A stretch of DNA of 36,714 bases from positions 1-36,714 of the IMG/VR virus record IMGVR_UViG_3300047560_000541. One strand, given 5' to 3'. Both the position numbers and the translations under genes were made by a program. Below the pieces are notes generated by a model, which was not told where the DNA came from, ran no database searches, and saw nothing but the letters and a program-made list of their open reading frames with translations. This DNA is from a virus. Below, piece after piece: positions 1 through 36,714 of the stretch. The number at the start of each line of letters is the position of its first letter. Position 1 is the stretch's first letter.

Positions 1-50
1 GCGAGCGCGTAGAGGGCAATCATCAAAGCGAAGGTGAAAAAGTTTTTCAT
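1..50 (-). CDS. Partial small membrane protein, runs off window start
   Basis: An ATG at 48-50 opens a minus-strand frame beginning MKNFFTFALMIALYALA and still open at base 1. A GAGG Shine-Dalgarno lies about 7 nt upstream. The residues form one hydrophobic segment after a short basic start, like a signal anchor or small membrane protein. If the window is a closed circle, the frame continues into the last bases (36714 downward) for 41 residues and ends 23 nt inside the start of the ParB-methyltransferase gene. Function is unknown; a small phage membrane protein such as a holin-like or superinfection protein is possible but not shown. Confidence 0.45.
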   Translation of the reverse strand, partial: MKNFFTFALMIALYAL

Positions 51-96
51 GGAAATAGCCTCGAAGAATGGGTGCGCCGCCCGTGGCGCGGGGTGA

Positions 97-240
97 TTAG
101 GCTGAAACAATCTTGGTGACGTGATAAACACGACCATCGAAGCCCCAGACCGTCGTGCCGTCGATATCCATAATCTTGAAAGGCTTGGAGCCTACTTTGT
201 TTTCGCGGACGATCTGGCCGATTTTGAAATTTGCGTTCAT
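97..240 (-). CDS. Small conserved-looking protein, 47 aa
   Basis: ATG at 238-240 follows an AAAGGAAG ribosome binding site; the TAA stop is at 97-99. The product begins MNANFKIGQIVRENK and contains FKIMDIDGTTVWGF. It looks like a small beta-rich domain (KIGQIV, KPFKIMDIDG, VYHVTKIV), superficially like short KOW/SH3-type or YodC-like proteins. It is the first gene downstream of the strong promoter at 290-318, so it should be well expressed when that promoter is on. No function is assigned. Confidence 0.6.
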   Translation of the reverse strand: MNANFKIGQIVRENKVGSKPFKIMDIDGTTVWGFDGRVYHVTKIVSA

Positions 241-289
241 CTTCCTTTCTCTTTGTTGGTGTTTCGGGCCATTCCCTCAACGTGGTGAA

Positions 290-318
290 ATTGTCCCTCT
301 AGTGTTGAATCCTGTCAA
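290..318 (-). promoter_or_regulatory. Strong sigma70-like promoter
   Basis: On the minus strand a perfect -35 TTGACA (plus 313-318) is followed by a 17-bp spacer and a -10 GACAAT (plus 290-295), about 50 nt upstream of the 47-aa gene. It lies between the end of the early operon (339) and the 47-aa gene. On a circular map it points toward the methyltransferase, terminase and the rest of the late block, so it could be a late or switch promoter. It is the best sigma70 match I saw in the window. Confidence 0.6.
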
Positions 319-322
319 CACT
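301..322. promoter_or_regulatory. Palindromic operator over the -35 box
   Basis: AGTGTTGA (301-308) and TCAACACT (315-322) are perfect 8-bp inverted arms with a 6-bp spacer. The right arm overlaps the -35 hexamer of the minus-strand promoter, so a dimeric repressor bound here would exclude RNA polymerase. I did not see a second copy elsewhere in the window. Confidence 0.55.
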
Positions 323-338
323 TACAAGCAAAAAAAGA

Positions 339-629
339 TCAGCGATTCCAAAGCGCTCGGATGATCGCGCGTAATTGCGCGCCGGCTTCGGCTCCACGCT
401 TGCGGTCGACGTGTTCGAGATATTCGCGACGACGCGAGAGCGTCTGCATCTTGATAACCGCCCGGGCCTCACATTCGAGCCGCCACTCCTCAGAATAGGA
501 ATCCACGACCCGGCCATCGTGAAGAGTGACCGGGGTGAATTCCCGACGCGGGAACGTGTTCCACGCCTCGGGGCGCTTAGAACGGAATGTCGGCGTCGTC
601 GGCGCTGGAGGAGTTCGGCGCGTAGCCAT
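339..629 (-). CDS. Small phage protein, 96 aa (DUF7696-like appearance)
   Basis: The ATG at 627-629 has a good AGGGAAG ribosome binding site, so I keep this start although it overlaps the SSB gene by 53 nt. The N-terminal ~25 residues are Pro/Thr/Arg-rich. The rest is a charged helical domain containing DGRVVDSYSEEWRLECEAR and RREYLEHVDRKRG. That SEEWR-ECEAR pattern is familiar from small uncharacterised phage proteins, I believe the DUF7696 type, but this is from memory. It is the last gene of the early operon. Function is unknown. Confidence 0.65.
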   Translation of the reverse strand: MATRRTPPAPTTPTFRSKRPEAWNTFPRREFTPVTLHDGRVVDSYSEEWRLECEARAVIKMQTLSRRREYLEHVDRKRGAEAGAQLRAIIRALWNR

Positions 630-888
630 TCGACTTCCCTGAGTTGTGCGCGTCTTGTTGTCCGTTGTCGTTGCGCGGCTCGAACATCGACAGAAGGATC
701 GACTCGCCGCCGCGACCGGATAGATCCGGAACGCCCGCCGGGTTGAACCACTTCGCCAGCATGATGAACTTGCCGCCGTCGTCGCCCTGCATGACCGCGC
801 CGACGTTTTGCCAGCGGCCTTTCTTGTTGCCGTTGCGGTCCTGATATTCGCCGGTCTTGACCGCGAGGTCGTATAGCTTCTTAGCCAT
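577..888 (-). CDS. ssb: Single-stranded DNA-binding-like protein, 103 aa
   Basis: The product starts MAKKLYDLAVKTGEY, has a beta-rich core (GRWQNVGAVMQGDDGGKFIMLAKWFNPAG) and then a Gly/Asn/Ser-rich linker. It ends DDADIPF, the acidic tip that in bacterial and phage SSBs recruits partner proteins. At about 100 residues it is shorter than E. coli SSB and resembles the compact phage type. Its ATG lies within the last codons of the 54-aa gene (8-nt overlap), implying translational coupling. Sitting with a nuclease and a RecA-like ATPase, it probably coats ssDNA in phage replication or recombination. Confidence 0.75.
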   Translation of the reverse strand: MAKKLYDLAVKTGEYQDRNGNKKGRWQNVGAVMQGDDGGKFIMLAKWFNPAGVPDLSGRGGESILLSMFEPRNDNGQQDAHNSGKSNGYAPNSSSADDADIPF

Positions 889-1045
889 GCTTCACCTCGA
901 TCGGGCTTACCATTCCGTGCGCCGCTCCGACGACCATCGCCCGCCTTTGTTCATTCTCGCGCGCGATCCTTTTCGCCGCCCATGCCGTGGTCTCGTGGTT
1001 ATGCCGCCGTCCAGGCCCTTTCTTCGTATAACTTGGGTTTTTCAT
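881..1045 (-). CDS. Small basic protein, 54 aa, unknown
   Basis: ATG at 1043-1045 overlaps the stop of the zinc-finger gene (TAATG) and has an AAGGTGG ribosome binding site; it stops at 881. The product begins MKNPSYTKKGPGRRHNHETT and is rich in Lys, Arg and His in its first half, then has a helical segment (AAKRIARENEQRRAMVVGAA). A longer frame open to 1231 exists, but this start is supported by coupling on both sides. It may bind nucleic acid because of its charge; no family is recognised. Confidence 0.6.
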   Translation of the reverse strand: MKNPSYTKKGPGRRHNHETTAWAAKRIARENEQRRAMVVGAAHGMVSPIEVKHG

Positions 1046-1269
1046 TATCCACCTTGTAAAAATGTAATCCGTCGATGTTCTCGCTCGCACTCGGCGTTGC
1101 AATAGAGCCTCAGCGATCCCTCCTCGAACTCGTCCCAACACGCCGGGTTTTGACAGTATCCCGTCGCCTCGACCTTCGGCGTCCGTGCCGCGTTGTTGAG
1201 GGTCTGCTTTATTGCGAGATCGGTCGACCATTGCTCGATCTCAGACGCCTTGTCGAACTCGTCAGCCAT
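1045..1269 (-). CDS. DksA/TraR-like zinc-finger protein, 74 aa
   Basis: It begins MADEFDKASEIEQWSTDLAIK, matching the N-terminal pattern of small phage TraR/DksA-type proteins (D-x-ASEIE...AIK). Four cysteines follow, CQNPAC and then YCNAEC, forming a C4 zinc finger near residues 39-62. Family members bind the RNA polymerase secondary channel or are uncharacterised phage C4 proteins. Its ATG overlaps the stop of the preceding gene (ATGGCTGA). It could tune host transcription during infection; that role is inferred from the family. Confidence 0.72.
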   Translation of the reverse strand: MADEFDKASEIEQWSTDLAIKQTLNNAARTPKVEATGYCQNPACWDEFEEGSLRLYCNAECEREHRRITFLQGG

Positions 1270-1573
1270 CTTCTTTCTGCTCCAGAGCGATCACCGCGCC
1301 CGCGAGGTAAACGATCGCCCCGAGGAGCTCACGGATCGCCGCGTCCTTTGGTAGACGTTGCGACTCCTCGGACTTCTTGAACGACTGGAAAAGGAGAGAG
1401 CCGACGCCGAAGCGTCGAGCCCCCTCGATGATGACTTGCTCGTGGAACGGTTCGCCCCGCGAATGTCTCTCAGCGCCTTTGCCTTTGGCCGCTTGATAGT
1501 AGGCGCGGGCGAGAACGTCCGCGAGTTTTTCGTAACCGGGGACGACCCGGTTATGCGTTGTCGTTTGCTCCAC
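1262..1573 (-). CDS. Conserved hypothetical early protein, 103 aa
   Basis: I choose a GTG start at 1571-1573, which lies inside the end of the HTH gene and has an upstream GAGGCG. The longer open frame to 1735 reads low-complexity Ser/Arg and is a shadow of that HTH gene. The product contains RHSRGEPFHEQVIIEGARRF and ends in a helical AIRELLGAIVYLAGAVIALEQ. The H-x-x-GEPF-x-xQ and RELLGAI-YLA-AVI pattern recalls phage proteins annotated near dATP/dGTP diphosphohydrolase families, but no metal-binding motif is clear. Function is unknown. Confidence 0.6.
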   Translation of the reverse strand: MEQTTTHNRVVPGYEKLADVLARAYYQAAKGKGAERHSRGEPFHEQVIIEGARRFGVGSLLFQSFKKSEESQRLPKDAAIRELLGAIVYLAGAVIALEQKEDG

Positions 1574-1760
1574 TTGTTTCGCCTCGTTGGTGTTTCTTCT
1601 CCCAGTCGACGAGCTCGGCGACCGGGTACACGACCCGGGCGCGTAGCTTGACGAACGGCGGACCGACGCGTTTGGATCGCCAGTTCGCGAGAGTGCCTCG
1701 CGTGATGACTTTCCCCCATCGCGTAATGAGGTCATCCACCGTTAGGTATTGCTGTTCCAT
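1551..1760 (-). CDS. HTH DNA-binding protein (excisionase/AlpA type), 69 aa
   Basis: MEQQYLTVDDLITRWGKVITRGTLANWRSKRVGPPFVKL is a winged-helix MerR-like motif of the HTH_17/AlpA/excisionase type: a helix-turn-helix over residues 6-30, then a wing around PPFVKLRARVVYPVAELVDW. A tail ending ANDNA follows. The ATG has AAGG just upstream and overlaps the end of the ATPase gene by 29 nt. Given an integrase and attP in the same genome it may be the excisionase, but its place in the early recombination operon also suits a transcription regulator. It is the only clear HTH regulator besides TerS. Confidence 0.75.
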   Translation of the reverse strand: MEQQYLTVDDLITRWGKVITRGTLANWRSKRVGPPFVKLRARVVYPVAELVDWEKKHQRGETSGANDNA

Positions 1761-2694
1761 CCTTATCCCCTAAGACTCGCGAGTTTAGATCCTCCAGCGC
1801 TTCGCCCCCCGCTTCGCCAGTTTTGCGGAGCTCGTCGAAGGCTTGCGCCGATGCTTTGAGATCATCCGGGCATTTCCCGCTCGGGTTTATCCCCTTGCGA
1901 ACAGTCGCCGGTAACGACTGCCACGCCGCCTGTAGGGCGGTCATTCCTTGCTCCGCAACATTCTGGAGCATCCCCCGGGCCTTCTCGACCTCGGCGTTTA
2001 CTTGAACCGCGCCGACCACCCACGCTCGCAATGCCGCGCCGTCCTCGTGGGTCAGGTAGCCGTTGCCCCTTCCGAGGATCGCTTGCAAATCGGCGGGGCA
2101 TTTTAGCACGTCCTGTTTGCGCCCCTGCTCGTGCATCATCAGCGAGACGGTCGCCTCGTAGGAGAAGTTCTTCTCGACGATCGGCTGGAGCCCGAGCGGT
2201 CGCGGGTTCTTCGGATCCGAGAAGTCGACCTTCTCACGCGCACGACTGCACACGATGATGTGCGCGGGGCATTGGAGCATGTGCGTCATGAAGCGCTTGT
2301 GCTTCGCCTTCGCGGTCCTCCAGTCGGGGAACTTCGACTGGTTAGCGATCCACTCGCAACCGCCTTCCGACTCCCACTCGTGGGAAACCGAGTCGATCAC
2401 GATCACTTCAGCGCCGGCATTGCACGCCGCGTCGATCGCTTCGATGTAGCGGTCCGGGGAGAACGGCGCGTAGAAGTCGATGATCCGGAACCGAGCCTTG
2501 CCCGGGAGAATGTCGGCGTTCAGCGACATACGCCGGTTCTCGGTGTCGATGCCGATGATCTTCGACCCGTCGCCCCCGGTGAGCCCGTAAGCGATATGGA
2601 GCGCCGTGTAGGTCTTGCCGCCCCCGGACACACCCGACAGTTGAATGAGGAGGTGCGCGCCTTGGCGCTCCGCCGTTTTGACTTGAAATGACAT
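1732..2694 (-). CDS. RecA-like P-loop ATPase (Sak4/AAA_24 type), 320 aa
   Basis: Start chosen at ATG 2692-2694 (MSFQVKTAERQ) with GAGG 5 nt upstream; a TTG six codons earlier would overlap the previous stop. A Walker A GVSGGGKT sits near residue 20 and a Walker B-like EVIVIDSVSHEW near residue 100. The sensor-like region HIIVCSRAREK and a helical C-terminal part follow. This compact RecA-core arrangement is typical of phage AAA_24/Sak4 proteins, which act with an SSB in single-strand annealing. The SSB and nuclease in the same operon support a recombination role. No separate RecT/Erf/beta gene is present. Confidence 0.78.
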   Translation of the reverse strand: MSFQVKTAERQGAHLLIQLSGVSGGGKTYTALHIAYGLTGGDGSKIIGIDTENRRMSLNADILPGKARFRIIDFYAPFSPDRYIEAIDAACNAGAEVIVIDSVSHEWESEGGCEWIANQSKFPDWRTAKAKHKRFMTHMLQCPAHIIVCSRAREKVDFSDPKNPRPLGLQPIVEKNFSYEATVSLMMHEQGRKQDVLKCPADLQAILGRGNGYLTHEDGAALRAWVVGAVQVNAEVEKARGMLQNVAEQGMTALQAAWQSLPATVRKGINPSGKCPDDLKASAQAFDELRKTGEAGGEALEDLNSRVLGDKDGTAIPNGG

Positions 2695-2701
2695 AAATAC
2701 C

Positions 2702-3733
2702 TCAGTAGGCAATGGTGATGTTTGGGATTAAACGCCTTGCAATCGCAATGACGACGGCTTTCGCTTGGGTATCATCGAGGCCCGCATGATCCGACAGCCC
2801 GACGACTGCCTCGTTGTGGATCTTCTTTTTGTGCTCAATGTCTCTAGCCCTCGCCTCTTCCGCGCGACGTTCGGATTCTTGCGCCGCCTCGATCCGTTTG
2901 CGCTCACGTTCGGCGGCTTCATCTTCCGCGCGCTTACGATCAGCAACAGCCTTTTCCTCGGCTTCTTTGCGCCGGTTCTCCGCGTCGATCGCTCTTTGTT
3001 CGGCTTCTTTCTTCTCAGCTTCCGCCCGTTCCGCAGCTAGTTTTGCCTCGATAATCTTCTGCTCGGAGGCTTGGCGTTCACGTTCCGCCGCTTCTTCAGC
3101 TATTGCGCGCTCGCGTTCCTCTCGCTCACGTTGCTCGATAATCTCAGCGTTAGCGGCCATCGTTCTCATTTTCTCGACAGCCGATAACCGAGCCGTCGCG
3201 GCTTCTTCGTATAGATCCCCGAAATAATCCTCGTTGATAACTACCAACTCCATCCTACCGACGGCGGCGTGGATCACTTCAGAAGTCGCGTTGATGTAGT
3301 GCGTCGGCTCAAGGCTAAACTCCGTTATGCGCTTGCGGACCGCTTCCGCTCGTTCGGCTTGTTCCTTTTCCTCGGCGGCCCGTCTTGCGACTTCATTTTC
3401 CCATTCTGTAAGCGGTTTCCTCACTTGATCGTGTAGGGAGTCCAGTTCATCGCGAATGGTTTTCCGGTTTGAGTCGATCAACTTTGGAAGCTCTTTAAGC
3501 TCCGCGACTAACTCCTTGCCGGCGTCATCAAGGTAGGTTTTCGAGCGCTTGACCTTATAAGCCAGAGACTTAATGGCGGCTCGCCCCTTCGCCGTTCCCG
3601 CGTCGTGTTCTTCCGTTGCGACGATCGACCTAATCTTGTTTATTACATTGCTCACCTGATCCGGATCCGTGAAAAACTCACGAACCGTCGTGGGCTCCAG
3701 TTGAACTAAAAGTGCGTTTTCTTCGTTACTCAT
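2702..3733 (-). CDS. Coiled-coil phage protein (DUF1351-like), 343 aa
   Basis: An N-terminal helical region (DQVSNVINKIRSIVATEEHD, then YKVKRSKTYLDDAGKELVAELKELPKLIDSNRK) leads into a very long Glu/Arg/Ala-rich coiled coil at about residues 195-305. The C-terminal domain contains DHAGLDDTQAKAVVIAIARRLIPNITI. The N-terminal half matches the pattern of phage DUF1351-type proteins commonly encoded next to recombination nucleases and ssDNA-annealing proteins. Automatic annotation may call it TolA-like because of the coiled coil. It lies between dUTPase and the RecA-like ATPase, so a structural or accessory role in phage recombination is likely. Confidence 0.7.
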   Translation of the reverse strand: MSNEENALLVQLEPTTVREFFTDPDQVSNVINKIRSIVATEEHDAGTAKGRAAIKSLAYKVKRSKTYLDDAGKELVAELKELPKLIDSNRKTIRDELDSLHDQVRKPLTEWENEVARRAAEEKEQAERAEAVRKRITEFSLEPTHYINATSEVIHAAVGRMELVVINEDYFGDLYEEAATARLSAVEKMRTMAANAEIIEQREREERERAIAEEAAERERQASEQKIIEAKLAAERAEAEKKEAEQRAIDAENRRKEAEEKAVADRKRAEDEAAERERKRIEAAQESERRAEEARARDIEHKKKIHNEAVVGLSDHAGLDDTQAKAVVIAIARRLIPNITIAY

Positions 3734-3736
3734 AAT

Positions 3737-4186
3737 TTACTTACCTGTTGAACCGAAACCGCCCGCGCCACGTTCGGTGCTGGTGAGCTCCTCGGTCTCG
3801 ATGAATGACACGCGCGGGTATGGGACGAGCATCGCCTGAGCGATCCGGTCGCCGTGCCGCACTTGGAGCATGTCGAGATCGGAGTCGTCTCGGGTCAGGT
3901 TGACCTTGACCTCGCCGCGATAGTCCGCGTCGATCACGCCGACGCAATTCCCGAGGCGCGTCGAGTTCTTGAACGCGTGACCCGAGCGCGAGAACACGAG
4001 CATGACGTGCCCGTGCGGGATCTCGAACGCGAGCCCGGTCGGGATCGCCTTCGGCTGGTTACGGTAGATCCGCGCGGAGTAGTCGTCGGTGTCGAAACAC
4101 GCGTGGAGATCGAAACACGCCGCGCCGTCGGTTGCATACTTCGGGACGATCGCGCCGGGGTGTAGCTTCTGGATCCTGATCTTCAT
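3737..4186 (-). CDS. dut: dUTP diphosphatase (dUTPase), 149 aa
   Basis: All five trimeric dUTPase motifs are visible: ATDGAACFDLHA (18-29), FSRSGHA (65-71), GVIDADYRGE (83-92, with the catalytic Asp), GDRIAQAML (112-120) and RGAGGFGSTGK (139-149, the P-loop-like C-terminal arm). The ATG at 4184-4186 overlaps the upstream nuclease stop (ATGA), which fixes the start; an upstream in-frame ATG lies inside the nuclease gene. The enzyme hydrolyses dUTP to dUMP and pyrophosphate, keeping uracil out of phage DNA and feeding dTMP synthesis. Confidence 0.95.
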   Translation of the reverse strand: MKIRIQKLHPGAIVPKYATDGAACFDLHACFDTDDYSARIYRNQPKAIPTGLAFEIPHGHVMLVFSRSGHAFKNSTRLGNCVGVIDADYRGEVKVNLTRDDSDLDMLQVRHGDRIAQAMLVPYPRVSFIETEELTSTERGAGGFGSTGK

Positions 4187-5082
4187 GCGCGCGCCCCCTC
4201 GAACTTCTTCGCATACCAAACGGGGACGCTGATTGGCTGGATCTTCGACGAGTAACCCGGCCACTCGCCGGACGTGTGCCCACGATGTAGCCGCTCAAGG
4301 TTCGCCCGATACTCGAAGCGTCCGAGCTCGCGAGCCTCGTCGTCGAGACGATAGACCGCGACCGCGTATGGCGGTTTCTTCTCCACCACGAGGAACACGA
4401 ACTCGCGCGGGCGTTCAATCTTCGCGCCGCTTTGTCCGACCGCGTGCCCCGTGCCGTCGAGATAGAACGCGTCTTGGACGTGGTAGCGCCACTTGGCGAT
4501 AGATCGGTCGAACTCTTCGGGACTTGCGTCCTCGGTCGTCTTGACGTCGACGATGATCCCGTCCTCGCGCCAGAAGTCAGGACGACAGCGCAACAGGAGC
4601 CCGGTTGCGGGGTCGTTCCAATAGGCGGATGCTTCAGCGACGCCGGGGACGCTAGTCAAAAGAGCGAACGCGGCGGGATGCTTGTAGACCGTGGCGACCA
4701 TTGCTTTAAGCGTGTCGAGGTCCTCTTGGCTGATCTGCTCCTTGCCAGCGTTTTTCGCGTCGAAGGAGTCCCAAAAATAGATAGCCTCGATTGTCTCCGC
4801 GCTCGGTTTCTTTGCGTTGCGTTGCCCGCTCGTTGGTCGCTTTGGCGCGTCGGTCGGCGTGACGACGTAGCGATCAGCAAAACACGCGGGCTCCAGAAGC
4901 GCCGTGTGGAACGCCGATCCGATGAACTGCGCGGCGGTTTGTTCGCGGTTGTCGTTCGCCGCGTCCTTGTTGGTTTTGTAATGCAACAGCGACCGATTAA
5001 CGCGGTCGAGATCAGACTTAGAGTCGCCGGGTCCCCCGTGGTACTCCTCATTTGCTAGGTCGTAGTAGATGCCAGCTTGCAT
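4183..5082 (-). CDS. PDDEXK exonuclease, RecE-like (DUF3799 type), 299 aa
   Basis: The start is ATG 5080-5082 (MQAGIYYDLANEEYH) with GAGGT 4 nt upstream; the open frame extends further up but that part is the control region. Family hallmarks are GSAFHTALLEP (H59), RCRPDFW (D169), IIVDVKTT (D179, K181) and YHVQDAFYLDG (Q203). Together these form a lambda-exonuclease/RecE-type PDDEXK core with the D-DxK triad and the downstream Q/Y helix. It is the first gene of the leftward early operon and probably resects dsDNA ends to give ssDNA for the SSB and RecA-like ATPase. Confidence 0.85.
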   Translation of the reverse strand: MQAGIYYDLANEEYHGGPGDSKSDLDRVNRSLLHYKTNKDAANDNREQTAAQFIGSAFHTALLEPACFADRYVVTPTDAPKRPTSGQRNAKKPSAETIEAIYFWDSFDAKNAGKEQISQEDLDTLKAMVATVYKHPAAFALLTSVPGVAEASAYWNDPATGLLLRCRPDFWREDGIIVDVKTTEDASPEEFDRSIAKWRYHVQDAFYLDGTGHAVGQSGAKIERPREFVFLVVEKKPPYAVAVYRLDDEARELGRFEYRANLERLHRGHTSGEWPGYSSKIQPISVPVWYAKKFEGARA

Positions 5083-5220
5083 AGTTACCTCGTTATCCGA
5101 GTGATTGTTTGTGATTGTTGTGCGTCTTGCGTGACGCGGCGTGAAGTATACACGCTCTGCAACCGTGTGCGTCACTTCGAGACAATGAAACGAGAAAAAT
5201 GCGTTAGTCAACCGACTCGG

Positions 5221-5226
5221 TATAAT
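5221..5226 (+). promoter_or_regulatory. TATAAT -10 box for helicase gene
   Basis: A consensus TATAAT lies 44 bp upstream of the helicase GTG. No convincing -35 is found at 16-18 bp, so the promoter may need an activator or be weak. Confidence 0.4.
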
Positions 5227-5258
5227 TCATGCCCGCGTAATCAATGCATCATGAATTA
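5223..5258. promoter_or_regulatory. 9-bp inverted repeat over the helicase -10 region
   Basis: TAATTCATG (5223-5231) and CATGAATTA (5250-5258) are perfect 9-bp inverted arms separated by 18 bp. The left arm overlaps the TATAAT box and the right arm abuts the helicase ribosome binding site. This placement suits an operator. Confidence 0.5.
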
Positions 5259-5270
5259 GGGTGAACGAAC

Positions 5271-6680
5271 GTGGTTAGGTTGCAACTCCGCGACTATCAA
5301 ATGGAGATCGTGGACAAGGCGAGAAACGCGCTGAAAGTGTCTCGTCGTGTCCTTGTCCAAGCTCCGACCGGCGCGGGAAAGACCGCGCTTGCCTCCTATA
5401 TTTCAAGCGGGGCCGCATCCCGTGGCACGGTCTGGTTCGTCTGCCATCGCGCCGAACTTGTCGCGCAGACGAGTTACACTTTTGGCAAATTTGGGATTGT
5501 CCACGGATTTATCGCGTCGGGCTATCCATACGATCAGCGCCACTCGGTGTTCATCTGCTCGATCGACACGCTTAAAAACCGCCTCGGGATCGTTGCGCCG
5601 CCTCGGTTGATTATCTTCGACGAATGCCACCACCTCGGGGCGGCGGGTTGGACGCGCGTGCAGGAAGCCTTCCCGAACGCATGGAACATCGGCCTGTCGG
5701 CGACCCCCCAGAGGCTCGACGGGAAAGGGCTCGGCGCGAACTTCGACGAGATCGTTCTGGGGCCTTCGGTCGCTTGGTTGATCGAGCAAGGCCACCTCTC
5801 ACAATATCGTGCATACGCCCCGAGCGCCCCGGACATGTCGGGCGTGAAAAGGTCGATGGGCGACTATTCGAAGTCGGAGACAGAGAAGCGCGCCGACACG
5901 CCGACCTTGACCGGCGACGCGATCAGCCATTGGCGGAAACATGCGCCTGGACTTCGATCTGTAGCTTTCGGCGTGACTGTGGCGCACTCTCAGCATATTG
6001 CGGAACAATTCCGAGCCGCCGGGATCCCCGCCGCGCATCTTGACGGGACCACGCCGAAGTTCGAACGCGCGAGGATCGTCCGCGACTTTGCGTCGGGGGA
6101 TCTCGTGGTGCTCTCGAACGTCGACCTCTTCGGCGAGGGGTTCGACTTGTCGGCGATCGCCCAGAGGGACGTCACGATCGATTGCGTTCTCCAAATGAGG
6201 CCGACCCAATCGCTCGCGCTCCACCTCCAGCAAGTCGGGCGAGCGTTACGCCCTGCCCCGGGCAAGACGGCGATTATCCTCGACCACGCTGGAAACATGC
6301 ACCGCCACGGCTTACCCGACGAGGACCGCGACTGGTCGCTCGAAGGGCGCGAGGCGAAGAAAAAGGCCGCGAACGATAACGGGCCCCCGCCGCCGATAAC
6401 GTGCGACGGTTGCTTCGGTCAGATACGCCGACCGGCTCCGCCCGAGTGCCCCTATTGCGGGAAGCGGATCGCGCCGAACGTGCGCGAGGTCACGGTTGGC
6501 GACGGCGAATTGAAGGAAATCACGGAGCGCGAAAAGATCGAGATCCGGAACCGGCGGATCCGTGAACAGGCGGAAGCCCAAACGATGAACGATCTCGTGG
6601 CGCTCGGAGAGTCGCGCGGCTACTCGAACCCGAAGGGATGGGCCTACCGTGTATTCAACAATCGGAGACGCCGCGCCTAA
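5271..6680 (+). CDS. SF2 DNA helicase (DECH-box), 469 aa
   Basis: A GTG start at 5271 follows TTAGGGTG. Helicase motifs occur in order: Q-like LRDYQ (6-10), Walker A APTGAGKT (31-38), Walker B DECH (117-120), motif III SAT (143-145), a second RecA domain, and motif VI QVGRALRP (321-328). A four-cysteine zinc ribbon (C378, C381, C393, C396) and a charged helical C-terminus follow. This matches phage DEAD/DEAH-like SF2 helicases related to UvsW/RadD used in replication or recombination. It is the only gene on the plus strand, and its end overlaps the convergent dioxygenase gene by 4 nt. Confidence 0.88.
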   Translation: MVRLQLRDYQMEIVDKARNALKVSRRVLVQAPTGAGKTALASYISSGAASRGTVWFVCHRAELVAQTSYTFGKFGIVHGFIASGYPYDQRHSVFICSIDTLKNRLGIVAPPRLIIFDECHHLGAAGWTRVQEAFPNAWNIGLSATPQRLDGKGLGANFDEIVLGPSVAWLIEQGHLSQYRAYAPSAPDMSGVKRSMGDYSKSETEKRADTPTLTGDAISHWRKHAPGLRSVAFGVTVAHSQHIAEQFRAAGIPAAHLDGTTPKFERARIVRDFASGDLVVLSNVDLFGEGFDLSAIAQRDVTIDCVLQMRPTQSLALHLQQVGRALRPAPGKTAIILDHAGNMHRHGLPDEDRDWSLEGREAKKKAANDNGPPPPITCDGCFGQIRRPAPPECPYCGKRIAPNVREVTVGDGELKEITEREKIEIRNRRIREQAEAQTMNDLVALGESRGYSNPKGWAYRVFNNRRRRA

Positions 6681-7231
6681 GCGTGGTGGAGCGCGCTCAT
6701 CATGATGTATTTCGCGCGATCGGTCGGGGGTTGCCCGACGTGCGGGAACATCCAGAAGGGCGGGAACATGACGAGCCGCCCTGCCTTCGGTTTGACTGAT
6801 TGCCCGAGCATCGGGAACGAGGTCTCGCCGTCGTTGTCGTTGAGGTAGAGGATAAACACGAGGTAGCGGATCGCGGACCCCTTGTCCGCCGCGTCGATGT
6901 GGATCTTGAACTGGTCGCCCGTGCCGGGTTCGTATTTCTTGATCCGCACGTTCTCGAAGTGATCGGGGGAGACGAAACGATCAAAGCCCCGGAGCTTGAA
7001 GTAATCGCGGATGTGGGGCAACAGCACGCCGACGAACTCCTTCGCCAGAGTGCCGAGGTCGGTCGCGTTGCAGTCGAGTTGCCGGAACCGATACCCGGGC
7101 GTGTCGTGATGTTGCGTGAGCTCCGCCCGATCCTCGAACGCGCGGATGATCTGCGCGCACTCGTCGGGCGTGAGCACGCCGTCTCGAACGCTGATCAGGT
7201 CGGTTAGGTTTAGGGAGCCCCCGGCGGCCAT
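6677..7231 (-). CDS. 2-oxoglutarate/Fe(II)-dependent dioxygenase, 184 aa
   Basis: The double-stranded beta-helix signature of prolyl-4-hydroxylase-like enzymes is visible. H111 and D113 (FKIHIDA) and the distal H164 (MFPHVGQPP) would bind iron, and K174 (DRAKY) would bind 2-oxoglutarate. GETSFP and KPKAGRLVMFPP are the usual surrounding strands. Such enzymes hydroxylate a protein, nucleic acid or small molecule using O2 and 2-oxoglutarate; the substrate here is unknown. GAGGA lies 9 nt upstream of the ATG. It is the last gene of a unit starting at the integrase, and its start lies within the end of the 41-aa gene. Confidence 0.85.
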   Translation of the reverse strand: MAAGGSLNLTDLISVRDGVLTPDECAQIIRAFEDRAELTQHHDTPGYRFRQLDCNATDLGTLAKEFVGVLLPHIRDYFKLRGFDRFVSPDHFENVRIKKYEPGTGDQFKIHIDAADKGSAIRYLVFILYLNDNDGETSFPMLGQSVKPKAGRLVMFPPFWMFPHVGQPPTDRAKYIMMSALHHA

Positions 7232-7335
7232 TCGTCGTCGTCCTCTAACATCTCGGTTGCGATGCCATCGAAGAGATACGCGATCGCCGCGATGACGAAC
7301 ACGGGGAAAAGAGCGATGCCGAGCGCGATCATCAT
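7210..7335 (-). CDS. Single-pass small membrane protein, 41 aa
   Basis: ATG at 7333-7335 overlaps the stop of the 68-aa gene (ATGA) and has a GGTGG ribosome binding site. The stop TAA at 7210-7212 lies 22 nt inside the dioxygenase gene. The product has one hydrophobic helix (MIALGIALFPVFVIAAIAYLF) and then an acidic tail (TEMLEDDDEWPPGAP). Overlaps at both ends argue that it is a real coupled gene. Function is unknown; size and topology would fit a holin-like or inhibitor protein, without direct evidence. Confidence 0.6.
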   Translation of the reverse strand: MMIALGIALFPVFVIAAIAYLFDGIATEMLEDDDEWPPGAP

Positions 7336-7538
7336 AGCCACCGCGAGCCGGAGTTTTGATCGATCGAGTTCGTGAGCACGCGCATGATCGCGTAGCTTGC
7401 GACCTCTTCGCCGATCAGCTTTTCGGCTTCCTTCTGTGCACCGATCAGCCCTTGATGTTCAGCGAGGCGCGTTTCGATCTTCGTCCCGTATTTGTCGAAC
7501 GTGACGATCAGGTAGGAGCCTTCGGAGTATTTAGCCAT
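7332..7538 (-). CDS. Small protein of unknown function, 68 aa
   Basis: The product begins MAKYSEGSYLIVTFDKYGTKIETRLAEH, two beta strands followed by a helical EAEKLIGEEVASYAIMRVL. The gene starts 10 nt after the integrase stop and is coupled to the 41-aa membrane protein by an ATGA overlap. Codon use is like its neighbours. No family is recognised. Confidence 0.6.
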   Translation of the reverse strand: MAKYSEGSYLIVTFDKYGTKIETRLAEHQGLIGAQKEAEKLIGEEVASYAIMRVLTNSIDQNSGSRWL

Positions 7539-7547
7539 AGCGGGCGA

Positions 7548-8807
7548 TTATACGCCCGGATTGGCGTCCGTTTGCACTATTTGCGTCAAATAATGCTCCC
7601 ACACTTTCATTGCTTCGCGCATCTTCGGGAGATAGTCGGCGCGGTCGTAGTGTTTCGACCCGGTATCCGTTCGCGCGTGTTGCTGGATCATGTCGCGCAT
7701 CTCTTTCGAGATCCCGAGCTCGCCGGCGCGCGACTTCCACGTCCGCCTTATGTCGCGCGTCTGGAACTTCGCCGCCTTCACGTCCTCTTGCGCAAGCCAT
7801 CGGTCGATCGACTGCATGATGGAACGGTGATCCATGCGCCCGTCGACCGCGCCCGGGAACAGGGGCCCGGATCCGCGCACGCGCTTGAGCAAGGCGAGCG
7901 CCCCCTCGACTTGCTTCGGGAGCGGGATCGCGTGCGGGCGTTTCCTGCCCTTCGTCTTTTCGGCGGGCATGTTCCACGTCATGGTTCCGAGGTCGATCTC
8001 GGAGCCGTCGATCCGCAGGACCTCTTGGACGCGTTGCCCGGTCGCGATCAGCATCCGGATAACGGTCGCGGTCTCCAGAGTGAAGCCGTTGAGGCCGGGG
8101 GTCGCCGCGCTCCAGAGCGTGCGGAGCTCGTCGGACGACAGGTTCCGGTCCCGTTGCCCGACCGCGCTGTGGTCCCTCGGGATCGCCGCCGCCGGGTTGA
8201 TCTTGATCCCCCAGTCTTGCCGGGTCTCGACGGTGTAGTCGTGCGCCGCCTTGAGCGCCCAGTTGAAGGCCGAGGAGATATAGGACCGGGACTTGTCCGC
8301 CTGCCCCCGGGATCCGCGCCGGTAGAACCCGGACACGAAGTCCACCACGTCGCCGGGTTCAATGTCCGCGCATAAACGGTGACGCCCCAGAGCGTCGGCG
8401 GCGTTGTTCTCCGCCTTGAGGAGCGCCCGCTCGACCTCTCCGGCGGAGACCCGCCCCTTCGCCTTCATGCTCTCGACGTAAGCCTCGAACATGCGCCCGA
8501 CCGTCGGCTTGCCTTCGGCGACCGTCTGGACCCGGGGGTTCTTCCCCGCCCGGACGACCGGGGCGACCTCGGCCACGAACAGCGCCCGGGCGGCGGACAG
8601 GCTCATGTCCGGGTATTTCCCGAGCGGCTTGGTCGCCCGCTTCCCTCCTTGCTTCCACCACGCGACCCACGTCGCGGTTGTTCCGCTCGTGCCCGGGCGG
8701 ATCCGGAGGCGGAGGCTCCCGGTCCCTCGCCCGTGGGCCCCATCGTTGAGCGTCGTGTCTTTGGTTGCGGCGCGGATCGCCCGCTTGATCTCGGTATCGG
8801 TCAGCAT
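7548..8807 (-). CDS. int: Tyrosine integrase, 419 aa
   Basis: This is a P4-like phage integrase with an N-terminal arm-binding domain (SLRLRIRPG, ATWVAWWKQGGKRATKPLGKYPDMSLSAAR split over residues 31-75), a core-binding domain (about 100-200) and a catalytic domain. Catalytic residues are R259 (ATGQR), Lys near 284-286, R354 (RDIRRT), H377 (QQHAR) and nucleophile Y387 (KHYDR). The usual His of HxxR is Arg351, as in a known subgroup of phage integrases with a DIRRT motif. The ATG lies 14 bp from the arm-type repeats of attP, so Int binding may also repress its own promoter. Confidence 0.93.
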   Translation of the reverse strand: MLTDTEIKRAIRAATKDTTLNDGAHGRGTGSLRLRIRPGTSGTTATWVAWWKQGGKRATKPLGKYPDMSLSAARALFVAEVAPVVRAGKNPRVQTVAEGKPTVGRMFEAYVESMKAKGRVSAGEVERALLKAENNAADALGRHRLCADIEPGDVVDFVSGFYRRGSRGQADKSRSYISSAFNWALKAAHDYTVETRQDWGIKINPAAAIPRDHSAVGQRDRNLSSDELRTLWSAATPGLNGFTLETATVIRMLIATGQRVQEVLRIDGSEIDLGTMTWNMPAEKTKGRKRPHAIPLPKQVEGALALLKRVRGSGPLFPGAVDGRMDHRSIMQSIDRWLAQEDVKAAKFQTRDIRRTWKSRAGELGISKEMRDMIQQHARTDTGSKHYDRADYLPKMREAMKVWEHYLTQIVQTDANPGV

Positions 8808-8820
8808 CTTCGGCCCCGGG

Positions 8821-8844
8821 TTTTGGGTGCACTTTTGGGTGCAC
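8821..8844 (+). repeat. attP arm-type sites, left pair
   Basis: TTTTGGGTGCAC occurs twice in perfect tandem (8821-8832 and 8833-8844), each containing the element TGGGTGCAC. The same element, with the same 12-bp period and orientation, recurs on the other side of the tRNA-derived core at 9061-9081. Paired tandem sites flanking a core are the usual arrangement of integrase arm-binding sites. Confidence 0.75.
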
Positions 8845-8848
8845 CATC

Positions 8849-8860
8849 GGTGATATCACC
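8849..8860. promoter_or_regulatory. 12-bp perfect palindrome upstream of int
   Basis: GGTGATATCACC is a perfect 12-bp palindrome immediately beyond the left arm sites in the int leader. It could be an operator or a site for an accessory recombination factor. Confidence 0.35.
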
Positions 8861-8875
8861 CGGGACGCGCCGAAT

Positions 8876-8898
8876 CACGCGCAATCATGGAGCGCGTG
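8876..8898. repeat. 7-bp inverted repeat between arm sites and core
   Basis: CACGCGC (8876-8882) and GCGCGTG (8892-8898) are perfect inverted arms with a 9-nt spacer. No T-run follows on either strand, so a terminator is unlikely; a protein-binding site in the attP complex or int leader is more plausible. Confidence 0.4.
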
Positions 8899-8962
8899 TA
8901 TTTTCTTGGGGTTAAGTGAAGAGGCGTGAACCCGAGTGACCGGGGATTATACAGATTTTCCC

Positions 8963-9009
8963 GACTACGAATCTGGGGGTCAGAGGTTCGAATCCTTTCG
9001 GGCGCGCCA
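8963..9009 (+). other. attP: attP core: 3' part of tRNA-Arg(ACG)
   Basis: The sequence starts at the anticodon arm (loop CTACGAA at 8965-8971, anticodon ACG at 8967-8969) and runs through the variable loop, the T-arm (loop TTCGAAT) and the acceptor 3' strand to CCA at 9007-9009. The D-arm and 5' acceptor strand are absent, so it is not a full tRNA gene. The left part of the anticodon stem carries a mismatch, suggesting that identity with the host gene begins near 8963. Integration here would rebuild a complete host tRNA-Arg. Confidence 0.8.
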
Positions 9010-9060
9010 CTTAAAAATCAAACACTTCCGCGAAGATTGAGAGAGACCCAAAAACGGGCT

Positions 9061-9081
9061 TGGGTGCACTTCTGGGTGCAC
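9061..9081 (+). repeat. attP arm-type sites, right pair
   Basis: TGGGTGCAC at 9061-9069 and again at 9073-9081 repeats the left pair with the same 12-bp period and orientation, 237 bp away. An inverted half site (ACCCAA at 9046-9051) lies just to its left. Confidence 0.75.
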
Positions 9082-9104
9082 TAAGGGAAACGCATCACGC
9101 GGGG

Positions 9105-10211
9105 TCATTGCGATTGGCTCCCGTCGTCGTTTGCTTCATCCGCGTGGTCGTCCTCGCCTTCGATCTTGTCCGTCGCGGTCGCGCCGTTCGCGTAGGCGTC
9201 GGCATTGGTCCGCTCGGCTTCGAGGGTGCACACGTAGCCGTTCGATCCGATCTCGTGTTCGACAGACGTGATATTCCACGAGCCGTCAATCCCGGACCAG
9301 AAACCGGAGACCGCGAGCGACGCCTCGGCGACGATCTCGGGGCGACCCGGGAGCGTGAGCGAGAGGGTCTCCTTCTGCCGCCCTCGTCGGGCGAGCTCAG
9401 ACTTCGCCGCCGCTTCCGCCGCGTCCTTGTCCGTGTAGACCCCCTTGAGGCTCGTCTCGGGGTCCCCAGAGCCGACCGTGACGGCGTGGCGCTTGGCCTT
9501 CTTGTGTTCGTGCCAGTAGGCCCGGACGGACCCGGACTCCTCGCGCTTCGCCCGGGTGAACCTGTAGCTGGTGATCTTGTCCTTCGGGGAGAGCGAGAGC
9601 GAGAGCGAGTTCCCCGACATGGTTTTGTTCTCGGACTTCTTGACCGCCATCAGGCGACCGTCCGCGACCTTGATCACGGCGTCGTAGCGCCGCCCGACCC
9701 GGATCAGGAAGTGAAGGTCCGACTCGTCGATCTGGTGCGTCGCCGGGACGTCGATCGACGAAAGCGACTGCGAGACCGACCCGGTGAGCCCGTTCTCCTT
9801 CGCGATGGTTTGGACCATCTTCGAGAATGTGCCCTTCGCCCACTTCTTGTTCTTCTGTGTCTGGAGTTGCTTCCCGTCGCCGTTCTTCTTGTCGAAGGTC
9901 GCGGAGCGGGCCCGGACCGTGATCGTCTCGGGCCAGCCCTCGCACGTCACTTCGTCGACGATGAACTTCCCCATCTTCACGACGCGCGCGTCGTAGCCGA
10001 GCGAGAGCTCCAGTTGCGCGCCGGTGTCAGGCATTTGCACGGGCGACCCGTCGACGCCGTTCGAGATCGTGAATTCCAGCGAATCGGAGTCGAAGCCCGC
10101 CGAGTCGGAATAACGGAGCGAGATCAGCCGGCGGTTGATCTTGTCCGTGATATCCGAGCCGTTCGCCTTGATGACGAACTCGGGGACGATCCCGACCGCG
10201 CTTAGTCCCAT
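9105..10211 (-). CDS. D: P2 gpD-like tail/baseplate protein, 368 aa
   Basis: It matches late control protein D of P2-type tails: N-terminal VIKANGSDITDKINRRLISLRYSDSAGFDSDSLEFTI in two parts, central VRARSATFDKK and THQIDESDLHFLIRVGRRYDAV, and C-terminal FWSGIDGSWNITSVEHEIG. GpD forms the hub between tube and spike. A hydrophilic tail rich in Asp, Ala and Asn closes the protein. The ATG overlaps the end of gene X by 10 nt. It is the last gene of the late block, about 100 bp before attP. Confidence 0.9.
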   Translation of the reverse strand: MGLSAVGIVPEFVIKANGSDITDKINRRLISLRYSDSAGFDSDSLEFTISNGVDGSPVQMPDTGAQLELSLGYDARVVKMGKFIVDEVTCEGWPETITVRARSATFDKKNGDGKQLQTQKNKKWAKGTFSKMVQTIAKENGLTGSVSQSLSSIDVPATHQIDESDLHFLIRVGRRYDAVIKVADGRLMAVKKSENKTMSGNSLSLSLSPKDKITSYRFTRAKREESGSVRAYWHEHKKAKRHAVTVGSGDPETSLKGVYTDKDAAEAAAKSELARRGRQKETLSLTLPGRPEIVAEASLAVSGFWSGIDGSWNITSVEHEIGSNGYVCTLEAERTNADAYANGATATDKIEGEDDHADEANDDGSQSQ

Positions 10212-10417
10212 AGCCGCACGCCGATGGTCGTGGTGACCGGGGTTTCCAGTTCGGGGAGGAGGATCCGCACGCCGCCGGGGAGGACCGCGCCGTAATCGGC
10301 GAGTCCAGGGTTTGCTTCGAGCACGCGCTCGACCTCACGGTTTGCGGTCGTCCCGTAGTATTTCCAGAGAACCCAGTCGAGGACGTCGCCGTCCTTGGTC
10401 AGATAGGTGTCGGCCAT
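10202..10417 (-). CDS. X: P2 gpX-like tail protein (LysM-like), 71 aa
   Basis: MADTYLTKDGDVLDWVLWKYYG and NREVERVLEANPGLADYGAVLPGGVRILLPEL show the LysM-like fold of P2 tail protein X, a small baseplate/tube-end component. Here it lies between U and D, and its start touches the stop of U at 10417. Confidence 0.9.
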   Translation of the reverse strand: MADTYLTKDGDVLDWVLWKYYGTTANREVERVLEANPGLADYGAVLPGGVRILLPELETPVTTTIGVRLWD

Positions 10418-10938
10418 CAGAATAGGCTCGTGATTGCGGAAATGAGATCGGCGAAGCCCACGCCGGCGCTATAGTTCCGCAGGGTGATGTTGAACTCGAT
10501 TTTTCGCGGGATCCCGAACGCGGCGAACGTCGTGTGCGTCTCTTCGATCTGCTCGATGACATACTGCCCGAGCACGCCGCCGGTCGCCGTGATGAGCATC
10601 TGGGGCTCCCCTTTCGCCGCAAGCGCGCGGATCTTTTCGAGTTGCCCCGTGCCGCCCCGGAACATGGGATAGATCACGCCCGGGAGGATTATCGTCTCGG
10701 ACCCGGGCCCGCAATACTGGAGGACCTCGTGCTCCCCGATGACGTCCTGCGACTGCCATCGGTAGAGATTGCTCCGCCGCCATTCCTGATACGCGGCGGA
10801 GTTGATCGAGAACATGAAGCTCCCGAGGATCATCTGAGGGACGAACCCGGTGACTACCGCGACAGGGTTCGCGCCGCCGGTGAAAACAGTCGTAGGGATC
10901 GACGAGGAGACGTCGCCCAATCCGTCGAACACGCCCAT
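10417..10938 (-). CDS. U: P2 gpU-like tail terminator, 173 aa
   Basis: The FMFSINSAAYQEWRRSNLYRW segment, followed by GPGSETIILPGVIYP and a C-terminal RKIEFNITLRNYSAG, is the conserved pattern of phage tail protein U. In P2 this protein caps the end of the tube and sheath. It follows the tape measure directly, as in P2-like phages. Confidence 0.9.
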   Translation of the reverse strand: MGVFDGLGDVSSSIPTTVFTGGANPVAVVTGFVPQMILGSFMFSINSAAYQEWRRSNLYRWQSQDVIGEHEVLQYCGPGSETIILPGVIYPMFRGGTGQLEKIRALAAKGEPQMLITATGGVLGQYVIEQIEETHTTFAAFGIPRKIEFNITLRNYSAGVGFADLISAITSLF

Positions 10939-13151
10939 CAGTAGGCCCCCGCGATGACTGGATCAAACATGCGCCCGCGCTTCTCGGCTTGGTCCCGCGC
11001 CTTCATCTTCGCGACGACCTTGTTCGCGAGATCGTCGGACGACTGCCCGGGCTCCTGCTTGATGTTGAAGGTCTGGTTATAGGTGTTCGACTGCGACACC
11101 GAACTTCTCGCCGTCGCCATCTGGGGAACCGGGGGTGGCGCACGGTTCCCAGAAGGCGCGCTCGGCAATGGCGCGGAGCCGCCGTCGAACGAACTCTGCT
11201 TGGCCGGGGGCTTGACGCTTCCGCCCAATGAAAACGAACTCCCGAGCGACGAGAAGGCCGAGCCCATCGCCGAAATCTTGCTCGAGATCCATTCGACCGC
11301 GCGCGAGACAATCCCCATGAGGTCGTCCCAGAGCGAGCGGAAGTAATTCCGGATCGGCTCCCATGCGGCGCGGAACTTCTCGCCGACCGTCGCGAAGCCG
11401 TTCGAGACCGTGGAGCCGATCGTTTCGACCGCGCTCGTGACCGTCGTCGTGATCCCGTCCCAGAGCTTCGTGGCGAAGGCCGAGAGCGGGCCCCAATACT
11501 TGTAGATCAACAGCGCCCCGACAGCGATCGCGGCGATAGTCGCGCCGATGGGGTTTGCCATCGCCGCCGCGCCGATCATCGCGAAGCCGCGAGCGATCAG
11601 CGGGAACACTCCGCCGATCAGCTTGAGCGATTTCCATACGGGAATGAGGCTGAGCCCGGTCGTCAGCGCCGCGAAGGCGACGCCAGCGAACGCCGCGCCG
11701 ACGAGGTTGATCCCGGCGACCGCCGCGATAATCGCGCCGATGCCCTTCACGACCTCCTTGTTCTTCTCGATCCACGTCATGACAGGCCCGCCGACGATCT
11801 CGTTCAGCTTCGCCATAACCGGCGTGAACATTTCCGCGATGGGCTCGCCGATCGCCGCGAACATGTTGGTGACCGTTCCGCCGAGCGCTTCGATCTGGTT
11901 CTTGAACGAGGACGTCGCGATGCCGATCCGCTTGTCGAGCGAGGCTTCCTTGTCCATCGTCGCGAGGGCCTTCTTGAAGCCCTCCACGCCGTTGCGCGCG
12001 ATCAGGTCCGCCGGTCGCCCGCCTTCTTCGCCGAACAGCCGGGTAAGGATCTGCAGACGCTTTTCCTGCGAGAAGCCCTTGAGCTTGTCGAGTTGGGCGA
12101 TCATGTTGTCGACGCCCGCGAACTTGCCCTTCTTGTCGAAGAATGACAGCTTGACGCCCGCCTTGTTGAGCTCGGCGTTGACCGCCTTCATCTCCTTCGA
12201 ATTCTTGTGCATCCGCTCGGTGAGAAGGCCGACGCGTGTCAGCATCATCGAGAAGTTCGTCCCGAAGGTCGAGCCGTCCATCCCTTGCTGTGCGGCCATG
12301 CCTTGTAGGGCGTAAATCTTGCGGACGTTCTCCGCCCCGGTGAGCCCCAGAGCGTTGAGCTTGCCGCCGTAATACTTCGCCCCGAGGAGGAGGTCGTCGG
12401 GCTTGAGGCCGAACCCGAAGCGCGCCTTCTGGGAAAGGTCCGCCATTTTGCCGAACTCGTCGTCGGACAACTGGAACGCCTCGCGGAGCTTGGCGACCAT
12501 TTCGCCGGCTTGCTCGGGGACCATCTTCATCACGACGGAGAGGTGCGACGCCGACTTGAGCGCGCCGCCGACAATCGAATCGATCCCGACGCCCTGCTCC
12601 TTGAGCGCGGTTGCGACGTTCACGAAGTCCGCCGTCGTGCCCGGGAGGACGTTCCCGAGCTCGATCGTCTGCTTCTTGATCGCCTCGAATTGCTTCGGGA
12701 CGTTGCCGGTCGCGTCCGTCATGGCGACCTGCATGTTGTTGATCGCCTCGTCGAGATCCTTAAACGCGTCGAGCGGCTTCTTCAGCGTCGCCCCCAGAGC
12801 GACCGCCGTCCCCACGCGGTTGAACATGTCGTCCCGGAACTTCGAGCGGAGCTCGCCGATCCGCGCGGTTAGTTCAGCCTCGCGGCGGAGGAGGTCGGAT
12901 TTCTTCCGGAGGGCGTCGATCTGCTTGTTGATCGCGCCGAGCTCCTTTTGTGCGGCCATCGCCGCGCCGAGGTTGGCCGAGGCCTTCGCCTCGGTCATCG
13001 CCCGGTTCAGTTCCTTCTGCTTGTTCTTGAGTTGGTCGACGGTCCGCCCGATTTCTTGGAGCTTGCTCTTCGTCGTGCCGAGCGCGCCCCTCAGCGTTCC
13101 GGAGACCGCGCCGCCGATCGTGATTGTCGCGTTGAGCCGTTGGTTAGCCAT
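10938..13151 (-). CDS. T: Tail tape measure protein, 737 aa
   Basis: An N-terminal coiled coil (about residues 20-100) precedes the TMP core (DEAINNMQVAMTDATG, LPGTTADFVNVATALKEQG, LTGAENVRKIYALQGMAAQ). A hydrophobic region near residues 465-555 (GIGAIIAAVAGINLVGAAF, MANPIGATIAAIAVGALLIY) is followed by a Ser/Pro-rich C-terminus. Tape measures set tail length and help DNA entry. At 737 residues the tail should be P2-like in length. The ATG overlaps the stop of the E' frame. No lysozyme or peptidase domain is visible. Confidence 0.93.
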   Translation of the reverse strand: MANQRLNATITIGGAVSGTLRGALGTTKSKLQEIGRTVDQLKNKQKELNRAMTEAKASANLGAAMAAQKELGAINKQIDALRKKSDLLRREAELTARIGELRSKFRDDMFNRVGTAVALGATLKKPLDAFKDLDEAINNMQVAMTDATGNVPKQFEAIKKQTIELGNVLPGTTADFVNVATALKEQGVGIDSIVGGALKSASHLSVVMKMVPEQAGEMVAKLREAFQLSDDEFGKMADLSQKARFGFGLKPDDLLLGAKYYGGKLNALGLTGAENVRKIYALQGMAAQQGMDGSTFGTNFSMMLTRVGLLTERMHKNSKEMKAVNAELNKAGVKLSFFDKKGKFAGVDNMIAQLDKLKGFSQEKRLQILTRLFGEEGGRPADLIARNGVEGFKKALATMDKEASLDKRIGIATSSFKNQIEALGGTVTNMFAAIGEPIAEMFTPVMAKLNEIVGGPVMTWIEKNKEVVKGIGAIIAAVAGINLVGAAFAGVAFAALTTGLSLIPVWKSLKLIGGVFPLIARGFAMIGAAAMANPIGATIAAIAVGALLIYKYWGPLSAFATKLWDGITTTVTSAVETIGSTVSNGFATVGEKFRAAWEPIRNYFRSLWDDLMGIVSRAVEWISSKISAMGSAFSSLGSSFSLGGSVKPPAKQSSFDGGSAPLPSAPSGNRAPPPVPQMATARSSVSQSNTYNQTFNIKQEPGQSSDDLANKVVAKMKARDQAEKRGRMFDPVIAGAY

Positions 13152-13535
13152 TGTCCTTCGGTAGTCCGTCGATCCACCACGCGAAGCGAGAAACCCGCAT
13201 CGCCATTAGTTCCCCGACCCCCCACCCGGTATGCGACGCCAGAGCGAGCGCCCCGTCCCGGATGTATTCGGGGGTCAGGACATAAAACCCAAGTAAGCCT
13301 CTTGGAGCTTCTTGTAGTCCTTCATCCGCAACCGCTTGAGGTCGTCGGGCGTGATCTGACAGAGGTTCGCGAAGGTCATAATCTCGCGCGCCGCGTCGCC
13401 GCCCTTGTATTCATCCGCCGCCAACTGGTCGCCGACAGTCGGTTCCCGCATCCGGAGGACGGAGACTTTCGCGCCGTCGATCTCCAGCGGACGAGAGAGA
13501 GAAATATCCACAAAACCAGAATCGTTGTTATCCAT
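13144..13535 (-). CDS. E': gpE+E' tail assembly chaperone, -1 frameshift product, 130 aa
   Basis: The zero frame reaches a canonical slippery heptamer G GGT TTT (plus 13284-13290) just before its stop. A -1 shift continues for 46 residues (YVLTPEYIRDGALALASHTG and on), ending at 13144 where the stop overlaps the tape-measure ATG. The extension has the small GW-x-x-x-EL...F-WW pattern of P2 gpE'. No start codon with a ribosome binding site opens this frame independently. Such long/short chaperone pairs coat the tape measure during tail assembly. Confidence 0.8.
13275..13535 (-). CDS. E: gpE-like tail assembly chaperone, 86 aa
   Basis: IDGAKVSVLRMREPTVGDQL is the hallmark of P2-type gpE tail assembly proteins. 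It ends FANLCQITPDDLKRLRMKDY...GFMS, just after the slippery site. It is the short form of the E/E' pair. It is the first gene after the terminator that follows the tube gene, so it needs read-through or its own promoter. Confidence 0.9.
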   Translation of the reverse strand: MDNNDSGFVDISLSRPLEIDGAKVSVLRMREPTVGDQLAADEYKGGDAAREIMTFANLCQITPDDLKRLRMKDYKKLQEAYLGFMS

Positions 13536-13546
13536 GTGCCACCTAT

Positions 13547-13582
13547 AAAAAAGGCGCGCACCGATCCTGAGACCGGGCGCGC
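13547..13582 (-). terminator. Intrinsic terminator after tail tube gene
   Basis: On the minus strand GCGCGC (plus 13577-13582) pairs with GCGCGC (13554-13559), with extra CCG/CGG pairing inside, and is followed by six T (plus A-run 13547-13552). It sits between FII and E. Confidence 0.85.
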
Positions 13583-13592
13583 TTGTTCCACT

Positions 13593-14099
13593 TTAGACGC
13601 CCAGAGCGCCGCGAATGCCGGCGAGAGTGTCCACGCCGTTTACCGCGTGGATCATGTTCTCGACGTCGATTTCCTGCACGGTTTTGCCGCCGTGCTGGAG
13701 CTTGTAGTAAGTAAGCGCCATGCTGATCTTCAGCGTCGGCTTGTCGCCCGCCTTGCTTGTGCCCGGATCAATTTCCTTGATCTTGCCGCGCATGGTGTGG
13801 ACGACCGGAGTCACCACGCCGTCGAGCGACTCCAGAGCTTCACGCGCCACGAACGGAACGGTCGAACCTTCGACCACGCCGAACAGCGACAGGACGTCCG
13901 CGTCGTAGGAGATCAGGGAGAAGTCGGTCTCCATCTTCTCCATGCCCATCGTGATCTCGACGGGGGCGTGCATACCGCCGCCCCGGAACTCTTCGGTCGT
14001 GATCGCGAGCTTCGGCGCGTTGAACTCTTCGATCTGCCCCGCGTAACCGCGCCCGTCGACGAAGAGGTTTAGATTTTTGCGGATATTACGCGCGGCCAT
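13593..14099 (-). CDS. FII: Tail tube protein, P2 FII-like, 168 aa
   Basis: NIRKNLNLFVDGRGYAGQIEEFNAPK, EEFRGGGMHAPVEI and the C-terminal ALTYYKLQHGGKTVQEIDVENM, read in segments, are diagnostic of the P2 FII tail tube family. Hexamers of this protein stack into the tube through which DNA passes. It follows the sheath gene by one base and is followed by a strong terminator, so sheath and tube form a two-gene unit. Confidence 0.94.
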   Translation of the reverse strand: MAARNIRKNLNLFVDGRGYAGQIEEFNAPKLAITTEEFRGGGMHAPVEITMGMEKMETDFSLISYDADVLSLFGVVEGSTVPFVAREALESLDGVVTPVVHTMRGKIKEIDPGTSKAGDKPTLKISMALTYYKLQHGGKTVQEIDVENMIHAVNGVDTLAGIRGALGV

Positions 14100-14100
14100 G

Positions 14101-15291
14101 TTAGAGGATCTCCGTGATGTAGTCGTTCACGAGGTGCGAACGGAAGGTGACCTTCTCAGCCGGGTAAGGCGGAGTGAAGTCGAAGTCGAAATAGACCTTG
14201 CCCGCCGCGATGTTTTCCGGAGTGTTGAGATCCGGGTCAGCGTAACACTTCCCGCCGAGGATCGCGCCGAGCTTGGTCAGCGTCCGGAGGAAGTCGTTCA
14301 CGCTTTCGGTTACGTCCTCGACGTAGGTCTTGGTGATGTTCCGATCCACCGCCCACAAGTGAGCACGGAGGAGCGAGTCGTTGATAATGTCCGACGTGCG
14401 AACGACGGACAGGAACGCCCATTTCGGATCCGCCGACAGGGTGCGGTTGCCCCAGAGTCGGAAGCCGTCCTCGCGGATGATCGTCGCGACCTTGTTCTCG
14501 TTGAGGATGTTCGCGCGTGAATTTGCATCCCCGAGAGTGAAGTCGATCGAACGAGCGACGCCGGTGATCCCCGCGATGGTCTGGTTCGAAGGCGACCACC
14601 AGAAGCCGCGCTCGGCGTCCGACTTGGCGATCAGGCCGGCGACGATAGCGCTAGACGGGGCGACAATGGTGTTGCCGCTCGCGTCGAGCTTCTTCACGAA
14701 GGGATCCACGACGTAGACGCGCTTGCTCCCGAAGTCGCCGGCGTATGCGATCGCGTCCTCGTCGGTCGTGTTTGGACCGTCTGCGATGATGGCCGCGCGG
14801 ATACGATCCGCGATCCCGACAAGTTCCGCGACGACCGCGTTCGCGTTCTGCGCGTCGCGTTGGTGAGTGAACCCGGGAGCGATCAGGATCCGGGGCGAAA
14901 CGCCAAGGATGGACTGAGCCGCGAGAAGCGCCTGGACCCCTTCATACTCGCCGGTCTGGGAATTGACGCCGCCGATCACGTTCGCCACGGTTGCGGCGTC
15001 GTTCTCGCCCTCTTCGACGCGGATCACGACGACAGCCGCGCCGGTCTGGTCGAAGATCGAGTCGATAGCGCTCGGGAGCGTGCCATCGTTGGAGCCGGCG
15101 TTCGCGAGTAGCTTCGCCGCCTTGGTGCGCGAGCTCGTGATTAGAACCGGGGTGTTCAGCGGGAACACGGAAGCATCAGCGCGCGGGGCGGTTCCCACAA
15201 TGCCGATGACCGACGACCGTACGGTCTGAATGGGACGGATGCCGTCGTCGATTTCTACGACCTCGACGCCGTGCAGGAATTGTTCAGTCAT
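14101..15291 (-). CDS. FI: Contractile tail sheath protein, P2 FI-like, 396 aa
   Basis: It begins MTEQFLHGVEVVEIDDGIRPIQTV, the conserved sheath N-terminus, and has NTPVLITS, RILIAPGFTHQRDAQN, DPFVKK and RTLSADPKWAFLSVVRTSDI. The C-terminal domain ends in VTFRSHLVNDYITEIL, the interlocking strand. This makes the virion a myovirus. The ATG at 15291 is preceded by CTGAGGACCCCTTAA. The leader of about 150 bp contains a terminator for the upstream gene and copy 1 of the 20-bp repeated motif. Confidence 0.95.
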   Translation of the reverse strand: MTEQFLHGVEVVEIDDGIRPIQTVRSSVIGIVGTAPRADASVFPLNTPVLITSSRTKAAKLLANAGSNDGTLPSAIDSIFDQTGAAVVVIRVEEGENDAATVANVIGGVNSQTGEYEGVQALLAAQSILGVSPRILIAPGFTHQRDAQNANAVVAELVGIADRIRAAIIADGPNTTDEDAIAYAGDFGSKRVYVVDPFVKKLDASGNTIVAPSSAIVAGLIAKSDAERGFWWSPSNQTIAGITGVARSIDFTLGDANSRANILNENKVATIIREDGFRLWGNRTLSADPKWAFLSVVRTSDIINDSLLRAHLWAVDRNITKTYVEDVTESVNDFLRTLTKLGAILGGKCYADPDLNTPENIAAGKVYFDFDFTPPYPAEKVTFRSHLVNDYITEIL

Positions 15292-15365
15292 TTAAGGGGT
15301 CCTCAGAGGATCAAAGGTTAGTTCCGGATAACCGTAGTCTGCATGATCGAGGACCGGACCCCCGT

Positions 15366-15385
15366 TTTCCTCTTGCGCGATTTCC
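15366..15385 (-). repeat. 20-bp motif copy 1, upstream of sheath
   Basis: Minus-strand GGAAATCGCGCAAGAGGAAA; one of four copies of GGAAAWSSCGCAAGAGGAAA. It lies 75 bp upstream of the sheath start and just after an intrinsic terminator, where a new transcription unit would begin. Confidence 0.65.
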
Positions 15386-15388
15386 CAC

Positions 15389-15413
15389 AAAAAAAGCCCC
15401 GCCGAAGCGGGGC
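15389..15413 (-). terminator. Intrinsic terminator after fibre gene 2
   Basis: On the minus strand GCCCCGC, a TTCG tetraloop and GCGGGGC form a perfect 7-bp stem (plus 15396-15413) followed by seven T (plus 15389-15395). It ends the fibre unit and separates it from the sheath gene. Confidence 0.93.
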
Positions 15414-15441
15414 AAGTCCTGCTGGTCTAACGTGAACCCAG

Positions 15442-16527
15442 TTAAATCTCGGACGTTGCGGAATAGTTCAGTTCGTAGATTGTGCCCGCCGTGAAACCTG
15501 ATCCGCTATCGAGGATGGATTGGAACCCATACACGCCGATATTCGCCGCCGTGACCGTCGTCCCGACCGCAACCCCAGTGGCAATGTTCGCGACCTTATT
15601 TGCGGTCCCGGCACGGTTATAGATAACGACAGTCGGGGTGGCTCGCTTGGGGACCATGAACCTCTGCCCGGTTGCCGCGCTTACACTCACGCCGATAGCA
15701 GAACACGCGCCCGCGTATCCGGTGAGGACGTCCGTTTGCTCGTGGTATCTCCGACACCGCGCCAATTCCTCGTCATACGGACGCCGCTCGAAGGGCGTCG
15801 CAACTGAGCCGGGTTCGACTTGAACCCCCGTGACGTAGAACGTCGCGCCATTGGTTCCGATAACAGAGACCGCGCCCGTCGCGCCGTTGGGATTGAACGC
15901 GCCCCATGATCCGGGGGAGAACCGGAAACTGGAACCGCTCCCGAGATCGAAGCGGATCATCAAGCCCGCGCCGTTGGTCGTGTTCCAAGTTCCCGTCGTG
16001 TCGCCCGGGATCGTGACGGTCTTATATTCCCAAGTGTTCGCCGCCGAGATCGAGAAGGTGAACGCATACCCGCGCGAGCCGTCGGAATTCAATACCGCCC
16101 CGGAATGGGTCCCGGTAAGGCTCGACCGAACCCAAAACGACGCCGTGATGGCTTTGGCGCTCGACTTCCCGAAATTGAAGTCCGCGACGTTATACCCCTC
16201 GATCGACTGCATGATCGCGAAGTATTCATTCGCCGCCGCCGTATAGGCCGAGAGCGAAGTCACGCCGAGGTAATTGGTAAACCCATCCGGCGGCGTGACG
16301 GATCCCGCGTTTTGCTGAACCGAGACCTTGTTCGACTGGGATGCTTGGCAGTTCCAGCGATCGAGCGTGTAGTTCGCAAACCCAAGTGGGACGCTGAGGC
16401 TTGCCCCGTTGCGTCGCTGATCGATCCGCATGTCGCCGTTGATGAGGCGGTTGCGGAACATGAACCCCGAAGCCGCGACCGAATTCAATTCCTGAGCACT
16501 TGCGCCCAGACTTCCCGCGTTACTCAT
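15442..16527 (-). CDS. Receptor-binding/tail fibre protein 2, 361 aa
   Basis: FRNRLINGDMRIDQRRNGAS followed by YTLDRW is a common entry into carbohydrate-binding-like beta-sandwich domains of phage fibres. GVQVEPGSVATPFERRPYDE and ELARCRRYH close that domain. The same blocks occur in the neighbouring 533-aa fibre, so the two are paralogues. This one lacks the long N-terminal attachment region and starts with a short MSNAGSLGASAQELNSVAAS. It may join a fibre tip or act as an alternative tip. It is coupled to the 67-aa gene (TAATG) and ended by a strong terminator. Confidence 0.78.
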   Translation of the reverse strand: MSNAGSLGASAQELNSVAASGFMFRNRLINGDMRIDQRRNGASLSVPLGFANYTLDRWNCQASQSNKVSVQQNAGSVTPPDGFTNYLGVTSLSAYTAAANEYFAIMQSIEGYNVADFNFGKSSAKAITASFWVRSSLTGTHSGAVLNSDGSRGYAFTFSISAANTWEYKTVTIPGDTTGTWNTTNGAGLMIRFDLGSGSSFRFSPGSWGAFNPNGATGAVSVIGTNGATFYVTGVQVEPGSVATPFERRPYDEELARCRRYHEQTDVLTGYAGACSAIGVSVSAATGQRFMVPKRATPTVVIYNRAGTANKVANIATGVAVGTTVTAANIGVYGFQSILDSGSGFTAGTIYELNYSATSEI

Positions 16528-16730
16528 TACGCCTCCGCGAGCGATTTAAGAAAAGCCGCGACGTCCTCAGCAGACATGACGTTCCCGTCGGGGTCTTGAA
16601 GTTCAACGCCTTCGGCTATGTCCCGCTTGAAGGTTTGGTAGTCGGTGTTGGCCGGGACGAAGGGAATAGTCGTGTTGTTATTAGCAACAGCGTAAATAAG
16701 ATTATTGTAGTCTTTCAGCAATTTATACAT
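16527..16730 (-). CDS. Small protein between the two fibre genes, 67 aa
   Basis: It begins MYKLLKDYNNLIYAVANNNTTIPFVPANTDYQTFKRDIAEG in overlapping segments and includes ELQDPDGNVMSAEDVAAFLKSL. The pattern resembles small phage proteins found beside fibre genes (IPFVPAN-D-YQ-Y followed by W-x-x-GN), often described as fibre-associated or assembly-related. It starts one base after the 533-aa fibre stop and is coupled to the next fibre gene. A chaperone role is inferred only from position. Confidence 0.65.
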   Translation of the reverse strand: MYKLLKDYNNLIYAVANNNTTIPFVPANTDYQTFKRDIAEGVELQDPDGNVMSAEDVAAFLKSLAEA

Positions 16731-16731
16731 T

Positions 16732-18333
16732 TTATAACTCCGCGCTACAAGCTATGTGGTTAATAGCTGCGATACCAACATATGATCCTGTGAAATATAC
16801 GCTACAAGATTTGTCGCCGGATTCTCCAGCCACCGAAACTGTTTGTGATCCAGCCATATTATATGTGGTTACAGATGGCACTGTTCGCATCGGAACAGGA
16901 TAATCTCTTGAAATGTGCGTGGCATTTCCAGTATATGCGGCTCTTTGAATAAGAGAGCCGGCAGAAGTCACTGCTCCGATGGCGGTTCCATAGCAATACG
17001 AAGTGTAAAAATACCGCTGACAAAGAGCCAACTCGGCCCCAAACGGTCGAAACTCAAACGGCGTCGCGACGGAGCCTTTTTCGAGTTGGACGCCGGTGAT
17101 TTCGAAGCCATCACCCGAAACGTGCGAGCCAATGGCAAACTCAAGACTGAGAGAACCGAACGACGCTGGCAATGTGCGGGTGACTACATAACTTGCCTCA
17201 GAAGTCGTGAGCGTTACCGAAGTATCTACGTTGGCCGCCGCAAAAATACACCCACCGTCAGTCCCGGCGAGAGTTCTGGTCCGGACTGTTAGCGCCGTCG
17301 ACCCCGAGTTGGAGTTATTTGCTTTCGCCTTGAATGAAATAGTTACGGTTTGATTTTGCAGGTCGCAACAATTCAAAAACTCGATTTGTTGCCCCATCTG
17401 CATATAAGCATTTGAGCCCGCCCCCGTATATTTCAGCGAATACGGATACCCAGATAGCGTCGATGTAATTCTCTGAAAAGTCCCCGTTGAGCATTGGGCT
17501 TTCCATCTATCAACGGTATACACCCCGGAACCCGCCGGGTTTAGGCTCGCCCCTGCATTCCTTTGATCGATCATCATTGCGCCGTTGATGATCCGGTTCC
17601 GCATCCCGGCGAGTGGGCCACCGTTTAGAGACTTAACGGTAAGGCCACCATCCGCGCCGATGGAGACGGAGCCCGCCGGAGCCGACGCGCTCGCAGTCAA
17701 TACGCGCAACAGGTTGGCGATGTTGAAACTATCGAGCGCGATCGTCACGAGTTCATCGCCCGCCGCCGCGCCGGTCGCGAGAACGACCGTCGAGCCGTTC
17801 GCCGCCGTGTAATCGGTGATATCGAGAAGGACACCATTCAGAAACACTTGGAGATAGCCGACCGTATACCCCGACGTGGTGAACGTCGTTTGTCCCGCCG
17901 TCGCCGTGAACTTCTGTCTGGTGTAGGACGCAACCGAACCGCCAGAGCCAGCGCCCGCAATGTTCTTGAGGTAGTCGATCGCGCCCTGCACGGTCGTCGC
18001 TGAGATCCCCGACGACGCGCCATTGTAGGAAACCCCAGACGCAGCGAGAGAGGCGAGCGACGCTTGCAGGGAGGCGATATTGGCCGCGACGTGAGTCGCG
18101 AACGACGGGTCGTTCCCGATCGCGTCCGCCAATTCCTTGAGGGTATCGAGGGTCGCGGGCGCTGATCCGATAAGCGCCGCGAGTTGCGCGCTAATGTCCG
18201 CGCTCGTCGCCCTCGCCGCGATCGCTGTGTCGATCAGGTCGAGAGCGGAGCGAAGTCTCGCCAAGTCGTCCGTGAGGAGGTTCCCCGCTCCCGGCTTCGG
18301 CAAGTTGAAGTTTGTAGTGCGATCGTCCTGCAC
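16732..18333 (-). CDS. Tail fibre protein 1, receptor-binding, 533 aa
   Basis: The N-terminal part has a short attachment motif (NLPKPGAGNLLTDDLARLRSALD) and a fibre repeat (ATLDTLKELADAIGNDPSF). A YTRQKFTATAGQTTF...LQVFLNGVLL domain, typical of tail fibre shafts, follows. The C-terminal half carries MRNRIINGAMMIDQRNAG, YTVDRW and GVQLEKGSVATPFEFRPFG, shared with fibre 2. DNA coding the C-terminal part (about 16740-17560) is visibly more AT-rich than its surroundings, suggesting exchange of the receptor-binding tip. Confidence 0.82.
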   Translation of the reverse strand: MQDDRTTNFNLPKPGAGNLLTDDLARLRSALDLIDTAIAARATSADISAQLAALIGSAPATLDTLKELADAIGNDPSFATHVAANIASLQASLASLAASGVSYNGASSGISATTVQGAIDYLKNIAGAGSGGSVASYTRQKFTATAGQTTFTTSGYTVGYLQVFLNGVLLDITDYTAANGSTVVLATGAAAGDELVTIALDSFNIANLLRVLTASASAPAGSVSIGADGGLTVKSLNGGPLAGMRNRIINGAMMIDQRNAGASLNPAGSGVYTVDRWKAQCSTGTFQRITSTLSGYPYSLKYTGAGSNAYMQMGQQIEFLNCCDLQNQTVTISFKAKANNSNSGSTALTVRTRTLAGTDGGCIFAAANVDTSVTLTTSEASYVVTRTLPASFGSLSLEFAIGSHVSGDGFEITGVQLEKGSVATPFEFRPFGAELALCQRYFYTSYCYGTAIGAVTSAGSLIQRAAYTGNATHISRDYPVPMRTVPSVTTYNMAGSQTVSVAGESGDKSCSVYFTGSYVGIAAINHIACSAEL

Positions 18334-18347
18334 GTCTCAGCCCTCGA

Positions 18348-19544
18348 TTAAGTGAAAATGGCGCGGAGGTTACGGATCGTAGGACGCGCCGCCGCGTTCC
18401 CCGTCATCGTAATTCTGAGCCGCGCGGTCGTTCCGGAAAATCCGGTCTTGATGTATTTCCGCTCGACCCACGTATCTTCGAGAGGCGCACCGCTATCGAA
18501 CGAGACCGCCGCCCAAGTCGTGCCGTTGTAGACCTCGACCGTGATCGCGCTGGAACCCGGGGTCATGGCGTCGAGGATCACGACGAGGCTCGTCCCGCTA
18601 TTCGCGGAGAATTCGCGCGTGACGTAGGTCGCGGTTTCCTGCACGTTGCCGATCGCGAGTTGCACTTCCGGATAGAGAACCGGCGAGGCTTCGGCGGTCC
18701 CCGTGAGGATCGCTTCCACCTTGACGTTCCCGGTATAGCGAGCGGACAGCGAAACCGGCTGATACGGCGCGACCGTGATCTCGGTGTTCGACAGGTCGAG
18801 CAGGGTCAGTTTGAACACGCACCGACACGAGGAGGCCGGGATATCGACGTCCGCCATAACCATGAGGTCGGAGGCGTTGGTGACGGCCTTCGTCCCGAGG
18901 TCGATCGTTCGGCTCGTCTGAGTGAAGGACGGAGACAACAGACGGAACGCGAGGTCCATGTCTTGGTGCGCGGTCCACGTCGAGTTGTTCGACGAGGAGA
19001 GGAGCACGCCGATCTGGTAGGGTTGGCTCGTGATCCAGCGCCCGTGAACCGAGTCCCACTTTCCAAGTTGCGCGACCGATGCCGCCGCCACCGCGTCGTC
19101 GCACATAACAACGATCGCGTATTCGGTGTTGGCGCGAAGATAAGGGAGCTCGGGGAACGCGAAGCGCGTCGGGCTTCCATTAGTCAGGACGTCCGCTGGC
19201 TTGAGGGTCGCTTCAGCCAGTAGCCGCCGAACGGGGAACCCGTTCTCGACTTCGCGGAGGTGGACCACGATCGGGCTCGTGCCCTTCGCGGTCATCCAGA
19301 GGTCCACGCCGGAAATCTGGCTATCGTTGTCGAGAACGAACGTCTGCGCGAGCGGGTCCCAATAGTTCGTGACCGTTCTCTTGCGTTTCGTGGTCGTTTG
19401 GATTTCGTTCGTGCCGGTGAAATTGGCCGAGCCGCTCGAACCACCAGAGCCCGCGAACTCGACCAGCTTGGTTCCGACGGGCACGTTTGCCGGGATCGTA
19501 AATCTCCCTGAGACGACGCCGGCGCTATTTGCTGAAACTGTCAT
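18348..19544 (-). CDS. Fibre/baseplate-associated protein, continuation of the DUF4815 protein, 398 aa
   Basis: It begins MTVSANSAGVVSGRFTIPAN...GTKLVEFAG, a beta domain that in related phages follows a DUF4815 region within one polypeptide. YWDPLAQTFVLDNDSQISGVDLW is a recognisable block of such fibres, followed by a C-terminal discoidin-like region (AITVEVYNGTTWAAV, WVERKYIKTGF). It starts 3 bases after the stop of the 647-aa gene. The two are probably halves of an ancestral single protein, or deliberately split subunits. Confidence 0.72.
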   Translation of the reverse strand: MTVSANSAGVVSGRFTIPANVPVGTKLVEFAGSGGSSGSANFTGTNEIQTTTKRKRTVTNYWDPLAQTFVLDNDSQISGVDLWMTAKGTSPIVVHLREVENGFPVRRLLAEATLKPADVLTNGSPTRFAFPELPYLRANTEYAIVVMCDDAVAAASVAQLGKWDSVHGRWITSQPYQIGVLLSSSNNSTWTAHQDMDLAFRLLSPSFTQTSRTIDLGTKAVTNASDLMVMADVDIPASSCRCVFKLTLLDLSNTEITVAPYQPVSLSARYTGNVKVEAILTGTAEASPVLYPEVQLAIGNVQETATYVTREFSANSGTSLVVILDAMTPGSSAITVEVYNGTTWAAVSFDSGAPLEDTWVERKYIKTGFSGTTARLRITMTGNAAARPTIRNLRAIFT

Positions 19545-19547
19545 TGA

Positions 19548-21491
19548 TTAAACTCCCGCGACGGTAGAGGTCACGTCGATTCCGTCGAACTTCACTTGCG
19601 TGACTTGTTCGCCCGGGCCGAAACCTGAGATTGAAAACGCCACGTTGATTTGCCGAAGGTTTGGTAAGGCGGTCGTGGTGCTGGAGAGCGTCTCGATCGA
19701 GACGACAATCGAGTCGATCACAAAATGGCCGAGCGGTCCGAGCCAATGATTGATGAAGATGCCTGGAGCCCAGTTGATGATCTCTTGGACCGCGTGATCC
19801 ACCGCCGGGTTGAGCGTCACGCTCGCCGGGAACGGCGCGAAGGCCATGTAGGGGTTGACCTTCATCGAACCCGAGCGCGCGTCCTGAGTCAGCTTAGCGA
19901 CGTCCGTCTTGTTCAGCGTCGCAACCGTGCCGCCCGGGGTCGTGAGAGACGCCACGGACTCGGACATGGGCATGACCATAAACCCGAAGGCGGTCACCGC
20001 GCTTTGAGTGATTCCCTCGTCGCGCTGTGCGTTGCTTCGGAACGGATCCACGAAGAGGCCCTTGGTCGCCGCCGCGAGCCGCCCGTTGGCGTCCGACTTC
20101 AATTTCTGCTCGGCCACGAGGTCGTAGAGATCGAGGACACCCATCCGAATGTCCTCGATATCCGCCATCGGGACCATACGCACGCCGTCGTTGCGGACTG
20201 AGCGCGTCGCCGTGGCGTCCCACGTCTGCGCGATCGTCCCGAGAAGCATCAGGTTGTTCGGAACGCTCGGAGCGACGGGGTAATAGTCCGCCGCGACGCC
20301 CTTCACCCACACGAACTGCCCGGAGGAGTCGAGACAGAGGCGGTCGTAGCGCGGGAGCGCCGCGTCGTAGGTGACTTGGATCAGGGTTCCAGAGACCGCG
20401 CCCGTGACCGTGAAGCCCGCCGCGTCCGCCGCCGTCGGGGTTACTGTGGTGATGTATTGATACTTCACCGTGTAGGTTGAACCGGGAGCCGGCTCCGCGC
20501 CGGAAGGCGTCCAGTCGACCTTGCCCGCCGTGAGCTTGTAGTCGGTGTTCACGACGTAGGTCGTCGCGCCCTGCTTCACTTCCAGAATGGCGAGGACCGA
20601 ATTATCCGGGAGCGAGTCTTGCGCGCCGGTGAACGCGCCGTGCGTGATCGTTGCGGTCTTTTCCGCCGTGATCTGCACGGAGACGAGGTTGGCGATCGGA
20701 TAGCGGTCCGTGTTCACACGCTGAGCGGAAACCCCGGACGAGACGTGCGGCTCGGACGTGATCCGGAGGAGGTCCGCCGTCGCCGGGTAAACCACGCGGC
20801 GCGAGGTGCTCAGCTTCACGTTGCGACCGTCGACGCGGGCCTCGCCTTCGCCGACAGAATAAACCTGCTCGCCCGACACGAGATCCGCGAGCGCCGAAAC
20901 GCGGAGACCGCTCACGACGTAAGTCCCGCCGGTAGATTGGCGGTCGTAGGCCGCGATCGCGTTCGTTACGGAGTCGAGGTTCGGCGGGGCTTCTTTCGGG
21001 AGGAGAACCCCGTCGATCACCGTCCAAACCGGGAAGAAATCGCCGTCGGAGTCGTCGCCGGCATATCCCCACGCGGTTTCGACTTGGAGACGACCCGCGC
21101 CCGCTTCCTGATAGTTGCGGGTTCCGACCGCCGGATCGCGGAGCGCCGGATCATCCAGTTCGGTGACCTCGGTTTCGGTGATGTAGACGCCGATCGTGAC
21201 CGTGCCGACCGTCGCGATCGTGAACGATCCCGTGCCGACGCCGCGCACCATGCCCCGGATGTAAATCGCGCCGGAGTTGAGGAGGACCGCGCCGGTATCC
21301 GCGTTTACCAGACAGGCGCAATCCTTGATGATGTCGCCGTCCTTCAGCAGAGCGTCGCCGATCGACGTAATGCGGGAGATCGTCGCCGATTGAACCTCGT
21401 TGAGCTCAGCGGACTGCAGTCCCTTTCCCGCGCGGAATAGATGCCGGTCGTAGTGTTTGGCCGGGTCGGTCCGGTCGTAATAGTTTTCCAT
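19548..21491 (-). CDS. DUF4815-type tail fibre/baseplate protein, 647 aa
   Basis: The N-terminus YYDRTDPAKHYDRHLFRAGKGLQSAELNEVQ (read in two halves) is the signature of DUF4815 proteins of myovirus-like baseplates and fibres. A central beta-rich region with IYIRGMVRGVG and YDRLCLDSSGQFVWVKGV follows. Then come a helical segment (MVPMADIEDIRMGVLDLYDL) and a conserved DPFRSNAQRDEGITQ block. The C-terminus FSISGFGPGEQVTQVKFDGIDV leads naturally into the next gene. The likely role is long fibre attachment or adsorption. Confidence 0.8.
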   Translation of the reverse strand: MENYYDRTDPAKHYDRHLFRAGKGLQSAELNEVQSATISRITSIGDALLKDGDIIKDCACLVNADTGAVLLNSGAIYIRGMVRGVGTGSFTIATVGTVTIGVYITETEVTELDDPALRDPAVGTRNYQEAGAGRLQVETAWGYAGDDSDGDFFPVWTVIDGVLLPKEAPPNLDSVTNAIAAYDRQSTGGTYVVSGLRVSALADLVSGEQVYSVGEGEARVDGRNVKLSTSRRVVYPATADLLRITSEPHVSSGVSAQRVNTDRYPIANLVSVQITAEKTATITHGAFTGAQDSLPDNSVLAILEVKQGATTYVVNTDYKLTAGKVDWTPSGAEPAPGSTYTVKYQYITTVTPTAADAAGFTVTGAVSGTLIQVTYDAALPRYDRLCLDSSGQFVWVKGVAADYYPVAPSVPNNLMLLGTIAQTWDATATRSVRNDGVRMVPMADIEDIRMGVLDLYDLVAEQKLKSDANGRLAAATKGLFVDPFRSNAQRDEGITQSAVTAFGFMVMPMSESVASLTTPGGTVATLNKTDVAKLTQDARSGSMKVNPYMAFAPFPASVTLNPAVDHAVQEIINWAPGIFINHWLGPLGHFVIDSIVVSIETLSSTTTALPNLRQINVAFSISGFGPGEQVTQVKFDGIDVTSTVAGV

Positions 21492-21500
21492 CTATCGGCC

Positions 21501-21983
21501 TCAGAAGGTAATGAGAATGTCGAACGACTCGCGAGTATTCGCCGCCCGATAAATCGGGGTCTTGTGTTCGAGTTGGAGGAGCGTCCCGGGGTCGCTGATC
21601 TCGGACGGGACGAAATACTTCTGCCCCGCCGGTAGGCCCGGGGTCGTCACCGTGCCAGCGAATACGCCGATCTCGCGGATGATCGCGGTCGGCGCGTTCG
21701 CGGCGTCGAACTTGAACGAGAGGAAGAGCTGATTGGTCGGCGTCTCGGTTCGGCTGAACGTCCCCGCGCCTTCGATCGTGATGTTGCCGCTCTCGTTTGG
21801 AACGACGTACGCGACCTCGACCGCTTCTCTTCGCCCGATCTCGTCGATAAGCTCCGTGGCGAGAGCGTCCTCGGCGGGCGGGTTTGTCCATGCGCCATCA
21901 CCCAAACCCCAAGCGAGGTGGATGCTTTGGTTCTTGATCGCCTTGGCGATAGCCGCGCGACCGGATCTAGGCAGAATCGCCAT
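21501..21983 (-). CDS. Tail protein linking baseplate and fibre, 160 aa
   Basis: It begins MAILPRSGRAAIAKAIKNQSIHLAWGLG and includes LFLSFKFDAANAPTAIIREIGVFAG, a fibre-N-terminus-like fold (AIREIGVF recurs in phage fibre attachment domains). The C-terminus is LQLEHKTPIYRAANTRESFDILITF. Its start overlaps the gpI gene by 17 nt. Position between gpI and the DUF4815 protein suggests it connects the fibre to the baseplate. Confidence 0.7.
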   Translation of the reverse strand: MAILPRSGRAAIAKAIKNQSIHLAWGLGDGAWTNPPAEDALATELIDEIGRREAVEVAYVVPNESGNITIEGAGTFSRTETPTNQLFLSFKFDAANAPTAIIREIGVFAGTVTTPGLPAGQKYFVPSEISDPGTLLQLEHKTPIYRAANTRESFDILITF

Positions 21984-22812
21984 AGTGCTGTGACCTCACA
22001 AAATAACCGATATTTTCCCACGTCTCGGCGACCCACGGGATCCCCGTCCAGTATTGCCCGACGACTACAGCCGACGAGGATTCATCCCGCGCGCGCGTGT
22101 CCGTGGCGTCGTAAATCAGAACAGGAACGTCGCCGAACTTGTTGAAGTCCCAGACGACCCGATCCTCGTAAATGTGGTGCGTTTCATGCGCCCGGGTCAG
22201 CGTCGCGCCGAGGATCTCGGTCGTTGCGTCGAGCGTCGCCAGAGACGCGAACTTCCGACCGAATGAGAGAACGACGCCGAGATCCGGATCATAAACGCCC
22301 GAGTTGTCCGAGAGGAGATCGCCCCAGTCCGACCGATCGAGAATGAAGCGCCGCACGTCGTAGCCGTGGAACAATCGCGAGAGCTTCGTCCCGACTGGAG
22401 CCGTGATCTTCGCGAGCCGCGTCAATCCCTCAAGGTCCGAATACGGGGGAACGCCGCCCGGGTCGGCCATGAACTCGTACCAATGCGCCGAGAGCGGCTC
22501 CTCCTCCTCGACTTCTGGTGACCCGTAGTGGAGCCAAGAAAAAACCATCCGGATCGATTCCGGGGTTCCCTTGATCCGTTCCCAGATAAGCCCCTGCGCG
22601 AGGAGCGCGTCGAGGTCCGGGATATACGGGAGGAGCTCCTCAAGGCCGTATTCCCAGACGAGCCACAACAGGAACGAGTCGGGCGGGTTCTCTTTGAGCG
22701 TGACAATCCGATCGATCCCGAGATCGACGGCGACCGGCGCGCGGACAGCCGCTTCGAGAGCGCGCTCCGCGCTCGTCGAGTTCTTCGGAAGGATCGAGTG
22801 AAACTCGCCCAT
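21967..22812 (-). CDS. I: P2 gpI-like baseplate protein, 281 aa
   Basis: ILPKNSTSAERALEAAVRAP and LLPYIPDLDALLAQGLIWERIKGTPESI (in segments) match the tail protein I family, a wedge component of contractile-tail baseplates. P2 gpI is about 176 residues; here roughly 100 extra residues extend the C-terminus (from about 175 onward), perhaps for fibre attachment. The ATG follows the gpJ stop directly (TAAATG). Confidence 0.87.
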   Translation of the reverse strand: MGEFHSILPKNSTSAERALEAAVRAPVAVDLGIDRIVTLKENPPDSFLLWLVWEYGLEELLPYIPDLDALLAQGLIWERIKGTPESIRMVFSWLHYGSPEVEEEEPLSAHWYEFMADPGGVPPYSDLEGLTRLAKITAPVGTKLSRLFHGYDVRRFILDRSDWGDLLSDNSGVYDPDLGVVLSFGRKFASLATLDATTEILGATLTRAHETHHIYEDRVVWDFNKFGDVPVLIYDATDTRARDESSSAVVVGQYWTGIPWVAETWENIGYFVRSQHYGDSA

Positions 22813-23709
22813 TTAGACCGCCATCCCCGCGTAGTTGAGGGTCAGCGTTCCAAGGTGGACGCATTGGTTCGGCGCGACGGAAACCGTCCCGACAGGCGCG
22901 ACGAGCTCGACGCTATGCACGCCCACGAGTTGAAGGTTCGCGATGATCCACGACGGCGTGAGATCCCAACCAAGGCCGCGCGCGGTTTCGATCGCCGCAC
23001 GGAACGCGGTCTCAATGTCCGCGATGAACGTCGTCTGCACGGTCGGGAGGAGCTTGATATTCGCCTCGATGTTCACCGTGACGATATCCGCCGAGACGAC
23101 GGACACGGAATGACAGAGGCCGCGAATTGCATCCGAGAGGACGACCTCCTCGACAGCCGCGAGGGTTGCGCTCGTCGGGACGCCGGTTTCGGTGTTGCCG
23201 AGGACCGACACGCGGACCGTGCCGCCCGCTGGGGCGTCTACTTCCACGTCGCGCGCGCCCGTGGTCGCGCTCATCGCGTGGTAGCGATACCACGACTTCG
23301 TGCCCGCCGCGCTCGATCCTTTGGTGTGTTCACGGACCCGGATCAGGAACGACGCGTCGGTTTCGAGGACCTCCTCGACCGGCGGGTTAGCCGTCGGATC
23401 CGCCGGCGTGATGACTTGACGCGCGACGCCATAGAACGCCGCCAACTGGTCGAGGTCGCCTCCCCTCGCGAACGCAAGGAGACGACGCCGCGCCGCATCG
23501 TTGACGCGTTGACGGAGGAGCGTCTCACGGTAGGAGGCCGCTTCGAGGATCTTGTAAGCCGGGTCGCTCTCGACGGTCGCCGTATAAGCCGGATCGCGCG
23601 ACCGAAGGTCCGCGAGTTGCGCCGCGAGGATCGTCTCAAAATCGAGCTCCTCGACGACGGTCGGGAGCGGGAGAAGAGACAGGTCGAGAGGCAGTTGGGT
23701 TTCGCTCAT
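22813..23709 (-). CDS. J: P2 gpJ-like baseplate wedge protein, 298 aa
   Basis: MSETQLPLDLSLLPLPTVVEELDFETILA (in parts), LRQRVNDAARRRLLAFARGGDLDQLAAFYGV and SWYRYHAMSATTGARDVEVDAPAGG are hallmark blocks of gpJ/baseplate J. The length of 298 matches P2 gpJ (about 302). The ATG overlaps the gpW stop by 4 nt. Confidence 0.95.
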   Translation of the reverse strand: MSETQLPLDLSLLPLPTVVEELDFETILAAQLADLRSRDPAYTATVESDPAYKILEAASYRETLLRQRVNDAARRRLLAFARGGDLDQLAAFYGVARQVITPADPTANPPVEEVLETDASFLIRVREHTKGSSAAGTKSWYRYHAMSATTGARDVEVDAPAGGTVRVSVLGNTETGVPTSATLAAVEEVVLSDAIRGLCHSVSVVSADIVTVNIEANIKLLPTVQTTFIADIETAFRAAIETARGLGWDLTPSWIIANLQLVGVHSVELVAPVGTVSVAPNQCVHLGTLTLNYAGMAV

Positions 23710-24044
23710 TTTACGATGATGCCGTCGAGTTTAATGTCCTTGCCGTTCGGCAAGTAACGGGCCCAAAGGTCGAGCTCGATCGCCCCGGGCGTCGCCGCGA
23801 CGACGTTCACGCGCTGAACCTTGAGACGGGGCTCCCACTTCTCCAGAGCGGTTACGGTCGCCGCGTAGAGTTCGAGGATTAGTTCGCGATTGATCGGGCG
23901 GTCGACGAGCTCGAACAGCCGGCTCCCATAGTCGCGCCGCATGACTCGCGACCCGATCGGGGTCGTGAGAATGTCCCGCACGGATTGACGCAAGTGTTCA
24001 ATGCCGCCGAGGAGCTTTCCGGTCGATACGTTCATGCCTTCCAT
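23706..24044 (-). CDS. W: P2 gpW-like baseplate protein (gp25-like), 112 aa
   Basis: HLRQSVRDILTTPIGSRVMRRDYGSRLFEL is the canonical gpW/gp25 motif, a lysozyme-fold wedge component that starts sheath assembly. P2 gpW is 115 residues. Two in-frame ATGs lie at 24044 and 24035. Copy 2 of the 20-bp motif lies about 30 bp upstream, between the end of V and this gene. Confidence 0.93.
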   Translation of the reverse strand: MEGMNVSTGKLLGGIEHLRQSVRDILTTPIGSRVMRRDYGSRLFELVDRPINRELILELYAATVTALEKWEPRLKVQRVNVVAATPGAIELDLWARYLPNGKDIKLDGIIVK

Positions 24045-24073
24045 TGGGCCATTCTCGGACCGTGGAGGGCGGG

Positions 24074-24093
24074 TTTCCTCTTGCGCCTTTTCC
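24074..24093 (-). repeat. 20-bp motif copy 2, between V and W
   Basis: Minus-strand GGAAAAGGCGCAAGAGGAAA, starting 2 bp after the V stop and ending 29 bp before the W start. Confidence 0.65.
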
Positions 24094-24095
24094 TA

Positions 24096-24506
24096 TCAAG
24101 CCGCCGGCTTGCCCGTTTGTCCGCTACCCGGCTGAACTTGTCCGTGCTTGTGATCCTTGAGGCTCACGGATCCCGCTTGCACGTCGCCGTCCGCCTTAAT
24201 GTCGCCCGTGAACTTCGCCGTGGGCGTGTCGATCTTGAGTTCCCCGGTCGCTTTGATCTCGGCGTTCTTACAGTTGATGACGACCTTTCCTTCCTTTGCC
24301 GCCGTAACTGTGAGCGTGTGGGTTTCCGCGTTGAACTCGACCACGGAGCCGTCCGGGTAAACCGTCCGGTCCTGATACTTCGACGTGCCGCCGTGCGGAT
24401 ACTTGTCCTGATAGATCGAGCCGAGCACGACGCCGTGCTCCAGTTCACCGCCTGGACACGCGATTACGACTTGCTCGCCGGGGCGTGGCGGGTTCCATCG
24501 CCGCAC
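24096..24506 (-). pseudogene. V: gpV baseplate spike, C-terminal part (frameshifted), up to 136 aa
   Basis: RRWNPPRPGEQVVIACPGGELEHGVVLGSIY is the second half of the OB domain of P2 gpV. YPDGSVVEFNAETHTLTV, a short beta-helix and a C-terminal KDHKHG metal-binding-like tip follow. A GTG at 24504-24506 could open this frame but has no clear ribosome binding site. The domain boundary falls in mid-fold, so it is more likely the rear part of a gene interrupted by a frameshift near 24526 than a separate gene. Confidence 0.75.
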
Positions 24507-24663
24507 GGGTCCCGCACGCGAAGTGAATCCAGTCGGACACGACGCCGCCGGCGCGAACCTTGACGAGCCCCTTTTCCGTGTCGAGCTCCACGACGGATCC
24601 CACGCGGATCATGTTCGAGATCATCCGCGCGTGTTCGCTGATCGCGAAGGCTTCGGCGCTCAC
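24445..24663 (-). pseudogene. V: gpV baseplate spike, N-terminal part (frameshifted), 72 aa
   Basis: A GTG start at 24661-24663 overlaps the upstream stop (GTGA). The product reads SEHARMISNMIRVGSVVELD and VRAGGVVSDWI, matching the start of gpV. It then leaves the family pattern (HFACGTRAAMEP) and ends early. Removing one T of ATTC (plus 24526-24527) gives DWITSRAGPVRRWNPP, which joins both halves into one protein of 188 aa of the expected gpV layout. The causes could be a sequencing error, a real disabling mutation or, less likely, recoding. Confidence 0.75.
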
Positions 24664-25229
24664 GGGAGATTGTCCTCGATGCTCCCGGTAAGGGGGCCGA
24701 TATAATCGTCGATGTGCTCGGGGCCGATATCAGGCGCGAAGCCGAGATAGACCTCGGTCGGGATCCAGTCGGGGGGCATTTCCCAGACGCTTGCGCCGAG
24801 GTGGATGATTTGTTGCCACTCCACGCACCACACTTCGAACTGGTCGAGCTCGGGGTCGAAGTCGTCGGGGGCCGCGCTGAGGATCTCGGCGGGACCGATT
24901 GGACAGCCCCATCGCTGGAACTTCGCGAACGCCGCGAACGCCGCCGCGAGCTTGCGGACTTCGAGCTTCGGGTTCGCCGCGCCTTGTCTGAATGACATGA
25001 TGAAGCGAGCCTCGAAGCGCGCCATCACCGCGAGTTGTTCCGTGCCGGGGTCGGGATCCACCCGCGTGTCCCAGTCGGTGAGCTCGACCAGACAGGCGGG
25101 GACCTTGAGGGACTTTCGATCTAGCCGGTACGCCTCGACCGTCTGGAGGTCTGGGAACTTCGCGCTGATCGCCGAGACGATCCCGGCATGAACCGCGTCG
25201 AGCGTGGTTTCGGTGTTGGCGTTGCTCAT
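24660..25229 (-). CDS. Tail/neck protein (Mu gp37-like), 189 aa
   Basis: The pattern AGIVSAISAKFPDLQTVEAY, VPACLVELTDWD, LAVMARFEARFIM and KFQRWGCPIGPAEIL resembles the Mu gp37/tail terminator-like group encoded just before the spike gene in Mu/P2-type hybrids. It probably caps or completes the tail or neck. The ATG abuts the stop of the previous gene at 25229. Confidence 0.68.
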   Translation of the reverse strand: MSNANTETTLDAVHAGIVSAISAKFPDLQTVEAYRLDRKSLKVPACLVELTDWDTRVDPDPGTEQLAVMARFEARFIMSFRQGAANPKLEVRKLAAAFAAFAKFQRWGCPIGPAEILSAAPDDFDPELDQFEVWCVEWQQIIHLGASVWEMPPDWIPTEVYLGFAPDIGPEHIDDYIGPLTGSIEDNLP

Positions 25230-25792
25230 TAGCTCATCCCCACGTTGTAGGTGAGGCGCGCGCGTAGGTCGCGAATGAAGTGGTTCATAAAAATCTCTTC
25301 GACCTCATCGAAAATCACGTCCTCGATATAGACGTCCATTTTGTCCTTGATCGGCGCGCTTGCCTCGTCGAGCGGGAGACGTGCGCGACCTTCGCGGAAA
25401 TAGATCGAGCGCCCGCGCCCGTTGAGTCCCGAGTGCACGAAGCCCTTCGGGAAGTTGAAACTGCCGGCCTTGCCGGACCACGACGCGCCGTTCGGCTTGT
25501 TGTCCTTGGCTCGTCCCTTGAGCATCGAAAGCGGGAGCGGGTTCAAACCATACCAGAGCTCCGCGCCCTCGACGTTCGACCGCTTGATCCGGATCGTCTT
25601 TAAGCGCTTGCGGAGGTAGGCGAGCTTCTTCACGCCGATCTCGGACTTGAAGCCGGCCTCGGACTTTTTCCGAAGGGTCGCCGCCGTGCGTTTCGCCGCG
25701 CGAGATATCGCGAACTTGACCTGCCTTTCGGTCGGTCCGAGGGCCTCGATAATCTCCCGGATCCCCTTCGCGTCGAAGTCGAGATACAGCAT
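25229..25792 (-). CDS. Minor tail/neck protein, gpZ-like, 187 aa
   Basis: MLYLDFDAKGIREIIEALGPTERQV leads into a basic helical region (ISRAAKRTAATLRKKSEAGFKSEIGVKK, in parts), and RARLPLDEASAPIKDKM occurs near the C-terminus. This layout is that of the lambda minor tail protein Z / HK97 gp10-type connector family, which sits at the head-tail junction. It follows the FII-like attachment gene as in lambda. Confidence 0.78.
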   Translation of the reverse strand: MLYLDFDAKGIREIIEALGPTERQVKFAISRAAKRTAATLRKKSEAGFKSEIGVKKLAYLRKRLKTIRIKRSNVEGAELWYGLNPLPLSMLKGRAKDNKPNGASWSGKAGSFNFPKGFVHSGLNGRGRSIYFREGRARLPLDEASAPIKDKMDVYIEDVIFDEVEEIFMNHFIRDLRARLTYNVGMS

Positions 25793-25795
25793 GGG

Positions 25796-26119
25796 CTACC
25801 CGTCGAGCTCAGTCGAAGCGAGTTCCAGAGACGCCATGCCGGTTCCGTCGATATGCGGCGCGGTCAGGACGTCGTAAATCTTGCCGTCGAGGATGATCCG
25901 GTCGCCACGAAGGACGCCGCGCACGTCGGCCTCCTTGCACGCGATCCGGGGCCGGCTCGTGTCGGCCTCATATTCCCCGAGTTGGGCGTTGAGGTAGGGC
26001 TCGTCGAAAATCCCGGGGAACGACCGCGTGGTTCCGTCCTGCATCTGCAGAACGATTTGAACCGCGAAGTCGTCCGTGGAGACGAACGCGTCGAGGTCGT
26101 CCCAAGCCGGGGTGGGCAT
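25796..26119 (-). CDS. Head-tail attachment protein, lambda FII-like, 107 aa
   Basis: DDLDAFVSTDDFAVQIVLQ, RGVLRGDRIILDGKIYDVLTAP and DGTGMASLELA match the phage head-tail joining protein family of lambda gpFII, which completes the head so that the tail can attach. Length is close to lambda FII (117). Its ATG overlaps the stop of the 92-aa gene. Confidence 0.82.
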   Translation of the reverse strand: MPTPAWDDLDAFVSTDDFAVQIVLQMQDGTTRSFPGIFDEPYLNAQLGEYEADTSRPRIACKEADVRGVLRGDRIILDGKIYDVLTAPHIDGTGMASLELASTELDG

Positions 26120-26397
26120 TATTTCTTGCCCTTGGCGGGTTTCGCCGGCGCTTCGGGTTCGGCGCTCTCAGTCGCCGCCGGCGCTTCGTCCTCGTCGGCG
26201 CGCTTGGTGTCGCCGACAGACAGGCCGAGCTTCGGGGCTACTTTCGGGGCGTCCTCGGCGTTCGCAAGAACAGCCTTTCCGCGCTGGAGGAGGTCTTTCG
26301 CTTCAGAGGTCGAAACCTCGACAACTTCACCCGCCTTCGCAATTTCCCCGCCGATCCAAAAGGCGGAGGTTACTTTCAAAAATACAGATTCGGACAT
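26119..26397 (-). CDS. Small head protein, 92 aa
   Basis: An N-terminal beta domain (VFLKVTSAFWIGGEIAKAGEVVEVSTSEAKDLLQRGKAV, in parts) precedes a low-complexity Ala/Glu/Pro/Lys tail ending KPAKGKK. This is typical of small phage proteins lying between the capsid and head-tail joining genes. It is the first gene after the terminator behind the capsid gene. Function is unknown; a head completion or decoration role is inferred from position. Confidence 0.65.
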   Translation of the reverse strand: MSESVFLKVTSAFWIGGEIAKAGEVVEVSTSEAKDLLQRGKAVLANAEDAPKVAPKLGLSVGDTKRADEDEAPAATESAEPEAPAKPAKGKK

Positions 26398-26414
26398 TGT
26401 GTTTCCTCATTAAG

Positions 26415-26442
26415 AAAAAGGCCGGGATAGTTTACCCGGCCT
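26415..26442 (-). terminator. Intrinsic terminator after capsid gene
   Basis: AGGCCGGG (plus 26419-26426) and CCCGGCCT (26435-26442) form a perfect 8-bp stem with an 8-nt loop. Read on the minus strand it is followed by a T-run (plus A's 26415-26419). It would reduce transcription past the highly expressed capsid gene. Confidence 0.88.
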
Positions 26443-26462
26443 CTTTCGTTTGGTTGCCGGTC

Positions 26463-28307
26463 TTAGTCCGGGCGACCCACGCAGAAGGACTGCGTGCGAC
26501 GAACCGCGAAGTCGACGTCTTGGAATACGACGACGCGGAGGCGACCCTTCTTGCTGTGAGTGTAGGGGTCGACCAGAAGTTCGAGCCCGCCCCACATACC
26601 GATGAGGAGATCCGCGAAGTTGCCCATGAACACGTCGCCGGTCTGCACCTGATTGGTGATTTCAGTCCGGTAGCCGTTGATGGTGTTGCCGGGTTCCCAG
26701 ATAGTGCCCGCGCCGTTCACGCCCGGGAACTTGAGGGTCGTCTTGGCGTGACCACGAAGGGCCGCGTTGCCGACGTAGGCCATGCTGTTCACGTCAGCGT
26801 TCAGCAAGGCGATCTGGGTTTCCATTTCCACGAGCTCGGCGAAGGTCGGCTGAGCGCCCGCAAAGGCGACAGCGTTCACGCCGGACTGATTGACGATGCC
26901 GAGCGGCTGGTGATCGGAGCCCGTGCCGTAGTAGCCGGCGCGGTCGATCGTCAGCGCGAGAGCCTTCGCCAAGTCGGTGCGGACGAGCGCTTCCGTGTCG
27001 AGCGAGGACTGGATCATCAGCTTGCGGGTGATTTCGCTGAAAGCCGCGACGGTTTTCGGCGACAGGTGGATCTGGCCGAGTTCCAAGTTGCTTTCGGTTG
27101 CGTCGTCGTCCTCGCCGAGCCAGTAGCCCTGAGACGCGGCGACCTGTTTCGGGATGTCGATGTTGCCGACAAGCCCGCCCATCACCGAGCCCAACTGCAT
27201 GATGGTGGTGCGGTTGCGGAGAATGTCGATGAACGACTGAGCCATAAGGGTCGTCGCGATACCGTAGCCGCCGGTGTCGCCCGCTTCCGCGCCCGTCTTG
27301 CTGGTGTTCAGCGAGCGGGTCAGAACGTCAGCCGGGATCACGAACTTGTCGGTGTTCTTGCCGAGCTTATCAGCCGCCGCGCGGGAGGCTTCGAACTCGA
27401 ACTTTGCATCCTCGTGAGCCCGACGGTCGGTCGGTTCAGCAAGGGCGCGGATCACCTTCAGGAACGAGAAGTTCCGGGCTTCCTTATCGGTCAGGCCGAT
27501 ATCGGCGTCGCGCATCTGCTCAGAGAGCGGGCGCTGAGTCTTGGCGTTGATGTGATCCAGAAGCGAGCGCTGGAATTCTTCGGCGGTTTTGCCGTCCTTA
27601 ACGGCGTCGCGCGCGAGATCCTCAGCCTTGAACTTCTCGCCCATTTCCAGAATGGAACGGACGCGAGACTTCTCGGCCTCGGTTGCCGCACGGATCGCGG
27701 CTTCGTGATCGACCGCCGGGGCGGGCTTTTCCTTTTCGATATCCATTTTTCGAGTGTCCTCAGTTTTGATTGGTTCGGGTTTGGGATCCGCATCGGTTTC
27801 GAGTGAGCGTCCTACGCCCACGCTGGTATCCGCCGCGATGGGGACGATGCTGATCTCGAAGGGGGTCCAGTTCGTGATCGTCCAGACTTCTTCGTCGTCG
27901 CGTTCTTCGGTCAGTTTGGCTTCGTTGATGAAGTAACCGACCGAGACCTTCCGACGGATGCCGTCTTTCACGTCTTGGAGGATTTCCTCGGCACGTGCGC
28001 TTCTCCCGAACCGCACAACAGCCCGCCCCCGGCGGTCTGCGTCGATGGAAACGGATTCAACCACGCCGATCTGGTCGCGGTCGTTGTGATTCATGAGCAA
28101 GGGCGCGCCGTCTCTCAGACGCGCGAGATCCACGGCGGACGGGTCGTGGCTTAGAACCTCGACGCCCCACCATCGCTGAACCTCGGCCTCGCTGGAAAAT
28201 GCAAGCTCGACGGTCCGCTTCTCGACGTTGACCGCGCCGACCTCGGCTTCGCGGAACGCCTTCGCGCCGTCTTTGCTTCGGATTTGCTCGAGTGTGATTT
28301 TGCTCAT
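26463..28307 (-). CDS. Prohead protease-major capsid fusion, 614 aa
   Basis: Residues 1-165 are an HK97/U35-type prohead protease: H74 (LLMNHNDRDQ), S122 (RRKVSVGYF) and E151 (WTPFEISIVP) fit the catalytic residues. A helical scaffold-like linker (about 188-300) and an HK97-fold capsid domain follow (LTRSLNTSKTGAEAGDTGGYG, IDIPKQVAASQGYWLGED, YVGNAALRGHAKTTLKFPG, ending FAVRRTQSFCVGRPD). An internal ATG at 27744-27746 (residue 188, MDIEKEKPAPAVDH) follows a GAGGA and could give a separate 427-aa capsid precursor. Protease and capsid are usually separate genes; fusions exist in some phages. Confidence 0.92.
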   Translation of the reverse strand: MSKITLEQIRSKDGAKAFREAEVGAVNVEKRTVELAFSSEAEVQRWWGVEVLSHDPSAVDLARLRDGAPLLMNHNDRDQIGVVESVSIDADRRGRAVVRFGRSARAEEILQDVKDGIRRKVSVGYFINEAKLTEERDDEEVWTITNWTPFEISIVPIAADTSVGVGRSLETDADPKPEPIKTEDTRKMDIEKEKPAPAVDHEAAIRAATEAEKSRVRSILEMGEKFKAEDLARDAVKDGKTAEEFQRSLLDHINAKTQRPLSEQMRDADIGLTDKEARNFSFLKVIRALAEPTDRRAHEDAKFEFEASRAAADKLGKNTDKFVIPADVLTRSLNTSKTGAEAGDTGGYGIATTLMAQSFIDILRNRTTIMQLGSVMGGLVGNIDIPKQVAASQGYWLGEDDDATESNLELGQIHLSPKTVAAFSEITRKLMIQSSLDTEALVRTDLAKALALTIDRAGYYGTGSDHQPLGIVNQSGVNAVAFAGAQPTFAELVEMETQIALLNADVNSMAYVGNAALRGHAKTTLKFPGVNGAGTIWEPGNTINGYRTEITNQVQTGDVFMGNFADLLIGMWGGLELLVDPYTHSKKGRLRVVVFQDVDFAVRRTQSFCVGRPD

Positions 28308-28660
28308 TTCAAGAATGTCAGCTTGTAGATCGTGGAGAGATACGCCTCGACCGCCGCATCGATCAGGTTTTGGATCGGCGTGTCCTCACGCGGAGCGGCG
28401 ACGTAACGCGCCGACGCGATCCACTCGACGTGGTTCTTGAGCGTTTCGAGGATGTCGGCTTCCGGGTCCCCAGAGAGGAGCGGGATCGTCAATAGCTGGA
28501 GGGTCCGCCCCTGCCATGCCTCGGTGATCGTGTCCGCGTGGTCGACGATCGCCGCGTAGAACTCGCCGAGCGCGACGTGTTCCGCGTAGCTCCGCGACCG
28601 AAGGTGCGCCCGGTGCGCCAGTTCACGCGCAAGGAAGAGGTGAGCGATTAGGTTTTCCAT
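28304..28660 (-). CDS. Helical phage protein, DUF5856-like, 118 aa
   Basis: MENLIAHLFLARELAHRAHLRSRSYAEHVALGEFYAAIVDHADTITE (in parts) has the L-x-H-x-x-S-YAEH-A-G-YY-x-x-D pattern I associate with DUF5856. Those are short helical-bundle proteins of marine and other phages with a Dps-like look. It overlaps the protease-capsid gene by 4 nt and so is co-translated with it. Copy 3 of the 20-bp motif precedes it. Its role is unknown. Confidence 0.7.
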   Translation of the reverse strand: MENLIAHLFLARELAHRAHLRSRSYAEHVALGEFYAAIVDHADTITEAWQGRTLQLLTIPLLSGDPEADILETLKNHVEWIASARYVAAPREDTPIQNLIDAAVEAYLSTIYKLTFLK

Positions 28661-28690
28661 GCTCGCCAGTCTGAAGAGGGTCCAGGCTGG

Positions 28691-28710
28691 TTTCCTCTTG
28701 CGGGATTTCC
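28691..28710 (-). repeat. 20-bp motif copy 3, before the capsid unit
   Basis: Minus-strand GGAAATCCCGCAAGAGGAAA, starting 2 bp after the stop of the 181-aa gene and ending 30 bp before the DUF5856-like start. Confidence 0.65.
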
Positions 28711-28712
28711 GC

Positions 28713-29258
28713 TTAGATCGCGCGAGTGAGGAGGATCTCGGACCCTGATTTCAGCGTGACCGCCGAGCTCGCCACCTCGGACGCGAAGCGGATCTGCAGG
28801 GCCCCAGAGGTCGCTCCGGTCTTGATGATCCCGCTTATCCTTGCCGTGTAGACGGTATCCGCCGCCGGGACGCCGTTCCCGGTCGCCGAGTCGGACTGTG
28901 CCGACGTAATAAGGCGCGTCATTTGCGAGAGCCACGTCGAGACGGACGGGATCGCGATCTCAACCATGCCGACAGCGCTCGCCGGGAGCGTGTACCCGAG
29001 CGCGAGCCCGGTATCCACGGAGGCGGACGAGAATTTCACGAACGCGTCGACGCGGTAGGTCGCATTGGCCGCGACGGACACGGAAAGGCCGGTCGCATCC
29101 GCGAGCGTGGTCGAGCTCGACGACTGGTCGGCGGACGAAATCGCCGCGACGGATCCCGCCCCGGATGATGACTCCAGAACCGAGACCCGGGAGAGGAGCG
29201 ACTTGATATCCGCGCCGATCGCTTGCGCCAGCGCGGATAGCTGATCGGCGAGCGTCAT
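28713..29258 (-). CDS. Fibre-like protein in the head module, 181 aa
   Basis: It starts MTLADQLSALAQAIGADIKSL, a coiled-coil trimerisation-like segment shared with the adjacent 167-aa protein. A Ser/Thr/Ala-rich beta-sandwich (YRVDAFVKFSSASVDTGLAL, YTARISGIIKTGATSG) follows. This is typical of fibre or fibrous decoration proteins. Its location between portal and capsid suggests a head fibre or decoration protein. Confidence 0.65.
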   Translation of the reverse strand: MTLADQLSALAQAIGADIKSLLSRVSVLESSSGAGSVAAISSADQSSSSTTLADATGLSVSVAANATYRVDAFVKFSSASVDTGLALGYTLPASAVGMVEIAIPSVSTWLSQMTRLITSAQSDSATGNGVPAADTVYTARISGIIKTGATSGALQIRFASEVASSAVTLKSGSEILLTRAI

Positions 29259-29259
29259 G

Positions 29260-29763
29260 TTACGCCTTCGCGGTTGAGTAGGTCGCTGTCAGGTCCGCAG
29301 TAATGTTGCCGGCGTCGGAGGTCTGAACCGCCCCGATATTGGAGCACGCCTGAGTCTTTTCGCCGCTCGTGAGCGTTTGAGCCGCGTCGAATCGAACCCG
29401 GTTTGCAACAGCCGTCGCCAGAGCGGTTCCCGCCGACTGATCGCTCGCGATATAATCCGCGATCTCCTTCAGCGTGTCGAACGTGGTCGGCGCGCCGTTC
29501 AAGAGGTCGGATTTCAGCGTTGCCAGAGCGGACGCGATCTTGTCGGCGGACCACGTCTTGTTCGTCGTCCCGCTCCCCGCCGTGTCGTTGATGACGCCGG
29601 TCGCCGACTGCGCGATCGTCAAAACCTCGTTGAGCGCCGCGACTAGGTTGCTCTTCGCTGTAGTCGAGAGGGTCGAGAGATCACCGTGCGCCGCGTTCAG
29701 CGCCTTAACGTCCGCGCCAATCGCGGAAGCGAGCGCGCTCAGTCGTTGTTCGAGTGTGGCCAT
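29260..29763 (-). CDS. Fibre-like protein with coiled-coil N-terminus, 167 aa
   Basis: MATLEQRLSALASAIGADVKAL parallels the start of the 181-aa gene. A central GAPTTFDTLKEIADYIASDQ block resembles that in the 533-aa tail fibre (ATLDTLKELADAIGNDPSF), a widespread phage fibre repeat. It ends in a polar DAGNITADLTATYSTAKA. It is part of a fibre-like cluster inside the head genes. Confidence 0.65.
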   Translation of the reverse strand: MATLEQRLSALASAIGADVKALNAAHGDLSTLSTTAKSNLVAALNEVLTIAQSATGVINDTAGSGTTNKTWSADKIASALATLKSDLLNGAPTTFDTLKEIADYIASDQSAGTALATAVANRVRFDAAQTLTSGEKTQACSNIGAVQTSDAGNITADLTATYSTAKA

Positions 29764-29774
29764 AAATGCTCCGT

Positions 29775-30017
29775 CTATGATTTCGCGAGAATGTAGGGAA
29801 TGAGAGGGTCCGGGGTGAAGTTCAGCACGCCTTCGCCGGGGTCGCCCTTGATGCCTTGGATCCCTTGCTCGCCTTGGTCCCCTTTAAGGAACCGGATCAG
29901 CGGATAGATTTCCGCCTCGAAGTTCGGCGAGGTCGTGAGGATCACCGTCGGCTTGTTCTCCGCCGAGAGGACGACCTCATAGCGCGGAGGGAGTTGGGCG
30001 ATCTGAATGTCGAACAC
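29775..30017 (-). CDS. Short collagen-like protein, 80 aa
   Basis: A GTG start at 30015-30017 has GAGGT 6 nt upstream; an in-frame ATG farther up lies inside the previous gene. The product starts VFDIQIAQLPPRYEVVLSAEN and has six Gly-X-Y triplets (GDQGEQGIQGIKGDPGEG) near residues 46-63. A short hydrophobic tail ending IPYILAKS closes it. Collagen-like segments trimerise phage fibre and decoration proteins. It probably assembles with its fibre-like neighbours. Confidence 0.65.
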   Translation of the reverse strand: MFDIQIAQLPPRYEVVLSAENKPTVILTTSPNFEAEIYPLIRFLKGDQGEQGIQGIKGDPGEGVLNFTPDPLIPYILAKS

Positions 30018-30019
30018 GG

Positions 30020-30334
30020 TTAGACCTCGCGCTCGACGAATATCCCGAATGATTTGGTGGAGGAGACTTCGCCGCCTTCGATCACCGTGATGTCGGCTTC
30101 GGTCAAACCGACAGGCCACGCCTTTGTGCTCACGGCGGAGCAGTTGATTTCGTAGACCCCGCCCGCCGCGCTGAGCGTGTCAATCGAGATACCCCGGAGA
30201 GGCATCCCGTTTCGCATCCGGGTCGAGACGCGGACCTCTTTCCCCGTCATATCGACGGGTTCCTTCGTCACGGGATCGCGAAACGTAACCGACAGGCGGA
30301 ACGTGTCGCCCTGCTTATGGGGTATTTCCTGCAT
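30020..30334 (-). CDS. Small beta-domain phage protein, 104 aa
   Basis: MQEIPHKQGDTFRLSVTFRDPVTKEPVDMTGKEVRVSTRMRNG (in parts) has the Ig-like pattern of phage BppU-type and other small fibre-associated domains (G-D-TF-L-x-x-x-x-D-P-x-x-x-x-P-x-DLTG). It overlaps the portal gene by 20 nt and leads into the collagen-like gene. It is probably the base of the fibre-like cluster. Confidence 0.62.
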   Translation of the reverse strand: MQEIPHKQGDTFRLSVTFRDPVTKEPVDMTGKEVRVSTRMRNGMPLRGISIDTLSAAGGVYEINCSAVSTKAWPVGLTEADITVIEGGEVSSTKSFGIFVEREV

Positions 30335-31883
30335 CCTTGGCCTTTTGCTCGCCCGCCGTGATGGCTTGGAGGTTCTTGTCGAGGATCGACGCCTTAATGA
30401 AGTCGTCCGGGATGCCGGCTTTCTTCATTTCCGCGATATCGTTCGCGATTTCGCGCCAAATAGCGGACGGATCCTTGCCTTGCTCGCGGATGATCTGCCC
30501 GGGCGACATGAGGAGGTTATTTTTCGACGTAACCGCCGCGTTTACGTCCGCTTGCGGGTCGATCCATTGCCAGCGCCGACCCTGCCACGCGACTTCGGCG
30601 TATCGGTCGATCTTTTCAGCCTTGAGCGGGCGACCTTTCACCGTAATGTGACCGCCGAGGAGCGCGCGCGGGAGCCACGCCTCGAAAACCGGCTGGCATA
30701 GCGTCTCGATCACCCACTCTTGGAGCTCTTTCCAATGCTCGCGCTCGTCGAGCGTGCCCTGCCGGATGCTGGAGAAGTTCACGCCTTCCAAGTCGTTCGC
30801 GAGATTGTTGTAGGCGACGCCAAAACCGGACGCGATGCCGCGCAACATGGCCTTGTTGAACGTCGCGAACTCGCCCGACGGGTATTGCGGGTTCCACTCC
30901 TTGAGCTCCGCGCCTTCCGGAAGGACCGGGAACGACCCGGGATCGCCGTCCATCTCGAAGTTTTCGGCCTCTTCGGGCTCCAGTTCGGGCCCGTGGCCTT
31001 CCTTCCATTGGATAACGCCCATCTTCGACGCGCCGACCCGCGCGTTGATCACGGCGGCGTTCTCAAAGCCGACGAGTTGCTTCATCCGGAACAATCCGGT
31101 CGCCATCCAAGGGAGGCCGCGCTTCTGGCCGACCATTTCGGGCACGAAGCCGTGAATAATCTCGTCCGCCGGGATCCGGTGATAGTGAAGCCCCGCGTAG
31201 GTGTAGTTGTAGAACGCGTCCGACTCCTTCGCGACCGTGAAGTGATACGCCACGGCGCGCCCGTACTTGTTGAACTCGATCCCGGCGCGAATAAACGAGC
31301 CGTCCTCAAGGTCGAACCGATCATACTGGGGGTGACAGCGCTGAGGGTCGAGCATTTGGAGCGCGAAGCCGAACGGGCCAGCGTCTCTTCCGTAAATCTT
31401 GCGGAACATGAACTCGCCGTCGACGCTCGCGGAGTCGATCGCCGACAACTGGATCTGCCGCCACGACTTCTCGCCGGCCACGTCGCACGAAGAGCGATGC
31501 CCCCACTTGCACCACGCCGCCTCGATCGCCTCATTCGCCAGAGCGTCAAGGGTTCCGCTCGGGTCTCGCGTCTGCGCTTGGAGGACGACGCCTTTCGGGC
31601 CGATGATGTTTTGACGCGCAAGCCGAATGAAGGCGCGCGCGTAGTCGTTGTTCGCGACTTGCTCGCGCGAACGAGCCACGAGCGGGCGTTGATGGATCCG
31701 GATCAGCCACGCCGCCGTGATGGGCATGGTCAACCAGTCGCCGTTCACTCGGTCGGTTTTCGTCGCGTCAAACATGCGCGAGGCCGCTTTCGCGGAGTTG
31801 TAGGAGGCTCCAGCCTTCCGGGTTTCGGTTTTTTCCGTTTCCGGGGCCGGCGTTTCGGGGTTTTTTCGGCTAAACCATCCCAT
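30315..31883 (-). CDS. Portal protein, lambda family, 522 aa
   Basis: Lambda gpB-type portal blocks are present: LVARSREQVANNDYARAFIRLARQNIIGP (in parts), DGEFMFRKIYG, LQMLDPQRC, YHRIPADEIIHGFVPEMVGQKRGLPWM and LASGFG-like IASGFGVAYNNLANDLEGVNFSSIRQG. The dodecameric portal forms the DNA entry channel. It lacks any fused protease. Confidence 0.95.
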   Translation of the reverse strand: MGWFSRKNPETPAPETEKTETRKAGASYNSAKAASRMFDATKTDRVNGDWLTMPITAAWLIRIHQRPLVARSREQVANNDYARAFIRLARQNIIGPKGVVLQAQTRDPSGTLDALANEAIEAAWCKWGHRSSCDVAGEKSWRQIQLSAIDSASVDGEFMFRKIYGRDAGPFGFALQMLDPQRCHPQYDRFDLEDGSFIRAGIEFNKYGRAVAYHFTVAKESDAFYNYTYAGLHYHRIPADEIIHGFVPEMVGQKRGLPWMATGLFRMKQLVGFENAAVINARVGASKMGVIQWKEGHGPELEPEEAENFEMDGDPGSFPVLPEGAELKEWNPQYPSGEFATFNKAMLRGIASGFGVAYNNLANDLEGVNFSSIRQGTLDEREHWKELQEWVIETLCQPVFEAWLPRALLGGHITVKGRPLKAEKIDRYAEVAWQGRRWQWIDPQADVNAAVTSKNNLLMSPGQIIREQGKDPSAIWREIANDIAEMKKAGIPDDFIKASILDKNLQAITAGEQKAKDAGNTP

Positions 31884-32431
31884 CAGCGGAACCTTACCCG
31901 GACAGCCGTCCCGAACAGGTCGCCCCTTTTCGCTCTAGCTTCCATTTTCACCTGTGCGCGGTAGCGGTCGCGAAGCGTGAGGAGCTCGGGGATCGGCGTC
32001 CTCCAGAGTTCGCGGTTGTTGATCTTGTAACGCTCTTGGTCTTGCGTGGCGCGCCTTTCGAGGACCGCCTCGATCGCCGCGAGGACCCTTTGAGCGTGCG
32101 TGGAGCCGTCAAAACCCGCCGTGGCCTCGGCCAAGTTCGGATCGATGATGATTTCGCCCGACTCGATCTCGAAAACGTCGCCGTCCTCGTTCGAAACTCG
32201 CGCGGAATACCAATAGACGCCCGGATCCCACGAGCCGGTCGCCTCGGCGTTCGCGCGGAGTCGGTGCGCGTTGCCATCGGGCACGCTCACGACGTTGATC
32301 GAGCCCGGGCCGCGCATGTGAACCGTCAGCACCCACACGTTCGCCGGGTATGCGGTCAAAACGACCGGCCTATCGAGAGTAAGGCCCGCTTTAATTCGTT
32401 GGGGAAGGATTGCCACGGTAGTTTTCACCAA
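31883..32431 (-). CDS. Protein between terminase and portal, 182 aa
   Basis: An N-terminal Ig-like beta domain (VKTTVAILPQRIKAGLTLDRPV, WSYSARV-like YWYSARVSNEDGDVFEIESG) joins a C-terminal helical part (AQRVLAAIEAVLERRATQDQERY, IPELLTLRDRYRAQVKMEARAKRG, in parts). The C-terminal region is familiar from phage proteins lying between the GpA-type terminase and a lambda-type portal, the position of lambda gpW. It overlaps both neighbours. A head completion or connector role is inferred. Confidence 0.65.
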   Translation of the reverse strand: MVKTTVAILPQRIKAGLTLDRPVVLTAYPANVWVLTVHMRGPGSINVVSVPDGNAHRLRANAEATGSWDPGVYWYSARVSNEDGDVFEIESGEIIIDPNLAEATAGFDGSTHAQRVLAAIEAVLERRATQDQERYKINNRELWRTPIPELLTLRDRYRAQVKMEARAKRGDLFGTAVRVRFR

Positions 32432-34386
32432 TTTGTCGCAAAATTCCCCCGCCGTTTGAGGGATTTCGAGCGCTTAATTTTCCTGACAGTCTCGGCAACA
32501 GTCGGCGGGTTTTCCTCTTGCGGGTTTTCCTTGGGAATTTGGGGGCTCGCGTCCCATTCTCCCGAGTGATTTTTCCGCGCTTCGAGGATCCTTTCGAGCC
32601 GTTCCGCCGCCCTTCTGAACGACGGATTGACGATTTTCAGCGCCGCGAGCGCGTAAACACGACAGTCCAGGCCCTCATTTCGGGGCCTTGTCTTGTGCCA
32701 CTCGCGCACGGGGAACCCTTTGACGTAGCGCGTGAGCAATTTTTCGGCGGTCAACTGCTTATACCAGTCGGGATCCCGGTCCATCGGCGTGTGACAGTAG
32801 CCCGGGCCCGGGTTTTTGACCGCGAGCCGCCGCATCACGGTAAGTTTCGCCTCGTCGACGCCCACAAGGAACAGGTCGACCTTTCGTTTCGTCTTGCCCG
32901 ACTGCTTTCGGCTCGGAGCGGCGACGATCGGACGTCCCCAACCGGCGACGCCCTTAATGCCGAAGATCCGACGCCCCGTTTTACCCCGGAGCCACTCGTA
33001 AGCCGCCTGAGTGTTGCCGCCCGTGCCGCCGGTATCCACGCAAGCCCCAGAGATCGACAGGTGCGCGCCGGTTTCGTGGAGCCAAGTCGTCGAAAGGTGC
33101 TCTTCGAGGTCGTCCCACACGTCCGCCTGAAGGGGATCGCCCCAAAAAACCGAGTAATCGACGGACCACGACTCCTCGCCGTGACCCCATGCGACGATCT
33201 CGCACTCCAGTCGATCGGGTTGCATGTCGACGCCGGCAGTCAGAACGAGCCCTCCAGCCGGCACGGGGGCGATATATTCCTCGCGGCGCGCCATCAGGGT
33301 GTCCGGATCCGCCGTTTCGCCCTGCTCCTCCCACGTCTCGGCAAGCGATACGTTGGTGAACGTCTGGAGGTCGTTCGTCGCCTTCTTGTCGAGGTAGGAC
33401 TGCACGATGTCCCGGAGCCGCCGAAACGTCGAGTAGAGCTCGTTCAAATGGTAGGACGCGTGCCCTTTGAACGGCTTCTCGGCCTTCCAGCCGTGCCCGT
33501 CACGCTCGGCGGTCCTGATCGCCGCGATCCTTTGCCCGTCTCCCCAGAGTGAGCCGCAATGGGGGCACGCGTAGCGCGCCGTCGCCGGGAATTGCTCGTC
33601 GTCGGGCGTTTCCTTGCCGTCCCACACGACTTGATCCCATCGGAGCGGTTGCGGGGTCCTGCAATCGGGGCACGCGACGTGAAATTGGCGCTTGTCGCCG
33701 GCCTCGTAAGCGTCGTCGATGTAGCTCTCGCCCTTGATCGTGGGCGTCGAAATCTCGATCAGAAAGCGCTGATCCCCGAACGTCGCGGCGCGTTGCCACA
33801 AAAGGCCGACCGGATGCCCTTCGTCCGTGACCTCGTAGCCGTCCACTTCGTCGCAAACGATCAGCGGAGCGGAGCGCCCGCGCATGGTTTTGGGGGATCC
33901 GGACCACGAGAACATCAGGAAGCCCCCCGCGTAGGACTTCATCTTCTGGTTGTTCACGCCCTCGCGCCCGCGCGGCTTGGCGATCAGCCGTTCGAGCTCC
34001 TCGTTTGCCGAGACGAGCGGGTTAAATTTGGTTTCGAGCCATGTCTGAACGTCGCCCTGCGATGGTTGCATCATCATCTGCGATCGGGGCTCGACTTCGA
34101 TGCAATAGCCCTGCACGCATAGCGCGAGCATGGTTTTCCCGACCTGAGCGCCCCACTTGAGCGTGATCCGTTGGCAATCCGGATCGACGAGCATGTCCAT
34201 TGGCTCGCGCTGGTATGGCGCGTTCGCCAATCGGAGCGGACCCGGGAGGGCGTTCCCGATGGGGATCTTGACCGACGCTTCCGCCCACTCGCTCGGGAGG
34301 ACGTTCGCCGGCGGGCGGAGCATCTTCTGAGCGCGCTTGATCGCGTTCGCGACCCCGGCGGGGTTCCGGTAGCGCTTGACGTTCAT
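32425..34386 (-). CDS. terL: Terminase large subunit, GpA family, 653 aa
   Basis: The ATPase has a Walker A-like WGAQVGKT (78-85) and Walker B PLIVCDEVDGY (D179, E180). A zinc-binding insertion has CPDC and CPHC. The nuclease domain starts with AGVDMQPDRLECEIVAWG (catalytic Asp) and includes ACVDTGGTGGNT. It packages DNA into the prohead and cuts it; lambda GpA-type enzymes generate cos ends. The C-terminal tail contains copy 4 of the 20-bp motif in coding sequence, read as KENPQEENPP, and is basic after it. The start overlaps terS by 4 nt. Confidence 0.96.
   Translation of the reverse strand: MNVKRYRNPAGVANAIKRAQKMLRPPANVLPSEWAEASVKIPIGNALPGPLRLANAPYQREPMDMLVDPDCQRITLKWGAQVGKTMLALCVQGYCIEVEPRSQMMMQPSQGDVQTWLETKFNPLVSANEELERLIAKPRGREGVNNQKMKSYAGGFLMFSWSGSPKTMRGRSAPLIVCDEVDGYEVTDEGHPVGLLWQRAATFGDQRFLIEISTPTIKGESYIDDAYEAGDKRQFHVACPDCRTPQPLRWDQVVWDGKETPDDEQFPATARYACPHCGSLWGDGQRIAAIRTAERDGHGWKAEKPFKGHASYHLNELYSTFRRLRDIVQSYLDKKATNDLQTFTNVSLAETWEEQGETADPDTLMARREEYIAPVPAGGLVLTAGVDMQPDRLECEIVAWGHGEESWSVDYSVFWGDPLQADVWDDLEEHLSTTWLHETGAHLSISGACVDTGGTGGNTQAAYEWLRGKTGRRIFGIKGVAGWGRPIVAAPSRKQSGKTKRKVDLFLVGVDEAKLTVMRRLAVKNPGPGYCHTPMDRDPDWYKQLTAEKLLTRYVKGFPVREWHKTRPRNEGLDCRVYALAALKIVNPSFRRAAERLERILEARKNHSGEWDASPQIPKENPQEENPPTVAETVRKIKRSKSLKRRGNFATNW
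32511..32530 (-). repeat. 20-bp motif copy 4, inside terL end
   Basis: Minus-strand GGAAAACCCGCAAGAGGAAA, 80 bp before the start of the 182-aa gene, within the last 35 codons of terL. Unlike the other copies it lies in coding sequence. The 11-mer GGAAAACCCGC is directly repeated here. Confidence 0.65.
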
Positions 34387-34907
34387 TCCTCTTCGTCGAT
34401 CTCGTCGGCTTCTTCGTCGGGATCTTCTTCGTCGTAGAGATCCGCCTCGGCGAGAGACTCCAAAACGGCGTCGATCTCTTCCATGAGGACTTGCTTAAAA
34501 CGGCGCTCGTCGGTCTCGCCGATCAGCATCGAAACCGTGCGCCCGGGCAAGTTCCGCATCCCGGCGCGAACCTCGGCGAACGCCTTCGTCACCATCTTCT
34601 CCACTTGGTCGACGGTCGTCACCTGGCCTTGCTTCTTGGCGAGCTCCAGCGCCGCGAGGTCGGCTTGGAACTTCATGTGGCGCGCCTTCTCGGTGTGATA
34701 GTCGATCACGCCGTCGCGCCCGCCGCCTATCGATCGGTCCTTGAGGTATCGGATATACCCCTGCACGGATCCCGCGAGCTCATAGCGCCCGCGCTCGGCC
34801 TTCGGGATGACCCCCAGAGACGTGAGGTGCTGAACTTGGCGGTCGGAGATCATGAGGAGCTTCGCGATCGTGCCGACTGGGTAAGTCGCCGCGCTCTTGG
34901 TCGTCAT
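34383..34907 (-). CDS. terS: Terminase small subunit, Nu1-like, 174 aa
   Basis: The N-terminal winged HTH (YPVGTIAKLLMISDRQVQHLTSLGVIPKAERGRYELAGSVQGYIRYL, in parts) is the Nu1-type DNA-binding domain. YHTEKARHMKFQADLAALELAKKQGQVTT is the conserved linker helix. A very acidic C-terminus follows (DLYDEEDPDEEADEIDEEE). It recognises the packaging site and brings the large subunit to it. Confidence 0.92.
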   Translation of the reverse strand: MTTKSAATYPVGTIAKLLMISDRQVQHLTSLGVIPKAERGRYELAGSVQGYIRYLKDRSIGGGRDGVIDYHTEKARHMKFQADLAALELAKKQGQVTTVDQVEKMVTKAFAEVRAGMRNLPGRTVSMLIGETDERRFKQVLMEEIDAVLESLAEADLYDEEDPDEEADEIDEEE

Positions 34908-34908
34908 T

Positions 34909-35118
34909 TCAGCGCCCCAACCGATTGAACACGCGCCGGAGAGCGTAGGACCGGACGAGGGAGACGACCGTGAACAGACCCCCGATTGCCAAGTGATCCG
35001 ACGCCGCGACGTGGATCCCGAAGAGCGGGAAGATCACCGCCTGAGCGCCAACCGCCACGAAATAACCGACGGCGACGTTCGCGAGCGACTCGAACGCCGA
35101 CCACTTACGCGACTGCAC
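34909..35118 (-). CDS. Two-helix membrane protein, DUF7220-like, 69 aa
   Basis: A GTG start at 35116-35118 lies inside the end of the methyltransferase gene. The product begins (M)QSRKWSAFESLANVAVGY and has two hydrophobic helices (about 11-32 and 40-58), then a basic end SYALRRVFNRLGR. The pattern SR-x-S-x-x-ES-x-NV-VGY...RSY-LRR-F is common in phages near terminase genes (DUF7220 as I recall). Topology would allow a holin-like role, but that is not established. Confidence 0.75.
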   Translation of the reverse strand: MQSRKWSAFESLANVAVGYFVAVGAQAVIFPLFGIHVAASDHLAIGGLFTVVSLVRSYALRRVFNRLGR

Positions 35119-36661
35119 GGGTCCTCTCGCGGTTGAGCTCGTCGAATGTCTGCCCGGTCGCTTCGAGGATCGCGTCCCGCCCGGTGAACGCTTGCCAGCG
35201 GCGAACGATCACGTCGACGTATTGCCCCTGCAGTTCCATTGCGTAGCAGACGCGCCCGGTTTTCTCCGCGCCCATGAGGGTTGAACCGCTCCCGCCGAAC
35301 GGCTCGACGCATAGCCCGCCCTCGGGGAGACTCGCCCGCATGACGCGTTCCATCATTGCGACCGGCTTCGGCGTGGCGTGTCCGTGGCGCTCGTCGCCAA
35401 CTACCCGCTCGAACTCCCAGACGTCGCGCATGACGTCGTGCGCGTTGTCGAAATAGCTCCGCGCTCCTTGAATCTCGCTCGTCGGTCCGCCTTTCACGGT
35501 GTCCCATTCCTTCTTGAGCTCCTTCCACGGGCGCGCAAAATGGCCGGGATATTCCGCCGCGAGCTTCTTGTAGTGCTTCTCGGGGATCAGGTTGAACTGC
35601 GAGCGCGTGAACCAATGCGAGAACATCTGACAGCCGCAGACGCGCTCGATGTCCTTTCGATTGATGCCGGCGGCGTTGGCTTGGCCCTCCATGTAAGACC
35701 GGAGCGGCTCCCATGTCTCGGGGAAATCGTCGGTGTTCACATTGCCACGGAACTGGTTCCCCAACTGGAAATAGAGACAGCGCTCGGTCGCGATGGGGAA
35801 TTGCGTGAGATCCGGCGAAGCCATGCCCGCGATGCTCTTCTTGTCCCAGACGATCTCGTTCCGGAGCTCGATCTTTTCAGAGTCCCCGAGCCCGCCGCGA
35901 TACCAAAGCCTCCAGAGGTCCGGGGCGTTCCCCCAGATATACGCGCTCGCGTTGCCCGCCGCGAAGGTCCGAAACGTCGCCCACCATGCCATCTGGAACT
36001 GGTCGAGCTCTTCCCGGTAGATGTTGTCGTTCGCCACACCGTCGGCTTGCTTCCCCATACCGTAAGGCGGGTCGGCGTGGATCAACTGAGCGACCGCGCC
36101 GCCCATCAGGCGTTCGACGTCAGTAACGCTCGTCGAGTCTCCGCACATGACGCGATGATCGCCGAGCACCCATACGTCGCCGGCGACGGAAATCGGATCC
36201 TTTGCCTCGGGGATCTCGTCCGGATCCGTGAGCCCCTTCTCCTCTTCCTCCTCCTCGATCATCAGCTTTGCGAGCTCGTCCTCGCTGAACCCGGTCAGGG
36301 ATAAATCGAAGTCGCGCTCCTCCAGTTCGCCGAGCTCCAGCGCCAGCAGTTCGTCGTCCCACCCGGCGTTCAGCGCGAGCTTGTTATCCGCAATGACGTA
36401 GGCGCGCCGTTGCGTTTCCGTGAGGTATCCGAGACGGATGCAAGGGACGAACTCGAGCCCGAGTTTTCGGGCCGCCATGACACGCCCGTGGCCGGCGATA
36501 ATGCCGCCCTCGTCGTCGATCAGGATTGGGTTGGTAAACCCGAATTCCTTAATGCTCGCGGCGATTTGCGCCACTTGCTCGTCGCTGTGCGTGCGCGAGT
36601 TCCGAGCGTAGGGGATCAGCGTTTCTAGCTGAAGTTCTTCAATCTGAATTTTTCGATCCAT
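35105..36661 (-). CDS. ParB-like nuclease/DNA methyltransferase fusion, 518 aa
   Basis: Residues 1-110 form a ParB/sulfiredoxin-like domain (LIPYARNSRTHSDEQVAQIAASI, GHGRVMAARKLG). A Glu-rich linker follows at 130-142. The methyltransferase then has the catalytic DPPY at 197-200 followed far downstream by the AdoMet-binding EPFGGSGST (453-461), the beta-class order. The enzyme should methylate adenine N6 or cytosine N4 in a short site, perhaps shielding phage DNA from host restriction. No partner endonuclease is present. GGTGG precedes the ATG, and a TATAAT lies about 30 bp upstream (plus 36691-36696). Confidence 0.93.
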   Translation of the reverse strand: MDRKIQIEELQLETLIPYARNSRTHSDEQVAQIAASIKEFGFTNPILIDDEGGIIAGHGRVMAARKLGLEFVPCIRLGYLTETQRRAYVIADNKLALNAGWDDELLALELGELEERDFDLSLTGFSEDELAKLMIEEEEEEKGLTDPDEIPEAKDPISVAGDVWVLGDHRVMCGDSTSVTDVERLMGGAVAQLIHADPPYGMGKQADGVANDNIYREELDQFQMAWWATFRTFAAGNASAYIWGNAPDLWRLWYRGGLGDSEKIELRNEIVWDKKSIAGMASPDLTQFPIATERCLYFQLGNQFRGNVNTDDFPETWEPLRSYMEGQANAAGINRKDIERVCGCQMFSHWFTRSQFNLIPEKHYKKLAAEYPGHFARPWKELKKEWDTVKGGPTSEIQGARSYFDNAHDVMRDVWEFERVVGDERHGHATPKPVAMMERVMRASLPEGGLCVEPFGGSGSTLMGAEKTGRVCYAMELQGQYVDVIVRRWQAFTGRDAILEATGQTFDELNRERTRAVA

Positions 36662-36690
36662 ACGGCCACCAATAGCGAAGCGAGGCGGAA

Positions 36691-36696
36691 ATTATA
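36691..36696 (-). promoter_or_regulatory. TATAAT -10 box upstream of methyltransferase
   Basis: A consensus TATAAT on the minus strand lies 29 bp before the methyltransferase ATG. The -35 position would fall at or beyond the window end, so the promoter cannot be judged from this sequence. Confidence 0.3.
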
Positions 36697-36714
36697 GGCC
36701 ACGCACAATGCGAA

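Follow-up and report, generated by a model that had tools for sequence, protein, structure and literature searches.

A conserved palindrome over a sigma-70-type promoter as probable operator of a phage replication-lysis operon

A promoter and an interrupted palindrome between two operons

The window analysed here is the whole of a 36,714-nucleotide viral contig (IMG/VR record IMGVR_UViG_3300047560_000541), and the locus of interest lies close to its first base, where the genes are read on the minus strand. An upstream operon, encoding an exonuclease, an AAA_24 ATPase, an HTH_17 protein, a DksA-like zinc-finger protein, an SSB-like protein and a DUF7696 protein, finishes with the DUF7696 gene (PF24751; 339-629, minus strand), which has an orthologue in the related contig IMGVR_UViG_3300021233_000111 (G001), found in IMG/VR by searching with the SSB-like protein of the window (577-888). 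A hairpin on the minus strand at 342-368, followed by a T-run at about 331-337, could be a weak terminator of this operon. The corresponding element is stronger in G001, where a clear hairpin with a T-run ends the upstream operon directly before the promoter, in agreement with the first-pass annotation, which had placed the promoter at the edge of the early operon, the one running from exonuclease to DUF7696.

The predicted promoter runs from 318 to 290 on the minus strand and has the structure proposed for it, TTGACA-N17-GACAAT, with 10 of 12 matches to the promoter hexamers. It is the sole promoter in the window scoring at least 10/12. Its -10 hexamer GACAAT (290-295, minus strand), 17 bases from the -35 hexamer TTGACA (313-318, minus strand), matches at merely four of six positions, and the adjective "strong" that had been given to it is best taken as a prediction. 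Four bases of the -35 hexamer fall within one arm of a 22-bp palindrome (301-322), a candidate repressor operator of the form AGTGTTGA-N6-TCAACACT that reads AGTGTTGA-ATCCTG-TCAACACT on the plus strand and spans about -39 to -18, that is, the -35 hexamer plus most of the promoter spacer. Described originally as perfect over its 22 bp, it does have two perfectly paired 8-bp arms (16 bases), but the 6-base spacer between them is not itself palindromic, so that the palindrome is an interrupted one. No second copy was found elsewhere in the window when up to 3 mismatches were allowed. A palindrome with 8-bp arms is by itself unremarkable (10 in the window, against around 15 in simulated sequence), and the unusual part is its overlap with the promoter: a promoter scoring at least 10/12 and overlapped by such a palindrome appeared in none of 120 windows simulated with a first-order Markov model, a comparison designed after the site had been seen and to be used as a guide rather than as a strict test.

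Between the promoter and the first gene there is a 20-base leader block, CACCAACAAAGAGAAAGGAA (242-261, minus strand), with a likely ribosome-binding site. The first ORF of the controlled operon (97-240, minus strand; 47 aa) resembles the first ORF of G001 in its start region and has no Pfam or PHROG family match. It is followed by the start of a membrane-protein-like ORF, MKNFFTFALMIALYALA (1-50, minus strand), which resembles the uncut MKNAILLALMFALFALV of G001 and is cut by the contig end, so the window stops inside a gene some 300 bases downstream of the promoter. In G001, the genes downstream of the palindrome promoter encode a VRR-NUC protein, a 60-aa HTH protein, a VapE primase, a late activator, a holin and a lysozyme, and in annotated relatives the order is VRR-NUC or resolvase, repressor, primase, late activator, holin, endolysin, spanin and terminase. 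When the primase, VRR-NUC, phrog_14341, late activator and endolysin proteins of G001, Persinger and Mica were used in tblastn searches, none was found in the window. From the ORF cut at the end, the modules absent from the window and the gene order in G001 and the annotated relatives, we judge the contig to be incomplete, with the promoter heading a replication-lysis operon. A closed circular genome was rejected, the window lacking end repeats and whole modules. The proposal that, on a circular map, the promoter borders the late block is thus not supported; G001 and the annotated relatives indicate that the replication, late-activator and lysis genes have their place downstream of it, and the contig lacks them. 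At the other end of the window, near the packaging genes and upstream of the small terminase, an ORF (35105-36661) was seen to encode a fusion of a ParB-like domain with an N6/N4 DNA methylase.

Conservation of the site in a related contig

G001 is collinear with the window, with about 65-84% DNA identity across the common genes, and its site reads AGTGTTGACATACTTCAACACT, then GACAAT. All 16 arm bases and both hexamers are unchanged, while three of the six bases of the palindrome spacer differ and one extra base brings the promoter spacing from 17 to 18; both promoters therefore have 10 of 12 hexamer matches at a spacing within the 16-18 bases of sigma-70 promoters. Between the end of the upstream operon and the start codon, alignment of the two contigs is patchy outside the palindrome and promoter, with the exception of the leader block, whose 20 bases are identical. 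This identity exceeds the length needed for a ribosome-binding site, and the 19-base core of the block has G001 as its sole match among IMG/VR contigs.

Since the arms were kept while the palindrome spacer and the promoter spacing changed, the palindrome appears to be conserved in its own right, beyond the needs of the promoter that it covers. Moreover, sigma-70 makes no use of the arm outside the -35 hexamer (301-308; TCAACACT on the minus strand) in recognising a promoter, so that the conservation of this arm speaks for binding by a second protein. The idea that the promoter is overlapped by an operator is in this way backed by position, by the rarity of the overlap and, most strongly, by conservation. 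The evidence of conservation comes from two phages, the window and G001, the only relative in which the exact palindrome is kept. A looser promoter pattern, run against all IMG/VR, also matched G001 only; other IMG/VR relatives with the SSB gene have a different downstream gene order and no such palindrome, and in GTDB genomes no match was obtained with the pattern or with the AAA_24 protein. Further IMG/VR contigs with the exact palindrome for the most part look unrelated, as if matching by coincidence, a scrambled control pattern having given 11.

Candidate repressors of the replication-lysis operon

Taken together, the sequence data make it probable (about 0.7) that this is a single-operator promoter of the replication-lysis operon, occluded by a dimeric HTH repressor that is probably phage-coded. 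The sigma-70-type promoter would drive the genes from replication to lysis, and the repressor, encoded, we infer, in the part of the genome missing from the contig, would bind the two AGTGTTGA half-sites, whose TTGA cores sit about one helical turn apart; once bound, it would cover the -35 hexamer and most of the spacer and keep RNA polymerase off. Covering about -39 to -18, the palindrome is placed as one would expect for repression by occlusion and not for activation, and it is very probably a repressor operator acting as an off-switch for the replication and lysis genes. Regulation of this kind is ordinary; it is also real, conserved and functionally plausible, and it provides a concrete candidate operator for the replication-lysis operon in a little-studied group of contractile-tailed phages. 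What is new is the corrected setting (a replication-lysis operon on an incomplete contig), the conservation of the site and the pattern linking helix and arms in phrog_14341 proteins described below. The binding protein is probably not encoded in the window, because this ends before the replication-lysis genes. The candidates for this role are the phrog_14341 60-aa HTH protein, through an autorepression that would be Cro-like or Aca-like, and a CI-type repressor.

That the phrog_14341 protein binds the palindrome, in a strict negative autoregulation of its operon, can be put forward tentatively. Its gene sits within the controlled operon of G001, a region missing from the window, and the protein belongs to phrog_14341, "transcriptional repressor" (E 6.6e-12), with 54% identity to Persinger gp52; its single-sequence fold is of low confidence (pLDDT 58). 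In other phages the phrog_14341 gene is located just before the primase gene and has a promoter to itself, with a palindrome across it. Where the palindrome covers the -10 hexamer with perfect arms, these are AATGCGCC...GGCGCATT in five ep3-like phages (ep3, KA2-1, ECO1230-10, Bas97 and PT1) and in MQ-4, GCGCCCAT...ATGGGCGC in Persinger and AATGGTCC...GGACCATT in Arya; in Phobos and PspYZU01 a palindrome with 8-bp arms, AGTTGTCC...GGACAACT, lies just upstream, in Mano and FoX2 the palindromes are shorter or imperfect, and in PPpW-3 and Mica none passed the scan. The arms vary with the putative recognition helix, Q-T-V going with GCGCC, S-T-V with GGTCC and K-T-V with TGTCC, so that the arm change tracks the residue before T-V (Q, S or K), in a set where several phages are close relatives and independent cases are therefore few. 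This pattern suggests that the phrog_14341 family autorepresses, and the resulting candidate repressor-operator pairs might show in what way repressor specificity is reset in these phages. According to the same rule, however, the helix of the G001 protein (PQTVRLW) should prefer arms of the GCGCC type and not AGTGTTGA, and a GCGCC-N9..12-GGCGC site is found neither in G001 nor in the window. Furthermore, the phrog_14341 gene of G001 has no promoter of its own, and a palindrome with helix-predicted arms over a -10 hexamer is not present directly upstream of it. Like the site studied here, the phrog_14341 promoters found in Jilinvirus phages, Persinger, Arya and MQ-4, which serve the repressor and primase genes, are overlapped by a palindrome, of 20-27 bp; they differ in that this palindrome has GCGCC or GGTCC arms and covers the -10 hexamer immediately before the repressor gene, whereas that of the window covers the -35 hexamer and spacer, has AGTGTTGA arms and, in G001, is about 2.5 kb upstream of the phrog_14341 gene.

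A similar arrangement is known for Aca proteins, in which an inverted repeat inside the core promoter has been shown experimentally to mediate autorepression (PMC9410906). Aca promoters share with the window site a single inverted repeat in a core sigma-70-type promoter and, considering G001, a small HTH gene in the operon. An acr-aca operon, on the other hand, needs an anti-CRISPR gene, and none was identified here, the first ORF of the window matching no Pfam or PHROG family; the repressor, too, is only putative.

Just as tentatively, the palindrome may be taken for the binding site of a lysogeny repressor of CI type (XRE plus S24-like), which would be encoded in an unseen part of the genome and block the replication and lysis genes in the prophage. 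Arya, HeidiAbel_Bas97, PT1 and MQ-4 have CI-like repressors with an identical recognition helix between exonuclease and helicase, and CGGTTGAT-NN-GAGTCAA is present in the CI-helicase gap of all four; these candidate CI sites have the GTTGA-N6-TCAA core of the window palindrome with the same spacing. The common core is nevertheless short (8-9 bases) and was found after many regions had been inspected. The window carries an integrase gene and is therefore plausibly from a temperate phage, but a CI homologue is absent from the window and from G001, and in both the exonuclease-helicase region is without the gene. The remark in the first-pass annotation that no CI-type repressor gene could be recognised is accordingly true of the window and extends to G001, with the qualification that both contigs are incomplete. 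In contrast to the candidate CI sites of Arya and MQ-4 and to lambda-type switches, the latter having a CI-type gene next to divergent promoters and several operators at early promoters, the palindrome is not beside a CI gene, occurs in one copy at one promoter and has no divergent promoter. An immunity switch beside a CI gene was dropped, as neither contig yielded a CI homologue; the more general "switch point" proposed earlier is possible, although one operator copy and a helicase-exonuclease region with neither a CI gene nor a candidate CI site speak against it. A phage repressor using one palindromic operator has a precedent in PY54 Cro (PMC4488713), whose operator, unlike the window palindrome, lies between divergent repressor genes. 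In L073, a relative found through its small terminase, no CI gene was present between the lysis genes and the terminase. Two further observations were made in these regions: exonuclease and helicase are directly divergent in the window (5080-5271) and in G001 (24371-24560), the CI or HTH gene that relatives have in between being absent, and a plus-strand ORF near the integrase (window 8926-9084) looks like a tRNA gene end (VRILSGAP) and could mark an attachment site.

Within the window, the 69-aa HTH protein (1551-1760) of the excisionase-like HTH_17 kind has the same recognition segment as its G001 counterpart, which fits binding to the palindrome; judged by its distribution it is a weak candidate, because most relatives carry such a protein without this palindrome.

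Readings outside phage repression

Sites of the CRP/FNR family have a TTGA-N6-TCAA-like geometry, into which the core of the palindrome fits. Control of the promoter by a host regulator of this or another family seems unlikely to us, considering that the outer AGTG/CACT bases are also conserved in G001 and that the promoters of this phage group mostly bear phage-specific palindromes.

We regard as slightly less probable an autoregulation of the operon by a replication initiator or origin-binding protein acting, in the manner of plasmid Rep proteins, on an inverted repeat akin to its iterons. In G001, nine repeats, AGTGTAGG or CCTACACT in direct and inverted orientation, were located at 33920-34183 (within 33901-34183; L052:14901-15183), in the gap that separates the primase gene from the late-activator start, and relatives have different repeat clusters at the same place; the G001 cluster is a possible origin or late-operator cluster. 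Its repeats have AGTGT-G in common with the operator arms, yet the similarity amounts to 6 of 8 bases and may be due to chance, no initiator was identified, and the repeats of relatives are unlike their promoter palindromes. We consider it highly improbable that one phage protein recognises both the operator arms and the AGTGTAGG repeats, as sites of two kinds; if it did, it would couple operon expression with origin firing and late-gene onset, and a temperate tailed phage would have a plasmid-Rep-like feedback. GTGACCA and GGTGACA clusters were noted in Persinger, Arya, ep3 and Mica, likewise ahead of the late activator.

The least credible explanation is an RNA hairpin or terminator, or a chance palindrome: read-through RNA could form an 8-bp stem, but this is AT-rich and has no T-run after it, in place of the GC-rich hairpin and T-run of intrinsic terminators, the palindrome is upstream of its own start site and preceded by a separate terminator-like element, no Rfam match was found, and conservation in G001 speaks against chance.

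In the Persinger record, a GAACCA-N7-TGGTTC pair was first read as operators and then dropped, as it lies within a 55-bp tandem duplication (L053:17928-18040) that is apparently helicase coding sequence; the annotated start of this helicase looks too late.

Follow-up and report, generated by a model that had tools for sequence, protein, structure and literature searches.

A probable phage attachment site with tandem arm-site pairs around a tRNA-Arg core, and the tRNA strategies of its integrase relatives

Attachment sites of the lambda type are read by bivalent tyrosine integrases, and those of P2 and L5 have paired arm sites. The attB of lambda is not a tRNA, according to the sections of PMC10865867 consulted, which describe for mycobacteriophage Fionnbharth a tyrosine integrase, paired putative arm sites and a tRNA attB. 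In the IntS/TorI system of KplE1, att overlaps the region upstream of int (excerpts of PMC2951348). Among the phages in GenBank, KA2-1, Persinger, PPpW-3, PT1, Bas97, Mano, Mica and Dolphis have an integrase homologous to the one treated here, a tRNA core and, in most of them, two tandem pairs of repeats; the pairs of KA2-1 are degenerate and did not score above shuffles.

The DNA analysed (hereafter the window, meaning the whole stretch) is a virus record of 36,714 bases, which carries P2-type tail genes along with portal, terminase and major head genes and in which a terminal repeat was looked for and none was found. Its int gene (7548-8807, reverse strand) encodes a 419-aa tyrosine integrase (Int) with N-terminal arm-binding and C-terminal catalytic domains. 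Int scores above the cut-off for Pfam PF00589 and PF13356, matches the phrog_1 integrase, and has R259, K286, R351, R354, H377 and Y387 (which we take to be its catalytic residues) invariant in an alignment of 18 relatives. Int is full-length, the site at 8821-9081 adjoins its gene, and we regard it as very probable that the window is DNA of a temperate phage of P2-tail type with its attP at 8821-9081 and a lambda-like Int.

As in lambda-type attP sites, arms flank a core, an IHF-like site and an accessory array are present, and int adjoins. Unlike lambda, the window has four near-identical tandem copies that point the same way with a 12-bp period, and its core includes a tRNA anticodon loop. 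The locus shares with Fionnbharth the tyrosine integrase, the paired putative arms and the tRNA target, and with KplE1 the overlap with the region upstream of int. The modules of the related phages differ from that of the window in their arm motifs and in the tRNA concerned; Persinger, PPpW-3, PT1, Bas97 and Mano combine a full tRNA with a core of the anticodon stem-loop, unlike the window. The site is ordinary in kind and its layout already known, yet it is unusually readable.

Layout of the locus adjoining int

The int-side (proximal) arm pair, two copies of TTTTGGGTGCAC, occupies 8821-8844 (+ strand). The distal pair (9061-9081, +) consists of TGGGTGCAC at 9061-9069 and 9073-9081, and in its 12-bp period and direction it matches the int-side pair; both pairs are kept in relatives. 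The tandem repeat and its recurrence on the far side had been described in the initial annotation, and their coordinates, period and direction were reproduced. That annotation also placed the left pair 14 bp from the int start codon; with the ATG at 8805-8807, the counted gap to the repeat start at 8821 is 13 bp. There are exactly four exact matches of TGGGTGCAC on both strands of the 36.7-kb window, all inside 8824-9081, and the four arm copies are identical over these 9 bp, while 100 dinucleotide shuffles of the window averaged 0.09 matches and never had more than 1.

Between the pairs lies the attP core (8963-9009, +), a 47-bp 3' segment of tRNA-Arg(ACG) that runs from the anticodon loop (8965-8971) to CCA. 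Its earlier assignment as such a segment agrees with its identity to the corresponding 3' part of alphaproteobacterial tRNA-Arg(acg) genes called by ARAGORN. This 47-mer is present in 4 of 190 genomes from the class of Microvirga lupini; it is absent from the 274 genomes from the class of an Oxalobacteraceae MAG and, even at three mismatches, from 31 genomes of a genus that we take to be Pseudomonas solely from a Pseudomonas primer. In E. coli, the best-listed places are about 76-79% identical to it and lie within tRNA-Arg genes. Because of this distribution across the genomes scanned, the host of the window phage is probably an alphaproteobacterium. The identical 47-mer also occurs in Klebsiella phage KA2-1 and in the Pseudomonas phages Dolphis, Jeremy and Touem01 (cores at L017, L027, L029 and PV565041.1:42199-42245); this alphaproteobacterial-type core was not found in the gammaproteobacterial genomes searched, and its presence in these phages would point to a cassette acquired from elsewhere or to hosts beyond the isolation host.

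The initial annotation listed neither the TCAY repeats, which lie with an exact 10-bp period between the core and the int-side arms, nor an IHF-like site. A TCAY triple with this period (8916-8939, reverse strand) is the sole triple in the window, where 0.02 are expected. A second TCAY pair, TCACGCGCAATCAT, is found at 8875-8888 (+), and an outer pair, TCACGCGGGGTCAT, at 9095-9108 (+), where it overlaps the end of the gpD gene; more pairs occur in the window at 7106, at 25305 and in 5101-5264, beside the divergent exonuclease/helicase start region. Across 58 homologous loci (defined below), 70 TCAY pairs are spaced by 10 against 0.9 expected and 31 by 20 against 0.8 expected, and triples are present in 18 of 22 related records, at 25 places versus 3 in a reversed control. 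The triple at 8916-8939 is probably a site for an excision or regulatory protein. Apl of phage 186 and Cox of P2 are precedents for a protein that works at att as well as at the early promoter, and by analogy it is a fair guess that one TCAY-binding protein serves both in the window phage. In Persinger, 5 of 10 TCAY pairs fall between genes overall, attP included (P 0.0013); a genome-wide TCAY operator was considered for this phage and rejected, as the between-gene enrichment fails outside attP (1/6, P 0.45). In the window proteins searched (part of this search covered 20 chosen proteins rather than every frame), no gene for a repressor or an excisionase could be recognised; the TCAY array is present in attP.

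The IHF-like site, AATCAAACACTTC at 9016-9028 (+), matches WATCARNNNNTTR at 12 of 13 positions, and its counterpart in L011 is perfect. Judged by consensus match alone, the 58 loci hold 18 perfect IHF-consensus sites against 1.0 expected and, at 12/13 or better, 98 sites in 52 loci against 18.5 expected. These sites cluster at two fixed places between the arms, of which 9016-9028 is one. A TATAAT hexamer facing int (8946-8951, reverse strand), kept in the two nearest relatives, is a possible -10 element with no recognised -35, and a scan of 8780-9130 found no sigma-70-type promoter. The palindromes that had been noted between the left pair and the core (GGTGATATCACC at 8849-8860 and CACGCGC...GCGCGTG at 8876-8898) do exist, but they are not palindromic in both nearest relatives, and because of this lack of conservation they were ruled out as functional sites.

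Homologous attachment regions and natural integrants

Relatives of Int were found in 190 phage records, 104 viral-contig stretches and 5 genome contigs, and the loci surveyed comprised 80 kept of the 104 viral relatives, 16 of the 190 phage records and the 5 genome hits. Exclusion of six loci with less than 300 bp upstream left 96, and removal of 14 near-duplicates left 82 for scoring. The score looked, within 600 bp upstream of int, for a 9-mer present as two tandem pairs with a period of 10-13 bp and 140-420 bp between the pairs, and each locus was compared with 20 shuffles of its own sequence. This survey returned two tandem pairs that beat every own shuffle in 62 of the 82 distinct loci. 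The window reached the maximum score (54/54), and the 20 relatives that do not show the pairs are mostly more distant ones. In a set of 58 loci, delimited by a score cut of our choice (at least 44), the arm periods are 12/12 in 44 loci and 11/11 in 10, and the arm motifs are lineage-specific (GTGCACCC, CCGTACCC, GGGCACCC, TGCGCCCG and others). Upstream of int in L012 there are three int-side arm copies, where relatives otherwise have two.

Arm-motif similarity follows identity in Int residues 1-95 when the rest of the protein is controlled (partial correlation 0.373, 0/999 permutations, 48 Ints); for the rest of Int, with residues 1-95 controlled, the value is -0.005. Sharing of the core anticodon loop, by contrast, follows the rest of Int (partial 0.451, 0/999 permutations, 47 Ints) and only weakly residues 1-95 (0.141). 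Loci in which the match to Int begins at about residues 62-66, and those with an unreadable loop, are not part of the 48- and 47-Int sets. Such a split is the pattern expected from a lambda-like bivalent integrase, and the covariation supports the idea that the N-terminal domain would hold the arms. Dozens of homologues with matching lineage-specific arms can in this way reveal which part of Int reads which DNA.

Relatives of the window phage are found integrated in two species of Microvirga. In M. lupini, the exact core 47-mer occurs twice, 94,165 bp apart, in an element with a homologous int: the first copy makes up the 3' part of an intact tRNA-Arg(ACG), with a distal arm pair after it, and the second adjoins int and the proximal pair, after which host DNA begins. 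The 47-mer of this relative is hence identical to the host attB and duplicated at both prophage ends. Upstream of the tRNA, the host flank shares 69.7% identity over 482 bp with the flank of an uninterrupted tRNA-Arg(ACG) in M. alba; on the other flank, the match to M. alba ends at the core plus about 12 bases. The integrated locus scores 39/54 upstream of int, not above its own shuffles, as expected because it is integrated. In M. alba, a relative whose arms are GTGCACCC lies on a contig of 40,528 bp (C7), each end of which overlaps by exactly 77 bp another contig (C23) that contains an empty tRNA-Arg(TCT) site. Because of these overlaps, the integrated and the empty site coexist in the assembly, which suggests active integration or excision. 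The common core of the two contigs is 14 bp; C7 carries a complete phage tRNA-Arg(TCT), and the host tRNA is broken at the junction.

The homologous attPs, the integrants of relatives and the covariation of arm motifs with the Int N-terminus all agree with the earlier reading of the site as an attP with tandem arms on both sides of a tRNA-Arg core. Neither the window phage itself nor any relative sharing more than 60% Int identity with it was found integrated. In G005, the tRNA-Lys 47-mer stands at both ends of C73:77548-110641 (L125, L126), about 33 kb apart, with a related Int at one of them; this stretch was not accepted as an integrant, since the integrase-like frame at its far end is a different one and a matching arm pair was not seen at that end.

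A proposed mechanism and its alternatives

The anatomy of the site, its conservation, the covariation and the natural integrants of relatives are observations; that proteins bind these elements, that crossover falls in the anticodon loop, that the TCAY array has a role, that Int represses itself and that the window phage itself integrates are inferences from the sequence. The N-terminal domain of Int would hold the two tandem arm-site pairs, and its core-binding and catalytic domains would work within the 47-bp tRNA-Arg(ACG) segment, on the anticodon stem-loop, in a complex shaped by IHF and probably by a protein bound to the TCAY array. Integration into the tRNA-Arg(ACG) gene would rebuild the tRNA from a host 5' part and a phage 3' part, and would split the arm pairs between the two ends of the prophage.

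The tandem pairs might instead be mainly operators, bound by Int or by a repressor, that control int and act as recombination sites only secondarily, a reading that we consider quite improbable. It draws on the position of the int-side pair 13 bp before the int ATG, which makes autorepression of Int through this pair plausible, and on a TTGAC box no more than 40 bp upstream of the int-side pair in 14 of the 58 relatives. A parallel is offered by IntS of KplE1, whose autoregulation was shown (in the excerpts of PMC2951348), whereas in the window it is the spacing that points to it. The distal pair, however, lies beyond the tRNA core, at an arm-to-arm spacing of 223-276 bp in 55 of the 58 loci, and in M. 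lupini and M. alba the pairs sit at opposite ends of the prophage and therefore behave as arm sites should. Operator and arm-site roles can be true simultaneously.

There is likewise little probability that the attP has decayed, with int-attP left as a relic in a phage that has become obligately lytic. Such a state has been printed for PPpW-3 and Arya, whose integrases were called pseudogenes with other lysogeny genes not reported (PMC5754474). Prophages of the window's Int family do look rare, because scans of genome contigs gave no relatives with a single-sequence Int query and five with an alignment query, and the int-attP region of Bas97 was not seen among 5,426 E. coli genomes. Against decay stand a full-length Int that retains the invariant residues, four arm copies identical over 9 bp, the occurrence of integrated relatives, and the covariation of arms and Int, implying that selection maintains their use. 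A reading as chance repeats next to a tRNA remnant has the shortness of each 9-mer as the sole point in its favour. It is refuted by the conservation of the layout in relatives, and it also has to face four copies against 0.09 expected and a search of viral contigs for exact copies of the window's pair, in which seven of the nine stretches recovered encode a relative of Int.

Two tRNA strategies in one integrase family

The core of 47 of the 58 attPs is the 3' half of a tRNA, without a further tRNA gene (L108 is a doubtful member, as its anticodon loop was not found), ten have the anticodon stem-loop only together with a complete tRNA of the same anticodon, and one (L087) has neither a 3' half nor a replacement tRNA. 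The replacement tRNAs are eight Arg-TCT outside the arms and two Lys-TTT inside the arms (L018-L022, L024, L058, L059, L062 and L066), to which the M. alba element (L127/L128) is added. Full tRNA-Lys genes called by ARAGORN in L055 and L081 were set aside, being by eye a 3' half with a chance 5' part. In PPpW-3 (L024, 1501-2745), the int printed as a pseudogene in PMC5754474 is open over its full annotated length and adjoins an attP that has both arm pairs.

In a tree built from 60 Ints, the 11 rows of the replacement class, M. alba included, require two changes (two to three in bootstraps) and are nested within the 3'-half class under midpoint rooting. A change from a tRNA-regenerating core to a broken tRNA with replacement, at least twice, is thus likely; its direction is no more than likely, given the midpoint root and the meeting of two long branches. 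The pattern suggests that the machinery of these relatives at times disrupts the host tRNA gene and supplies a phage-borne spare.

tRNA-dependent lysogeny has been demonstrated in mycobacteriophages, and in the Discussion of PMC10865867, as excerpted, its evolutionary relation to canonical systems is called unclear and its prevalence outside Actinobacteriophages open, save for a Lactobacillus prophage; the examined passages of this literature yielded no treatment of the window's phage family. Both sequence features of this lifestyle, a short core unable to rebuild the tRNA and a phage tRNA of matching isotype, are found in the ten relatives and in the M. alba element, which match the Fionnbharth system of that paper by sequence. 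The window itself falls outside, since its 47-bp core reaches the CCA and would rebuild the tRNA, and a complete tRNA was not found in its 36,714 bases.

We think it rather probable, though with appreciable doubt, that one proteobacterial Int family spans both ways of sparing the tRNA. The 3' half looks ancestral, and at least two lineages (Arg-TCT and Lys-TTT) would have independently shrunk the core to an anticodon stem-loop accompanied by a whole tRNA; this would be tRNA-dependent lysogeny outside Actinobacteria, seen in M. alba, with arm and core specificities that evolved as distinct modules, each read by its own part of Int. The coexistence of the canonical and the tRNA-replacement strategies makes the family more interesting than the site itself, and with Persinger, PPpW-3, PT1, Bas97 and Mano in culture it would make both the relation and the prevalence testable. 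As a minor observation, a tandem pair of TGGGTGCAC also occurs at L003:4903, with a tRNA-Arg(tct) at 4524-4600, about 4 kb from a related int.
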